64,000 nucleotides of DNA from Rhodococcus sp. 14-1411-2a (lineage in GTDB: Bacteria; Actinomycetota; Actinomycetes; Mycobacteriales; Mycobacteriaceae), in NCBI RefSeq assembly GCF_002259485.1, contig NZ_NPGA01000014.1, positions 1 to 64,000 of the forward strand, given 5' to 3'. Below the pieces are notes generated by a model that made no database searches, had not been told where the DNA came from, and saw only the letters and a program-made list of their open reading frames with translations. Shown piece by piece: positions 1 through 64,000 of the stretch. The translations under genes were made by a program, and so were the position numbers. Each line of letters opens with the position of its first letter. Positions within the stretch are counted from its first letter, which is position 1.

Positions 1-138
1 TTTCTCCCGGCTCACGCGGGTGTCGATCTCGGCGACGAGAGCGATCCGCCGGGCTTCGAGCAACTGGATTTGATGGGAGACCGCGGCGGCGTCGGCGAGC
101 AGTTCGCTCTCGCTCAGTTGCCAGATCTCCGTGGTCAT
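1..138 (-). CDS. DUF222/HNH (13E12-type) protein, N-terminal fragment cut by window edge
   Basis: The ATG is at 138 and the frame runs open off the left edge, giving 46 residues that begin MTTEIWQLSESELL and continue with LLEARRIALVAEID. An Ala/Leu/Glu-rich helix of this type is how actinobacterial DUF222 proteins (13E12 repeat family) start; they usually end in an HNH nuclease domain, which would lie outside the window. No biochemical role is established for most members. A perfect SOS box lies 14 bp upstream of the start, which fits the known LexA control of several mycobacterial 13E12 genes. The family call rests on the N-terminus and this promoter context only. Confidence 0.6.
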   Translation of the reverse strand, partial: MTTEIWQLSESELLADAAAVSHQIQLLEARRIALVAEIDTRVSREK

Positions 139-151
139 GGAAGCCAGTGTA

Positions 152-167
152 TCGAACGCACGTTCGA
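152..167 (-). promoter_or_regulatory. LexA-binding SOS box
   Basis: The site reads TCGAACGCACGTTCGA, a perfect match to the actinobacterial/mycobacterial SOS box TCGAAC-N4-GTTCGA, with symmetry extending to 7-bp arms. It lies just upstream of the DUF222/HNH start at 138, so LexA would repress that gene until DNA damage. The intergenic stretch 139-278 also holds a small inverted repeat, AACAG-AAAA-CTGTT, at 184-197 of unknown meaning. Confidence 0.85.
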
Positions 168-278
168 CTGGCAACCAAAGTTGAACAGAAAACTGTTGTC
201 CTGCATGAGGATTCGCGAATCGGAACCTGTCGGTGGGGTGTGATAGGCGTTGGTGGACCCTGACGTCAGGCGATGCGC

Positions 279-872
279 TCAGTCGGCGTCTCTGGCAACG
301 GTTTCCAGCTCGGCTCGATATGCGGCCCACCAGGCTTCGTTGCCGTCGGTCATATTTTCGTTGCCGAGTCGTAGGCCTACGGCGTTGTCGATGAGTTCGC
401 GCACGATGTCCGCATGCCCAGCGTGCCGGTTGGTTTCGGCCACGAGGTGCACGAGCACGCGGTGCAGGGTTACTTCCTGCTTCTCGACGGGCCAGTGCAG
501 GACGCGTCCGACAGTGTCGAGGTCGTTCGTTTCGATGGTCCTGTCTGCGTACTTCCAGGCCTCGCGATACAGGGCGACAATGGATTCGGTCGATTCGTCG
601 GCAGTGGCCCACATGTCGGAGTTCAGCCGGGCCATGGCCGCTGCCTCCAATTCCGCGAACCGAGCTGGAAACTCACGTCCGAAGGTGGGGCCGAAGTAGC
701 CGTATTCGACGATCGCCAGGTGCTTGATCAGCCCCAGGAGGTTCGTCCCCGTCGGCGTCATCGGCCGTCGTTTCTGGTACTCGGTGAGGCCGTCGAGCTT
801 CCACAGCATGTTCTCGCGGGCGATCCGCAGGTACTGGTGCAGGTCGTCTTTCATGCTGGTCGGCTCGGTCAT
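279..872 (-). CDS. DinB-family (DUF664-type) protein
   Basis: The protein has 197 residues and an all-helical layout typical of DinB/YfiT-like four-helix bundles. Such proteins often bind a metal through three histidines and act as thiol-dependent S-transferases, but most actinobacterial DUF664 members have no known substrate. Candidate metal ligands are the His of LIKHLAIVEYGYFGP near residue 55 and the two His of VHLVAETNRHAGHADI near residue 150. The ATG at 872 is chosen because it lies 5 bp after the stop of the upstream protease gene, suggesting co-transcription; a second ATG at 854 is possible. The reaction is not known. Confidence 0.8.
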   Translation of the reverse strand: MTEPTSMKDDLHQYLRIARENMLWKLDGLTEYQKRRPMTPTGTNLLGLIKHLAIVEYGYFGPTFGREFPARFAELEAAAMARLNSDMWATADESTESIVALYREAWKYADRTIETNDLDTVGRVLHWPVEKQEVTLHRVLVHLVAETNRHAGHADIVRELIDNAVGLRLGNENMTDGNEAWWAAYRAELETVARDAD

Positions 873-877
873 GCTCG

Positions 878-1621
878 TCAGCTCACCGACGCGTGCCAGA
901 CCAGAGCAGCGGCCAGCGCGCCGAGTCCGTTCAACGACCAGTGCAGGGCGATGGGGGCGATCAAACTTCCGCTGCGGCTGCGCAGCCACGTGAACACCAC
1001 ACCCGCCGCCGCAGTCGCCACGACGGCCAACGCGATACCGACGATCTGCCCGAACAGCCCGCCACCGAGAAATCCGCTCAGCCCCACGTTGCCCGCCGTC
1101 AGCCCCAGCGACGACGCGATGTGCCACAGACCGAACAGCAGGGATCCTGCAGCGAACACGCCTCGAGCTCCGTAGATGCGCCCCAGCGTGCCGTGCAGCA
1201 CCCCGCGGAATGCGAGTTCCTCCGGGATGACGGTCTGCAGCGGAATGACGATCATCGATGCGACGATGGCTGCAGAAACGGTTGCGTATCGGTCGGCCAT
1301 GAAGAACGGCCGAGTCAGCGGCAGCAACGCACCGATCGCGACGACGGTCAGGACGACCCCGACGGCTCCGAGTGCGTACAGAGATCCGGTCTTCCATTGC
1401 TTCGGAGAGAGTCCCAGTTCGGCCCACCCCAGACCGCGCCGGTTCGCCAGGACTACCAGCAGAACCGCGGCGATCGGAACCGTCGCGATGCTGGCCCACA
1501 CCGTGGTGAAGTGCGCGATGAGGTTGGTGCCCACGAGTACGAGGACGACGATGGCGACGTCGAGGTAAGCGTGGAAGGCGCGTCGGGGTGCCACGCTCCC
1601 GGCCGGATTCACAGCAAGCAT
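878..1621 (-). CDS. CPBP-family intramembrane metalloprotease
   Basis: A 247-residue polytopic membrane protein with about seven hydrophobic segments. It carries the CPBP (CAAX protease and bacteriocin-processing, Abi) motif EELAFRG in the middle and a second-half motif FGLWHIASS that supplies the conserved His, with a further His in ALHWSLNGLG near the C-terminus. The family cleaves substrates within the membrane; the bacterial substrate is usually unknown. The frame is open to 1714, but the ATG at 1621 is preferred because residues before it are low-complexity and the YhgE-like gene ends at 1641. It shares direction and close spacing with the DinB-like gene. Confidence 0.85.
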   Translation of the reverse strand: MLAVNPAGSVAPRRAFHAYLDVAIVVLVLVGTNLIAHFTTVWASIATVPIAAVLLVVLANRRGLGWAELGLSPKQWKTGSLYALGAVGVVLTVVAIGALLPLTRPFFMADRYATVSAAIVASMIVIPLQTVIPEELAFRGVLHGTLGRIYGARGVFAAGSLLFGLWHIASSLGLTAGNVGLSGFLGGGLFGQIVGIALAVVATAAAGVVFTWLRSRSGSLIAPIALHWSLNGLGALAAALVWHASVS

Positions 1622-1640
1622 TGGATCGAGTGTACTGGCG

Positions 1641-2939
1641 TCAGCTGTGAGCGCCCGGTGAATCGAGGCTTCGGTCGAGGCCTTTGCGGTCGTAGATGCG
1701 GGTGAACACCACACCGAACACGAGCCCGATGAGCAGTCCGAGAGACGTCATGCCCACCGAGTGCAGCAGCCCTGCGTCGAGTGAGGCGTTGAAGTACAGG
1801 ATCGAGCGGGTGCCGAGGAAAATCTGGTGCATCGGCTCGAACTGCGCGAGCCAGGTGAAGAGCCGCGGGCTGGCTTCGAGGGGAATGGTGCCACCCGAGG
1901 ACGGCAACGCCAGGATGATGAACACGATCAAATTGATCAGCAGTCCTGCGGTGCCGAACGCGGACATCACCGCCAATGCCGTGATGCCGACCGCGGTGAT
2001 CGCGAACGCGCCGTACATCCACAGGGTCCAGGCGTGGGTGATCGGCATACCGAGCAGATGACTGATCAGCAGATACAGGGCAGACACCAGCATGGCCAGT
2101 ACGACCATGACGAGCCACTTCACGAGCAGCGTCTGGAAGCGGTTGATCAGGGTCGGTCCCCGATGGATGTACTTGGGACCGATCTCTGTGGGCGTGAATC
2201 CGAGTAGGCCGTCGACGAGTGCGCTGACGATGGTCGCACCGGTGAAGCCCGCCAGGACGAGCAAGAGCGCGTAGTAGAAGGCGGACAGGCCACCGCCGGT
2301 GCCGTCGGGCAGAGGATCGTATTGTGCAACGATCACATCGATCGGCTGCGCGAGGGTGAGAGCACTTGCACCGGCGAGCTGAGTCTCGCCGAGCTGTTGG
2401 CGTACCTGTTCGGTGATCTGCTGTCCCACAGTTTCATTGACCGACTCGAACGCCGGTGTCGCCACTCCGGTCACGAGCGACATTCCGAAACTGCCGGCAC
2501 GTGGGTTGGTGTAGACCGTGATGATCGGCTTCTCGACGTCCCCGGGAATCACACTGGCCTGGGCGAGGATTCCCATTCTCTTGGTGAAATCGCTGGGGAT
2601 GACGATGGCACCGTAGGCCTCGGCCGTCGACAGCAGCGATTGTGCCCGCGCCGGGCCGACTTCCCTGAAATCGACCTTCTCCGGATCGACGTTCTGCAGC
2701 AGACCCTCGACGATGTCGTTGCCTATGTTGCGTTGCTCGCCCGCAAGGGTGTCGCCCTCGTCCTGGTTGACGATCGCGATGGGAAGGTCGTGCAGATTGC
2801 CTCGCGGGTCGAGGACTCCGCCCAGATACAAGGCAGCCAGAAAGGACATCAGCGCCGAGACCACGAGGATCGGAGCGAGCCAGAAACGCGGCGAACGTAG
2901 GACGTCGGCCATCGACCGAGGGGTTCTGTCGGAGGTCAC
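1641..2939 (-). CDS. YhgE/Pip-type (DUF3533-like) membrane protein
   Basis: This 432-residue protein has one N-terminal membrane segment (about residues 17-40), a roughly 170-residue extracytoplasmic domain starting at LPIAIVNQDEG, and about six C-terminal membrane segments. That topology and the VNQDEG motif are typical of the YhgE/Pip family, which resembles ABC-2 permeases and includes phage-infection proteins and type-VII-secretion-associated relatives. No ATPase gene is adjacent, so an exporter role is only inferred. The start is a GTG at 2939; an internal ATG at 2912 is an alternative. It is the first gene of a minus-strand run with the CPBP and DinB-like genes. Confidence 0.75.
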   Translation of the reverse strand: MTSDRTPRSMADVLRSPRFWLAPILVVSALMSFLAALYLGGVLDPRGNLHDLPIAIVNQDEGDTLAGEQRNIGNDIVEGLLQNVDPEKVDFREVGPARAQSLLSTAEAYGAIVIPSDFTKRMGILAQASVIPGDVEKPIITVYTNPRAGSFGMSLVTGVATPAFESVNETVGQQITEQVRQQLGETQLAGASALTLAQPIDVIVAQYDPLPDGTGGGLSAFYYALLLVLAGFTGATIVSALVDGLLGFTPTEIGPKYIHRGPTLINRFQTLLVKWLVMVVLAMLVSALYLLISHLLGMPITHAWTLWMYGAFAITAVGITALAVMSAFGTAGLLINLIVFIILALPSSGGTIPLEASPRLFTWLAQFEPMHQIFLGTRSILYFNASLDAGLLHSVGMTSLGLLIGLVFGVVFTRIYDRKGLDRSLDSPGAHS

Positions 2940-3003
2940 CGGATCAGTGTCGCAAGTTCGGCTCCCGAGTGCGCGGTAGTTCGACCGCTGCTACGCCACC
3001 CAT

Positions 3004-3043
3004 GTGAACGGAACTTCGTAGCAGGCTACGAGGTTCCGCTCAC
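3004..3043 (-). terminator. Hairpin downstream of msrA
   Basis: A 19-bp stem with one mismatch, one G-T pair and a 2-nt loop begins GTGAACGGAAC and ends GTTCCGCTCAC. It lies 17 bp beyond the msrA stop codon. There is no clear T-tract, so it could be a weak intrinsic terminator or an mRNA 3'-end stabiliser. Confidence 0.55.
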
Positions 3044-3060
3044 CTGCGGCGCAGCCGCTC

Positions 3061-3573
3061 CTAGGCGTTGGCCCGACGCGGCAGCTTCCACTCCGGACGC
3101 ACCCAGTGGCAGGTGTATCCCTCGGGGTACTTCTGCAGGTAGTCCTGGTGCTCGGGCTCGGCCTCCCAGAAATCGCCGGCCGGGGTCACCTCGGTGACGA
3201 CCTTGCCGGGCCACAGTCCCGACGCGTCGACGTCGGCGATGGTGTCCTCGGCGACGCGCTTCTGCTCGTCGTTCAGGTAGAAGATCGCCGAGCGGTAGCT
3301 GGCTCCGATGTCGTTGCCCTGACGGTTCTTGGTGGTGGGGTCGTGGATCTGGAAGAAGAACTCCAGCAGGTCCCGGTATGTCGTCTGGGTGGGGTCGTAG
3401 ACGACCTCGAGGCCCTCGGCGTGATTGCCGTGGTTGCGGTACGTGGCGTTGGGGACCTCGCCGCCGGTGTAGCCGACGCGGGTCGAGATCACTCCCGGGA
3501 GCTTGCGGACGAGCTCTTCGGCTCCCCAGAAGCATCCTCCGGCGAGAATGGCGGTTTCGGTGGCTGCAGACAT
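3061..3573 (-). CDS. msrA: Peptide-methionine (S)-S-oxide reductase MsrA
   Basis: A 170-residue cytosolic repair enzyme that reduces methionine-S-sulfoxide in proteins. The catalytic Cys is in GGCFWGAEE near residue 14, preceded by the usual short N-terminus. Other family landmarks are [21 protein letters not shown] and FFQIHDPTT. Length is normal for a stand-alone MsrA without a fused MsrB. It follows the MDR oxidoreductase gene (stop at 3631) on the same strand with a 57-bp gap, so it may have its own promoter. Confidence 0.97.
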
Positions 3574-3630
3574 CGTTGCTCTCCTAGTTCTTTATCGGTC
3601 GATACGTGGGGTTCAACGAACGAGGCGGCG

Positions 3631-4662
3631 TCATAATTCCGAGTCGTGGGTGCGTTCGCCGACCTCGAGAACCAGCTTGCCGGTGTTCGCCCCGTCGAAC
3701 AGCAGGTTCAGGGTCGACCCGAAGGCGGGGACTCCGCCGATCTCGATCTGCTCGCGTGCGGTCATCTTGCCGCTGGTGAGCAGTTCGGACAGGGCCTCGA
3801 TGCCCTCCTGGTAGCGATCGAGGTAGTCGAAGATGATGAACCCCGTCATCGATGCCCGATTGATCAGTAGCGACAGGTAGTGCGCCGGGCCGGGCTGCGG
3901 GTCCGTCGCGTTGTAGCCGGAGATCGCTCCGCACAACACCACTCGCGCTCCCTTGCGCAGTCGGGAGAGGGCCGCGTCGAGGATTTCGCCGCCGACGTTG
4001 TCGAAATACACGTCGATGCCCTTCGGTGCAGCCGCCTTCAGGCCCTTGTACACCGACTCGTTCTTGTAGTCGATCGCCGCGTCGAAGCCCAGTTCTTCGG
4101 TGAGCCACGCGCACTTCTCGGGTCCACCGGCAATGCCGATCACAGTGGCTCCCTTGGCTTTCGCGATCTGTCCCGCGATACTGCCCACGGCACCGGCGGC
4201 TCCGGAGATCACCACGGTATCGCCTTCGGTGAGCTTGCCGACGTCCATCAGACCGAAATAGGCCGTGAGCCCGGGAAATCCGAGTGCTCCGAGCCAGGTG
4301 GGAGCAGGCGCGATGGATTCGTCGACCTTCTGTACCCCCGTGCCGTCCGACAGTGCATGCTCGGTGACGCCGAACGAACCCGAAACGATCTCTCCGACTG
4401 CATAATCGGGATGGTGGGATTCCAGCACCCGGCCCACGGCGTGCGCTCGCATCACCTCGCCGATGCCGACGGGCGGCACGTACGAGCGCGCATCGTTGAG
4501 CCAGCCGCGCATGGCCGGGTCGAGAGAGACGTAGTCGACGGTGACGACGAATTCGCCGTCGCCAGGAGTGGGAATCGGTTCCTCGGTGAGGTTCCACGTC
4601 GATTCGTCGGGACGTCCCACCGGGCGCTGGGCCAGCCGGATCTGACGGTTCACAGATGTCAT
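3631..4662 (-). CDS. NADP-dependent MDR oxidoreductase (CurA/leukotriene-B4-dehydrogenase-like)
   Basis: A 343-residue medium-chain dehydrogenase/reductase of the zinc-free CurA/PTGR type. The N-terminal half has the substrate-domain signature DYVSLDPAMRGWL; the cofactor domain has VISGAAGAVGS near residue 150, a glycine-rich NADP-binding loop. These enzymes reduce the C=C bond of alpha,beta-unsaturated ketones and aldehydes; the physiological substrate here cannot be predicted. The catalytic-zinc cysteine/histidine pattern of alcohol dehydrogenases is absent, as expected. It is divergent from the HAD gene at 4738 across 75 bp. Confidence 0.9.
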   Translation of the reverse strand: MTSVNRQIRLAQRPVGRPDESTWNLTEEPIPTPGDGEFVVTVDYVSLDPAMRGWLNDARSYVPPVGIGEVMRAHAVGRVLESHHPDYAVGEIVSGSFGVTEHALSDGTGVQKVDESIAPAPTWLGALGFPGLTAYFGLMDVGKLTEGDTVVISGAAGAVGSIAGQIAKAKGATVIGIAGGPEKCAWLTEELGFDAAIDYKNESVYKGLKAAAPKGIDVYFDNVGGEILDAALSRLRKGARVVLCGAISGYNATDPQPGPAHYLSLLINRASMTGFIIFDYLDRYQEGIEALSELLTSGKMTAREQIEIGGVPAFGSTLNLLFDGANTGKLVLEVGERTHDSEL

Positions 4663-4737
4663 CTACCGTTCCTTCCACATCGAAGACGTGCATGTCGAAA
4701 ACAGGGTGCTTCGACACTAGGGCAGAATGACGTCACG

Positions 4738-5574
4738 ATGACCAACGCGCCGAACACCACCCGCCTCGCCCCCCGACTCGTCGCAAGCGACGTCGACGGC
4801 ACCCTGCTCGACCAGCATGAACGTGTCACCGAGCGCACCAAGCGCGCCGTCTCGGCCGTCGTGGCCGACGGAGTTCCGTTCGTGCTGTCCACCGGCCGGC
4901 CGCCGCGGTGGATCCACCCCGTCGTCGATCAGCTGGGATACGCGCCGATGTCGGTGTGCGCCAACGGTGCGGTGATCTACGACGCCGCCAACGATCGCGT
5001 GCTCAGCGCCGAGACGCTGTCAGTCGAGACGCTGCAGTGGTTGGCCGACGTCGCGTATCGCGCGCTGCCCGGCTGCGGACTTGCCGCCGAGCGAGTGGGC
5101 CGGACGGCGCACGACTCGGCCACACCGCAGTTCGTCAGCTCCCCGGGATACGAGCACGCCTGGCTGAACCCGGACAACGTCGAGATGACCGAGGACGACG
5201 TGGTCGACGTTCCGGCCGTCAAGCTGCTGATCCGGTTGTCCGGCTCCACCAGCGGACACATGGCCGACATCCTGTCCCCGCTGATCTCCGGTCGAGCCGA
5301 CCTGACGTTCTCCACCGACAACGGACTCATCGAGCTGTCGGCACCGGGCATCACCAAGGCATCGGGCTTGGCCAAGGTCGCCGAGACGCTGTCGGTGGAC
5401 GTCAAGGACATCGTGGCCTTCGGCGATATGCCCAACGACGTGCCGATGCTGTCGATGGTGGGACTGGGCGTGGCGATGGGCAACGCGCATCCCGCTGCCG
5501 TCGCGGCGGCGAACGAGGTGACCGTCACCAACGCAGAAGACGGAGTGGCACAGGTTCTCGAACGCTGGTGGTGA
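4738..5574 (+). CDS. Cof-type HAD-IIB sugar-phosphatase-like hydrolase
   Basis: A 278-residue HAD-superfamily protein. Motif I is ASDVDGTLLD, with the nucleophile in the DVDGT box; motif II is the Ser/Thr of VLSTGRPP; motif IV is AFGDMPNDVPML near residue 225. The cap insertion in the middle is of the Cof/YidA type. Such enzymes dephosphorylate small phosphorylated metabolites with broad specificity. The ATG at 4738 follows the divergent MDR gene. In M. tuberculosis an equivalent HAD gene (Rv3813c) also lies close to the Rv3811 amidase, so this looks like conserved synteny. Confidence 0.9.
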   Translation: MTNAPNTTRLAPRLVASDVDGTLLDQHERVTERTKRAVSAVVADGVPFVLSTGRPPRWIHPVVDQLGYAPMSVCANGAVIYDAANDRVLSAETLSVETLQWLADVAYRALPGCGLAAERVGRTAHDSATPQFVSSPGYEHAWLNPDNVEMTEDDVVDVPAVKLLIRLSGSTSGHMADILSPLISGRADLTFSTDNGLIELSAPGITKASGLAKVAETLSVDVKDIVAFGDMPNDVPMLSMVGLGVAMGNAHPAAVAAANEVTVTNAEDGVAQVLERWW

Positions 5575-5607
5575 CCCTCGGGTCTCCCGGCATATCCGAA
5601 CACGACA

Positions 5608-5637
5608 AGGGCCGAGTCACCGCGGTGACTCGGCCCT
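5608..5637. terminator. Bidirectional intrinsic terminator between convergent genes
   Basis: A perfect 30-bp palindrome with arms AGGGCCGAGTCACCG and CGGTGACTCGGCCCT sits between the ends of the HAD gene (5574) and the amidase gene (5654), which converge. Perfect symmetry suits it to stopping transcription from both sides, although T-tracts are weak. Confidence 0.85.
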
Positions 5638-5653
5638 GGTCGACTGTTGGAAC

Positions 5654-7888
5654 TCAGCCCGCGGGTGCGGGCTCCGGTGCGGGAGCAGGCTCAGGCACAG
5701 GAGCCGGTTCCACCGGCGCCGCGACGGGGTTCTGCATCTCCGCGTTGTAGGTGTCGTTGTACGTCTTGATCACGGTGGTGACGATTCCGGTGAGCTCGTT
5801 GAAGATCAGCGAACCGTTCTCGAAGTCGGTACGGAAGCCCTCCGGCACCCGGAACTCGTCGGTGATCGGCAGGCCGAGGATGCCGTCTACGCCACCCTGC
5901 TGCACGTACTGCTGGAAGATCTTGCCGATGACGGCCACGGCCTGACCGGCCATGTTGGTGATGATCTCGCCGTTGGCGAATTGCGCCTTCTCGCGGCCGC
6001 CGCTCACCTGCACCAGGCCGCTCACCGGAACGCCGAGCGAGCCGGTTTCTCCGCCCGATTCCAACCACTTCTGTGCGACGGGACTGGTCGACGCCAGTCG
6101 CTGCAGCTCGGCGACCAGGGCCGGGATGTTCTCGCCCAGAGTGGAACTGGCGTCGGTGCCCGGGCGTGACGGTGCCGGGTCGGTCACCGCGGTGTCGGGT
6201 GCGGTATCGGGAGCGTCGGGCGATACCGGAGTGGCATCTCCGCCGCCGCCGAGGTTTGCCGCAGCGATGTCGCGGATTTCTCCGAGTCGTGCGTATCCGG
6301 CGTCACCGGGGCATTCGGTGTTGCCTACATCGCGGTGGCCGAAGATCACCGGCAGGTCGACGCTCTGGCCGCGGCCGACAAACGTGAAATCCGTTCCCTC
6401 CGAGGTCATCGTGGTGGTGCCCTTCGGGTCGAGACCGGCCTTGCCGAGTCGCCATCCGAGGAACTTGCCGACCGAATCGATGGTCTCCTGCGAGGGATCC
6501 TCGTTGGAGTAGTCGCCCATCATGGCGATGCCCATCGTGTTCTCGTTGAACCCGCCCGAGTGTGCGCCCTGGACCGGCTTGTCCAAGCCGCCCGCGCGGC
6601 CCTCGAAGATCTGGCCGTACTTGTCGACGAGGACGTTGTAGCCGATGTCGCACCAACCGAGTGTCTGCGCGTGGTATGCGTAGATGGCGCGGACGATCTC
6701 GGCCGATTCGGACTTGGAGTAGTCGTTGCTGCCTGCGGTGTGGTGCACTGTGGCACCGCCGAGGAAGTCGTCGACAGTCGGTGTGGCGCAACGGATCGAC
6801 TCGTCGGCACCCCACTGAGCGCGGGTGATGACCTTGGGGCCTGCGTCACCGGCGACGGGCGTGGCGATGTCGTTCAATGCCGAGTCGACCGGCGACGTGC
6901 CGGGGGTGATGAGTACGGCACTGATGTCATCGACCGCAGCAGCCAACTGATCCGCCGTGCCTTCCGGCGCGGCTTCGGGCTGGGCGGGATCTGCTGCAGG
7001 TGCCTCGACTGCAGGTGCCGGTGCCGCGGGATCGACAGGTGCCGGATCCTGTTGACGCAGAGGCGTGCTCGACGACGCCGGGGTGTAGCCCAACGGCTGT
7101 TCGGCAGCAGCGGGCACCTCGGCCGGGGCGTCGGCAGCAGGCAGCTCGACGACCGGAACCTCGGGAACCGGTGCAGTTGCGAAGCTTTCGGGAGCTGCAC
7201 TACTCGTCAGCGGCGTCAGCAGCACCTGCACTGCATTGGTCAGTCCGACGAAGATCGGTTCGGTGCCTTGCTTTTCCGCAGCGGGAACGGCGTCGCTCGC
7301 AGTGGTGTCCACCGGCGCGGTCTCGAGCCACGGACCCCAGGATCCGTCCTCGAGTTGCCGGCGAACCTGAGCGGCTGCACCGTCGAGCTGCTCGGAGGTC
7401 AGGGCCACCATGCTGAAGGGAGTGTCCTGCTTGATTTCCTTGACGGCGGCACCGAGCGGCGGGCCGGTCGGATCGGCAGCTTCCGGATTCACGGGCAGGG
7501 GACTGACCGGCGCGGATGCATCGACCCGGGGAACGGGTGCCTGTGCTGTCGCGTTGCCCGGCGCGGGCGTGGTCAGGCCCGGGATGTCCGGGATTTCGAT
7601 CGGCGGGATCACGATGGAATCCGGCAGCGGTAGGTACTTCAGATCGGAGAGCCGCAGATCCGGCAACGGCAGTCCGGTGAGTTCCTGCAACGGAATGACG
7701 ATGTCCGGTGCGGAGCTCAGCGCGGTCTCGACGATCTTGGTCGGCACGGTGACCGGGGTTGTCTCGTTGGCCGGTCGAACTCCGGTTGTCGTGCTGTCGG
7801 TGAGGCCTGCGACCGCAAAGGGGGTTGCGACGGCCAGTAGTGCGACAGCACCGAGAACGATCGACGGCTTCGTTCGACGGTTCGGCAA
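5654..7888 (-). CDS. Secreted N-acetylmuramoyl-L-alanine amidase (PGRP) with LGFP repeats
   Basis: A 744-residue exported protein with a signal peptide (about residues 1-28), a long Pro/Ala-rich N-terminal region, and an amidase_2/PGRP domain at about residues 360-545. That domain carries the zinc-ligand motifs ATVHHTAGSND and IFGHRDVGNTECPGD and the core GYNVLVDKYGQIFEGRAGG. Two LGFP-type repeats follow (ESGGETGSLGVPVS and GGVDGILGLPITD). It should cleave the lactyl-peptide bond of peptidoglycan, while LGFP repeats anchor proteins to the mycolyl-arabinogalactan layer. The start is TTG at 7888 with GGGAG upstream. It corresponds in position to M. tuberculosis Rv3811, near glf. The C-terminus is a Pro/Glu/Ala tail. 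Confidence 0.92.
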   Translation of the reverse strand: MPNRRTKPSIVLGAVALLAVATPFAVAGLTDSTTTGVRPANETTPVTVPTKIVETALSSAPDIVIPLQELTGLPLPDLRLSDLKYLPLPDSIVIPPIEIPDIPGLTTPAPGNATAQAPVPRVDASAPVSPLPVNPEAADPTGPPLGAAVKEIKQDTPFSMVALTSEQLDGAAAQVRRQLEDGSWGPWLETAPVDTTASDAVPAAEKQGTEPIFVGLTNAVQVLLTPLTSSAAPESFATAPVPEVPVVELPAADAPAEVPAAAEQPLGYTPASSSTPLRQQDPAPVDPAAPAPAVEAPAADPAQPEAAPEGTADQLAAAVDDISAVLITPGTSPVDSALNDIATPVAGDAGPKVITRAQWGADESIRCATPTVDDFLGGATVHHTAGSNDYSKSESAEIVRAIYAYHAQTLGWCDIGYNVLVDKYGQIFEGRAGGLDKPVQGAHSGGFNENTMGIAMMGDYSNEDPSQETIDSVGKFLGWRLGKAGLDPKGTTTMTSEGTDFTFVGRGQSVDLPVIFGHRDVGNTECPGDAGYARLGEIRDIAAANLGGGGDATPVSPDAPDTAPDTAVTDPAPSRPGTDASSTLGENIPALVAELQRLASTSPVAQKWLESGGETGSLGVPVSGLVQVSGGREKAQFANGEIITNMAGQAVAVIGKIFQQYVQQGGVDGILGLPITDEFRVPEGFRTDFENGSLIFNELTGIVTTVIKTYNDTYNAEMQNPVAAPVEPAPVPEPAPAPEPAPAG

Positions 7889-7941
7889 GGCGGTACTCCC
7901 TGGTTGTTGGTAGGTACGCGTCGTAGGATCTCCAGCTACTG

Positions 7942-7972
7942 AACAACATGAATCACATCAGCAACATGAGTC
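7942..7972 (-). promoter_or_regulatory. Two 13-bp direct repeats upstream of the amidase gene
   Basis: AACAACATGAATC (7942-7954) and AGCAACATGAGTC (7960-7972) match at 11 of 13 positions with an 18-bp period, about 55-85 bp upstream of the amidase start. A tandem half-site arrangement like this suits a response-regulator-type activator, but no family can be assigned from sequence alone. The rest of the 217-bp gap to cobM shows nothing that I recognise. Confidence 0.35.
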
Positions 7973-8105
7973 CCATCAGACACAAGGCTAAACCTTAGCT
8001 TGACAGTTAGCCATCGGCGGGAAGTTCGAGTGGCGCGGCGCGTCGGGGCTTGCACTCCTGGGTCGTTCCGCAGGCTCCACTCCTGCCCACCTACGCTTTC
8101 GAGCT

Positions 8106-8845
8106 GTGACTGTGCACTTCATCGGAGCCGGACCGGGCGCTGCCGACCTGCTCACGCTGCGAGCCGTCGAGCTCCTGCGATCGAGCCCGGTCTGCGTCTA
8201 CGCCGGCACCTACATCGACGACGCGATCCTCGAACATTGCTCCGCGGGTACCCGGCTGGTCGACACCGCGAAGCTCGACCTCGACGCCATCACCGAAGAG
8301 TTGGTCGCTGCCCACGAGCGCGGCGAGGACGTCGCGCGCCTGTGCTCGGGCGACCCGTCCCTCTACTCCGCGTTGGCGGAGATGTCCGCTCGACTCGACG
8401 CCGCAGGCGTGCCCTGGGACGTCACCCCGGGCGTTCCTGCCTACGCGGCCGCAGCCGCCGCACTGGGCGTCGAGCTGACGGTTCCGGAAGTGACGCAGTC
8501 GGTGGTGCTCACCCGCGCACAGGCCCGCTCGACGGCGATGCCCGATACCGAGGCGCTGAAGAACTTCGCCGCCACCAGGGCGACGCTCGCGCTGCACCTG
8601 GCGATCACCCGCACCCGCATCATCGCCGACGAACTGACCGAGTTCTACGGTCCCGAGTGCCCCGCCACCGTCGTCTTCCACGCCAGCAAGCCGGACGAGC
8701 TGATCCTGCGCGGCACTTTGGCCGACATCGCAGATCAGGTCGAGGCCGCCGACCTACGACAGGCGGCGGTGATTCTGGTGGGGCCAGCCCTGGCTCGACG
8801 CGTCGTCACCGAATCCCACCTGTACGACGCGTGCCGGGACCGCTC

Positions 8846-8849
<4 letters not shown>
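8106..8849 (+). CDS. cobM: Precorrin-4 C(11)-methyltransferase CobM
   Basis: A 247-residue S-adenosylmethionine-dependent tetrapyrrole methylase that methylates C-11 of precorrin-4 in aerobic cobalamin synthesis. Signatures are VHFIGAGPGAADLLTLRA at the N-terminus, LCSGDPSLYSALAE, the active-site region VTPGVPAYAAAAAALG, and a C-terminal ILVGPAL. The GTG start at 8106 is the first residue of the conserved fold. The stop overlaps the cobF start (GTGA), so the two genes are translationally coupled. No other cobalamin genes are near, and I see no cobalamin riboswitch upstream. Confidence 0.95.
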
Positions 8850-12773
<3,924 letters not shown>

Positions 12774-12796
<23 letters not shown>

Positions 12797-13310
12797 GGGC
12801 CAGACCGAGGCCCCGACGGAAGTCAGGATCCTCGAGAAGGTGCAGAGCACCGTCGGCAGTGCACCGGGCGCGATCACCGTCGCCCGCGGCATGTCGCACT
12901 TCGGCGAACACGCACTCGGCTGGGTCGCGATCGCCGGTATCGGTGCTGCGCTGGACAAGCCGCGTCGGCGTCAGTGGGCCTCGGTGGCAGTCGGGGCAGT
13001 GGGCTCCCACGCCGCGTCGATCGTCATCAAGCGAATCGTGCGCCGGCCACGTCCCCACGATCCGGCCGTGCGCATCAACGTCTCGACGCCCAGCAAGCTG
13101 AGCTTTCCGTCCTCGCATGCGACATCCACCACAGCCGCCGCGGTTCTCCTCGGCCGGGTGACCGGGCTACCGTTACCGGCGGTCCTCGTCCCACCCATGC
13201 TGCTCTCGCGCTTGGTGCTCGGAGTCCACTACCCCACCGATGTGCTGGCAGGATCTGCACTCGGCGCGTTGACGGCTGCGGCCGTCGTGAAGTTCGAAGG
13301 AGACAAATGA
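12774..13310 (+). CDS. PAP2-type phosphatase (decaprenyl-5-phosphoribose phosphatase candidate, Rv3807c-like)
   Basis: A 178-residue membrane protein with the three PAP2 motifs: KRIVRRPRP, PSSHATSTTAAA and SRLVLGVHYPTDVLAGS. Its place between glfT2 and ubiA matches Rv3807c, the proposed phosphatase that turns decaprenyl-phosphoryl-5-phosphoribose into decaprenyl-phosphoryl-ribose, the DprE1 substrate. The motifs are seen directly; the substrate follows from synteny. The GTG start lies inside the 3' end of glfT2, and the stop overlaps the ubiA start by 3 bp. Confidence 0.88.
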
Positions 13311-14212
13311 GCGAGGATGCCGCACCCGTAGGCGCGCCGCCGAAGAACCTGGCGGACGGCATCGTCAAGGCGCTTCGTCCGCGTCAGTGGGTCAAGAACG
13401 TCCTGGTGCTCGCTGCACCGCTGGCCGCGGGCTCGGTCACCGACCCCGACGTGCTGCTGTCCGTCGCGCTCGCGTTCGTCGTGTTCTGCTTCGCCGCGTC
13501 CGGGGTCTACCTCGTCAACGACGCCCTCGATGTCGAGGCCGACCGCGCACACCCCACCAAGCGGTTCCGGCCGATCGCCGCGGGCGTGCTGCCCGTCAAC
13601 ATCGCCTACGCGATGGCCGTGGTGTCCTTCGCCCTCGCCATCGGTCTGTCGTTCCTCGCGAACTGGAAGCTGGCTCTGGTCATCGGTGTCTACATCGTGA
13701 TCCAGCTGGCCTACTGCTTCGGTCTCAAGCACCAGGCCGTGCTCGACATCTGCATCGTGTCCTCGGGCTTCCTGTTGCGCGCGATCGCCGGTGGCGTCGC
13801 CGCGTCGATCCCGCTGTCGCAGTGGTTCCTGCTGATCATGGCGTTCGGATCGCTCTTCATGGCTGCCGGCAAGCGCTACGCCGAGCTGCAGCTCGCCGAA
13901 CGCACCGGAGCGAAGATCCGCAAATCGCTCGAGAACTACACCACCACGTACCTGCGATTCGTCTGGACGCTGTCGGCAACGGCCGTCGTCATCTGTTACG
14001 GCCTGTGGGCGTTCCAGGAAGACGCGGGCACGGACGCCAACTGGTTCGCGATCTCGATGATTCCGTTTACCATCGCAATCCTGCGATACGCAGTGGATGT
14101 CGATGGCGGCGAGGCAGGCGAACCCGAAGAGATCGCGTTGGGAGACAGGGTTCTCCAGCTACTCGCCATAGCGTGGATCGGAGTGGTTGGTGTCGCTGTC
14201 TACCTCGCCTGA
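13307..14212 (+). CDS. ubiA: Decaprenyl-phosphate phosphoribosyltransferase (UbiA family)
   Basis: A 301-residue UbiA-superfamily membrane prenyltransferase that moves 5-phosphoribose from PRPP to decaprenyl phosphate, the first committed step to the arabinose donor (Rv3806c). The aspartate-rich motif is NDALDVEADRAHPTKRFRP and the second motif region is DICIVSSGFLLRAIAGG; about nine hydrophobic segments follow the Lys/Arg-rich KALRPRQWVKN start. ATG at 13307 has AAGGAG upstream and overlaps the PAP2 stop. In M. tuberculosis, ubiA mutations raise ethambutol tolerance. Confidence 0.95.
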   Translation: MSEDAAPVGAPPKNLADGIVKALRPRQWVKNVLVLAAPLAAGSVTDPDVLLSVALAFVVFCFAASGVYLVNDALDVEADRAHPTKRFRPIAAGVLPVNIAYAMAVVSFALAIGLSFLANWKLALVIGVYIVIQLAYCFGLKHQAVLDICIVSSGFLLRAIAGGVAASIPLSQWFLLIMAFGSLFMAAGKRYAELQLAERTGAKIRKSLENYTTTYLRFVWTLSATAVVICYGLWAFQEDAGTDANWFAISMIPFTIAILRYAVDVDGGEAGEPEEIALGDRVLQLLAIAWIGVVGVAVYLA

Positions 14213-16055
14213 CCAGCGAGACGCGCGAGAAGAGAACTCCGCTCGGGCATCGATCACCCGGCCCGTCTTCTGGATCGGGACCGTGGTCACCGGGGCGTTG
14301 TTCCTCTGGGGTGCGTGGGAGCGCCGCTGGATCGCCGACGACGGGCTGATCGTGCTGCGCACCGTCCGCAACCTGCTGGCCGGCAACGGACCGGTGTTCA
14401 ACGCGGGCGAACGAGTCGAGACCAACACCAGCACCATCTGGACGTACCTCGTCTACGCAGGCAGTTGGCTGAGCGAGGGACGCCTCGAGTACGTCGTCCT
14501 GACGATCGCGCTCGTGCTGTCCACGGCCGCCGTCGTCATCGCGATGATCGGCACGTTCGCGCTGCGAGGGCGTACCGCATCGAAGACCCTGTTCCTGCCC
14601 GCAGGCGTCCTGGTCTACATCGCGGTTCCTCCTGCCCGCGACTTCGCGACGTCCGGCCTCGAGACCTGCCTGGTCATCTTCTGGCTGGCGATGCTGTGGC
14701 TGCTGATGGTTCGCTGGGGCCAGCGCCGGAGCGGCGGCTTCGAGCTGCTGCTGCTGGCGTTCTTCGCAGGCCTCGGCCCGCTGGTGCGTCCGGAACTGTC
14801 CATCGTGGCGGTGCTCGCGCTGGCGATGATCTTCCTGGCCCCGCAGAGTTGGTCGTCCAGGCTCCGAGTGTTCGTTTTCGCCGGAGCCGTGCCGGTGCTC
14901 TACCAGATCTGGCGCATGGGCTACTACGGCCTGCCGTACCCCAACACCGCGGTGTCGAAGGATGCCGGCGGAGCCAAGTGGTCGCAGGGGTTCGAGTACC
15001 TGTCCAACCTCGTGGGCCCGTACCTGCTGTGGCTGCCACTCCTACTGCTCGTCGTCGGTGCCGTTCTGTCGGCCTCCCGAGTGCGGTTGTCCCTGCCCCG
15101 CACCGTCGGCGGCTGGCTCGCAGCGCTACGGACGCCGACCGCCGTGGTCGTCTTCGTATTGATCAGTGGCCTTCTGCTGGCTTTGTACGCGATTCGCGTC
15201 GGCGGCGATTTCATGCACGGCCGCACATTGTTGCCGGCATTGTTCACGCTTTTGTTGCCGATTTCGGTGCTGCCGGTCGCCCTTCCGAAACGATGGTCTG
15301 CAGACCGCGCCACCGCGATATTCTTCGCCGATCTTTTCGTCTGGGGCGGCATCGTGGTCTGGGCCGTCGTGGCTGCCAATACGACGGGTATGCCGCAGGG
15401 TTCGATCGTCGGCCGCAGTGGCATCGTCGACGAGCGGGCGTTCTACTCGCTCAACACCGGGCACGCCCACCCGATCCTGGCCTCGGACTACCTCGACTAC
15501 CCGCGGATGCGTGGGATGGTCGAGGCGATCGAGGACACTCCGGACGGCGGCCTGCTGTTGCCGTCGGCGCAGTTCACGTACTGGGATGTCGTTCCCCCAC
15601 CACTCCCCATCCCGGAAGGTGGCTTCGGTCACACCGTCTTCTTCCTGAACCTCGGAATGACCAGCATGAACGTCGGCCTCGACGTGCGGGTCATCGACCA
15701 GATGGGACTGGCGTACCCGTTGGCGTCGCACACCGAGCGGCTCGAGAACGGCCGGATCGGACACGACAAGAACCTGTATCCGGACTGGGTGGTGGCCGAT
15801 CTCGGCCTCGTCGCCGTCCATCCGTACCTGCCCTGGTACATGGACGAGGACTGGGTCACCGAGGCTCAGGTTGCGCTGACCTGCCCCGACACCCAGGAAC
15901 TGCTCACCTCGTATCGAGCTCCGTTGACGAAGGAATTGTTCGTCCGGAATGTCAAGCGTTCGCTCTTCTACGCTGGATATCGGTTCGATCGGGTGCCGAA
16001 GTACGAAATACAACGATGTGATCTTCCGGCTCCGATATTGAAGGCGGACAATTAG
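14190..16055 (+). CDS. aftB: Terminal beta-(1->2)-arabinofuranosyltransferase AftB
   Basis: A membrane GT-C enzyme of about 621 residues that adds the terminal beta-1,2 arabinofuranose of arabinan outside the membrane, using decaprenyl-phosphoryl-arabinose (Rv3805c). The first extracytoplasmic loop has the acidic motif WIADDGLIVLRTVRNLLAGNG with the GT-C Asp pair, followed by ERVETNTSTIW. About ten membrane segments precede a soluble C-terminal domain (from about residue 400). The start is GTG 14190 or TTG 14187; both overlap ubiA by 23-26 bp. Gene order supports the name. Confidence 0.93.
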   Translation: MSLSTSPDQRDAREENSARASITRPVFWIGTVVTGALFLWGAWERRWIADDGLIVLRTVRNLLAGNGPVFNAGERVETNTSTIWTYLVYAGSWLSEGRLEYVVLTIALVLSTAAVVIAMIGTFALRGRTASKTLFLPAGVLVYIAVPPARDFATSGLETCLVIFWLAMLWLLMVRWGQRRSGGFELLLLAFFAGLGPLVRPELSIVAVLALAMIFLAPQSWSSRLRVFVFAGAVPVLYQIWRMGYYGLPYPNTAVSKDAGGAKWSQGFEYLSNLVGPYLLWLPLLLLVVGAVLSASRVRLSLPRTVGGWLAALRTPTAVVVFVLISGLLLALYAIRVGGDFMHGRTLLPALFTLLLPISVLPVALPKRWSADRATAIFFADLFVWGGIVVWAVVAANTTGMPQGSIVGRSGIVDERAFYSLNTGHAHPILASDYLDYPRMRGMVEAIEDTPDGGLLLPSAQFTYWDVVPPPLPIPEGGFGHTVFFLNLGMTSMNVGLDVRVIDQMGLAYPLASHTERLENGRIGHDKNLYPDWVVADLGLVAVHPYLPWYMDEDWVTEAQVALTCPDTQELLTSYRAPLTKELFVRNVKRSLFYAGYRFDRVPKYEIQRCDLPAPILKADN

Positions 16056-16274
16056 GTGTCCGAACACGAAAAGGTCACCGGGTTGCGCCGAATTGGTGTC
16101 GACGCCAAGATGAGCTATCTCGATCATGTAACGGGGGTCGTCCTTCGCGCGATAAGTGCGGAGGATGTGTATGCGTCCGACCTGTGTGGTCGGGCGGCAG
16201 ACATGATGGACTTGCGAGATCAAGCGTTGATTGCGTAACCGATGTGACGACGAAGCAGCTGAGAGGTCGAGTGC

Positions 16275-17285
16275 ATGCTGGGTAGAAGGAAGAGCCGGTC
16301 CGAGGACAAGCGGGGTGGGTCCTGGGGACGCCGCGCCGCCACGTCCATGCTGATGGCAGTGGTCCTACCACTGGGATTGGCTGTAGCCGGCGGTGGCGCG
16401 ACTGCAAACGCGGCCTTCGACGGCAATGCCATCGACGTATGGACGGACTCGTCGATGGGTCCGATCAAGAGCCGCGTCTGGCGCGCCGCGGACGGTAACA
16501 CCGACCGCGTCGTCTACCTCCTCGACGGGCTGCGGGCCACCACCGACATCTCCGGTTGGGAGCACGAGACCGACGCCGGTGCCGTACTGGCCGGGTACAA
16601 CATCAACGTCGTCCAGCCGGTCGGCGGACAGTCGAGCTTCTACTCCGACTGGTACGCACCGTCGAACTTCAACGGCCAGCAGACCACGTACAAGTGGGAG
16701 ACCTTCCTGACGCAGAACCTGCGTGAGAACCTGCGCGCCAACTGGGGCTTCAACCCCAACCGCAACGGTGTCATCGGTATCTCCATGGGCGGATCGGCTG
16801 CTCTGACGCTCGCCGCCTACCACCCGGACCAGTTCAGCTACGCGGGCTCGCTGTCCGGCTACCTGAACATCTCTGCTCCCGGCATGCGTGAAGCCATGCG
16901 TCTCGCGTTGCTCGACTCGGGCCGCTACAACATCGACGCGATGTGGGGACCGCCGTGGGATCCGGCGTGGCTGCGCAACGACCCGTTCGTCTTCGCGCCT
17001 CGTCTGCGCGACAACGGAACCCGTGTGTGGGTGTTCGCAGGTAGCGGTCTGCCCGGCGGACTCGATCGCCCGCAGAGCTTCATCGACTACTACAACACCG
17101 CCAACGGCATGGGCCTCGAGGCCATCGCGTTGGCGAACAGCCGGGCGTTCCAGATCCGGATGGCGAGCATCGGCGCCAACAACGTCACGTATGCGTTCCC
17201 GGCCGTCGGTACCCACCAGTGGGGTTACTGGGGCGAGCAGATCCGCATCATGGCACCGGACCTGAGCGCCAACATCGGTGGCTGA
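16275..17285 (+). CDS. Mycolyltransferase (antigen 85 family), copy 1
   Basis: A 336-residue exported alpha/beta hydrolase with a twin-Arg-like basic N-terminus and signal peptide ending near ATANA. It transfers mycolate between trehalose monomycolates to make trehalose dimycolate and onto arabinan. The nucleophile is Ser170 in GISMGGS; the acid is probably the Glu of GLEAIALANSRAF and the base the His of VGTHQWGYWG. The oxyanion/trehalose region VGGQSSFYSDWY is intact. ATG 16275 has GAGAGG upstream. First of three tandem paralogues; it sits where fbpA sits relative to aftB in M. tuberculosis. Confidence 0.95.
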   Translation: MLGRRKSRSEDKRGGSWGRRAATSMLMAVVLPLGLAVAGGGATANAAFDGNAIDVWTDSSMGPIKSRVWRAADGNTDRVVYLLDGLRATTDISGWEHETDAGAVLAGYNINVVQPVGGQSSFYSDWYAPSNFNGQQTTYKWETFLTQNLRENLRANWGFNPNRNGVIGISMGGSAALTLAAYHPDQFSYAGSLSGYLNISAPGMREAMRLALLDSGRYNIDAMWGPPWDPAWLRNDPFVFAPRLRDNGTRVWVFAGSGLPGGLDRPQSFIDYYNTANGMGLEAIALANSRAFQIRMASIGANNVTYAFPAVGTHQWGYWGEQIRIMAPDLSANIGG

Positions 17286-17612
17286 CCGGCCACACTTCGT
17301 TTCGGTCGTTTCGCCCGCTTTTCGGCCCTTCGTGAAACTTCACGACTTTTCAGGCCTGTTCAGCGGGGGCCGGGCAGGATAGTCTCCTGTTTCAAGGAAA
17401 CGTCGAGGTGAAACTGGGACGCTGATCACAGTTTTGCCTTGGAACCGCTCGATGGAATAACCTCCATCGAGCGGTTCGCCTGTTTTCACAGCAGAACCTC
17501 AGTTTTTCGGGACCACATCGTCCCTGGCCTCGAGGGGCCACCCAGAAAGCCCTGTTCGATTGCCGGGGGCCGCATGTCGCGGAGACCGCGTAGATGAGAG
17601 AGAGCACGATTC
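17286..17612 (+). other. Intergenic region between mycolyltransferase copies 1 and 2
   Basis: This 327-bp gap contains one clear element, the hairpin annotated at 17443-17476, placed about 155 bp beyond the upstream gene. The stretch from about 17370 to 17440 before the hairpin is comparatively AT-rich and could hold a promoter or a short transcript ending at the hairpin, but no consensus is convincing. No coding frame here resembles a protein. Confidence 0.5.
17443..17476 (+). terminator. Strong intrinsic-terminator-like hairpin
   Basis: Perfect 14-bp arms, AACCGCTCGATGGA and TCCATCGAGCGGTT, enclose a 6-nt loop and are followed by CGCCTGTTTTCAC. The position, about 160 bp after copy 1 and 137 bp before copy 2, suggests that it ends transcription from copy 1 or attenuates a long leader. 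Confidence 0.75.
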
Positions 17613-18626
17613 ATGCGATTTGCCGGCCTCAGCAGAACCCCGAAGGCGTCTTCACGCTGGCGTCAGCGCCTGCTCGGCGTCGGTGCTGCCGCGCTCGTCC
17701 TTCCCATCGCAGCCGGTGTCGTCGGTGGAGCGGTCGCTGTTGCAGCGCCTGCTCCCGTCGTGCACCAAACGCCCGCCGGTGGCCGTGAGGACCTGATCGT
17801 TCCGTCCGAGATGGGCCCCATCAAGGTTCAGGTCCAATGGGCGGCCCGCGGTGGCAACGCTGCTCTCTACCTGCTCGACGGACTGCGCGCACGCGACGAC
17901 CGCAACGCCTGGACGTTCGAGACCAACGCGCAGGATCAGTTCGCCAACGACAACGTGACCCTGGTCATGCCCGTCGGCGGTCAGTCGAGCTTCTACAGCG
18001 ACTGGTACACCTCGTCGAACTTCAACGGCCAGGAAGTCACCTACAAGTGGGAGACGTTCCTGACCCAGGAGCTGCCCGCGTTCCTCGAGAACTACGGCGT
18101 CTCGCGCAGCAACAACGGCGTACTCGGACTGTCCATGGGTGGCTCGGCCGCTCTGACGCTCGCCGCGTACCACCGCGATCAGTTCAAGTTCGCCGGTTCG
18201 CTCTCGGGCTACCTCAACATCTCCGCGCCCGGCATGCGTGAGGCCATCCGCGTCGCCATGCTCGATGCCGGACGCTTCAACGTCGACTCCATGTGGGGAC
18301 CGCCCTGGAACCCGGCGTGGCTGCGTAACGACCCGTTCGTCTTCGCACCGAGGCTCGAGGGCATGTCCCTGTACATCTCGGCCGCCAGTGGTCTGCCCGG
18401 CGAGTTCGATCGACCGGCCGCGCCGATCGATTTCTACAACACCGCCAACGGCATGGCGCTCGAGGCCCTCTCGCTCGCCAACACCCGTGCATTCCAGATC
18501 CGCATGAACACCCTCGGCATCCCGGCCACCTACAGCTTCCCGTCCAACGGCATTCACGCATGGCCGTACTGGGGAGCCGAGCTGTGGAAGGCTCGCGGCC
18601 AGATCCTGGAAGCCCTGAACGCCTGA
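17613..18626 (+). CDS. Mycolyltransferase (antigen 85 family), copy 2
   Basis: A 337-residue exported mycolyltransferase with a signal peptide ending near VAVAAPAP. The nucleophile is Ser174 in GLSMGGS, with Glu in ALEALSLANTRAF and His in NGIHAWPYWG completing the expected triad. It shares long identical stretches with copy 1 (for example GGQSSFYSDWY, YKWETFLTQ and LSGYLNISAPGMREA), so the pair arose by duplication. The ATG at 17613 follows a GAGAGAG run. A terminator follows at 18655, separating it from the LGFP paralogue. Confidence 0.95.
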   Translation: MRFAGLSRTPKASSRWRQRLLGVGAAALVLPIAAGVVGGAVAVAAPAPVVHQTPAGGREDLIVPSEMGPIKVQVQWAARGGNAALYLLDGLRARDDRNAWTFETNAQDQFANDNVTLVMPVGGQSSFYSDWYTSSNFNGQEVTYKWETFLTQELPAFLENYGVSRSNNGVLGLSMGGSAALTLAAYHRDQFKFAGSLSGYLNISAPGMREAIRVAMLDAGRFNVDSMWGPPWNPAWLRNDPFVFAPRLEGMSLYISAASGLPGEFDRPAAPIDFYNTANGMALEALSLANTRAFQIRMNTLGIPATYSFPSNGIHAWPYWGAELWKARGQILEALNA

Positions 18627-18654
18627 CGTTCACCATCTTCATGTTTTCCGGAAG

Positions 18655-18683
18655 TGCCGCCCGCGTCCCTACGCCGGGCGGCA
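18655..18683 (+). terminator. Intrinsic terminator after mycolyltransferase copy 2
   Basis: Arms TGCCGCCCG (18655-18663) and CGGGCGGCA (18675-18683) enclose an 11-nt loop that can pair further, and the hairpin is followed by TTTCTGTT. It lies 28 bp after the stop codon of copy 2. Confidence 0.85.
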
Positions 18684-18815
18684 TTTCTGTTCCAGCGGAT
18701 CGTTAGCGGCACCTCTGTTCACAATTGCACCACCAGTCACAGCGCGTCTGCTTCTCGTCGGCAGCGGGCACGTGTAGAAAGACATACGAAGCATGTCTCG
18801 ATAGGAGACCTTCGA

Positions 18816-20744
18816 ATGTCACGTCGAAAGAGAGTCACCATCATGCGCACTGAGCTTGTTCGGTTCGGTCGGACTACATCGGCCGGTACACGGGCTCGGC
18901 GAGCGGCAGCAGCATTGACCGTCGCTTCCGCGCTGATGATCCCCTTCGCGACGACGACCGTTGCCTCCGCTGCCCCCGTCGCCAGAACGGCCCCTGTTGC
19001 ACTGGCCGGCCCCGCCTACACGCAGACATCCGGTGCCACCGTCACTTCGGTGGACTGGCTCTCCGATCGTCGCGTCGCGCTGTGGATCCAGTCGCCCTCG
19101 ATGGGAACGCCCATCCAGGTTCAGCTGCTGCTCGCGCGTGACTGGAACATCAACCCTCAGGCGACGTTCCCGCAGGTGTACATGCTCGACGGCCTGCGCG
19201 CGACCGACCAGGAGAACGGCTGGACGGCCGAGACCGACGCCGAGTCGTACTTCGCCGACAAGAACGTCAACGTGGTCCTGCCCATCGGCGGCCAGTCCAG
19301 CTTCTACTCCGACTGGGTCGATCAGGACAACGGCAAGAACTACCAGTGGGAGACGTTCCTGACCGAGGAGCTCCCGCCGATTCTCGAGCGCGACTGGCGC
19401 AGCACCGACAACCGCGGCGTCGTCGGACTGTCGATGGGCGGCACGTCCGCGATGTTCCTCGCCGCGCGCAACCCCGGCTTCTTCAAGTTCGCCGGATCGC
19501 TCTCGGGCATCCTGAGCACCACCTCGCTGGGTATGCCGCAGGCAATCCAGTACGCGATGACCGACGCCGGTGGGTTCAACTCCAGCGCTATGTGGGGACC
19601 GCCGTCGAACTCGCTGTGGGCTCAGCACGATCCGTACGTGCTGGCCGACAAGCTCGAAGGCGTCAGCCTCTACATCTCGAGCGGCAACGGCTCGGCCGGA
19701 CCCTACGATCAGCCGTCGCCCATTCCTGGTGTGAGCACCAACTACGCAGGTATGGGTCTGGAGATTCTGTCGCGACTGACCTCGCAGACGTTCGCCACCA
19801 AGCTCAACCAGCTCGGCATCCCCGCTCAGGTCAACTACCGGCCGTCGGGCACGCACTCGTGGCCGTACTGGCAGTTCGAGTTGCATCAGCTGTGGCCGCA
19901 GCTCGCCACCGCGCTCGGCGTCGAGGTGGACAAGCCCGCATGCAGCGCCGCCGGACTGATCGGAAACGCGAGCGGTGCCAATTCGTGGCTCGGCCCGTGC
20001 TTGACCGCCGAATACAACGTGGCAGGCGGACGCGCACAGGACTTCACCTTCGGTCGGGTCTTCTTCACTCCCGACACCGGTGCGCAGGTCGTCGCCGGTG
20101 CCATCGGTGGCATCTATCAGGGCAACGGGGGCCCCGAGGGTGCTCTCGGCTTCCCGACGACCGGCGAGATCGGAACCCCCGACGGTCGCGGACGGTTCAA
20201 CGCCTTCCAGAACGGCATGGTCTACTTCACGCCGCAGACCGGCGCGCACGCGGTCAAGGGTGCCGTGCTCGACGAGTGGGCCGCCCAGGGTTACGAGGGC
20301 GGACCGCTCGGCTACCCGGTGCTCGACGAGGTGGAAACGCCGACCAAGCCCGGATCGGTGCAGGGCTTCGAGATCGGTGCCATCTACACCTCGCCCGAGG
20401 CCGGTGTGCACTCGGTGCAGGGCATGATTCTGGGCAAGTACGGCGAATTGGGTTGGGAGGGTGGACCTCTCGGGTTCCCCAAGTCCAACGAGCTCGGTCC
20501 GATCAGGGACGGCGGACGCTTCAACCAGTTCGAGACGGGCAACATCTACTGGAGCCCTCTGAGCGGTGCCTGGTCCACTCCGTACGGTCCGATCTTCGAC
20601 GCGTGGGGATCGGTCGGCTACGAGGGCGGCCGGCTCGGCTACCCCACCAGCGATCAGTTCGACATCGACGGTGGCGGCAAGCAGCAGAACTTCCAGTTCG
20701 GCATCATCACGCTGAAGGATGGCGTTGCCACGATCGCGCCGTAG
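18816..20744 (+). CDS. Mycolyltransferase with four C-terminal LGFP repeats, copy 3
   Basis: A 642-residue exported protein. The signal peptide ends near VASAAP; the antigen-85-like domain spans about residues 50-375 with nucleophile Ser206 in GLSMGGT, Glu in GLEILSRLTSQTF and His in SGTHSWPYW. Four LGFP repeats follow (GALGFP, GPLGYP, GPLGFP, GRLGYP, about residues 400-640). This is the architecture of corynebacterial PS1/Cmt1-type mycolyltransferases, absent from M. tuberculosis. The LGFP region probably tethers the enzyme to the cell wall. The ATG at 18816 is chosen for its AGGAG 8 bp upstream; an internal ATG at 18843 is the alternative. Confidence 0.95.
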   Translation: MSRRKRVTIMRTELVRFGRTTSAGTRARRAAAALTVASALMIPFATTTVASAAPVARTAPVALAGPAYTQTSGATVTSVDWLSDRRVALWIQSPSMGTPIQVQLLLARDWNINPQATFPQVYMLDGLRATDQENGWTAETDAESYFADKNVNVVLPIGGQSSFYSDWVDQDNGKNYQWETFLTEELPPILERDWRSTDNRGVVGLSMGGTSAMFLAARNPGFFKFAGSLSGILSTTSLGMPQAIQYAMTDAGGFNSSAMWGPPSNSLWAQHDPYVLADKLEGVSLYISSGNGSAGPYDQPSPIPGVSTNYAGMGLEILSRLTSQTFATKLNQLGIPAQVNYRPSGTHSWPYWQFELHQLWPQLATALGVEVDKPACSAAGLIGNASGANSWLGPCLTAEYNVAGGRAQDFTFGRVFFTPDTGAQVVAGAIGGIYQGNGGPEGALGFPTTGEIGTPDGRGRFNAFQNGMVYFTPQTGAHAVKGAVLDEWAAQGYEGGPLGYPVLDEVETPTKPGSVQGFEIGAIYTSPEAGVHSVQGMILGKYGELGWEGGPLGFPKSNELGPIRDGGRFNQFETGNIYWSPLSGAWSTPYGPIFDAWGSVGYEGGRLGYPTSDQFDIDGGGKQQNFQFGIITLKDGVATIAP

Positions 20745-20827
20745 AACCTGCCGACAGCAGCTCAGAGTTCTCACAGAGCGCGGCGGTACTCTCGCCTGCG
20801 AACCCGACGACCGAAGGATTTCGATCG

Positions 20828-21376
20828 ATGACGCGTAATTCCCTCACCAGGACTCTGTCGCTCGGTGTGTTCGCCGTTGCGGCGAGTTCGATGCTGGTGG
20901 CCTGCGGGAGTGACGACTCGACGGCGACCGGAGCGCCGACGAGCACCACCTCGGCCGTCGAGACGACGACCGAGGCGAGTTCGACGACGTCGGCTGCAGA
21001 GAGCACCACCACCGCTGCGCCGACCACGAGTCCGGGGGAGGCGGCCACTGCGCCGCCCGAGCAGCCTCAGCCCGTCCCGGACGATTTCCCGGGGCCGACA
21101 GAAAGTCAGATCGACGACCGCGGTCAGAGTTTCCTGGACGAGTTGAGGAAGCAGGGCATCACCCCGGCCGGCAACGGCGACATCGCGGTCTCGACGGCCA
21201 ACTACATCTGTGCCGCGCAGGCGCAGGGCGTCACGGCCGAGGAGATCTCGACCTTCGTCACGGCGAACGTCGGCGTCGAGGCCAGCGCCTCCGGAACCCA
21301 GATGAGCGAGACGCAGGCTCAGCAGGCGGCTCAGACCTACATCGCCGCCGCGCAGGCGACGTACTGCAGGCCGTAG
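20828..21376 (+). CDS. DUF732-type lipoprotein
   Basis: A 182-residue predicted lipoprotein. The signal peptide ends in the lipobox LVAC near residue 25, and a Thr/Ser/Glu-rich linker (about residues 28-85) is followed by a small helical domain of about 85 residues with two Cys (NYICAAQAQG and ATYCRP). That layout matches DUF732, a domain of exported mycobacterial proteins with no known activity. The ATG at 20828 has GAAGGA upstream. It sits between the LGFP mycolyltransferase and the cutinase-like gene with a short gap to the latter, suggesting an envelope role. Confidence 0.75.
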   Translation: MTRNSLTRTLSLGVFAVAASSMLVACGSDDSTATGAPTSTTSAVETTTEASSTTSAAESTTTAAPTTSPGEAATAPPEQPQPVPDDFPGPTESQIDDRGQSFLDELRKQGITPAGNGDIAVSTANYICAAQAQGVTAEEISTFVTANVGVEASASGTQMSETQAQQAAQTYIAAAQATYCRP

Positions 21377-21388
21377 AGATCCACGGTG

Positions 21389-22342
21389 ATGGCCAAGCGT
21401 AAGCGCAGGATTCTTCCGGTGATCGCCGTTGCGGCGATCATCGGTCTGATCATCGTCGCCCTCTGGTACCTGCTTGCCGGAAGGCTGCCGAAGGAACCGG
21501 GAATTCCGGTGCCTCCGGGCCCCGAGGAGCCGACGTCGCAGCCGGCCGATTGCCCCGACGTTCAGGTCATCGCCATCCCCGGTACCTGGGAGTCGTCTGC
21601 CACCGACGATCCGTACAACCCGACGGCCAATCCGGTGTCGTTGATGCTCAACGTCACTCGCCCGTTGCAGGAGCAGTTCCCCGGCTCGCGAGCGGACGTC
21701 TACACCGTGCCGTACGTGGCGCAGTTCTCGAATCCCATCGCGCTGCCGCCGGACGGCCAGGAGTCCTACAACAACAGCCGCACCCAGGGCAAAGCCGTCG
21801 CCGTGCAGAAGATGACCGATGTCAGCGCGCGTTGCCCGTTGACCAATTTCGTCCTCGCCGGCTTCTCTCAGGGCGCGGTCATCTCCGGCGACATCGCAGC
21901 GGACATCGGAGCGGGCAACGGTCCCATTTCCGCCGATCGTGTTCTCGGCGTCACCCTCATCGCCGATGGCCGACGCGACGGCGTCTCCGGCACCGATGTT
22001 CCGGCCCCGCTCGACGGCGTCGGTGCCGAGGTTGCGCTCGGCGGACTCGACCTGCCCGGTATCACGATGACGGGGCGTCGGGAAGGTGGCTTCGGTGCGC
22101 TCGACGACCGGACCAATCAGATCTGTGCTGCCGGCGATCTGATCTGCTCGTCGCCGTCGGATGGATTGTCGCTGCGCAACATTCCGCAGAGCATCCAGAT
22201 TCTGATCGGTGCTGCAGGCAACCCCGTTCATGCGTCGTACAACAGTTTCGTCGTCGACGAATCCGGTACGACGGCTACTCAGTGGACCGCTTCGTGGGCC
22301 GCCGGACTGATCGAGAACGCCCCGACGCCCCCGCATTCGTGA
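21389..22342 (+). CDS. culp6: Cutinase-like serine esterase (Culp6/Rv3802c-type)
   Basis: A 317-residue protein with an N-terminal membrane anchor (basic MAKRKRR, then hydrophobic residues to about 35) and a cutinase-fold domain. The nucleophile motif is [14 protein letters not shown]; paired Cys ([10 protein letters not shown] with SARCPLTN, and [11 protein letters not shown]) match the family disulfides; the His is in [11 protein letters not shown]. Rv3802c, at the same place next to the fadD32-pks13-accD4 genes, is an essential mycobacterial thioesterase/phospholipase that affects mycolate export and lipid balance. ATG 21389 is preferred over the preceding GTG. Confidence 0.88.
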
Positions 22343-22549
22343 GCGCTGACGCTTATATAACGGAAACGTCACAACGCGACGTGTGGCGATCTATTGCCGG
22401 GCACAAACCTGGGTCCGGAAACCCCCAGCCGGTGTGATCGCATCGGGCCAGCGGCTAGAGTGGCGCCTTGGACCTGCGCAGATCGGCCCCGGCCGGGCTG
22501 CTCTCGCCACCCGAAACAAGACCGCTCCACACTCCGAGGAGAGCAATAG

Positions 22550-23548
22550 ATGAGTTCCGCCGAGGCCGCGACCCCAGGGCCGCGTAAATTCCGATTCGCT
22601 GCGGGCGGAGAGGGAAACGCCGAGGAGGGCGGGGCTCGGAAGTTCATCAAGCTGGCGCAGCAGGCCGAGGAACTGGGCTACGACAGCTTCATGATTCCCG
22701 ATCACCTGGGCAACCAGGTCGGTCCCATCGCAGCACTCGGCGCGCTCGCCGTCGCCACCGACAAGATTCGGCTCGGCACCGCTGTGTTGGCCAACGGCTT
22801 CCGGCATCCGGCTGTGCTGGCCAAGGACGCGGCCACCATCGATGTGCTGTCGGGCGGGCGGCTCGAACTCGGTCTCGGCGCCGGTTGGATGCGTGAGGAG
22901 TACGACAAGGCGGGCATCACGTACGACCGCCCGGGCGTGCGCATCGAGAAGTTGGAAGAGACGCTCGAAATTCTCGACGTGCTGCTGCGCGGTCAGGAAT
23001 GCAATTTCGAGGGCAAGCACTACACGATCACCGGTCTCAAGGGCAGTCCTCGGCCGCGGCAGGGACCGCGTCCTCCGATCTGCATCGGCGGTGGCGGTCC
23101 GAAGATGCTCGCGTTGGCGGCCAAGCATGCCGACATCATCTCCGTGGTGCCGAGCACCTCGAAGGAGGGCAAGCTGTTGCTCTCGGGCATGACCATCGAG
23201 AAGACCCTCGAGCGAGTCGAGCTCATTCGCGCGGCCGCGGGCGATCGGTTCGACGACATCGAACTGAACTGGGCCATCACCACGATCGTGGTCACCGACG
23301 ACCGTGAACAGATGGCCGAGATGGCGCTGGCGGCACTCGACAACGGCTATCCGCCGAACGTGGACGTCGACGTCAAGCTCACCGTCGAGGACATCCTGTC
23401 GTCTCCGTACCTCGCATTCGGGACATACGAGGAAATTGCCGATCAGATCCGTAACGTTCGCGCGCGGACGACGATGTCCTATGTCGGGGTTTTCCCTACT
23501 CAAATGGAAGCATTCGCGCCGGTTGTCGACTTGCTGAAAGGCGAGTGA
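22550..23548 (+). CDS. F420-dependent LLM-class oxidoreductase (TIGR03621-like)
   Basis: A 332-residue luciferase-like TIM-barrel protein. Landmarks are KFIKLAQQAEELGYDSFMIPDH near the N-terminus, the substrate-pocket stretch LGLGAGWMREEYDKAGI near residue 105, and PPICIGGGGPKMLALAAKHADI near residue 180. Actinobacterial members generally use coenzyme F420 to oxidise or reduce alcohols or activated double bonds; the substrate is unknown. The ATG at 22550 has GGAGAG upstream. It separates the culp6 and fadD32 genes, which are adjacent in M. tuberculosis. The 207-bp upstream gap suggests its own promoter, with TATATAAC near 22353 the only AT-rich patch. Confidence 0.85.
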   Translation: MSSAEAATPGPRKFRFAAGGEGNAEEGGARKFIKLAQQAEELGYDSFMIPDHLGNQVGPIAALGALAVATDKIRLGTAVLANGFRHPAVLAKDAATIDVLSGGRLELGLGAGWMREEYDKAGITYDRPGVRIEKLEETLEILDVLLRGQECNFEGKHYTITGLKGSPRPRQGPRPPICIGGGGPKMLALAAKHADIISVVPSTSKEGKLLLSGMTIEKTLERVELIRAAAGDRFDDIELNWAITTIVVTDDREQMAEMALAALDNGYPPNVDVDVKLTVEDILSSPYLAFGTYEEIADQIRNVRARTTMSYVGVFPTQMEAFAPVVDLLKGE

Positions 23549-23557
23549 CGCAGGCGC

Positions 23558-23606
23558 GTGTCGGTACCATGTAGCTGGCCTTTCAAACCAGGTGCCAAAC
23601 CGACAC
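23558..23606 (+). promoter_or_regulatory. Nested hairpin between the LLM gene and fadD32
   Basis: Outer arms GTGTCGGT (23558-23565) and ACCGACAC (23599-23606) enclose an inner CTGG...CCAG stem. It begins 10 bp after the LLM stop and ends about 123 bp before fadD32. It could terminate the LLM transcript or form a leader structure for the fadD32-pks13-accD4 mRNA; there is no T-tract. Confidence 0.45.
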
Positions 23607-23729
23607 CGTAAGAGCTACTAGTCAGTAACATAAAACGCTGTTCGGTGTCTGCATGCACGCAGCCGGTGGTGCGGGCCCAGGTCACGCAGGCTGTGTGGCA
23701 GCGGATTCGTGTCGGAGGAGATTGAAGTA

Positions 23730-25628
23730 ATGAGCCACACGTTCGATGATTTCATCGATGAGAACGGCCACATCACCATCGGGGAAGGGCAGACGCTCGT
23801 CCGCCACGTCGAGGTGAACGTGCAGGAGAATTCCGACACGCTCGCGTACCGGTTCGTCGACTACTCCCGGGAACGTGACGGCGAGGCTCACGAGCTGACC
23901 TGGGCCGAGTTCGGTACTCGCCTCAAAGCGGTCGCGGCTCGCCTGCAGCAGGTCACCCAGCCCGGTGATCGAGTGGCGATCCTGGCACCGCAGGGCCTCG
24001 AGTACGTCATCGCCTTCTTCGGTGCGATCTACGCGGGCACCATCGCGGTGCCGCTGTTCGATCCCGACGAGCCGGGCCACACCGACCGCCTGCATGCCGT
24101 CCTCGGTGACTGCAAGCCGAGCGCCATCCTCACCGCGAGCAACTCGGCCGCAGGCGTGCGCGCGTTCTTCCGCGCCCTGCCCGCCGCGGAGCGTCCCCGG
24201 ATCATCGCCGTCGACGCCGTCCCGGACAGCGTCGGTGAGACATGGGTCGAGCCCAAAGCCGGGCTCGACGACATTGCGTATCTGCAGTACACCTCCGGCT
24301 CGACGCGGACGCCGGCCGGCGTCGAGATCACGCACCGCGCAGTGGGCGTCAACGCGCTGCAGATGGTCGACAGCATGGAGATCAACCACGACTCCCGCGG
24401 CGTCACCTGGCTGCCGATGTTCCACGACATGGGCCTGCTGACCGTCATCCTCCCGGCGCTCGGCGGCAAGTACATCACCATCATGAGCCCGCGCGCCTTC
24501 GTGCAGCGGCCCTGGCGCTGGATCAAGGAACTCGCAGCTGTCTCCGACGGCGCAGGCACCTTCGCGGCAGCACCGAACTTCGCGTTCGAGCATGCCGCCC
24601 AGCGTGGATTGCCGAAGAACGGCGAGAGCCTCGACCTGTCCAACGTCATCGGTCTGATCAACGGCAGTGAGCCCGTCACCACGTCGTCGATGAAGAAGTT
24701 CAACGAGGCGTTCGGCCCCTACGGACTGCCCAAGTCCGCGATCAAGCCGTCCTACGGCATGGCGGAGGCGACCCTGTTCGTCTCGACCAGCAAGCACGCC
24801 GACGAGGCCAAGGTCGTCTACGTCGACCGCGTCGAGCTCAACGCAGGCAACTTCGTCGTCGTCGCCCCCGACGCCCCCGGTGCCATCCCGCAGGTGTCCA
24901 CCGGAACCGTCGCACGCAGCCAGTGGGCTGCCATCGTCGACTCCGAGACCGCCACCGAGGTTGCCGACGAGCACGTCGGCGAGATCTGGTTGCACGGCGA
25001 GAACATCGGCAAGGGCTACTGGGGCCGCGAGACCGAGACCACGGAGACCTTCCACAACAAGCTCGTCCACCGCAACTCCGAGGGCTCGCACGCAGAGGGC
25101 GCTCCCGAGGGTGGCAACTGGATGCGTACCGGCGACTTCGGCGTCTACCACGACGGCGAGCTCTACATCACCGGTCGCGTCAAGGACCTCGTCATCGTCG
25201 ACGGCCGCAATCACTACCCGCAGGACCTCGAGTTCTCGGCTCAGGAAGCCAGCAAGGCACTGCGTCCCGGCTTCGTCGCGGCCTTCGCCGTACCGCTCAA
25301 CCAGCTCCCGGACATCGTGTTCGAGTTCAGCGGCGCAGCCCTGACCAAGGACTCCGACGACAGCTCCGAGCAGCTCGTCATCGTCGCCGAGCGTGCACCC
25401 GGCTCGGGCAAGGCAGACCCGGCTCCGATCGCCGACGAGGTGCGTACCGCGGTATCGGCACGGCACGGGGTCACCGTGCGCGACGTCCTGCTCGTCCCGG
25501 CCGGTTCCATTCCGCGTACGTCCAGCGGCAAGATCGCTCGACGCGCCTGCAAGGCCGCGTACATCGAGGGCACGCTGCGTGGCGGTTACCAGCAGACGGC
25601 CTTCCCGGATGCAGAACTGCCCGACTGA
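23730..25628 (+). CDS. fadD32: Long-chain fatty-acid-AMP ligase FadD32
   Basis: A 632-residue adenylating enzyme that activates meromycolic acid as the acyl-AMP and loads it onto the N-terminal ACP of Pks13. The AMP-binding P-loop is [12 protein letters not shown] near residue 187; other core motifs are [23 protein letters not shown], and the hinge [19 protein letters not shown]. As in fatty-acyl-AMP ligases, extra residues separate the N- and C-domains. The ATG at 23730 has GGAGGAG upstream; residues before it in the open frame do not resemble the family. It is the first gene of the conserved fadD32-pks13-accD4 operon. Confidence 0.97.
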
Positions 25629-25671
25629 CGGACGCATCCTCCGTTCTTCCTCCGATACGACTTGGTGAGTA

Positions 25672-28600
25672 ATGGCTGAACAAGAGACAGACAAAATCGA
25701 GCGCGTGGACGGCGGGGACCTCACGGTTGCGCAGCTGCGGGACTGGCTGCGCAACTGGGTTGCGGACGCGACCGGGCAGCCGGCGTCGGCCATCTCCGAC
25801 GACCGCCCGATGGAGGAATTCGGTCTGTCCTCTCGCGATGCCGTCGCACTGAGCGGCGAGATCGAGGAGCTGGTGGGGGTCACGCTGACCGCCACCGTCG
25901 TCTATCAGCACCCCACCATCGCGTCGCTGGCCAAGATCATCATCGAAGGCGAGCCGGACGAGCCCGTCGGCACCGTGGACGACGCGTTCTACACCAGCGG
26001 CGGACAGTCGGGCGATGCGCACGACGTCGCGATCGTCGGCCTGTCCTCCCGGTTCCCTGGTACCGGACAGACTCCCGAAGAGATGTGGTCGCTGCTGATC
26101 GAGGGCCGCGACGGCATCACCGATCTGCCCGACGGCCGCTGGCAGGAATTCACCTCCGATCCCGTCATCGCTGCCGCGGTGGCCGCGACGGTGACCAAGG
26201 GCGGTTACCTCGACGACGTCAAGACCTTCGACGCCGAGTTCTTCGCGATGTCGCCCAACGAGGTCGTCAACGTCGATCCGCAGCAGCGGCTCGCGCTGGA
26301 ATTGACCTGGGAAGCGTTGGAGCACGCGCACATTCCGGCCAGCTCGATCAAGGGCAGCCAGGTGGGCGTCTTCATCGGCAGCTCCTCCAACGACTACCAG
26401 CTCATCGCCGTCAGCGACCCGGCCGTGCACCCGTATGCCCTCACCGGCACGTCCACCGCCATCGTCGCCAACCGAGTGTCGTACTTCTACGACTTCCGCG
26501 GGCCGTCGATCGCCGTCGACACCGCGTGCTCGTCGTCGCTCGTCGCCGTGCACCAGGCGGTACGCAGTCTGCGTACCGGAGAATCCGATCTGGCCGTTGC
26601 CGGTGGCGTCAACATGCTGCTCGCGCCGCCCATCACCGTCGGATTCGGTCAGACGGGTGTGCTCGCGCCGGACGGCCGAATCAAGGCCTTCTCCTCGGAC
26701 GCGAACGGCATGATCCGCTCCGAAGGCGGCGGACTCGTCGTCCTCAAGCGACTCGAGGATGCCGAGCGCGACGGTGATCAGGTGCTTGCCGTCATCGCCG
26801 GCTCCGCGATCAACCAGGACGGCCGGTCCAACGGTCTGCTGGCACCGAACCCGGACGCACAGGCCGACGCGCTGCGGTTCGCCTACCGCGACGCCGGTAT
26901 CAACCCGTCGGGCGTGGACTACATCGAAGCGCACGGCACCGGAACCATTCTGGGCGATCCGATCGAGGCCGACGCTCTCGGTCGTGTGGTCGGCCGTGGT
27001 CGCGACGCCGACAAGCCGGCCCTGCTGGGATCGGCGAAGACCAACTTCGGACACCTCGAATCGGCCGCAGGCGCAGCAGGTTTGATCAAGGTCGTCCTGG
27101 CGATGCAGCAGAACAAGCTGCCTGCGTCGCTGAACTACGTGGGCCCCAACCCGTACATCGACTTCGACAAGGCGCACCTGAAGGTGATCCCGGAGGCCAC
27201 CGACTGGCCGCGGTACACCGGCAAGGCCGTCGCAGGCGTCTCCGGCTTCGGATTCGGTGGCACCAACGCGCACGTCGTCGTCCGCGAGTACGTCCCGGGC
27301 GAGACCGCAGACGCATTCGATCCGGCGGCTGTGGATCCGGAAGCCGTTCTCGTCGAGGGCCTCACCGATGTGGCCGGTGAGGAACTGCCGATCGTCGCCG
27401 AGCCCGAACCCGTCGTGTCGGAGGTCGAGACCACGGATCCGGTGGCCGAGGCCGAGACCGTACTGTCCGACGCTGAAACAGGTTCGGAGACAGTGATTCT
27501 CGCTGTGTCCGCGGCCCTGCCCTCGCGTCGTAAGCGGGCCGCATCGGAACTGGCCGACTGGCTCGAAACCGAAGAGGGCAGCACGACGCCTCTCGTCGAC
27601 GTGGGCCGCACGTTGGCTCGCCGCAACCACGGGCGTTCGCGCGCAGTGGTTCTGGCGTCGACCACAGCCGAGGCCATCGCCGGATTGCGCGCCATCGCCG
27701 CAGGCAAGCCGGGCCCCGGTGTGTTCTCGGCAGATTCGCCCGCGTCCAACGGGGCGGTGTGGGTGTTCTCCGGCTTCGGTTCGCAGCACCGCAAGATGGC
27801 ATCGCGGCTCTACCGCACCAACGCGGTGTTCGCCGCCGAGGTCGACAAGGTCGACGAACTGCTCGTCGACGAGGCCGGTTACTCCATCCGCGAGATCATC
27901 CTCGACGACTCGCAGACCTACGAGTTCGAGAACTCCCAGGTCGCCATCTTCGTCATCCAGATCGCCCTGGCGGCAACGCTTCGCGCGCACGGTGCCGAGC
28001 CGGCTGCCGTCATCGGACACTCGATGGGCGAGGTCGCGGCGGCATACGTTGCCGGTGGCCTGAACCTCGAAGACGCAGTGCGCATCATCTACGCCCGTTC
28101 GCGCCTGCTGGCCGAGGGCCAGGACGGACTCGGAGCCGCATCGCAGGGTGCCATGGCTCTCGTCGAGTACACCCCCGACGAGGTCAAGACCCTCACCGAT
28201 CAATTCCCCAACGTCGAACCCTGCGTCTACGCAGCACCGACGCACACCACCGTCGGAGGACCACGCGCCGAGGTCGAGGCCCTCGTCGAAATGGCCGAGG
28301 CCGCAGGCAAGATGGCCCGCCTGCTCGACGTCAAGGGTGCCGGACACACCGCGGCAGTGGATGTCCTGCTCGGTGAGTTGGCCGCCGAACTCGCCGGAAT
28401 CGAACCCGGCAAGCTCACTGCCGGGGTCTACTCGTCGGTCGATCGCGAGGCCCACTATCGCGTCGGGCATGCGGCGATTCACGGCGTCGAGTACTGGACC
28501 AAGGGAATGCGTCATCCGGTCTGGTTCACTCAGGCCGTCAATGTCGCTGTGGGAGACGGTCACACGACGTTCGTCGAGCTTGCTCCCAACCCTGTCGCGC

Positions 28601-30759
28601 TGATGTCCGTCGCCGCCACGGCCTGGGCTGCAGGCGTCGCCGATTCGACTCTGATCCCGACGCTCAAGCGCAAGGAGGACGAGTCCGAGACCTTTCTCTC
28701 CGCGCTGGCGCAGCTCTACGTCCACGGGCACGCCCTGGAACTGGCCACGCTGTTCGAGTCCGGCCCGTACGCGCCGATACCGCGTACCGCGTACCTGCGC
28801 AAGGAGTTCTGGCTGAACTCGCAGGTCAGCTCCGGCGGCAACGCGCGAGTTCCCGGTGCCCGAGTCGCATTGCCGGACGGCCGCCACGTGTGGGAGGTCC
28901 AGGCGTCGGCCGTCGCCGGTTTCGATGCACTGGTCACGGCTGCCGCATCGCAGGTGTTCTCCGATGTGGCCCTGGGTGTTTCGGTCTCCCACGCCGCCGT
29001 GCCGAAGGCGGGCACGGTCGTCACCACGTTGGCCTCGCACCTCGGTGGCGCGTCGGTGCAGGTGCACGCGCACGAGGGCTCGGCGTTCACGCTGCTGCAC
29101 GAGGCCGTCGTCACCTCCGGTGATGTGCGTCCGGAACCCGTTGTGGCCGTGGAACAGCAGAGCTCGTCACCGATGGAGGAGTTGCCGGAGGTCGTCGAGA
29201 CGTTCGGGGATCGCTGGGATCCCAACGGCAACCAGAAGCTCGAAGATCGATTGGCCGTCATCGTCGCGGAGTCCATGGGCTACGCGCCCGAGGATCTGCC
29301 GCCCGAGGTTCCGCTGATCGAACTCGGTCTCGATTCGCTCAGCGCCGTGCGCATCAAGAACCGGGTCGAGTACGAATTCGATATCCCCACAGTGCAATTG
29401 CAGGCCGTGCGCGACGCGAACCTGCGTGAGGTGGAGAAGTACCTGCGCTACGCGATCGAGAACCGCGACGAGGTGCAGGCACTGGCCGACAAGCAGGCGG
29501 CGGAGAAGGCGGCCGAGCAGGCTGCCGAGAACGGCGCAGGTGCTCGTGAAGAAGCTCTGGACACTGCCATCGCAACGCCGGAAGCAACGGTTCCGAGCGC
29601 CGAGTATCAGCCTGCTCCGGCCGTAGCTGCCGCCGCGCAGACCGACCTGGGTGGCAAGGAAGCCTTCGCCGAGGCCGCCGGATCCGACGTGCCTCCGCGC
29701 GACAATGCCGAGCGGATGACGTTCGCGACATGGGCTGTGGTGACGAAGGAATCGGCCAAGGGCATCTTCAACACCCTGCCGATCCTCGACGACGAGACTG
29801 CCGAGAAGCTGGCTGCTCGTCTGACCGAGCGGGCCGGCGGCGAGATCACCTTCGACGACGTCCTGGACTCGGAGACCATCGAACAGCTCGCAGACAAGGT
29901 TCGCCCGCACCTCGAGGACGGTGAGATCGACGGCGTCGTACGCAATCTGCGTGCCCGCCCCGAAGGATCCACCGCCACACCGGTGTTCGCGTTCCACTCG
30001 GCCGGTAGCTCCACCGTCGCCTACGAGCCCTTGCTGAGGAAGCTGCCTGCGGGCACTCCGATGTACGGACTCGAGCGCGTCGAAGGACCCATCGCCGTAC
30101 GAGCCGCGGAGTACGTGCCGCTGATCAAGGCGATCCAGCCCGAAGGACCGTACGTGTTCGTCGGCTGGTCGCTCGGCGGCATCCTCGCCTACGAGGTGGC
30201 GCGGCAGATGGAGGAAGAGGGCATCGAGGTCGCCTACGTCGGGCTGCTCGACACCGTCATGCCCGGCACACAGATCCCGGACACCAAGGACGAGGTGCGT
30301 AAGCGCTGGGAGCGGTACGCGGCGTTCGCGAAGAAGACGTACAACGTCGATTACCCGATTCCGTACGACAAGTTGGTGGACTCGGACGACGAGGGGCAGA
30401 TCCGCATCATCACCGATCTGGTGAAGCTCAGCGGCGCGAAGATCCCCGGCGGCATCATCGAGCACCAGCGTACGTCGTGGCTCGACAATCGGGCGATCCA
30501 GACGGCCGAGCTCAAGAAGTACGGCGGGCACGTGACGCTGTACATGGCCGACAAGTACCACGACGACGCGATCGCCCTCGAGCCCGCGTACGCCACCCGC
30601 GAAGAGCACGGTGGATGGGGACCGGTGGTCGAGGACCTCGAGATCGTGTACGTCGGAGGCGATCACCTCGCCGTCGTCGACGAGCCGTACATTGGAAAAA
30701 TTGCGGCCCATTTGTCGAAGACGCTCGAGAACATCGAGTCTGCAAGAACCGGAGCGTAG
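25672..30759 (+). CDS. pks13: Polyketide synthase Pks13, mycolic acid condensing enzyme
   Basis: A 1695-residue modular enzyme that joins the meromycoloyl chain to a carboxylated alpha-chain and transfers the product to trehalose. Domains in order are: N-terminal ACP with GLSSRDA (phosphopantetheine Ser54); KS at about 115-545 with Cys286 in DTACSSS and His motifs EAHGTGT and NFGHLES; AT at about 695-1010 with Ser784 in GHSMGEV; second ACP with Ser1222 in LGLDSLSAVRIKN; an Ala/Glu-rich linker; and TE at about 1437-1690 with Ser1500 in GWSLGGI. All active-site residues are present, in the same order as M. tuberculosis Pks13. Confidence 0.98.
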   Translation: MAEQETDKIERVDGGDLTVAQLRDWLRNWVADATGQPASAISDDRPMEEFGLSSRDAVALSGEIEELVGVTLTATVVYQHPTIASLAKIIIEGEPDEPVGTVDDAFYTSGGQSGDAHDVAIVGLSSRFPGTGQTPEEMWSLLIEGRDGITDLPDGRWQEFTSDPVIAAAVAATVTKGGYLDDVKTFDAEFFAMSPNEVVNVDPQQRLALELTWEALEHAHIPASSIKGSQVGVFIGSSSNDYQLIAVSDPAVHPYALTGTSTAIVANRVSYFYDFRGPSIAVDTACSSSLVAVHQAVRSLRTGESDLAVAGGVNMLLAPPITVGFGQTGVLAPDGRIKAFSSDANGMIRSEGGGLVVLKRLEDAERDGDQVLAVIAGSAINQDGRSNGLLAPNPDAQADALRFAYRDAGINPSGVDYIEAHGTGTILGDPIEADALGRVVGRGRDADKPALLGSAKTNFGHLESAAGAAGLIKVVLAMQQNKLPASLNYVGPNPYIDFDKAHLKVIPEATDWPRYTGKAVAGVSGFGFGGTNAHVVVREYVPGETADAFDPAAVDPEAVLVEGLTDVAGEELPIVAEPEPVVSEVETTDPVAEAETVLSDAETGSETVILAVSAALPSRRKRAASELADWLETEEGSTTPLVDVGRTLARRNHGRSRAVVLASTTAEAIAGLRAIAAGKPGPGVFSADSPASNGAVWVFSGFGSQHRKMASRLYRTNAVFAAEVDKVDELLVDEAGYSIREIILDDSQTYEFENSQVAIFVIQIALAATLRAHGAEPAAVIGHSMGEVAAAYVAGGLNLEDAVRIIYARSRLLAEGQDGLGAASQGAMALVEYTPDEVKTLTDQFPNVEPCVYAAPTHTTVGGPRAEVEALVEMAEAAGKMARLLDVKGAGHTAAVDVLLGELAAELAGIEPGKLTAGVYSSVDREAHYRVGHAAIHGVEYWTKGMRHPVWFTQAVNVAVGDGHTTFVELAPNPVALMSVAATAWAAGVADSTLIPTLKRKEDESETFLSALAQLYVHGHALELATLFESGPYAPIPRTAYLRKEFWLNSQVSSGGNARVPGARVALPDGRHVWEVQASAVAGFDALVTAAASQVFSDVALGVSVSHAAVPKAGTVVTTLASHLGGASVQVHAHEGSAFTLLHEAVVTSGDVRPEPVVAVEQQSSSPMEELPEVVETFGDRWDPNGNQKLEDRLAVIVAESMGYAPEDLPPEVPLIELGLDSLSAVRIKNRVEYEFDIPTVQLQAVRDANLREVEKYLRYAIENRDEVQALADKQAAEKAAEQAAENGAGAREEALDTAIATPEATVPSAEYQPAPAVAAAAQTDLGGKEAFAEAAGSDVPPRDNAERMTFATWAVVTKESAKGIFNTLPILDDETAEKLAARLTERAGGEITFDDVLDSETIEQLADKVRPHLEDGEIDGVVRNLRARPEGSTATPVFAFHSAGSSTVAYEPLLRKLPAGTPMYGLERVEGPIAVRAAEYVPLIKAIQPEGPYVFVGWSLGGILAYEVARQMEEEGIEVAYVGLLDTVMPGTQIPDTKDEVRKRWERYAAFAKKTYNVDYPIPYDKLVDSDDEGQIRIITDLVKLSGAKIPGGIIEHQRTSWLDNRAIQTAELKKYGGHVTLYMADKYHDDAIALEPAYATREEHGGWGPVVEDLEIVYVGGDHLAVVDEPYIGKIAAHLSKTLENIESARTGA

Positions 30760-30762
30760 ATC

Positions 30763-32307
30763 TTGAGTGGCACCACTGCGGAGAAGCTGGCCGAACTACG
30801 GACGAAGCTCGAACAGGCCAAGGAGCCGGCCGGCGACATCGGCGTAGCGAAGCGCGCGAAGAAGGGCATCCCCAGTGCCCGCGATCGCGTCAATTCGTTG
30901 CTCGATCCCGGCAGCTTCGTCGAGATCGGCGCACTGGTGAAGGCCCCGAACGATCCCGGCGCGCTCTACAGTGACGGCGTCGTCACCGGCCACGGAACCG
31001 TCGACGGCCGCCCGATCGCGGTGTTCTCGCACGATCAGACCGTGTTCGGCGGAACCGTCGGCGAGATGTTCGGTCGTAAGGTCGCCGGCATCATGGACTT
31101 CGCGATCAAGATGGGCTGCCCGGTCGTCGGCATCAACGACTCCGGTGGAGCTCGTGTGCAGGACGCGGTGACGTCCCTGGCCTGGTACGCCGAGCTGGGT
31201 CGACGCCACGAGGCGTTGTCCGGTCTGTGCCCACAGATCTCCCTGATCCTCGGCAAGTGTGCCGGCGGGGCCGTGTACGCGCCGATCAACACCGACATCG
31301 TGGTCGCCACCGAAGAGGCGTACATGTTCGTCACCGGCCCGGAGGTCATCAAGTCCGTCACCGGTGAGGACGTCAGCCTCGACGAACTGGGCGGTGCGCG
31401 CGTCCAGGCTGTCAACGGCAACGTGCACCATGTGGCAGCGGACGAGAAGGCTGCGTTCGAGTGGATCCGGAACTACCTGAGCTACATGCCGTCGAGCTGC
31501 CAGGAAGAGTCGCCGGTGATCAACCCGGGGCTCGAGCCGGAGATCACCGAATCCGATCGCAAGCTCGACTCGTTCATGCCCGACGCCGACAACGCCGGTT
31601 ACGACATGCACGACATCATCCTGCGCATCTTCGACGACGGTGAATTCCACGAACTCTCGGGCCAGACGGCACCGAATGTCATCACAGGTTTCGCCCGCGT
31701 CGACGGCCGGCCGGTGGGAATCGTGGCCAATCAGCCGATGCACCTGTCCGGAGCACTCGACGCCAAGGCAGCGGACAAGTGCGCCCGCTTCATCCGGCTC
31801 AGCGATGCCTACAACATTCCGATCATCTTCCTCGTCGACACACCCGGCTTCCTGCCCGGCGTCGACCAGGAGACCCTCGGCGTCATCCATCGTGGTGGCC
31901 GCTTCATCTTCTCGTTCGTCGAAGCGACGGTGCCGAAACTGACTGTGGTGATCCGTAAGTCGTACGGCGGTGGATACGCGGTGATGGGCTCCAAGCAGCT
32001 CGGATCCGACATCAACCTCGCCTGGCCGACCGCCCGCATCGCCGTCATGGGTGCCGAAGGTGCCATCAACATCATGAGTCGCAAACAACTCGCCGAGGCC
32101 GGAGAAAATGCACCGGCCCTGCGCAAGCAGCTCATCAACTTCTACAACGAACACGTGGCAACGCCCTGGATCGCCGCCGAGCGTGGCTACATCGACGCGG
32201 TCATCGAGCCCTCGCAAACGCGCCTCGAAATTCGCAAGGCCCTGCACATCCTGAAAGACAAGGAAGTGCACAAGAGTCCACGGAAACACTCGTTGCTTCC
32301 GATTTAG
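30763..32307 (+). CDS. accD4: Acyl-CoA carboxylase beta subunit AccD4
   Basis: A 514-residue carboxyltransferase subunit that carboxylates the long acyl-CoA used as the alpha-branch donor for Pks13, together with an AccA3-type biotin subunit encoded elsewhere. The carboxyltransferase oxyanion loops are visible at [14 protein letters not shown] and [10 protein letters not shown] in the N-domain, and at [13 protein letters not shown] and [17 protein letters not shown] in the C-domain. The TTG start at 30763 lies 3 bp after the pks13 stop with GGAG upstream, so coupling with pks13 is likely. Confidence 0.95.
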
Positions 32308-32364
32308 GCGGACTGAAGTGGTGCCCCAGCCCTCGCGGGGGTCGCTTCGCTCCCGTTCGCGTCA

Positions 32365-32403
32365 ATGGACCACTGCACTGCCCAGACGTATGCAATGGTT
32401 CAT
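32365..32403. repeat. 39-bp palindromic repeat, unit 1
   Basis: The unit begins ATGGACC and ends GGTTCAT, with AGACGTATGCAA in the right half. The outer arms pair imperfectly into a hairpin. Three further 39-bp units at 32428, 33637 and 33701 share the ends and the AGACG core in the same orientation. CGCGTCA precedes this unit. Confidence 0.85.
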
Positions 32404-32427
32404 CCACGTGGGGTGGACTCGGCGTCG

Positions 32428-32466
32428 ATGGACCATTGCACTGCCGAGACGCATGCGATGGTTCAT
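32428..32466. repeat. 39-bp palindromic repeat, unit 2
   Basis: It has the same ends and AGACG core as unit 1, 24 bp downstream of it, and directly abuts the stop codon of the AbiEi-like gene at 32467. It may also act as that gene's transcription terminator. Confidence 0.85.
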
Positions 32467-33438
32467 TCACGCGCGGGCACCGGTAGATTCACGCGGCACC
32501 ATCACCACATCCGGTCGTGGTCTGGCGAGAGCGTGCTGGAAGTTCCTCCGTAAGTCTTCGAGCACCTGTGTCGGCCGATCGCGGATGTCTTGCGGTGAAT
32601 GGGACACGACGATCAGGCCGTGCGCCTGCATTCGATTGCGTCGGGCTTGTGTGCGCTGGTAGTCGGCTGGTGACAGATGGTGGGTCACGGAATCGATTTC
32701 ACGTGCCAGCGCCACGGCGTCGATCCAGCCGTCCGTGTTGGCGATGAACTCTCCGCTTCGAGCATAGATGTCGCAGTTGTGCGTCATCGCTGGCAGCCCG
32801 CTGGTTCGGTACAGGCGTTGGTCCTCGAGTTCTGCCACCGAGTGCGCGTTGTCCCTTAACTCCAGAAGTACGCGGCGGGTGAGCGCGCTGTAGCGGCGCG
32901 GCCCTTCGGCCAATTCGGTGGCGATCTCGTCGATGGACACGCCGCCTCGTTGGAGCACCTCGGTCAGCAAGGCGACGCACCGTGCCTCGGACTTCGCGGC
33001 CCGTGTGGCGTCGACCAATGAACGCACCAGAGGAGCAACTCGTATGCTGCCCTTGGTGATCGGCTCGGGAATCCGCCACGTCCGCTCTGCTCGGACGAAA
33101 GACACCGATGCCCGACGCATCTCTGCGGGTAGCAGCAGATGAACCTCCCCGGCGGATCCGTTGGTCCCGTATCCGAACGAATCGAGTCCGACGCAGCCGG
33201 TGATCATGCTCGTCGGTCCGCCGTATGCGAGCGCCGCCGCTGAGCGTTCGAGCGTCGACGGATGACCGTTGCGCAGCAGTACGACACCCGGCAGCAATCG
33301 CTGCCACGGACCGCCGGCCGCGCATCTGCTGTCGATCGCTGCGTCACTCACGCCCGCCTCGCGAAGCTGCCGACGCGTCACGACGCCGGTCGAGCTGAGG
33401 TCGAACAATGAACCTGCGTTCCACAATCGTCTTTTCAT
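32467..33438 (-). CDS. Orphan AbiEi/DUF559-like protein
   Basis: A 323-residue protein whose N-terminal 60 residues form a helix-turn-helix-like segment (VVTRRQLREAGVSDAAID) followed by GGPWQRLLPGVVLL, the layout of actinobacterial type-IV toxin-antitoxin AbiEi-like proteins. The C-terminal part (RSGEFIANTDGWIDAVALAREIDS) resembles a decayed DUF559/Vsr-type nuclease fold. No AbiEii-like nucleotidyltransferase toxin is next to it, so a working toxin-antitoxin pair is not supported. The ATG at 33438 is chosen; the frame is open upstream but without family-like residues. Two palindromic repeats lie on each side. Confidence 0.65.
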   Translation of the reverse strand: MKRRLWNAGSLFDLSSTGVVTRRQLREAGVSDAAIDSRCAAGGPWQRLLPGVVLLRNGHPSTLERSAAALAYGGPTSMITGCVGLDSFGYGTNGSAGEVHLLLPAEMRRASVSFVRAERTWRIPEPITKGSIRVAPLVRSLVDATRAAKSEARCVALLTEVLQRGGVSIDEIATELAEGPRRYSALTRRVLLELRDNAHSVAELEDQRLYRTSGLPAMTHNCDIYARSGEFIANTDGWIDAVALAREIDSVTHHLSPADYQRTQARRNRMQAHGLIVVSHSPQDIRDRPTQVLEDLRRNFQHALARPRPDVVMVPRESTGARA

Positions 33439-33636
33439 GCCCGAAGAGTGAAATCCGGCACCGACACGTTTGTCGCGTTCAGGTGCTGTCGCAGCCTCTC
33501 TGTGGATGGTCGACCAGTCTGTGGATGGATTGGCCTTCACCAGTCGCGAGTTGCCAAACATTGTCGGGCTCGGATGTTAGGGCCGGCAGATGGAGTCCTA
33601 TGAAGCCCGCGGTCCTTGCCCCCCACCGGAGGGTGA

Positions 33637-33675
33637 ATGGACCACCTACGCGCTCAGACGTATGCAACGGTCCAT
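33637..33675. repeat. 39-bp palindromic repeat, unit 3
   Basis: Starts ATGGACC, ends GGTCCAT and contains AGACGTATGCAA like units 1 and 2. The left half is more diverged (CACCTACGCGCTC), so its hairpin is weaker than that of unit 4. Confidence 0.85.
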
Positions 33676-33700
33676 TGACCCACTACGGGCCGAAACGTGG

Positions 33701-33739
33701 ATGGACCCTTGCACGGTCGAGACGTGTGCAAGGGTCCAT
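33701..33739. repeat. 39-bp palindromic repeat, unit 4 (best-preserved hairpin)
   Basis: Perfect 14-bp arms ATGGACCCTTGCAC and GTGCAAGGGTCCAT enclose an 11-nt loop that contains GAGACG. TGACGCG follows, the mirror image of the CGCGTCA that precedes unit 1, so the whole 32358-33746 segment has inverted ends. Confidence 0.88.
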
Positions 33740-33763
33740 TGACGCGGAGCGGCGGGTGGGAGG

Positions 33764-36700
33764 TCAGTCCTCGAATACGCGCAGTTGTCCGTCTTGGTAC
33801 CAACCGGATCGGGTGACGTCGGCGGTGTCGAGTTCAGCGGGCACTGCGCTCGGGTAGTACTGCTCGTAGCGTTCCAATGAACCCCAGTCCCTGGCCCAGT
33901 CGTTTTCGAGGTAGGTGGGGACGGTGACGGGCTTGGCGAGTAGTTCGGACCAGCCCAGTGGGCCGCCGTTCTCGCCGGATTGCCAGGTGTCGGTGGAGCT
34001 GACGGCGAGTGGGCGGTCGGGGAGGATGCGGTATCCGGGCACCTCGGCGACGCCGTTTCGGTGGTCGAAGGGGCGTTGGCACGGGAATTGCAGTCCGACG
34101 GCCCAGTCGAGCAGCACGGGTTGTTCGCTGCCGATCATGGTGTTGAGGTTTTCCATCACGGGCACCCGCGGCGGAGTGAATGCGAGCCATTGGTCGCCGG
34201 TGAGGTTGGGGTCGTTGGCGACGATGCGGACGGCGTCGGCGTCGGGTGCGATGTCCGCCAACGGGATTCGGAGATTACGCCACGAGGGTGCGGGTCCGAT
34301 GTCGCGTGGCAGGTAGGTGCCCTGGGCCTGGACGCTACCGTCGGGCTGACGCTTGCCGTATTCGAGCAGTAGCGACTGTCCGTAGGTGAGGGCTCCGGTG
34401 TCGTCGTAGGACCAGATGCGTCCGGCTGCGGAGAAGACGACCAGCGGTGCGTCGTCGCTGCGAGCGGGTAGTTGGTACCAGCTCGACGTCGCCTCCGCGG
34501 GCTCCTGGACGCCTTCCTGGTAGGAGCCGAGGACGGGGGTGGTGGCTGGGTCGAGGCCGAAGGGCAGGGCGGCGGAGGAGCCGTTGACGCCCACTTCGCC
34601 GGTGCCGCCTGCGGTTCCGGAACTCTGGCCTTCCTCGAATGCTGGCCCGACGGACTGCTGATCGGTATTGCCTTGCCCTGGTTTGACTTCCACGGCGTCG
34701 GCGCTGAGGTCGCTGGGAACACCGTTGGCGGTGAAGTTGCGCAGTGTGCTGCTCGATCCGCCGAGGGGGCCTGCGACAGGGTCGAACTCTTCCGGCAGTG
34801 GGCTCAGTACACCTGCGTTGGGGTTCGACTCGACGAGGACGTCGTTTGCGAGTCCGCACGAATTACCCAGCACCGATTGCACGTTCGACCGGGCCAGCGA
34901 GTAGGCGGGGTACTGAGAGACGGCTCCCTTGACGAGCGAGAGCACCTCGAACAGCACCATGATTCCGGCGATGACGGTCAGCGGCGCGGCGGCGAACTTA
35001 CGGATGCGTTGACCGCGCGCAGACGTCGGTTTCGGTTGCGGCGGAGCGTATCCCTCACGCAAGTACTGGAAAGCTGCAATGGCGAGGACCAGTCCGAACA
35101 GGATGAGGAACAGGGTGCCCGACTCGTTGCCGCCCAGCGAGACCGTCTTGTCGAACCACGGCACGCCGTAGCTCGAGACGTACCAGTAGCCGTTGATGCC
35201 CGAGAACGACAGTGCCAGAACGAACATCAGTCCGGCGGCGAACAGCGATCGGTTGCGACGCGAGCGCAGGGCACTGGCCGAGACGGCGACGGCCGTCAGT
35301 GCCGCCAGTCCACCGGCGATTCCGGCGTAGGAACCGAAGTGGTGAGTCCACTTGGTGGGGTTGAACATCATGAAGAAGATGGTGCCGAGGACGACGCCGA
35401 GCAGACGCCACGCCGGCCCGTTCGCAATGCCGGGGATGCGTCGTCGACGAAGCAGCACGAACAGTGTGGTGAACAGGCACAGGATCATCGTCAGGAACGC
35501 GAAGCGGCGTGCGACCGAGCCGTCGACGGTTTGGACGAAGAGGTAGTAGTACCGCAGGAAGTCCTGGTACCAGGCCTCGTTGGGGCCGATGATGGTGCGG
35601 ACTCGGGTGGACTCGATGACCGTCGCGTACGTCTGGTCGGCGAAGACGACGACGAGTACCAGTACGCCTGCTGCTGCCAGCGGGGCCAGCATCGCGAGGG
35701 TGCCGACCTGGCGGTGGCGTCGGACGACGATGCGTGCGATGGGCCGGGCCCCGGCGAGAAGTGCTGCCACACACATCAATCCGGTCGGCGCTGCGGCGAG
35801 GGTGAAGGCTCCGATCAAACAGGCTGCGGCGGCGGGCAACAACCTGCCGGTGGCGATGGATCGTTCCACCGAGCACCAGGTGAGCAGTGCGCCGAGGGCG
35901 ACGATCGGTTCGGGACGCAGTCCGTTGTTGTACGGCAGCCAGAAGGCGAGGAACACCAGTCCGCCGGTCCACAGGGCGACGTTGGATTTGCGCACGGCGC
36001 GGCCGAGGCGCGGGACCACCTCACGGCTGATCACCATCCAGCACAGGACGCCGGCGATGAGTGCGGGCAGTCGCATCCACGGGCTGGCGGTAGAGATCTT
36101 CGCGAACACGGCGAGCACGTCGTAGTACCAGCCGAACGGGGCTTCGGGTACGCCGAACCAGCGGAAGTAGTTGGCCATGTAGCCGGAGTGGTCGGCGGCG
36201 CGAGCCATCGTGAGGAGATAGCCGTCGTCCGAGGTGTTCGCGCCGACGAAATGCCAGCCGACCAGAACGCCGAGGACGGTGACGTCGACGCCGGTGAACC
36301 TCCACCAGTGGGAGGGGAAGAAGCGGCGGTGCGCGCGACCGTCGGTGCCGTCGAGCCGTCCGAGTGCGCCGATGGCCAACAATGTGCAGGCGATCGCGAG
36401 GATCATGATCAGAGACTTGAGCAACGTCGGCGACGACGAGAAGCGGGAGTCGACGTCGACGGTGACGGACATGTCGGCCGGGGCCGCGCCGCTGAGATCG
36501 CTGAAGATGCCGACGACCTGGGGGCGTAGATCGCCGTCGAGCCTGCCTTGCAGAGGCTGGCCGTCGTCGTCGGTCAGTCCGGTGAAGGCCGCGGAGGTGT
36601 ACTCGTCGTTCGAGGTGATCTCGATGGCCGCGCAGCGGGTGCTCTCGACGTCGGCGCGCGGTGCCGTCGCGACGACTACGTTGCGGTCGAGAACGTCCAC

Positions 36701-37081
36701 GTTCGATTCGCCCACGCGTACGAACAGACTGTTCAGTGCCGCGCCTTCGCCCTGAGGGGGCGCAGTCGCCAGCAGTAGCCCGCCCGACGCGGGGAGTGCT
36801 GCGACGGCAGAGCACGGGAGGGTCGCGGTGAGGCTCAGGGGTGCCTGGGACACCAGCGGGGCGTCCACGTCCTGCAGGAGGCCGTTCTGCGGCCATTCGA
36901 TGGTGGCCGTTGTCTGAGTGACGGGTGCGAACGGAGTGATCAGCGCGAACAGAACACCGAGCACGCCGGCCACCATGGCGATCAGCCGGGGAACTCGCAC
37001 CTGAGCACGAAGTTCGTCCGAGGCTCGCAGTGGAGCGGGGACGGGTGGACCAGCTGATGAATCTGTCACGACGTCGGGCAC
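33764..37081 (-). CDS. embB: Arabinosyltransferase, EmbB-like
   Basis: A 1105-residue GT-C membrane enzyme that extends or branches arabinan from decaprenyl-phosphoryl-arabinose at the outer membrane face. After the first membrane segment and an extracytoplasmic domain comes the catalytic loop NTSDDGYLLTMA with its Asp pair and MANYFRWFGVPEAPFGWYYD. The middle region (YYYLF..TVDGSVARRF, RRRRIPGIANGPAWRLLGV) is closest by eye to EmbB. The C-terminal carbohydrate-binding domain has GVNGSSAALPFGLDP and WAVGLQFPCQRP. GTG start at 37081; 76 bp after the embC-like stop. The residue equivalent to EmbB Met306 is Phe. Assignment as B rather than A is moderately sure. Confidence 0.88.
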   Translation of the reverse strand: MPDVVTDSSAGPPVPAPLRASDELRAQVRVPRLIAMVAGVLGVLFALITPFAPVTQTTATIEWPQNGLLQDVDAPLVSQAPLSLTATLPCSAVAALPASGGLLLATAPPQGEGAALNSLFVRVGESNVDVLDRNVVVATAPRADVESTRCAAIEITSNDEYTSAAFTGLTDDDGQPLQGRLDGDLRPQVVGIFSDLSGAAPADMSVTVDVDSRFSSSPTLLKSLIMILAIACTLLAIGALGRLDGTDGRAHRRFFPSHWWRFTGVDVTVLGVLVGWHFVGANTSDDGYLLTMARAADHSGYMANYFRWFGVPEAPFGWYYDVLAVFAKISTASPWMRLPALIAGVLCWMVISREVVPRLGRAVRKSNVALWTGGLVFLAFWLPYNNGLRPEPIVALGALLTWCSVERSIATGRLLPAAAACLIGAFTLAAAPTGLMCVAALLAGARPIARIVVRRHRQVGTLAMLAPLAAAGVLVLVVVFADQTYATVIESTRVRTIIGPNEAWYQDFLRYYYLFVQTVDGSVARRFAFLTMILCLFTTLFVLLRRRRIPGIANGPAWRLLGVVLGTIFFMMFNPTKWTHHFGSYAGIAGGLAALTAVAVSASALRSRRNRSLFAAGLMFVLALSFSGINGYWYVSSYGVPWFDKTVSLGGNESGTLFLILFGLVLAIAAFQYLREGYAPPQPKPTSARGQRIRKFAAAPLTVIAGIMVLFEVLSLVKGAVSQYPAYSLARSNVQSVLGNSCGLANDVLVESNPNAGVLSPLPEEFDPVAGPLGGSSSTLRNFTANGVPSDLSADAVEVKPGQGNTDQQSVGPAFEEGQSSGTAGGTGEVGVNGSSAALPFGLDPATTPVLGSYQEGVQEPAEATSSWYQLPARSDDAPLVVFSAAGRIWSYDDTGALTYGQSLLLEYGKRQPDGSVQAQGTYLPRDIGPAPSWRNLRIPLADIAPDADAVRIVANDPNLTGDQWLAFTPPRVPVMENLNTMIGSEQPVLLDWAVGLQFPCQRPFDHRNGVAEVPGYRILPDRPLAVSSTDTWQSGENGGPLGWSELLAKPVTVPTYLENDWARDWGSLERYEQYYPSAVPAELDTADVTRSGWYQDGQLRVFED

Positions 37082-37157
37082 GAGAGTCGATGTTATGCGA
37101 GCGTGACGAAGAGGTCACACAGGCACCGTCCCCGGGAATAAATGCAGAACCAGGGAA

Positions 37158-40100
37158 TCAGTCTGTTTTCATCGGTCCGTCGCTGGCCAATCCGGACCGA
37201 GACTGCTGCTCGACGGCGATCTCGGCCGTTGTCGCGTCAGGATCGAGTGGCGTGTATCTCTCGATGGATCCCCAGTCTCGGGCGTAGTCGTCGGCGAGGT
37301 ACGACGGCAGTGTCTCCGCACCGAGGAGCAGTTCGGTCCAGCCGAGCGGGCCGCCGCCGATCGAGTCCTGCCAGGCATTGGTGGATTCGGCACCGGTGCG
37401 GTCGGGCAGGATGCGGTACTTCGGTACCTCGGCGACGCCGTCGCGATGATCGAACGGACGCTGGCACGGAAACGCGAGTCCGACGGCCCAGTCCAGCATT
37501 ACCGGATCGGTCGATCCGACCAGTGAGTTCAGCGTCTGCGTCTTCGGGACGCGCGGCGGGGTGACGGCGAGCCATTGATCGCCGGCCAGGTCGTTGTCCT
37601 CGGCGACGATGCGCACGACGTCCGCGTCGGCGGGAAGGTCGTTCATCGGCACGCGCAGGTTGCGCCACGACGGCGACGGACCGATGTCGAGCGGGGTGAT
37701 GCGTCCCAGCGCGATCACGTCACCGCCGTCGCGGCGTCCGTATTCCAGTTCGACGCGTTGGCCTTCCGTGACGATGCCGTCCTCGTCCACCGATCGGATG
37801 CGGCCGGCGGCGGCGATGGCGATCAGGTCGCCTTCCTCCGGCAAGGCGTACCAACCGGAGGTCAGGGATGCGGGCTCGGTGGCTCCGAAGCTGCCGAGTA
37901 CCGGTGTGGTGCTCGGATCGAGGCCGAACGGCAGTGCGACTGTGCTGCCGTTGATTCCGACGTTCTCGGTGGTTCCGCCGGAGGTGCCCGCGGAGTTCGA
38001 CGAAGTGGCCGCCGCGCTCTGTTCGGAGTCCTCGGGGCGGATGGAGTTCGCGCTGCCCTGCGCGGTGTCCTCGGAATCGGCCGTCAGGTCCTGGGCGACG
38101 CCGTCGGGGGTGAATCCGGTACTCCCACCGGCACCGAGTGCGTCGGCTGCGGGATCGATCGGTTGCAGGACCGAGCCGTTGACGTCGGTCTCCACTTGTA
38201 CGTCACCGGCGAGTCCGCACGAGTTTCCGGCGAGGGCAGAGAAGTTCGAGCGGGCGATGGAGTACGCCGGGTATTGCGCCACAGCGCCTTTGACGAACGA
38301 GAGCACCTCGAAGGCCACGACCCCGCCGGCGACGATGGTCAGCGCGGACGGCGCGAAGCGTCGACGCGTGGTCGGTTCTTCTCTGCGATAAGGCAATCGG
38401 ACGTGCTGATAGGCCGCATGGAGCAGCGTCAGTACCGTCAGGCCCAGCAGGATCGTCGAAAAGCCCTTGCCGGCAATGGACGGCGGCTTGTCGAACCACG
38501 GAATGCCGTAGCTCGAGACGTACCACCACCCGTTCGAGCTGGTGAACGCCACCGCCGTCAGGAACAGGACAGCGGCGGTGAACAGTGTTCTGTTGCGCGG
38601 AGATCGGACGGTTGCAGCGGTGACGGCAACGGCAGCCAGCGCGGCCAACGACGCCGCGAGACCGGCGTACACACCGAAGTGGTGGGTCCATTTGGTGGGC
38701 GTGAACATCATCAAAGCCAGTGCGCCCAGAATGATTCCGAGGATCCGACGCGACGGTCCGGTGGCTGTCCCGGGGATGCGTCCGTTCTTGCGGAGCATCA
38801 CCGCGATGCACACGACGATGCACAGCAGCATCGCGAACATGCCGAACCGTCGGGCGAGCGAGCCGTCGGGAGAAATGGTCATCAGCGCGTCCCAGCGGAC
38901 GCGTTCTTCGAACCACGGCACGTTCGGTCCGATGGCCGAGCGCACTCGGGTCGCTTCGAGGACCGTGGCAAGAGTCTGGTCGGCGAAGATCGCAATCAAC
39001 ACCGCCAGTCCCGACGCGACCAGCGGCGCGAGAACGGCGAGCAGTCCCACCTGGCGAGCTCGCTTGACCACGATCATCACCAGCGGCCGCAGGCCGGCGA
39101 GCAGGGCGGCGACGGCGATCAGTCCGGTGGGTCCGGCGGCGAGGGAGAACGCGGCGATCAGGGTGCCGATGGCGGCGGGCAGGAGTCGTCCGGTGGCGAT
39201 GGCGCGTTCGATCGAGCACCACGTGAGCAGTGCGCCGAGGGCGATGATCGGTTCTGGGCGCAGGCCGTTGTCGTAGGGCAGCCAGAAAGCGAGGAACACG
39301 AATCCGGCGGTCCACAGCGCGACCCGGTTGGTGAGAACTGCGCGACCGAGGCGGGGGATGACCTCGCGGCTGATGACGAGCCAGCACAGCAGCGCCGCGA
39401 TGGTGGCGGGCAGGCGCATCCAGATGCTGGCGGTGCTGACCTTGGCGAGGGCGGCGAGCATGTCGTAGTACGGCATGCCGAACGGCGCTTCGGGGACGCC
39501 GAACCAGCGGAAGTAGTTGGCCATGTAGCCGGCGTTCTCGGAGACGCGGGCCATGTTGAGCAGGTAACCGTCGTCGGAGGTGTTCGCGCCGATGAAATGC
39601 CACAGCACCAGCACGCCCACCACGACGGCGTCGACGCCGGTGATGGACTTCCAGCGCGAGGGGAGGAATCGGCGGTGGCGTCGACCGTCCATGCTGTCGA
39701 GGCGATGCAGCGCGAACAGGGACGCGATCACAGCGAGTGCGCCGACGATCATGGCCAACAACTTGAACGTGGTGGGGCTCGAGGAATAGCGCGAGTCGAT
39801 GTCGGCGCGCACGTTCAGGCCGTCGACCGGTGCGGTGAGGTCGGTGTAGACGCCGACGACCTGCGGGCGGACGTCGCCGTCCATCGTGCTCGTGTCGCCG
39901 TCGAGGTCGACGATCGTACTGGTGGCGCTGGACGAAATGCTCAGCGAACAGTCGGCGGACAGCTCGGACACGGGAGCCTCGGCGAGAACGCGATCACGCA
40001 GCAGCACCTGCAGCCGGTCATCGTCGACCCGCACGATCAGTGCCTTCTGCTCGGTCTTCGCAGCTTCGATGGGTGCGGTGGAGATCAGCGTGCCGCCGTC

Positions 40101-40328
40101 GGTGAGAGCAGTGGCGGCGCTGCACGGAACGGTTGCCTCGAGGTCGACGGGCGAGTAGCTCACCAGCGGAGCGTTGACGCTGCCGAACGAACTCTGCGGC
40201 CACGACAGCGTCGCAACGTCCTGCTGAACCGGCAGCAGGGGTGTCGCGATGGCCAGAACCGCACCGATGATGCCAGTGACGATCGCTATCAGCCGGGCGG
40301 TCGCGAAGTTCGGAGCGGTCTCGGGCAC
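37158..40328 (-). CDS. embC: Arabinosyltransferase, EmbC-like
   Basis: A 1056-residue paralogue of the downstream Emb protein with the same topology. The catalytic loop is ANTSDDGYLLNMARVSENAGYMANYFRWFG. Stretches such as GIIGAVLAIATPLLPV, RRHRRFLPSRW, GRIPGTATGPSRRI and FTPTKWTHHFGVYAGLA resemble M. tuberculosis EmbC more than EmbA or EmbB. EmbC makes lipoarabinomannan arabinan in mycobacteria; with only two Emb proteins here, the division of labour may differ. GTG start at 40328, 10 bp after the stop of the upstream GT-C gene. The loop after PEAPFG is one residue longer than usual (MPYYDM), and Leu replaces the Met306-equivalent residue. Confidence 0.87.
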   Translation of the reverse strand: MPETAPNFATARLIAIVTGIIGAVLAIATPLLPVQQDVATLSWPQSSFGSVNAPLVSYSPVDLEATVPCSAATALTDGGTLISTAPIEAAKTEQKALIVRVDDDRLQVLLRDRVLAEAPVSELSADCSLSISSSATSTIVDLDGDTSTMDGDVRPQVVGVYTDLTAPVDGLNVRADIDSRYSSSPTTFKLLAMIVGALAVIASLFALHRLDSMDGRRHRRFLPSRWKSITGVDAVVVGVLVLWHFIGANTSDDGYLLNMARVSENAGYMANYFRWFGVPEAPFGMPYYDMLAALAKVSTASIWMRLPATIAALLCWLVISREVIPRLGRAVLTNRVALWTAGFVFLAFWLPYDNGLRPEPIIALGALLTWCSIERAIATGRLLPAAIGTLIAAFSLAAGPTGLIAVAALLAGLRPLVMIVVKRARQVGLLAVLAPLVASGLAVLIAIFADQTLATVLEATRVRSAIGPNVPWFEERVRWDALMTISPDGSLARRFGMFAMLLCIVVCIAVMLRKNGRIPGTATGPSRRILGIILGALALMMFTPTKWTHHFGVYAGLAASLAALAAVAVTAATVRSPRNRTLFTAAVLFLTAVAFTSSNGWWYVSSYGIPWFDKPPSIAGKGFSTILLGLTVLTLLHAAYQHVRLPYRREEPTTRRRFAPSALTIVAGGVVAFEVLSFVKGAVAQYPAYSIARSNFSALAGNSCGLAGDVQVETDVNGSVLQPIDPAADALGAGGSTGFTPDGVAQDLTADSEDTAQGSANSIRPEDSEQSAAATSSNSAGTSGGTTENVGINGSTVALPFGLDPSTTPVLGSFGATEPASLTSGWYALPEEGDLIAIAAAGRIRSVDEDGIVTEGQRVELEYGRRDGGDVIALGRITPLDIGPSPSWRNLRVPMNDLPADADVVRIVAEDNDLAGDQWLAVTPPRVPKTQTLNSLVGSTDPVMLDWAVGLAFPCQRPFDHRDGVAEVPKYRILPDRTGAESTNAWQDSIGGGPLGWTELLLGAETLPSYLADDYARDWGSIERYTPLDPDATTAEIAVEQQSRSGLASDGPMKTD

Positions 40329-40338
40329 GCCGACGATG

Positions 40339-42108
40339 CTAAGGGACGAGCGTCCGCACGTCCCACACCCATACGCCTCCGGTGTACCGAGGCTCCACGC
40401 CGACGAGGTCGGTGACGGTGGTCCGCAGAGCGAGAGTGTTCTTGCCCGGCGGCAGGACGACGACGTCGGCCTCCCAGAACGCCATGTCCTCGGCGGCGTC
40501 GCTGCGCTGATCGGCGGTGATCTCGGGGACGGTGCCCGAGTCGTAGACCGAGCCGAGCAGCAGCGCCGTCGGACGGTCCACGGCCCCGTACTTGGCGACC
40601 TTCTCTTCCTTGTCGCTCGGTCCGACGAAGTATCCGGCGGCCAGCTTGAAGCCCATGTCGGCGTCCATCTGCCAGCGCAGCGGGCGCGCGTCCTCGGGCC
40701 GCGGAAGGGGCACGGTGACGACGGAACCGTCGTCGACGAAGTTCTCCCACTCGCCGTCGGCGAAGAACTCCGGCGTCGGGGACTTGTCGACGGTCACCAG
40801 CGGCGTCGGGATCAGAGGTACGAGTGCGAGCGTGAGTCCGGCGATCCAGAACGCAGGCAACGGGCGAAGTCCGTTGCGGAACGTGCGATCGGTGGCCAGG
40901 ACGACCAGCAGGGCCAGTGCAGGCACCGCGCCCAACGCGAAGCGGGTTTCGAGCACGGATTCGACGAGTGGGTACTCGGCCAGCTTCGTCCACGGCAGTG
41001 TGATGCCGGTGTCGTCCTTGCCGATCACCAGCGTCGCGCCGAGTGACAGCACGCTCATGACGATCGCGGTCGCGGCAGCAGCACGGGCGCAGGCGACGCG
41101 CCACATCCACACCGCTGCCACCAGGGACAGCACCAGCAGCGGCCAGCCGAAGTACGCGTTCTCCTCGGTGGCATTGATGCGAACGTTCTGCCCCGGAGTC
41201 GCCTCGCCGCCGAGCGATTGCGTCGGGAATTGGAACAGTGCTTTGGCGTCGTTGCCCATGGCACCGTGTTCGAGGAACGAGTACGACTGCGGGCCGAAGA
41301 ACTGCCACCACAGCGGAAACGCCACGAGCGTCAACGCGATGCCGGCCGAGACCGCGAGTCGGGGCACGGCATTGCGGACGGCAGGCCACAGCGAACGGGG
41401 CCTGGACACGTAGTAGACGACGGCGAAGATGGCGAACGACATCGCGAAGATGAGCAGCGGCTCCTCGCCGAGCAGGATCTGCAGCGCGACGATCAACCCG
41501 AGTCCGACGGTGTTCTTGGTGGTCCCGCCGCCGTGTGCGATGCGGGTGACCAGCATGGCGATCACCGGAAGCAGGAACAGCACCACGAAGTTGGGGTGCC
41601 CGTTGGCGTGTGAGATCGCGCCGGGCGCAAAGCCGCACAGCGCGCCGCCCATTGCCGCGGCGCCCTTGGACGCATTGAGCTGACGGGAAAACAGCCAGAA
41701 CCACGCGAACGCGGTCCCCGCCAGGCCGACGGTGAGAGCGATCGCCCAGGTGACCGTCGGTCCGAAGAGCAACGTGATCGGGGCCAGGGGGATCGAGACT
41801 CCGAACATCGCCGTGTTCGCCATCAGATTCACCCCGAGCGGGTAATTCTGCAGGTCGCTCCACAGTGGATTGTCCAGATGCGCGACCGAATTGGCGGCGA
41901 CGGAGAAGAACCACTCCCACATCGTCTGATCCTGGCCGCTGTTGTAGAGGTAGCCGCCGCCCAGATTGCGCCACTGGCCTTGCAGGACGTAGAAGGCGGC
42001 GACCAGAAATCCGACCGCCGCAACGACGTCACCGCGCCCGACGCCGGAGTGTCGAGCCGGTGCCGTTGTCGGCTGCCGCTCGAGAACACTCTGGTCGTGG
42101 GTGGTCAT
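40339..42108 (-). CDS. GT-C-type polytopic membrane protein, function unknown
   Basis: A 589-residue protein with about eleven hydrophobic segments and a soluble C-terminal domain from about residue 430. The first outer loop carries NSGQDQTMWEWFFS followed by DNPLWSDLQNYPLGVNLM, the acidic-loop style of GT-C glycosyltransferases that use polyprenyl-phosphate sugars. HANGHPNFV follows a later segment. It lies 10 bp upstream of the embC-like gene in the same direction, so it is probably co-expressed with arabinan synthesis. It is not AftA, AftB, AftC or AftD by any motif I recognise, and the M. tuberculosis emb operon has no equivalent at this place. A transferase role is inferred. Confidence 0.7.
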   Translation of the reverse strand: MTTHDQSVLERQPTTAPARHSGVGRGDVVAAVGFLVAAFYVLQGQWRNLGGGYLYNSGQDQTMWEWFFSVAANSVAHLDNPLWSDLQNYPLGVNLMANTAMFGVSIPLAPITLLFGPTVTWAIALTVGLAGTAFAWFWLFSRQLNASKGAAAMGGALCGFAPGAISHANGHPNFVVLFLLPVIAMLVTRIAHGGGTTKNTVGLGLIVALQILLGEEPLLIFAMSFAIFAVVYYVSRPRSLWPAVRNAVPRLAVSAGIALTLVAFPLWWQFFGPQSYSFLEHGAMGNDAKALFQFPTQSLGGEATPGQNVRINATEENAYFGWPLLVLSLVAAVWMWRVACARAAAATAIVMSVLSLGATLVIGKDDTGITLPWTKLAEYPLVESVLETRFALGAVPALALLVVLATDRTFRNGLRPLPAFWIAGLTLALVPLIPTPLVTVDKSPTPEFFADGEWENFVDDGSVVTVPLPRPEDARPLRWQMDADMGFKLAAGYFVGPSDKEEKVAKYGAVDRPTALLLGSVYDSGTVPEITADQRSDAAEDMAFWEADVVVLPPGKNTLALRTTVTDLVGVEPRYTGGVWVWDVRTLVP

Positions 42109-42201
42109 CGCGTCGAGGTTACAGAAAGATCACGATGGGCGGAAACTCGAACGACCGGCGTCACACGGTGAGCGAGGTGGTGGTGCAGGGGCGTGAAGTT
42201 C

Positions 42202-43392
42202 TCATCCGATCAATTCCGCGAGTTCGACTGTGGAGTGCTCGGCGATTTTCTTCTTGCTGGTCATGAAATCGCGCGGACGGTTGATGCAGTCCGCGGCGAT
42301 GAGTTGGCCGTCGCGGAGGTAGTAGCAGGTGAAGTCGCGATCGCGCTCCGGGTCGCCGTTGACGACGACCTCGTCGTATCCGGTGCCCAGTCCGGCGATC
42401 TGAAGCTTGAGGTCGTACTGGTCGGACCAGAACCACGGCAGCGCGGTGATGGCGGAGGACCCTCCGGTCAAAGTCGATGCCGCCACCTTCGCGTGTTCGT
42501 TTGCAGCGCAGACTCCTTCGAGGCGTACGCGCCGCGAGTAGCGGGCAACGTGGTAGGCGGCGCAATCGCCGGCAGCGACGATATCGAGATCGTCGGTGCG
42601 GGTCCGATCGTCGATGACGATTCCGTTGTCGACGGTGATCCCGGCCGCTTCGGCGAGTTCGGTGTTGGGGACGATGCCCACCCCGATGACCACTAGATCG
42701 GCTGGCAGCGTGTCTCCGCCGGCCAGCACGACCGCCCGCACACGGCTGTCTCCGCGGAACTCCTCCACGAGCGCACCCGTCCGGATCTCCACGCCCGCCT
42801 CGCGGTGTATTCGGGTGAAGAACGTCGAGACCACCGGTGCTGTCACGCGTTCCAGAACACGCTCCGCGGCCTCGACGACGGTGACGTCGAGACCCGATGC
42901 CCGGAGGGACGCTGCCGTTTCCAAACCGATGTAACCGCCACCGACGACGACTACCCGTGTTCCCGGCGTCGCGGCCGAGCGTAGCGATGCGGAGTCGGCG
43001 GCGGTCCGCAGGTAGTGGATGCCCGCCAAATCTGCTCCGGGAGTTGCCAATCGGCGAGTTCGCGCGCCGGTGCACAGGGCGAGCTTGCTGTACGACTGCG
43101 TGACTCCGGAATCGAACGTGACCGTGCGAGCCTCACGATCGATGCTGCTCACCGAACCGTCGACCAGCTCGATGTTCTGCTTGTCGTAGAAATCCGCCCC
43201 GCGGATCGCCATGGCCTCGAGCGTCGAGGTGCCGGCCAGATAGGCCTTCGACAACGGGGGACGTTGGTAGGGCAACGTCCCCTCGTCACCGATGAGAACT
43301 ATCTCCCCGGCCCACTTTTCGCGTCGCAAATGTGCGGCGAGTTGAGCGCCGGCGTGGCTGGCACCGATGATCACCGCGCGCTCGGCGCTCAC
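42202..43392 (-). CDS. Ferredoxin reductase (rhodocoxin-reductase type) of the CYP153 system
   Basis: A 396-residue FAD- and NAD(P)H-binding reductase that passes electrons to the 2Fe-2S ferredoxin. The FAD motif is AVIIGASHAGAQLAAHLR, the NADH motif VVVVGGGYIGLETAASL near residue 150, and the second FAD motif TDDLDIVAAGDCAAYH. PYQRPPLSKAYLAG is typical of the putidaredoxin/rhodocoxin reductase group. The GTG start directly abuts the P450 stop (TAGGTG), so translation is coupled. The ferredoxin-P450-reductase order gives a complete three-component class I P450 chain. Confidence 0.93.
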   Translation of the reverse strand: MSAERAVIIGASHAGAQLAAHLRREKWAGEIVLIGDEGTLPYQRPPLSKAYLAGTSTLEAMAIRGADFYDKQNIELVDGSVSSIDREARTVTFDSGVTQSYSKLALCTGARTRRLATPGADLAGIHYLRTAADSASLRSAATPGTRVVVVGGGYIGLETAASLRASGLDVTVVEAAERVLERVTAPVVSTFFTRIHREAGVEIRTGALVEEFRGDSRVRAVVLAGGDTLPADLVVIGVGIVPNTELAEAAGITVDNGIVIDDRTRTDDLDIVAAGDCAAYHVARYSRRVRLEGVCAANEHAKVAASTLTGGSSAITALPWFWSDQYDLKLQIAGLGTGYDEVVVNGDPERDRDFTCYYLRDGQLIAADCINRPRDFMTSKKKIAEHSTVELAELIG

Positions 43393-44781
43393 CTAGGCCT
43401 GCTGCTTCGGGGTGAGGCTGACCATCATCTTGGATATACCTCTCACGAAGTTGGACTGAACGTACTCGGGCTTCCCGACCACTTCGATGTTCTCGAACCG
43501 GGTCAGCAACTCCTCCCAGAGGATTCGCAGTTGCATCTCCGCGAGCCTGTTGCCCATGCACCGGTGCACGCCGAACCCGAACGCGATGTGGTTACGTGCG
43601 TTCTTGCGGTCGATGATGAAGTCGTCCGGCCGATCGAACACGCGCTCGTCACGGTTGCCGGAGGCGTACCACATGACCACCTTGTCGCCCTTGCGGATGA
43701 ACTGGCCGTTCAGGATCGTGTCTTCCTTCGCGATCCTGCGCATGTAGGCCAGCGGCGTCTGCCAGCGGATGATCTCGGACACCATGCCGGGCACGAGATC
43801 GGGATTCGCCTTCAGCTTCTCGAACTGATCGGGAAACTCGTTGAGCGCCAACACTCCACCGCTCATCGAGTTACGCGTGGTGTCGTTGCCGCCGACGATG
43901 AGCAGGGTGAGATTCCCCAGGAACTCCAGCGGCCGGTCGATGAGATCCTTCGTGTCGTCGTTGGCCTGCAGCAGCGAGATCAGGTCGAAGCCGGGCTCTT
44001 CCCCTGCTGCTTTTCGAGCGGCCTTGTCGTGCCAGAGAGCGCTCAGGCCCTTGGCTGCGTCGACCATGGCGCCGAACACCTCGTCGTTGTCAGAAGGACC
44101 ACCGTTGGTCTGTTCCATTGCCGTCGCCAGGTCCGACCACTCGACGAGCTTGTGTCGCTGCTCGTAGGGGAAATCGAGCAACGTCGCCAGCATCCGTGCC
44201 GTGAGTTCGACGGACACCGTGCGAACCCAGTCGAACGGCTGGTTCACGGGAAGGTCGTCGAGAACTTCCTGCACCCTGGACCGGATCAGGTCCTCCATCT
44301 CGCGGAGATTCTTCGGGGCCACCACCCCTTGGACCGCGGCGCGCTGAGCGTCGTGACGCGGGGGATCCATCGCGATGAACATCGCGATGTCCATGAAGCG
44401 CGGCGGCTTGCCGATGATGATGAACGGCTCCGCCGAGAACACCTTGTGGTTCTTGTCGACGGCGATGATGTCCGCATGCCGGGTGACCGACCAGAACGGC
44501 CCGAACGGGCTGTTCGGCTGGAAGTGCACCGGCGCTTCGTTGCGGACGCGCTCGAAGTACGACTTCCAGAGGCCTTGGCGGTACAGGAACGGGTTGCTCA
44601 GGTCGATGTCGGCGAGATCGACCTCGTCGACCGGCGGAATCGGTGTCTCGGTGAACATGACCTGGCCGTCGGTGCGGGTCACGATCCGACGCGTCTTGTC
44701 GTAGAGGTGCGCGCCGCGGATCTGCAGTTCCATCGGGATGACGGATCTCGCGGTGGTCGCGACGGTGTCGGCGATACTCAT
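43393..44781 (-). CDS. Cytochrome P450, CYP153-type alkane/fatty-acid terminal hydroxylase
   Basis: A 462-residue soluble P450. The heme-ligand Cys is in FGFGVHRCMGNRLAEMQLR, the I-helix is LIVGGNDTTRNSMSGG and the K-helix motif is EIIRWQTP. GGNDTTRNS and MDPPRHDAQRAAVQGVVAP are hallmarks of CYP153, which hydroxylates the terminal carbon of medium-chain alkanes and related compounds. The ATG at 44781 sits 23 bp after the ferredoxin stop and has GGAGAGAG upstream. Regulation is probably by the divergent AraC-type protein. Confidence 0.92.
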   Translation of the reverse strand: MSIADTVATTARSVIPMELQIRGAHLYDKTRRIVTRTDGQVMFTETPIPPVDEVDLADIDLSNPFLYRQGLWKSYFERVRNEAPVHFQPNSPFGPFWSVTRHADIIAVDKNHKVFSAEPFIIIGKPPRFMDIAMFIAMDPPRHDAQRAAVQGVVAPKNLREMEDLIRSRVQEVLDDLPVNQPFDWVRTVSVELTARMLATLLDFPYEQRHKLVEWSDLATAMEQTNGGPSDNDEVFGAMVDAAKGLSALWHDKAARKAAGEEPGFDLISLLQANDDTKDLIDRPLEFLGNLTLLIVGGNDTTRNSMSGGVLALNEFPDQFEKLKANPDLVPGMVSEIIRWQTPLAYMRRIAKEDTILNGQFIRKGDKVVMWYASGNRDERVFDRPDDFIIDRKNARNHIAFGFGVHRCMGNRLAEMQLRILWEELLTRFENIEVVGKPEYVQSNFVRGISKMMVSLTPKQQA

Positions 44782-44804
44782 GGCTCTCTCCTCCGGTCCG
44801 CAGG

Positions 44805-45125
44805 TCAGATCTGGAATTCGGGCACGCGGACCGTCAAGCCGTCCCAGGATTCGCGCGCGGTCATCTGGCACGACAGCCGAGATGTCGGTTCACGCTCGGG
44901 GTTCATGGCGAGCATGTCCTCCTCGACCTCGTCGTTCGTGCCGACGACGTCGCTCCATGCGTCGTCGACGACGACGTGACAGGTTCCGCAGGCTGCCTCG
45001 CCGCCGCAGTCCCCGTCGATACCCGGGATGGCGTTGTCGACGGCAATCTGCATCAGGGATGTGCCCTCGGTCAGCGGTGCCTCGTGCTTCTCGCAGTCGT
45101 GCGTGACAAAAGTGACGTTGGCCAT
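44805..45125 (-). CDS. 2Fe-2S ferredoxin (rhodocoxin/putidaredoxin type)
   Basis: A 106-residue adrenodoxin-type ferredoxin. The cluster ligands are the Cys of CGGEAACGTC (C-x5-C-x2-C) and the later Cys in SRLSCQM; the acidic patch DEVEEDML is the usual partner-binding helix. It carries electrons from the FAD reductase to the P450 in the same operon. The ATG at 45125 is chosen for the AGGAG just upstream. It is the first gene of the operon, transcribed away from the AraC-type regulator across 88-97 bp. Confidence 0.95.
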   Translation of the reverse strand: MANVTFVTHDCEKHEAPLTEGTSLMQIAVDNAIPGIDGDCGGEAACGTCHVVVDDAWSDVVGTNDEVEEDMLAMNPEREPTSRLSCQMTARESWDGLTVRVPEFQI

Positions 45126-45222
45126 GGTGTTCTCCTCGCTGAGTAACTGTGTTCCAAGTCTCACTGCGATGGGCTTTCCGAACTAGGCTCGAAAGCGTCG
45201 ATTTGTTGTTAATTTGGCTCAG

Positions 45223-46233
45223 GTGAGATCAACGGAGTCCGGAGTGCCGCCGCTTGCCTTCGCGCAGCTGCTCGGTAGTGGCGCGCTGGGCGAGCGGGCC
45301 GAGGCGGCGTTCCGACGCATCCTGGAGCGTGAGGGCGTCAGCATGACGGAGCTGGTCACCCGCGACGGACAGGTGCCGCTGCGGTGGTTTCGGGAGGTGT
45401 ACCCGGACCTCGACCGTCAACAGGGTTTCCGGCTCGGCGCGACGTTCGCGCAATACGTGCAGCCCACGTCGTTCGGCCCCCTCAGTCTTCCGCTGATCAG
45501 TGCCGGATCGGTGGCAGAGATGGTCGAGTTGCTGGAGTTCCTCCCGCTGGTCTCGACGGCTCTCGCCGTGCACATCCACCACACCGATCGAGGGTTGACC
45601 ATCGGACTCGCCGGGCGCACGGGGGACGAGGGGCTCGACAGCATTGCTGTCGCGTACGGCGGTTCGTGCCTTCTTCGTCTGATCGACATGCTCGCCGGCT
45701 TCGCGGACGCGGTCGAACTTCACCTCGATATCCCGGCCCCGGAGCGCGATACGCTCGACGACGACGAAATCCGGCGCATCGTGTTCCATGCGCCGTCACC
45801 GTTCGTCTTCGTGCCGGCGGCCATCCTCGACGAGGCATGCCGGTTCTCCGATTCGTTGTCGTATCAACTGGGGATCGCGGAACTGAAGAAGGCCGTCGAC
45901 GGCCGTCGTACGAAGTCGTACACGGACACCGTGCGCGCGCTGTTCGACACCGACCGCGAGTGCACCAACAGTGCGCACTGTGCCCGGAGAATGGCCGTCT
46001 CCACCAGCACCCTCAAACGAAAACTCGGCAACGAGGGAGCCACGTTCCGTGCGCTACGTCAGGCGTTCCTTCAGGAGCGCGCGACCGTGCGTCTGCTCGA
46101 CGGTTCGGTCACGGTAGGGGAGATCGCCGCCGAACTCGGCTACAGCGACGTCGCCAGCTTCTCGCATGCGTTCACGCGATGGACCGGACGCTCACCGAGG
46201 GAGTTTCGATCTCGCACCGCAGCACCGAGGTAG
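45223..46233 (+). CDS. AraC-family regulator of the CYP153 operon
   Basis: A protein of about 336 residues with an N-terminal ligand-binding domain of the 'arabinose-binding-like' type (PDLDRQQGFRLGATFAQYV, SFGPLSLPLISAGSV) and a C-terminal AraC double helix-turn-helix from about residue 240 (ARRMAVSTSTLKRKLGNEGATFRALR, then VGEIAAELGYSDVASFSHAFTRWTGRSPREF). Divergence from the ferredoxin-P450-reductase genes, as in thcR/thcBCD of Rhodococcus, argues that it activates them in response to substrate. The GTG at 45223 is preferred; a TTG at 45214 is possible. Confidence 0.9.
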   Translation: MRSTESGVPPLAFAQLLGSGALGERAEAAFRRILEREGVSMTELVTRDGQVPLRWFREVYPDLDRQQGFRLGATFAQYVQPTSFGPLSLPLISAGSVAEMVELLEFLPLVSTALAVHIHHTDRGLTIGLAGRTGDEGLDSIAVAYGGSCLLRLIDMLAGFADAVELHLDIPAPERDTLDDDEIRRIVFHAPSPFVFVPAAILDEACRFSDSLSYQLGIAELKKAVDGRRTKSYTDTVRALFDTDRECTNSAHCARRMAVSTSTLKRKLGNEGATFRALRQAFLQERATVRLLDGSVTVGEIAAELGYSDVASFSHAFTRWTGRSPREFRSRTAAPR

Positions 46234-46255
46234 TGCGTTCACGGTCGACGATCGT

Positions 46256-48217
46256 TCAATTCGTGCGCACGACCAGCGCGAAGGGTCCGATGTCGGTGAC
46301 GGTGAAGCGAGGATCCTCGAACAGTGACTGCGGGAAGGTGACGGTGTAGCGGCGCACGTTCGGGTCGTTCGGGTAGACGTCCTCGGCCAGGCGCAGGGTG
46401 TAGCCGTCGGCACCGCGGCGGAACAGGAACGCATCCGGCGCGCGCCACTGGCTGGTGTCGAGCGCGTCGACCAGCTGATCGGGCGTCTCGAGCTCGGTCC
46501 ACTGCTCGATGGCGTCGGCTCGCTGATCGAACTGCGCCAGTGGGTTGGCGTAGTGCGAGGTCAGTCCTTGGAAGCCGAAGTACGGGTAGTAGCTGAGGAA
46601 CGACGTGTCCGCCGTCAGCAGCACGGTTTCGTCGCGCGGACGCTGGGTCTGCTCGGTCAGGGCGGCGTCGACCTCGCGGTAGTACGAGACCGCGCTCGGC
46701 GGACGCATGTCGGCGCGGTTGCCGTCACCGTCGGTGTCGGAGTACGCGACGGTGATCTCGGTCTGCAGTACCTGGGGGATGTTCTGCGCGTAGGTCATCG
46801 CACCGATGGCTGCTACGACGACAGCGGCGATACGGAACTTCGGTGGCTCGTTGATGGCCTGATAGATCGCGTGGCTGCCCTCGAGGAAGCCGAAAACGCC
46901 TGCGCTGCCGAGCAATACGATCAGCACCGCTTCGAGGCGGAACGAGAGCAGGGTGGTGCCCGCGGCCGTGGCGGCCATGGAGAGCAGCGTCCACAGATAG
47001 ATGGAGACGACGCCGACGCCCAGTGCCTGCGCTCGGCGTGAGGACGAGAACCGCACCGCCACCCACACCGTGCCGATGAGGCACAGCATGCCCATCAGGG
47101 AGAACTCGAACATCGGGAAGGGAAGTGTCGCACCGGCTTCGGGCAGATAGTGCAATGCCGTGCCCGACGTGGAGGGTGCACCACGCAGGAATTCGATCAG
47201 GTACGGCAGCCACACGGTCGCGGCGATGACGCCCGATATCGCAGCGATCGCGGCGACCTTGATCGCGATGGGAACCAGTACGTTCCAGGACTTCTTCTCG
47301 CGATAGGCGAGGACGGCGGCGAACAGCGCCATCAGTACGACGGTGAACGCCGCCAGGCCGAGATACAGCGTGTAGAACGTCGCGGCCAGACCGAGAAAGA
47401 GTCCGGTGCCGACCACCGCTCCCCATCCGCCCGATGCGGTGCGCCCCCCAGTCGGGATCAATGTCCCTTTCTTGCACTCTGACTGACTGGATGCCACATT
47501 CATCCCGGCGGGCCGGTGCAATGCTCCCCAGGCGAGGACCAGCGCGGGTGCGAAGAGCATCACGATCACGGCGCTGTATGCCTCGGGGGAGGCGTGGGCG
47601 ACGACGAGTGCGGTGGTGACGGCGCTGACGGCGACGGCCCAGTCTGCTCGAATCAGCGCCTTCCACAGCACGAACGAAACGACGGCGGTAACGGCGAGCA
47701 GCCCGATTGCGTACGGCTTGAACACTTCCCAGCCGTCCATGCCCAAGAGGTTGCCGACGCGTCCGCCGAGCCAGAACCAGCCGGCCGGGTAGAACGGCGG
47801 AATGTCGGCGTACGTCATGTCTCGCAACGACGCCGAATCCGTCAGTCGCGTCAGGTATTCGGTACGGAACTCCTGGTCGACGGAGATGCCGAACAGATAG
47901 AGCTTGGTTGCAGCCAGCGGCATCCCGAGGGTGACGGTGACGAATCCGCTCAGCCCGATCCACGCCGCGAGCCGAGCGACCCACGGCCACTTGTGAATCC
48001 GGTACAGGTAGATCGACGCGGCGAACAGTGCCGCAGCGGTCACCTGCCCGAGCGTCGTGATGGCGCGGGTGACATTGGACGAGTTGAACGCCGGCCACTG
48101 AACCAGTGAGAAGGCGTACAACCCGACCGTCGCCACGACCACTGCGATGAGCACACCGAGAGCGATTTCCCCGACGGCAGAGGCGGTTCTGCGAGCCGGT
48201 GCAACCTGCTGTGTCAT
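46256..48217 (-). CDS. aftA: Galactan 5-O-arabinofuranosyltransferase AftA
   Basis: A 653-residue GT-C membrane enzyme that places the first arabinofuranose residues on galactan, priming arabinan (Rv3792). The signature loop RTEYLTRLTDSASLRDMTYADIP followed by FYPAGWFWLGGR is typical of AftA. About eleven hydrophobic segments precede an extracytoplasmic C-terminal domain of about 180 residues. It lies 22 bp after dprE2 in the conserved dprE1-dprE2-aftA order. Unlike in mycobacteria, the emb genes do not follow directly; the AraC gene and the CYP153 operon lie between. Confidence 0.95.
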   Translation of the reverse strand: MTQQVAPARRTASAVGEIALGVLIAVVVATVGLYAFSLVQWPAFNSSNVTRAITTLGQVTAAALFAASIYLYRIHKWPWVARLAAWIGLSGFVTVTLGMPLAATKLYLFGISVDQEFRTEYLTRLTDSASLRDMTYADIPPFYPAGWFWLGGRVGNLLGMDGWEVFKPYAIGLLAVTAVVSFVLWKALIRADWAVAVSAVTTALVVAHASPEAYSAVIVMLFAPALVLAWGALHRPAGMNVASSQSECKKGTLIPTGGRTASGGWGAVVGTGLFLGLAATFYTLYLGLAAFTVVLMALFAAVLAYREKKSWNVLVPIAIKVAAIAAISGVIAATVWLPYLIEFLRGAPSTSGTALHYLPEAGATLPFPMFEFSLMGMLCLIGTVWVAVRFSSSRRAQALGVGVVSIYLWTLLSMAATAAGTTLLSFRLEAVLIVLLGSAGVFGFLEGSHAIYQAINEPPKFRIAAVVVAAIGAMTYAQNIPQVLQTEITVAYSDTDGDGNRADMRPPSAVSYYREVDAALTEQTQRPRDETVLLTADTSFLSYYPYFGFQGLTSHYANPLAQFDQRADAIEQWTELETPDQLVDALDTSQWRAPDAFLFRRGADGYTLRLAEDVYPNDPNVRRYTVTFPQSLFEDPRFTVTDIGPFALVVRTN

Positions 48218-48239
48218 GAAAACTGAAGTGCCGTCGAGA

Positions 48240-49004
48240 TCAGATGGGCAGCTTGCGGAAGATCGGCCGCGGCACGTGCCGCAGCACCATCATCACCAGA
48301 CGCCACGGTGCGGGAGTCCAGATCAAGGGGGTGCCCTTGCGTGACGCGTTCACCGCGAGCTTCGCGATGACCTCCTTGTCGACGGTCATCGGGGCTTCCT
48401 TGACGTGCGCGCTGAACTTGGTGCGCACCATGCCCGGGCGAACGACGGTGACCCGAGGTCCGAACTCGCGCAGCGCTTCCCCGAGTCCGAGGTAGAAACC
48501 GTCGAGTCCGGCCTTGGTGGAGCCGTAGACGAAGTTGGAACGACGAACCCGCTCGCCTGCCACCGAGGACATGACGATTATGCGGCCGTAGGCCTGCGCC
48601 TTCATCTTCTCGCCCAGCAGCACGCCGACCGAGACGGAGGCGGTGTAGTTGATGTTCGCGGCGAGGACGGCCTTGCGCTGGTCCTGCCAGAGCTGTTCGG
48701 CATCGAAGTCGACGGCGAAGGCGACGATGGCGACGTCGACGTCACCCTTGGCCCATGCCGCGTCGATCACCTTGGGATGCGAGGCGGTGTCGAGTGCATC
48801 GAAGTCGATGATGTCGACGGACTTCGCGCCCTTGGCGTTCAGTTGGGCAACCGCGCTCTCACGAAGCGGGTCGTTCGGCAGCGCAGCGAGGATGACACGT
48901 GCCGGAGACTTCGACAGGTACTCCTCGGTGATCGCGAGACCGATCTCGCTGGTGCCGCCCAGAACGAGAATCGTCTGGGGGTTACCTACGGCGTCTATCG
49001 TCAC
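48240..49004 (-). CDS. dprE2: Decaprenylphosphoryl-2-keto-ribose reductase DprE2
   Basis: A 254-residue short-chain dehydrogenase that reduces decaprenylphosphoryl-2-keto-erythro-pentofuranose to decaprenylphosphoryl-arabinose with NADH. It has [13 protein letters not shown] at the cofactor site, [15 protein letters not shown] with the catalytic Ser and [10 protein letters not shown] with the Tyr-x3-Lys pair. The ATG overlaps the dprE1 stop by 4 bp, consistent with the two enzymes working as a pair. Confidence 0.96.
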
Positions 49005-50452
49005 AGCAGTTCCAGCCTTCTAGCCATATCGGAGGCGAAAACGCCTGTGGGGTCAACGGATCGGCGGACCTTGATCCACTCGTCGATCCGCGGGTACATC
49101 GAGTGGAAGGTCTCGGCGTCGGTGCGCGAATCCTTCGCGGTGTACAGACGACCGCCGAATTCGAGCACCCGCTTGTCGAGCTCGCGGACGAACTCGTTCA
49201 AGCCCGGCTTGATCGGGAAGTCGACGCAGATGTTCCACCCTGGAATCGGAAAGCTCAGTGGCGCTTTGTTTCCGGGCCCGAACAGCTTGAAGACGTTGAG
49301 GAACGAGTAGTGCCCGGACTTCTGGATGTCGACGATGATCTTCTTGAACTCGTCGACCGCCTCCGGCGGAACAACGAACTGGTACTGGAGAAAGCCCTTG
49401 GAGCCGTAGGCACGGTTCCACTCACCGAACATGTCCAGTGGGTGATAGAACGCCGTCAGGGACTGGACCTTGTTCCGGTAGTTGCCGGCCTTGCGGTACC
49501 AGACCTCGCCGACGGCGGAGAACGTGTACTTGTTGGCCAGGCCGTTGGGGAAGACGTCCGGGAACGTCACCAACGGCTTGGCGTTGAACCGCAGCGGGTC
49601 CTTCTGGAGTTTGGCCGGCAACTGGTCCAACGTCGCGAGCGATCCGCGGGAGAGGGCCGCGCGGCCGAGCTTGGGCGGCGGGGCGACCGCGTCGAACCAG
49701 GCACTCGAGTAGTCGTAGTTGTTCTCGCTGCCGTCGCTGTGCAGGGCGATGGTCTCGTCGAGGGTGGTGGTGACGTCGCCGTCGGCGATGAAGTAAGCCG
49801 TCTCCGTCGGCGTCATCTCGATCGTCGCGCGCAGGATGATGCCGGTCAGGCCGTTGCCGCCGACCGTCGCCCAGAAGAGCTTGGCGTTCTTGCCCGACGG
49901 CGTCAAGTGGCGGACCTGACCGTCCGCGGTCAGCAGTTCCATCGAGCGGACGTGGTTGCCGAAGCTACCCGCGCTGTGATGGTTCTTGCCGTGAATGTCG
50001 GTGCCGATGGCCCCGCCGATCGTGACCTGGCGGGTACCCGGCAGCACCGGTACCCACAGGCCGAACGGCAGCGCGGCACGCATCAGCTGGTCGAGGTTGA
50101 CGCCACCGTCGACGTCGACGATCCGCGTCGACGCGTCGATGCTGTGGATGCCGTTCAAGGCATTCATGTCGATGACCAGGCCGCCGGAGTTCTGCGCGTT
50201 GTCACCGTAGGAGCGGCCGAGGCCGCGGGCGATGACGCCGCGTCGGAGGTGGGCCGGCTTGGAGTCGTTCTGCTCGGCGACCTGCTTGACCGCGTTCGCG
50301 ATGAGCTCGGGGTCGGAGGTCGAGAGCACCTCTCCGGTGGAGGGAGCGGTGCGGCCCCAACCGGTGAGTGTGCGGGTCTGCGTGGGTAGCGGCGCAGTGT
50401 TCCCGGCCTGTGGTTCCAGGGGGAAGAGTGCGTCGTCGGCTGTCGTGGACAT
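49001..50452 (-). CDS. dprE1: Decaprenylphosphoryl-ribose 2'-oxidase DprE1
   Basis: A 483-residue FAD-dependent oxidase (VAO-type fold) that oxidises the 2'-hydroxyl of decaprenylphosphoryl-ribose. The FAD-binding stretch is [13 protein letters not shown] and the active-site stretch is [13 protein letters not shown]. Counting back 74 residues from the C-terminus places the Cys of NICVDF exactly at the position of M. tuberculosis Cys387, the residue trapped by benzothiazinones, and Lys in YTAKDSR at the Lys418 position. Start ATG at 50452; it is divergent from the GtrA gene. Confidence 0.97.
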
Positions 50453-50499
50453 CGCTCAAGAGGGTACCCGCACCGCAGCAGCGGCTAGTGTCAGTCCTC

Positions 50500-51018
50500 G
50501 TGTCCACCCCCGACCGCTCCGCAGAAGAAGGCTCCACGGGCGACGACTGGTCGCCCGAGAACGACGAGTTGCAGCATCACGTCCCGCTACCCGTCGAGTT
50601 GCCGCTGACCGAGAACATCGCCGACGCGGCCCTCGATCTCAAGACGCAGGTGGTGCGTTTCTTGGCGACCGGTGTGCTGTCGGCCATCGTCGACCAGGGC
50701 GTCAACCTGATCCTGCACTTCGTGTTCGGCGTCGGTGTGACCCTCGCCAAGGCCATCGGCTTCGTACTCGGAACGACGACGGCCTACCTGATCAATCGTC
50801 GATGGACGTTCAACGCGGCCCCGTCACGGGCTCGGTTCTTCGCCGTCGTCGCGCTGTACGGAGTCACCTTCGCCGTCCAGGTGGGCATCTACACCTGGCT
50901 CTACCAGGCTCTTCCCGACGGCTTCTGGTACGCCAACGTGGCCTTCGTCATCGCGCAGGGTACGGCGACGGTCATCAACTTCCTCGTCCAGCGATTCGTG
51001 ATCTTCAAAATCCGCTGA
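50500..51018 (+). CDS. GtrA-family membrane protein (Rv3789-like)
   Basis: A protein of about 172 residues with an acidic cytosolic N-terminus and four membrane segments in the GtrA pattern (VRFLATGVLSAIVDQGVNLIL; FVLGTTTAYLINRRWTF). GtrA proteins are proposed flippases for polyprenyl-phosphate sugars; the M. tuberculosis homologue next to dprE1, Rv3789, has been linked to decaprenylphosphoryl-arabinose handling. Here it is divergent from dprE1 rather than in the same operon. The start is uncertain: GTG 50500 is chosen, GTG 50488 is possible. Confidence 0.85.
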   Translation: MSTPDRSAEEGSTGDDWSPENDELQHHVPLPVELPLTENIADAALDLKTQVVRFLATGVLSAIVDQGVNLILHFVFGVGVTLAKAIGFVLGTTTAYLINRRWTFNAAPSRARFFAVVALYGVTFAVQVGIYTWLYQALPDGFWYANVAFVIAQGTATVINFLVQRFVIFKIR

Positions 51019-51446
51019 GTCGCGGGGTTCGGCCCCAAGAGTTCGCCAGCGCGGGTTTGCCCCGTGAGGTGCGCAAACGCGGGTTTGCCCCCCGGGGGTT
51101 CGCCAGCGCGGGTTCGCCCCGTGAGGTGCGCAAACGCGCGCGCACTTGCCAAATGCGCGCATTCTCGTCAGCGGTCGGGGGCGATTCTGCGCGCGTCTGG
51201 CGAATGCGAGCGCGTTTGCCTGGATTTGGCGTCGTCGTCGCCTCGTCCCGCCGCTCAGGAGAAGTTCGGCAGGTCTCTGCGTTCGAGGGCTTCGGCGAGG
51301 GTGGGTGCGGCTTTGACTTTGCCGGGGGTTCGCAAACGCGCGCGCACTTGCCAAATGCGCGCATTCTCGTCAACGGTCAGGGGCGATTCTGCGCGCGTCT
51401 GGCGAATGCGAGCGCGTTTGCCCGGATCTGGTGGCGTCGCCGCCGC
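51019..51446. repeat. Repeat-rich intergenic region with duplicated rmlC 3' end
   Basis: This 428-bp gap holds two layers of repeats. A 40-bp motif (TTCGCCAGCGCGGG... to GTGCGCAAACGCG) occurs at 51042 and 51099, 57 bp apart. A larger block starting CGCAAACGCG occurs at 51129 and 51331 and runs for about 190-200 bp. It includes sequence near 51260-51315 that, on the minus strand, reads KAAPTLAEALERRDLPNFS and a stop, nearly the same as the true RmlC C-terminus [19 protein letters not shown]. So the rmlC tail plus its downstream DNA has been duplicated in tandem. No intact gene is present. Confidence 0.85.
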
Positions 51447-52027
51447 TCACGAGAAGATTGGCAGGTCTCCGCGTTCGAGGGCGTCGGCGAGGGTGGGGGC
51501 GGCTTTGTCCTTGTCGGAGAGTTCGTAGGTCAGGGGTGTGCCGTCGCGGGCGGTGGTGGGCCAGTCGATGCCCAGGGCGGGGTCGAGTGGGTTGATGTCG
51601 CGGTCCAAGGCCGGGGTGTATTCGAGGGTGCACAGGTACATGACGGTCGAGTTGTCTTCCAACGACAGGATGGCGTGGCCGAGTCCTTCGGAGAGGAAGA
51701 CTGCTTTGCGGTCGATGTCGTCGATCAGCACGCTGTCCCACTGCCCGAATGTCGGTGATCCGACGCGCAGGTCGACGATGACATCGAGGAAGGCTCCGCG
51801 GGCGCAGGTGACGTATTTCGCCTGCCCGGGTGGGTTGGTGGTGAAGTGGATCCCGCGTAGGACCCCGGCGGCGGAGACCGAGCAGTTCGCCTGCAGCAGC
51901 TCCAACGACCGCCCGGTGGTGGCCTCGAACGCCGATGCTTTGAACCATTCGAAGAACACTCCGCGGTCGTCGCCGAACTGGCGTGGGGTGTACTCGTAGG
52001 CACCGGCGATGCTCAGTTCACGAAAGG

Positions 52028-52031
<4 letters not shown>
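51447..52031 (-). CDS. rmlC: dTDP-4-dehydrorhamnose 3,5-epimerase RmlC
   Basis: A 194-residue cupin epimerase, the third step of dTDP-L-rhamnose synthesis. The catalytic His is in RGIHFTTNP and the Tyr in [10 protein letters not shown]; other landmarks are [13 protein letters not shown] and [21 protein letters not shown]. Length is normal for an unfused RmlC. The ATG overlaps the rmlA stop by 4 bp. Rhamnose is needed for the disaccharide linker joining peptidoglycan to galactan. Downstream DNA carries a partial copy of its 3' end. Confidence 0.96.
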
Positions 52032-52900
<869 letters not shown>

Positions 52901-53030
52901 GACCGCGAAGTCTTCCAGACCCTCGGATCACCCGCTCGCTTGTGCCTGCCCCGTTTCTGCTGCGTGAGCTCCGAGGTGCACCTACGCTCGCCGCATACCC
53001 AGCCTTCCGAGAGAACCGAGGACAAGCCAC

Positions 53031-53549
53031 GTGACGACAACGCACCAGATCTCCACCGGTATCGATCAGGTCACCGCTCTGCTCTCCACAGTGACCGAAG
53101 CCGAACGCGCATCGGCCACGCCCTGCACCGAGTGGACCGTCGCCGAGCTGACGGACCACCTGGTGAACACCGCGGCCAACTTGGTGACCATGGCTCGGGG
53201 TGGCGAGATCGATTGGTCGGCGTCGCCAGAACCGTCGTCGGATCCGATTCCGCTGTGGAAGGAGAGGACTCGCGAACTGCTGGCCGAGATCGATGCAGGT
53301 TCACCATTGCCGCTCGGCATGGTGGCTGCGGAACTCTCGGTGCACGCGTGGGATCTCGCGACCGCACTCGGGCGCGGCACGGACGATCTCGACCAGACGG
53401 TGGCGGAGGAGGGGATGGTGTTCATGTCGGCCAACATGACCGACGAACGGCGAGGCGGTGCTTTCGATCCTGAGCAGCCGGCACCCGACGGCGCAAACGC
53501 GTACGAGCGGTTGGCGGCCTTCGCCGGACGCACTGTCCGAGGGTCCTGA
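53031..53549 (+). CDS. TIGR03086-type DinB/maleylpyruvate-isomerase-like protein
   Basis: A 172-residue helical protein with the N-terminal motif ATPCTEWTVAELTDHLVNT and the mid-protein LSVHAWDLATALG. The His of DHLVN and the H-x-W-D motif are the likely metal ligands of this mycothiol-linked DinB subfamily. Many actinobacterial members have no assigned substrate. GTG start at 53031. It stands alone, divergent from rmlA and convergent with the type-VII-secretion-like genes. Confidence 0.8.
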   Translation: MTTTHQISTGIDQVTALLSTVTEAERASATPCTEWTVAELTDHLVNTAANLVTMARGGEIDWSASPEPSSDPIPLWKERTRELLAEIDAGSPLPLGMVAAELSVHAWDLATALGRGTDDLDQTVAEEGMVFMSANMTDERRGGAFDPEQPAPDGANAYERLAAFAGRTVRGS

Positions 53550-53565
53550 CAGTTCCAGCGGCCGA

Positions 53566-53934
53566 TCACTCCCACGGGATTCGGTACGGCGAAGTTCCGG
53601 TCTCGGCGATCGGAGTCGGCCATTCGGCCGGCCACAGGATCTGCGGATCGGCCTTGAGCTCTTCGACTTCCGGTGGCACCGGAGTTGCGTCCACCTCGAC
53701 ACGTTCCCAACTGCATTCACCCGACGCGACGCGGGTCGCGTAGTGGATCAGGTCGGCCGATGCCCGGCGTGAGGACGCCAGGCGGGCCAGCAGTTCCGCT
53801 GTGACGTATCGGGTTCCCGCCGGAGCTTTCAGATCGGTGTTCAGGGCCCGCGTGCGCGCGGCCTCGAGCTCACCGCAGGATGTCATCAGACGGTCGTACG
53901 CGGCTCGGGCGTGTGGAGGCAGTGACTGGATCAT
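53566..53934 (-). CDS. Hypothetical protein, last gene of the type-VII-secretion-like set
   Basis: A 122-residue protein without recognised motifs. It is helical in the first 75 residues and ends in a Pro-rich tail (EVDATPVPPEVEELKADP). Its ATG overlaps the stop of the preceding decayed gene by 4 bp, so its translation would have been coupled to a gene that is now broken. It may be an accessory or chaperone-like partner of that protein; this is inferred from position only. Confidence 0.55.
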   Translation of the reverse strand: MIQSLPPHARAAYDRLMTSCGELEAARTRALNTDLKAPAGTRYVTAELLARLASSRRASADLIHYATRVASGECSWERVEVDATPVPPEVEELKADPQILWPAEWPTPIAETGTSPYRIPWE

Positions 53935-55134
53935 GCGTCCCGCCAGGGTTCGTCGCCGGTGCCAACGGAGAAGTCCTCGTCCGGAGTGTCGAGGACCGGT
54001 CGGATATCCGCGGTCTTTCCCGCTTCGACGGACTGCTTGCCGTAGTCGAGGAAGTCGTTCAATGGGCGTAACGTGTCGTCGATCTTCTTGCCCACCTGGC
54101 TCTCGGGATCGCCGAGCGCGTCGAGGAACGCGCCGAAGTCATCGACCACCTGCTCGATCTTCGCAATGAGTTCCTTGGTCAGATCCATTGCTGTCCAGCA
54201 GATTTCGATGATACTTTCGACCTGCCAGGCCGTGCCCACCATCGGTACCTTCTTGATCATGACCTTCAACGCACCGCGGGCGTTGTCGACGGCGACCTCC
54301 GATTCGAGAAGTTCGACGATTTTCCGAACCACTGCCAGCGCAGCGTCACGGAGTTGTTCGGATATCACTGCACAGACCGCGGAAATCGTGCGGCCTGCGG
54401 GCCCCTCCCATCGCATTGCGGCCAGTTGTCGGTCGGCGTAATCGGTGAATGCCTGTGCGGCAGCGCCGTTCCAGTAGGCGTCCACGCGCCCCACACCTGC
54501 CGCGAACGACTCCGACGCGGCTTCCATGGCGTCGCCTGCGATCTGATATGCGTGGCCGATTCTCCTGATTTCGTTTTAGTTGCCGGTGATCGGCATTGTC
54601 GCCTCGTTCAGGGGGCTCCACCCGCAGAGTTCGAAAATCGTTGTGTCGATCTCTCCGAGCCAGCCCGCGGCATCGTCGAGTAACTCTCGGACTTCGTCGA
54701 CGACGGGATTCGGCGCGAAATAGTCGATCCCGTGGGCCGTCCGTAATCGGCTGCCTCGTCGAATTCGTCCACGTGGCCGACGGCGGCACGATCCGAGCTG
54801 CCACGATCGATGCCCGGTAGTGGCGGCGCGCTTGTGTGAGCGTTCAGCAGGTCATAGTTTCGCTGATCCTGATCGGCATACAGCCATGCCGCTCTGTTGA
54901 GTTCTGCACCCATTTCCCCGCAGTTGGCGGACAGGTGAACCTGCCGAGTGCGTGTCATCTCCTGAAACCGTGCGAGGTACGGCTGAAGTCGTTTCAGAAT
55001 CTGCCCAACCACGTTCTCGCTCAGGCCCGCCTGATCGAGCAGATAACGATGACTGGCCAGAGTGTCGCCGCCGACGCGATCGAGAAGATGTCCGAGGCCG
55101 GCTATTTCCGAGGATCTGGCGATCAGCGGTTCGG

Positions 55135-55138
<4 letters not shown>
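53931..55138 (-). pseudogene. Decayed EspC/WXG100-like type-VII-secretion substrate gene
   Basis: Read in pieces, this minus-strand span gives one protein of about 402 residues. Residues 1-105 (frame from ATG 55138) are an EspC-like helical region (GGDTLASHRYLLDQAGL). A single-base loss in a C-run at about 54734-54736 shifts the frame; the next frame reads IDYFAPNPVVDEVRELLDDAAG and then GWSPLNEATMPITGN. A TAA at 54576-54578 stands where these proteins usually have Trp, after which the same frame continues NEIRRIGHAYQIAGDAMEAA, VDAYWNGAAAQAF (a WXG motif) and a 130-residue helical tail. The tail alone is open as a 198-residue frame from ATG 54527. Two independent lesions suggest an old pseudogene. 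Confidence 0.75.
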
Positions 55139-57004
<1,866 letters not shown>

Positions 57005-57012
57005 AGCCGGAA

Positions 57013-57849
57013 CTAACTACTGCGTGACATTCGATGGCGCAGTAGCAGGTACACCGCGCGACGCATGAACGACGTCATCAGAGCCTTGGCATTACCGATG
57101 CGAACGTCGTTGTCGGACAGCAGTGTCGGGTCGCTTGCTTGCAGGGAGCGATGGAAGTCCGCGGCCTGACGTGCCTGCTGTGTCGCCAGTTCCACGCTCC
57201 ACTGTCCCGAGTTGATTCGGAACGACGCCAGTGGTTGCGGAATTGCCACGATGTCGCCTCGTAGCGCAACCGCGATGAAGGTGGCCTGGTCGATCAGGTA
57301 GGGATGGCTGTTGTCCCACAACCCGATCTCGCGGAGTTCCGACAGCTTCATCATGACGCCGCCGGGTTCGCCGAAGATGTTGGCACCGGCCCGAACTGCG
57401 GTTCTGGCGGCGACTCGGCCCGATACCGTTCCGTGCAGTCCACCGAGCCCGCGGGCGGCGATGACCGTCTTGCCGTAGGCGTCGATCAGCGTCCGCTGTG
57501 CGGCGACCAGAACGGCAGACGGGTTGTCGTCGAACGCCCGCACCTGAGTGTCCAGCGCGGTGGGCGCGATGGTGTCGTCACCGCAGACGAGCTTGATCAG
57601 CTCGCCCGTGGCTTCCTCGGTGACGCGGTTCCAGTTGGCCTGCGCTCCGCCGCCGACCGGGGTGGTCAGGAGGCGGATCCGTGGGTCGTCGAACTTCTGC
57701 GCGACGGCGAGGGTTCCGTCGGTCGACGAATGATCGGCGATGACCAGTTCGAAGTCCGTGAACGTCTGGGCGAGAATCGAATCGATGGTCTCGGCCAGAT
57801 ACTCGGCGTTGTTGTACGCCGGGACGACTACGGAAACACGGGGCGTCAT
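57013..57849 (-). CDS. GT2-family glycosyltransferase
   Basis: A 278-residue cytosolic GT-A enzyme with SVVVPAYNNAEYL at the nucleotide-binding start, VIADHSSTDGT, and KLVCGDDTIAP as the metal-binding Asp pair near residue 90. No membrane segment is evident. The sugar donor and acceptor are unknown. It is the last gene of a five-gene minus-strand operon and overlaps the GtrA gene by 4 bp; it converges with rmlB. Confidence 0.88.
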   Translation of the reverse strand: MTPRVSVVVPAYNNAEYLAETIDSILAQTFTDFELVIADHSSTDGTLAVAQKFDDPRIRLLTTPVGGGAQANWNRVTEEATGELIKLVCGDDTIAPTALDTQVRAFDDNPSAVLVAAQRTLIDAYGKTVIAARGLGGLHGTVSGRVAARTAVRAGANIFGEPGGVMMKLSELREIGLWDNSHPYLIDQATFIAVALRGDIVAIPQPLASFRINSGQWSVELATQQARQAADFHRSLQASDPTLLSDNDVRIGNAKALMTSFMRRAVYLLLRHRMSRSS

Positions 57850-58313
57850 GATGTGGGGGCCTGGCTCTTTCTGCGGAACGAGAAGTCGCGGTAGCCGAAG
57901 AAGCTGACGACTGCCATCACGGCTGTGACGACCAATTGTGAAGGGATGGGCGGGAAGTGGAAGACGGACACGGCGATCGTCATCAGGGAGATGTTGGCGA
58001 CGAACGCGCCGAAGTTCACGACGAAGAACCGCAGCAGATCGCGTAGGAAGTGACCCCGCACGCGGAACACCAGGTAGCGGTACATCGCGAACGCGCACAG
58101 CACGTTGCAGAGATAGCCGAGCACGATCGCGGCGTGGTATCCGTACTGCTCGCCGATCAGCAACTGCCACAGGATGAACCACGCGGTACCCAATGCGGTG
58201 TTGACGCCGCCGACGAGCAGGAACGCGATCTTCTGATTCTTGACGATGCGCATCAGCGGCCCCGGCGCACCGTTCATGCCCGCCGGGGGAGCAGGAGTCT
58301 GTGGTTCGGTCAT
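57846..58313 (-). CDS. GtrA-family membrane protein (putative polyprenyl-phosphate-sugar flippase)
   Basis: A 155-residue protein with four membrane segments in the GtrA pattern: AFLLVGGVNTALGTAWFILW, GYLCNVLCAFAMYRYLVF, and VVSFFGYRDFSF at the end. GtrA proteins are thought to flip polyprenyl-phosphate-linked sugars. It overlaps the genes on both sides by 4 bp. With the polyprenol-type GT2 and the GT-C gene of the same operon it completes a GtrABC-like set. Confidence 0.9.
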   Translation of the reverse strand: MTEPQTPAPPAGMNGAPGPLMRIVKNQKIAFLLVGGVNTALGTAWFILWQLLIGEQYGYHAAIVLGYLCNVLCAFAMYRYLVFRVRGHFLRDLLRFFVVNFGAFVANISLMTIAVSVFHFPPIPSQLVVTAVMAVVSFFGYRDFSFRRKSQAPTS

Positions 58314-59251
58314 CGACCCACCGCCAGTGCTTGACGCGTCGCGAACAGGGTGGACGCAATACCTGCCGGCAATGTTCGGTGCGTTCGGCGATCGATCTGT
58401 GGCCAGACCGTCGACCGCAGCCGTAGATCGCGACCCTGGAACACCGCCAATGGGGACGCCGCCAACACCACGTTCGGTCGACGGCGAAACACCGTCCGGC
58501 AGGCTCCGAGAATCGAGCCGATGGTCACGGCCTCACCGGAGGCGAAGATCTTGATCGTCGGCGATATTCGTTCCGTGGCAGACATGGCAAGGGTGTCGGC
58601 GACCATCTCGGCCGCGTCGGACACGTAGAGGTAGTCGCGCAACGTGTCCATCGGGACGTAGATGGAGACGGGGGAGGCCATGAGGTATCCCCGGCACAGG
58701 TGCGAGATCAGGCCCTGCGGTTTCGCGAGGTTCTGCCCTGGCCCGTAGAGGTTCGCGAACCGGCCGATGGCCACGTTGATGCCGGTGCGTTCACCGAACT
58801 CGGTCGCGATGGCCTCGGACTGCAGCTTGGCGAAACCGTAGTCGCCCAACGGAACCGGGTTCGTTCCCTCGTGATGTGGGGCACCCGTCGCGCCGGCGTA
58901 GACGCCTCCGGCGGACGAGGCGAGGAACACGGTTCCGGTGCCCGCGCGGTCGGCGGCGACAGCCTCGATGTGCGCCAGGACGGTGCGGATCAGGCCGTTC
59001 TCTTCGGCGAATTGTGCTGCACTGGTTCCGTTCACGCCCGCGCCCGCGGCCCAGATCACGTTCCAGGTACCGTCGGCGAAGGAATCGAAGAACTCCGAAC
59101 AGCGCTGCAGCAGAGCCTGTTCGGCGGACACCGAGTCCGACCACGGGATGGTGCTGGTGTGCACCCGATGTCCACGACGACCGGCCTCCCGGGTCACCGC
59201 AGCGCCGAGCAGCCCGCCGCTGCCGACGATCCACGTGTGCGTCGCGGTCAC
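58310..59251 (-). CDS. NAD-dependent epimerase/dehydratase family protein
   Basis: A 313-residue extended short-chain dehydrogenase-like protein. The cofactor motif is TWIVGSGGLLGAAVTREA, followed by FLASSAGGVYAG and LGDYGFAKLQSEAIA, which supply the Ser and Tyr-x3-Lys. It probably converts a nucleotide sugar, or a lipid-linked sugar, for the operon's product; the substrate is unknown. The start is a GTG at 59251 that overlaps the stop of the upstream GT2 gene by 4 bp; residues before it in the same frame do not match the fold. Confidence 0.85.
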   Translation of the reverse strand: MTATHTWIVGSGGLLGAAVTREAGRRGHRVHTSTIPWSDSVSAEQALLQRCSEFFDSFADGTWNVIWAAGAGVNGTSAAQFAEENGLIRTVLAHIEAVAADRAGTGTVFLASSAGGVYAGATGAPHHEGTNPVPLGDYGFAKLQSEAIATEFGERTGINVAIGRFANLYGPGQNLAKPQGLISHLCRGYLMASPVSIYVPMDTLRDYLYVSDAAEMVADTLAMSATERISPTIKIFASGEAVTIGSILGACRTVFRRRPNVVLAASPLAVFQGRDLRLRSTVWPQIDRRTHRTLPAGIASTLFATRQALAVGR

Positions 59252-60276
59252 GCCGGCGGTGCAGGTTCGGTCGATGGCGCAGTGCGCCCGAGCGGGCCGT
59301 TTCCCGGGTCGGTGACGATCAGGTACGGCGGCTTGCCCATGGCGGTCTTGACGTTGACGCCCACGTACTCGGCCACCACACCGAGAGAGAACAGGGTTGC
59401 TCCGAAGCCGAACAACAGGATCACCATCGTCGATGCCCAACCTCGTACCTCGGCACCCGAATCGAAGACGAAGTACGACACCAGTACGTACGCCACCAGA
59501 ATGAGGCCGAGAATCGCGAAGGCGATGCCGATGAAGCTGACCAGTCGCAGGCCCTTGGTGCCGCTCGAGAGCACCATCCGCCAGAAGTGCGAGAGCAAGG
59601 TGCGCAGTCGGTAGCCCGATCGACGGTCCACCTCTTCGCGCAACGCCACCGGGCTGGTCGTGACGTCGCCTGCGATCCAACCGAGTGCGATGTCCAGGTA
59701 TGCCTCGGAACCGGCGTAGGCGGCGACGGAGCGACCGACTTCACCGAGCACCAGGCGGTAGCTCTGGTAATCGATGGTGTTGTCCCCGGCCAGCGCCTTG
59801 GCGATCAGCCACTTCGAACCCTTGGAGGCTGCGTTGCGCCACATCCCGTGCGGTGCGACGTTGGTGGGCTTGGCGTAGACGACGGTGGACTGCTGGTCGA
59901 GGGCCGCATCCAGCATGCCGCCGATCGCCGCCGGATCGTGCTGTCCGTCCTCGTCCATCGTGACGATCCACTCGCCGCCGCTGGACGCCATGCCGGCGAG
60001 GGTGGCGGGATGCTGACCGAAATTTCGGCTCAGCCACACCCCGCGAACGAACGTGTGCGCGGCCGTGAGCTGGCGAATCACCGCGGCAGAGTTGTCGGGA
60101 CCGTGATCGAAGACGAGCAGAACTTCCTCGACGATCATCGGCCGCCCGAGGGGAGTATGCGTCACCTGCGTCAGCGGAAGGATCTCGTCCATCAACGCGC
60201 TGAGCGTCCGTTCGCCCTGGTAGACCGGTACCACGATGGAGATGCGGTGCGGATCAGCAGCAGAGTCGTCGGACAT
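59248..60276 (-). CDS. Membrane-anchored GT2, polyprenyl-phosphate sugar synthase type (GtrB/DPM1-like)
   Basis: A 342-residue enzyme with an N-terminal GT-A domain (SIVVPVYQGERTL, LLVFDHGPDNSA, MDEDGQHDPAAI with its Asp-x-Asp) and two C-terminal membrane segments (LVSFIGIAFAILGLILVAYVL and MVILLFGFGATLFSLG). This is the GtrB/ArnC arrangement: it puts a sugar from a nucleotide donor onto polyprenyl phosphate. ATG 60276 is chosen over GTG 60279. It lies 15 bp after the GT-C gene. Confidence 0.9.
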   Translation of the reverse strand: MSDDSAADPHRISIVVPVYQGERTLSALMDEILPLTQVTHTPLGRPMIVEEVLLVFDHGPDNSAAVIRQLTAAHTFVRGVWLSRNFGQHPATLAGMASSGGEWIVTMDEDGQHDPAAIGGMLDAALDQQSTVVYAKPTNVAPHGMWRNAASKGSKWLIAKALAGDNTIDYQSYRLVLGEVGRSVAAYAGSEAYLDIALGWIAGDVTTSPVALREEVDRRSGYRLRTLLSHFWRMVLSSGTKGLRLVSFIGIAFAILGLILVAYVLVSYFVFDSGAEVRGWASTMVILLFGFGATLFSLGVVAEYVGVNVKTAMGKPPYLIVTDPGNGPLGRTAPSTEPAPPA

Positions 60277-60290
60277 CACGAGGTCTGAGC

Positions 60291-62543
60291 CTATCTGCTC
60301 GACGTCCCAGCGCCGAACTCCCGAGAACTCGAATTTCTGCGTCGTCGCACATCGAGCACCACCAGGCCGACCAGCAACAGCGTCCCGCCGGCCATCGCGG
60401 CCAGTCCGAGTCGTTCGCCGGGCGGTCGGAAGGTGATCTGCAGGTCCGCGTTCTCGGTGCCGGGCGGCAGGTCGACGTAGAGGAAGATGTCGGCCAGCCC
60501 CTTCGTCTGCAGCTCCTCACCGTTCAGCGTCGCGGTGTAGCCGGGCCAGGCCAGACGCGAGAACACGACGCTGCCACCGTTGGGTGCGCTGACGTCGACG
60601 TGCTCCGAGTCCGCATCGGACGATCGGGGTTCGGCCGTGGCGTTCACGGTCGCGACGACGCGTCCCGACGACGCGGGAAGCAACCCGTCGATGCGTTCGA
60701 GGACGTAGATCTGGCGAGCGGAGTCGGGAGTGGGAGCGGTCACCCACATCCAGCCTGCGGGTGCGGGCCGGGAGTTCGCGAGCGGATATTGATTCTTCTG
60801 CAGCACGATTCGATCGAGTTGCATCAGGTCGGCGTACGTCTTGCCGGTGTACGGCTCGATCTCGAACACGCGCCTGAAGGCGTCCGTGCAGGTCGATCCC
60901 TCGTGCTCGAAGCACAGCAGGTTGGCGAAGTCGAGATAGCCGACGGGGGTGTACGCGTTGACGTAGTCCAGGCCCATGATCTTGGCGGAGTTGCCGTACA
61001 CCTGGGAGTGCCAGGGCAGCCGGGGGTCGTCGGGTCCGTCGGCTGCGGTTTCGGTGAGCGCACGGCTACCGAGTTGCAGAGTCGCGCCCTGCCACTGTGG
61101 GAACTCGGCCTTGGCCTCGGATTGGGACGTGGGCAGCCACCACTTGGCGAAGGGCGGATCGTATGTGGCCACCTGGTACATCGCGACCGGCGCGATCGTC
61201 ACGAGGAGCAGCGCCGCAGTCGCCCGGGTCGAGAAGCGGTGGGCCAGCAGCAGAGCGAGCGCGCCGACGAGCAGGATCACCAGCGCAGCGAGGACGTGGC
61301 GACCGAAGAATTCCGGGCCCGACGAGCCGGCGCGAAGCAGCAGTACCAGCGTCAGCAGGCCGGCCGCGAGCAGCCGCGGCCGCAGCTTGTCGAGGGTTCC
61401 GTACCGGCTGATCAGGGTGACCACGAGAATCAGTGCGACGAGGGCGACGAACGGCAGAATGCGGGCGGGCCAGCGGATCGGTCCGATGTCGCTGGGACCT
61501 GCGGTGAAGATCAAGGCGAACGCCAGCATGATCAGTGGTGCCGCCAGCTCGCGCAGAGCCGCGGGTACCCGGCGCCACGCGATGAACGCCAGCGCGGGGA
61601 CCACGAACCAGGCGATGTAGGTGACCGGCGATTCGGTGGTCTCGCCCGCCCAGGATTCGATGCTCGTCACCGCGGTCGGGATGCTCGCGGTGAGCGATTC
61701 CGACCACGGTGCCGTCAGGAAGTTGTCGTTGAACGTGCCCTCGTCACCACTGCGCCAGGTGACCGCGGACGTGAGCACTCCGGGCAGGAAGGTGACGGCC
61801 CCGCACGCGGCGGCAGCGATGCCGACTGCGCAGACCTTCAGTGCCGGACGCCACAGCCGCTGGAACAGTCGTTCGCCGATGGCGACGGATCCGATCATCA
61901 CTCCGGCCATCACCGCGGCGTGGACGTATCCCACGCTGATGGCGAGGTAGAGGAAGGCGAACGGCACGATCGGACCGCTGCGACCGCGGGCGTAGGACAC
62001 CGAGCTCGCCCAGGCGTTCATGATCCACGCCGTGCCCATCAGCGCGGTCACCCACGAGGTGTTCTCGAAGAACAGCGTGAACCCGACGAACGGTGCGCTC
62101 GCGCCCGCTACCGCAGCCCAGTTGGCTCGCGCTCCGTAGGCCAGGGCGACTCGAAACACGCCCCAGGCCAACAGAATCGAGAAGCCCAGTTTGACGACCG
62201 TTGCCAGCAGTACCAGGTTGTCGATCGACGGCGAGATGTAGTTGATCGCCATCTGCACGGGATTCCACAGGCCGCCCTGGCCCTCGACCGGGTAGTTGCC
62301 GGCCATCCACTGATCGAGCACCAGCGAGGGGAATTGCCCGTCGCGCATGATGCGTCCGAGTTGGAGCCAGTTGGGTACGGCACCCGATTCGGTGTCGTCG
62401 ATGTAGAAGAAACGGGGATCGACGCTGAGCACCAGGAGATAGCCGAGGACCACCACTGCAGCGACCGCTGCTCCCCACGCGAGGCGCTCTCTCCTGCTGT
62501 CGGGCAGGGCGGCGCGCGCGATGTGGGTATCCGTGGGGGTCAA
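60291..62543 (-). CDS. YfhO-like GT-C membrane protein (putative glycosyltransferase)
   Basis: A 750-residue polytopic protein with about thirteen membrane segments and a C-terminal soluble domain of about 250 residues, ending in one more membrane segment and an Arg/Ser-rich tail. The first outer loop carries FFYIDDTESGAVPNW with an Asp pair, the GT-C hallmark, followed by DQWMAGNYPVEGQGG. YfhO-type proteins transfer sugars from polyprenyl phosphate to envelope polymers. It is the first gene of the operon, so the downstream GT2 and GtrA proteins may make and flip its donor. The acceptor is unknown. Confidence 0.8.
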   Translation of the reverse strand: MTPTDTHIARAALPDSRRERLAWGAAVAAVVVLGYLLVLSVDPRFFYIDDTESGAVPNWLQLGRIMRDGQFPSLVLDQWMAGNYPVEGQGGLWNPVQMAINYISPSIDNLVLLATVVKLGFSILLAWGVFRVALAYGARANWAAVAGASAPFVGFTLFFENTSWVTALMGTAWIMNAWASSVSYARGRSGPIVPFAFLYLAISVGYVHAAVMAGVMIGSVAIGERLFQRLWRPALKVCAVGIAAAACGAVTFLPGVLTSAVTWRSGDEGTFNDNFLTAPWSESLTASIPTAVTSIESWAGETTESPVTYIAWFVVPALAFIAWRRVPAALRELAAPLIMLAFALIFTAGPSDIGPIRWPARILPFVALVALILVVTLISRYGTLDKLRPRLLAAGLLTLVLLLRAGSSGPEFFGRHVLAALVILLVGALALLLAHRFSTRATAALLLVTIAPVAMYQVATYDPPFAKWWLPTSQSEAKAEFPQWQGATLQLGSRALTETAADGPDDPRLPWHSQVYGNSAKIMGLDYVNAYTPVGYLDFANLLCFEHEGSTCTDAFRRVFEIEPYTGKTYADLMQLDRIVLQKNQYPLANSRPAPAGWMWVTAPTPDSARQIYVLERIDGLLPASSGRVVATVNATAEPRSSDADSEHVDVSAPNGGSVVFSRLAWPGYTATLNGEELQTKGLADIFLYVDLPPGTENADLQITFRPPGERLGLAAMAGGTLLLVGLVVLDVRRRRNSSSREFGAGTSSR

Positions 62544-62691
62544 GGGTCAACTCCGTGAGTTCGGGCAAAGACACTCGACTGTATCTCTCGAGGTGTCCAG
62601 GAACCGAAACGTCGACGCGCGAAACACGCAGGTGATCGCGAGACGGCCGACTCGGTACGGCTATTGCGAGTGACCACTCTCTAAGTTAGAT

Positions 62692-62716
62692 TGACCTCAC
62701 TCTATGACGGAGGTCA
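62692..62716 (+). promoter_or_regulatory. Inverted repeat overlapping the ribosome binding site of the deacylase gene
   Basis: Arms TGACCTC (62692-62698) and GAGGTCA (62710-62716) flank 11 nt; the right arm contains the GGAGG that serves the ATG at 62718. It could be an operator for a dimeric repressor or an mRNA hairpin that hides the ribosome binding site. Confidence 0.5.
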
Positions 62717-62717
62717 C

Positions 62718-64000
62718 ATGAACTCGAACATCTCTTTCGACGTCGTCATCACCGGCGGCACTGTCTACGACGGATCCGGCGGTCCGGGAGTTCGAGCCGA
62801 TGTGGGCATCGTCGACGGCGTCGTGCGGGCCGTGTCCTCCACCCCGCTCGAGGCGGGCCCGGCGACCGAGGTGGTCGACGCCACCGGAAAGTGGGTCACC
62901 CCGGGCTTCGTGGACGTACACACCCATTACGACGCGGAAGTGCTCGTCGGGCCCGGTCTCGAAGAATCCGTTCGGCACGGGGTCACGACGGTTCTACTGG
63001 GGAACTGTTCGTTGTCGACGCTCTACTCCACTCCGGTCGACATCGCTGATCTGTTCAGTCGGGTGGAGGCGCTGCCGCGCGATCATGTGCTCAAGGCCGT
63101 CGATACGCACAAGACGTGGACCAGCCCCGACGAGTACATCGCAGCGCTCGAGCGCCTGCCTCTGGGCCCCAACATCGCAGCCTTGGTCGGTCATTCTGAT
63201 CTGCGTGCGCACGTGATGGGCTTGGACCGATCTACCGACCGCAGTCAGAAGCCAACCCGCGAGGAATGGCGCGCCATGTCGGACGCGCTCGAGAAGGCGC
63301 TCGATGCCGGGCTGCTCGGAATGTCGACGATGACGAACCCGTGGGACAAGCTGGACGGAGATCGGTACCGATCTCGTTCGCTGCCGTCCTCGTACGCACG
63401 GTGGAGCGAATTCCGTGCTCTGCACAAGATCCTGCGTAAGCGCGGCCGTCTGTTGCAGAGCATTCCGAACTTGAACACCAAGTACGACATGCTGTTCTTC
63501 CTGGCCTCGGCCACCGGAATCGGCCGCACTCCGCTCAAGATCTCGTTGCTGGCGGCGGCCGACGCGAAGGCCTCGCCGTGGATTCATCGGATCTTCGGCC
63601 CGCTCGCTCGCATCGTCAACGGGCCGGGCAAGGGACAGTTCCGCTGGCAGCACCTGCCCACCACATTCGACGTGTACTCCGATGGCATCGACCTCGTGGT
63701 GTTCGAGGAGTTCGGCTCGGGCCGCGCAGCGCTACATCTGCGAGAAGAGTTGGGCCGCAACGAGTTGCTCTCCGACGAGGCCTACCGCCGCTGGTTCCGC
63801 GCCGATTTCGAGAAGAAGTTCAGCTCGCGCGTCTGGCATCGAGACTTCGCGGACGCCGAGATCACCGAATGTCCCGACGCGTCGGTCGTCGGCAAGAACG
63901 TCGCGGAGGTCGCGGAAGAACGCGGTGTGCACGTGGTGGACGCGTTCCTCGATCTGGTGGTCGAGCACGGCCGAAAGCTGCGCTGGCACACGACGGTGGC
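62718..64000 (+). CDS. N-acyl-D-amino-acid deacylase-like amidohydrolase, 3' end outside window
   Basis: At least 427 residues are visible and the frame is open at the right edge. The N-terminus FDVVITGGTVYDGSGGPGVRADVGI and the metal site GFVDVHTHYDAEVL are typical of the D-aminoacylase/dihydroorotase amidohydrolase group, with a second-site His in ALVGHSDLR. Such enzymes remove acyl groups from D-amino acids or related amides; actinobacterial members often have unknown substrates. ATG 62718 has GGAGG upstream; an ATG at 62704 meets a stop after five codons. It is divergent from the GT-C operon. Confidence 0.85.
   Translation, partial: MNSNISFDVVITGGTVYDGSGGPGVRADVGIVDGVVRAVSSTPLEAGPATEVVDATGKWVTPGFVDVHTHYDAEVLVGPGLEESVRHGVTTVLLGNCSLSTLYSTPVDIADLFSRVEALPRDHVLKAVDTHKTWTSPDEYIAALERLPLGPNIAALVGHSDLRAHVMGLDRSTDRSQKPTREEWRAMSDALEKALDAGLLGMSTMTNPWDKLDGDRYRSRSLPSSYARWSEFRALHKILRKRGRLLQSIPNLNTKYDMLFFLASATGIGRTPLKISLLAAADAKASPWIHRIFGPLARIVNGPGKGQFRWQHLPTTFDVYSDGIDLVVFEEFGSGRAALHLREELGRNELLSDEAYRRWFRADFEKKFSSRVWHRDFADAEITECPDASVVGKNVAEVAEERGVHVVDAFLDLVVEHGRKLRWHTTV

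Follow-up and report, generated by a model that had tools for sequence, protein, structure and literature searches.

A five-gene cassette predicted to add an unusual sugar to the cell envelope occupies a variable slot beside rmlB in Rhodococcus sp. 14-1411-2a

The window analyzed here, i.e., the whole stretch of 64,000 nucleotides at positions 1 to 64,000 of contig NZ_NPGA01000014.1, harbors a five-gene cassette that, at what we judge to be even chances, loads an unusual, likely 6-deoxy, sugar on a membrane lipid, flips it outward and attaches it, likely to arabinogalactan. The cassette consists of five minus-strand ORFs at positions 57013-62543, all of which are open end to end. These encode a YfhO-like GT-C protein (60291-62543; 750 aa, TTG start), a GtrB/ArnC-type GT2 (59248-60279; 343 aa), an extended SDR (58310-59251; 313 aa, GTG start), a GtrA-family small membrane protein (57846-58313; 155 aa, PF04138) and a second GT2, hereafter GT2b (57013-57849; 278 aa, PF00535). 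The GtrB/SDR, SDR/GtrA and GtrA/GT2b junctions are 4-bp overlaps, while the YfhO-like gene and that of GtrB are separated by an 11-bp gap. Both the arrangement and the families had been given in the preliminary description, and the ORFs and family matches confirm them.

The same holds for the location of the cassette in the arabinogalactan region. The plus-strand gene rmlB (dTDP-glucose 4,6-dehydratase; 56000-57004), the only match above the family cut-off in the genome, borders the slot and converges with GT2b at a distance of 8 bp, and a second GlfT2-like gene flanks the cassette on the other side. The genes rmlA (glucose-1-phosphate thymidylyltransferase; 52028-52900) and rmlC (dTDP-4-dehydrorhamnose 3,5-epimerase; 51447-52031) follow on the minus strand; the latter is the sole PF00908 match in the genome, with a family score of 148.4 bits, which is slightly below the cut-off of 155.75. 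The surrounding region comprises genes for a galactan exporter, glfT1, a GlfT2-like gene, rmlABC, dprE1/E2 and aftA.

The five-gene set is more than a chance grouping. From 340 relatives, the best 80 were taken as named GTDB loci, and in 25 of these the YfhO-like gene is surrounded by the SDR, GtrB, GtrA, GT2b, rmlB and GlfT2-like genes. In the survey of 251 genomes of the family, where several cassette-protein matches are listed with one internal stop, 26 have both the SDR and a GtrB of the window type, always as neighbors, and neither is seen without the other. The co-conservation on which the preliminary description had staked its proposal was thus borne out. It is this SDR-GtrB pairing, together with the GtrB tree, that mainly supports the cassette model. 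The named loci and the survey genomes overlap and are not independent samples: G116 equals L009 (59/59 pieces), and G049 nearly equals L024 (91/95). An SDR of the window type is absent at E ≤ 1e-30 from the other 225 of the 251 family genomes, and for this reason the idea that the cassette belongs to the genes common to mycolate bacteria was rejected. In Rhodococcus ruber NBRC 15591, GtrB and the SDR are replaced jointly, while GtrA, GT2b and the YfhO-like protein are kept; this swap counts as a single case, since survey genome G196 is identical to locus L043 (74/74 sampled 200-base pieces).

GtrB matches PF00535 with 54.9 bits, and its residues 7-321 match ArnC structures (ArnC 9bhc; E-value, 3.6e-21). 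By eye, two hydrophobic stretches are seen at its C-terminus, and the membrane anchor was likewise judged by eye. GtrB is therefore a membrane-linked GT2 of GT-A fold related to polyprenyl-phosphate-sugar synthases, and such a synthase is its predicted function. Its identification as ArnC itself was dismissed, the NF007986 score of 93.6 bits being far under the cut-off of 529. The GtrA protein qualifies as a GtrA-family flippase (PF04138, 60.4 bits; cut-off, 26.1) and is the predicted flippase for the lipid-linked sugar. In GT2b no obvious long hydrophobic segment was seen by eye, and its predicted role lies on the side of the acceptor.

The YfhO-like protein has no Pfam family match at E ≤ 1e-3, and is so named because PF09586 (YfhO) is precomputed for some of its relatives and because its predicted fold is that of GT-C. 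Its TTG start coincides in the alignment with that of relative P0006. An invariant Asp50 lies within the motif FYIDDTESG, in the expected first extracytoplasmic loop, and a beta-rich domain (residues ~598-705) precedes the last helix in the structure model. Together with the predicted GT-C fold, this acidic motif is consistent with the protein being the predicted final transferase outside the membrane. The profile of the YfhO-like protein found nothing at E ≤ 1e-3 in 13 non-carrier genomes that represent nine further genera of the family and were selected by hand.

The SDR matches the Epimerase family (PF01370; 80.2 bits) and has a YxxxK active site (Tyr138/Lys142). It is predicted to make the nucleotide sugar for GtrB, either as a 4-ketoreductase or as a 4-epimerase. 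A fold search was uninformative, as extended SDRs score nearly equal. The residue at the end of the beta2-strand was Ser in 13 of the 18 aligned SDRs, Glu in three, Gln in one and Arg in one, and MoeE5 has Asp at this position, as would be expected for an NAD+-retaining epimerase; the residues of the aligned SDRs lean toward an NADP(H) reductase, a tendency that does not decide the matter. The tree of GtrB proteins (aligned stretches with a stop or with coverage <75% were left out, so that L028 is absent from the 43 WecE loci) revealed a sister GtrB clade that is partnered with a WecE-type dTDP-sugar aminotransferase instead of the SDR, and because of this pairing the donor is taken to be a dTDP sugar. 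Proximity to rmlB by itself does not identify the sugar, since other gene sets found in the slot share rmlB; adjacency of the rml genes was rejected as evidence for the donor on the ground that the alternative sets have the same neighbors.

Two other readings of the SDR were considered. According to the first, which we regard as improbable, it epimerizes dTDP-L-rhamnose at C-4 or reduces dTDP-4-keto-rhamnose, so that the lipid-linked sugar would be 6-deoxy-L-talose or L-rhamnose and the rest of the pathway would be the same. The genes rmlA, rmlB and rmlC are nearby, and in eight named loci (L015-L018, L022, L024-L026), among them L017 of the non-pathogenic carrier Rhodococcus erythropolis NBRC 15567, rmlB-rmlA-rmlC stand inside the gene set; dTDP-rhamnose should also be available, given a canonical RmlD elsewhere in the genome (C1:896194-897033; 331.8 bits), and 4-epimerization is compatible with the SDR fold. 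Against it, WecE, with which the sister clade is paired, is known to convert the RmlB product to a 4-amino sugar of D configuration with no need for RmlC, and the predominance of Ser at the beta2-strand end leans toward an NADP(H) reductase, though not decisively. That the SDR itself supplies a missing RmlD was rejected, as it scores 25.2 bits with TIGR01214 (cut-off, 224.05) and the canonical enzyme is encoded elsewhere. The second reading, equally unlikely in our view, makes the SDR a UDP-sugar 4-epimerase that provides a UDP-hexose donor (e.g., galactose, galacturonic acid or GalNAc), similar to the galactosamine pathway of Rv3634c and PpgS. The similarity to Rv3634c (7ys8) is confined to residues 97-216 (E-value, 5.6e-6; 29.3 bits), with no sign of orthology, as compared with 64.5 bits for MoeE5; the SDR profile gave 58 bits for Rv3634c and 79.4 bits for MoeE5 in a comparison by score. 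The tie of the sister GtrB clade to a dTDP-sugar aminotransferase also argues for a donor other than a UDP sugar.

In the preferred model, the steps of which we infer from protein families and predicted folds, and the sugar, acceptor and activity likewise by inference, the SDR in the simplest form would act on dTDP-4-keto-6-deoxyglucose, which RmlB produces, and reduce its 4-keto group to give dTDP-D-fucose or dTDP-6-deoxyglucose. The WecE of the sister clade would place an amino group on the very carbon that the SDR reduces. GtrB would then load the sugar from the dTDP donor onto polyprenyl phosphate, GtrA would flip the lipid-linked sugar outward, and the YfhO-like GT-C protein would attach it to arabinogalactan, most likely to the galactan part. 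The least supported step is that of GT2b, which probably makes the acceptor ready or elongates it. The Gtr-like logic of loading, flipping and transfer outside, plus a sugar-modifying enzyme, as put forward in the preliminary description, is supported by the families, the predicted folds and the co-conservation.

The choice of acceptor, arabinogalactan and most likely its galactan, is based on the position of the locus and on the galactosamine and glucose side chains described for related arabinogalactans. A slot between rmlB and a GlfT2-like gene was present in all ten sampled non-carriers of the same genus, with glfT1 beyond it in six (the stretch ended sooner in the other four), and was viewed directly in two (G000, G116) of the 12 same-genus carriers of the survey. 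Both rmlB and a GlfT2-like gene fell within the stretch in 26 of the 28 named rml-linked-type loci (27 with the SDR plus L043), the exceptions being L013 and L021. This setting, together with the M. tuberculosis system, which acts on arabinogalactan, and that of C. glutamicum, which is inferred to do so (PMC9671496, PMC3485146), argues against a true transmembrane glycosylation system with another acceptor, i.e., a lipoglycan, an exported exopolysaccharide or proteins. Such an acceptor is rather doubtful in our estimation, though less so than either alternative donor; teichoic acids and secondary polymers are known targets of YfhO systems (PMC8035078), and the acceptor cannot be read from genome position alone. 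In the ten non-carriers, the slot is filled by three other gene sets, two of which have their own YfhO-like protein. Three of the four slot proteins of types B and C match PF09586 (33.2, 45.5 and 33.7 bits; cut-off, 28.5), while that of L143 gave no match. Most close relatives without the cassette carry other predicted sugar-adding cassettes at this position. What is unusual lies not in the operon alone, which had been presented as the best candidate for an undescribed system, but in its slot, which other gene sets fill within the genus. It is possible, at slightly less than even chances, that the Rhodococcus-type arabinogalactan locus contains a serotype-like slot, in which interchangeable sets with their own donor enzymes and mostly a YfhO-type transferase give species-specific side chains: a 6-deoxyhexose for the allele of the window, a diamino sugar for another allele, and 4-amino-4,6-dideoxygalactose for a sister system in other Nocardiaceae.

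Arabinogalactan joins peptidoglycan to the mycolic-acid membrane and is usually portrayed as conserved and sparsely decorated. If whole sets of donor-sugar enzymes and transferases are indeed exchanged within a genus, arabinogalactan would vary as O antigen does, with consequences for phage infection, diagnostics and taxonomy. The slot gene sets would also represent ordered natural variants for assigning enzymes to side-chain sugars. In C. glutamicum, the inferred arabinogalactan-modifying set is needed by phage Cog after adsorption (PMC9671496), and the glucose side chains of Nocardia arabinogalactan lead to false-positive fungal tests (PMC12794489).

According to the literature, PpgS, Rv3632, the epimerase Rv3634c and the GT-C Rv3779 add galactosamine onto mycobacterial arabinogalactan, and C. 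glutamicum has ppgS, cgp_0391, cgp_0393 and cgp_0658 with an extra GT2, cgp_0396, the added sugar being called unclear (PMC9671496, PMC3485146). The claim that no product had been described for such a gene set in mycolate bacteria was therefore too strong. A literature search of titles and the beginnings of abstracts, mainly among papers available without subscription, returned no publication on YfhO in Rhodococcus and none on the present locus. The C. glutamicum set has the same five parts as the window cassette, namely a polyprenyl-phosphate-sugar GT2, a GtrA-like helper, an epimerase, a GT-C and an extra GT2, and both described systems share with it a mycolate host and arabinogalactan as the acceptor, which for the window cassette is a prediction (PMC9671496, PMC3485146). 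Rv3779, PpgS and cgp_0396 are likened to the window proteins by description only. The window cassette differs from the PpgS/Rv3779 system in an SDR that is not close to Rv3634c by score and in its organization as a single operon in a variable slot. In Nocardia nova, also of the Nocardiaceae, the galactan of the arabinogalactan likewise bears a hexose as side chain, there beta-glucose; the main text of that paper does not contain the word glycosyltransferase and so assigns no enzyme (PMC12794489).

The CsbB-GtcA-YfhO systems of Firmicutes likewise combine a membrane-linked GT2 loading polyprenyl phosphate, a GtrA-family flippase and a YfhO-type GT-C acting outside, and they add Glc, Gal or GlcNAc onto teichoic acids or other secondary polymers (PMC8035078, PMC7389260); the window cassette goes beyond them with an SDR of its own and another GT2, and is found in the arabinogalactan locus of a mycolate bacterium. 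The three-component pentofuranose systems of Citrobacter O1/O2 also employ a lipid-linked donor, a flippase, an outside GT-C and an SDR on which the identity of the added sugar depends, but begin with a UbiA-type phosphoribose synthase and use a MATE-type flippase (PMC11127046). In the window, these places are taken by a GT2 and GtrA, and with a GT2 in place of a UbiA-type polyprenyl phosphoribose synthase as the first enzyme, the assignment of the cassette to such systems (GT136) was rejected. The serotype-converting gtr cassettes of Shigella and Salmonella are exchanged among close relatives. These O-antigen cassettes have the same GtrA-GtrB-GT-C logic (PMC11127046), whereas the window cassette occupies a fixed slot in the arabinogalactan region, in which the donor enzymes vary along with the GT-C.

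The cassette, five minus-strand genes at window 57013-62543 encoding a YfhO-like GT-C protein, GtrB, an SDR, GtrA and a second GT2 (GT2b), was followed among relatives. A scan of named GTDB contigs returned 340 YfhO-like relatives, the best 80 of which were fetched and their neighbouring genes tallied by tblastn. Among these best 80 of 340, 27 loci carry the SDR, each together with GtrB, and 25 hold the SDR, GtrB, GtrA, GT2b, rmlB and the GlfT2-like gene. SDR-bearing locus L013 lacks the GlfT2-like gene alone, all other tallied cassette genes being present, and in SDR-bearing locus L021 GtrA, GT2b and rmlB were not found within the stretch examined. Another 43 of the same 80 have a WecE-type aminotransferase and GtrB without the SDR (GtrA in 40 of the 43). 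Locus L043, from Rhodococcus ruber NBRC 15591, has neither the SDR nor a window-type GtrB and carries a different GT2 instead, and nine further loci have neither SDR nor WecE (GtrA in two of the nine).

The survey of 251 family genomes found the SDR in 26 (E ≤ 1e-30) and GtrB in 59 (E ≤ 1e-60). A GtrB copy of at least 71% identity is present in 26 of the 59, the remaining copies having 45-50%; these are the identical 26 genomes that bear the SDR, and in all 26 GtrB adjoins the SDR by coordinates. GT2b (E ≤ 1e-50) occurs in the same 26 plus survey genomes G112 and G196. The survey and the named loci are not independent: G196 is L043, G116 is L009, and G049 is nearly L024. A search of 396 genomes from across the phylum detected the SDR (E ≤ 1e-40) in the window's genome and in three others (36-47% identity), each of the three with an adjoining GtrB of 50-57% identity.

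When 83 GtrB-type proteins (80 distinct ones) were placed in a maximum-likelihood tree, a single branch (support 100/100) set the WecE-linked GtrBs apart. The window's side of the tree comprises 77 proteins, 35 beside an SDR and 42 beside WecE; the three distant bacteria sit on long branches and their placement is unsure. The two WecE-type proteins tested pass NF008687, dTDP-4-amino-4,6-dideoxygalactose transaminase (489 and 493 bits; cut-off, 375), and score below TIGR02379 (410 and 414 bits; cut-off, 434.85). Thus, close relatives of GtrB are tied either to the SDR or to an enzyme acting, by family, on the RmlB product. The WecE-type sister system (L027, 7536-12250; L038, 7707-12700; 41 more loci among the best 80 of 340) is predicted to handle 4-amino-4,6-dideoxygalactose. 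It comprises the aminotransferase, GtrB, one or two YfhO-like genes and, in most cases, GtrA, and is hosted by Nocardia, Tomitella, Antrihabitans and some Rhodococcus; in R. erythropolis (L045) it is a second set.

L043 lacks GtrB and the SDR together, with a PgfS-like GT2 at their position; it retains GtrA, GT2b and the YfhO-like gene in the arrangement of Rhodococcus sp. HM1 (L026), which keeps both GtrB and the SDR. Judged by this gene content, GtrB and the SDR appear to travel jointly as a donor module, the joint replacement being a single case. A different record under the name R. ruber (P0163) has the SDR. Since WecE would take the same substrate, the simplest reading is that the SDR would reduce dTDP-4-keto-6-deoxyglucose. 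This idea could have failed on the presence of RmlB, which is over cut-off in all three distant SDR-bearing bacteria, but the test is weak because 10 of 14 control genomes have RmlB too. The closest folds and sequences to the SDR, UDP-sugar 4-epimerases, count against such a reduction. Across 18 aligned SDRs, the position of the MoeE5 Asp after strand beta2 is occupied by Ser (13), Glu (3), Gln (1) or Arg (1), a pattern that leans towards NADP(H) but is not decisive.

In the window's genome the cassette is flanked by rmlB (56000-57004, plus strand) and a GlfT2-like gene, past which lie glfT1, wzt and wzm. The GlfT2-like gene, beside the galactan exporter, lies beyond the window on the same contig (L153, 6050-7942; PF19320, 92 bits; PF17994, 73 bits) and is a second one, distinct from GlfT2 at window 10889-12796 (285 and 217 bits, respectively). 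An amidohydrolase gene (PF07969; window 62718-64000 and on), present at that place in some close relatives and absent from others, separates it from the cassette. Among the 12 carriers of the genus, the slot between rmlB and the GlfT2-like gene was viewed in G000 and G116. Eight named loci have rmlB, rmlA and rmlC within the gene set, and G011 (L127) is arranged differently, with no rmlB or GlfT2-like gene within the stretch examined. R. oryzae and R. maanshanensis (L016, 12341-13900; L018) additionally carry a PMT_2-type gene (519 aa) between the YfhO-like gene and GtrB.

The SDR is present in 12 of the 22 surveyed genomes of the genus, and in all ten others the rmlB locus was examined; each has a filling between rmlB and the GlfT2-like gene. 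Type B (G235, G073, G103) consists of YfhO-like, GtrA and PgfS-like GT2 genes; in the GtrB tree, three type B proteins form a separate group of six with L043, its copy G196, and G112. Type C, found in six genomes (G151, G210, G201, G171, G005, G089; loci L144, 9129-16197, L145, L147, L152, L154 and L155), combines a YfhO-like protein, which in G171 is closer to type B (43%), with a DegT aminotransferase, a Gfo/Idh oxidoreductase, an LpxA-like acyltransferase, a GT2 and an LPG-synthase-TM protein. An acylated 2,3-diamino sugar as its product is only suggested, because both L152 enzymes score below family cut-offs (oxidoreductase versus UDP-GlcNAc 3-dehydrogenase, 135 bits against 450; acyltransferase versus LpxA, 158 against 226). 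Type D (G249; L146, 8938-12108) encodes two hydrophobic-looking proteins (569 and 491 aa, longest frames) with no match to any Pfam family.

Two further features were noted in the window. Where L143 has a single 402-aa frame (14230-15438), the window has two neighbouring minus-strand frames (176 and 198 aa; 53931-55138); the gene, of no known family, thus appears to be split in this genome. A second GtrA-family gene (50488-51018, plus strand), one of six PF04138 matches over cut-off in this genome, adjoins dprE1, an Rv3789-like position.

In the proposed pathway, the SDR would provide the nucleotide sugar, GtrB, by its kinship to ArnC, would load the sugar onto polyprenyl phosphate, and GtrA would flip the lipid-linked sugar; for Rv3789, another GtrA protein, a role as flippase is disputed (PMC7389260). 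The YfhO-like protein, judged by fold and a conserved Asp, would be the transferase on the outer side, and GT2b probably works on the acceptor side. Arabinogalactan is the likely acceptor because of the slot position and two precedents. In the first, galactosamine is reported to be added to mycobacterial arabinogalactan by PpgS/Rv3779, and with it goes a five-part set of C. glutamicum that phage Cog requires and whose sugar the authors call unclear (PMC9671496, PMC3485146). In the second, N. nova galactan bears glucose side chains (PMC12794489).

No trace of the cassette, or of gene sets being exchanged at the arabinogalactan locus, turned up in the literature searched, in which subscription papers are mostly not covered. 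The preliminary description put the gene set forward as a candidate undescribed system; systems of this kind are already known (PMC8035078, PMC7389260, PMC11127046), and the slot is the finding of greater interest. A close parallel to the cassette's combination with an SDR is found in Citrobacter, in which an SDR determines which sugar is added (PMC11127046).
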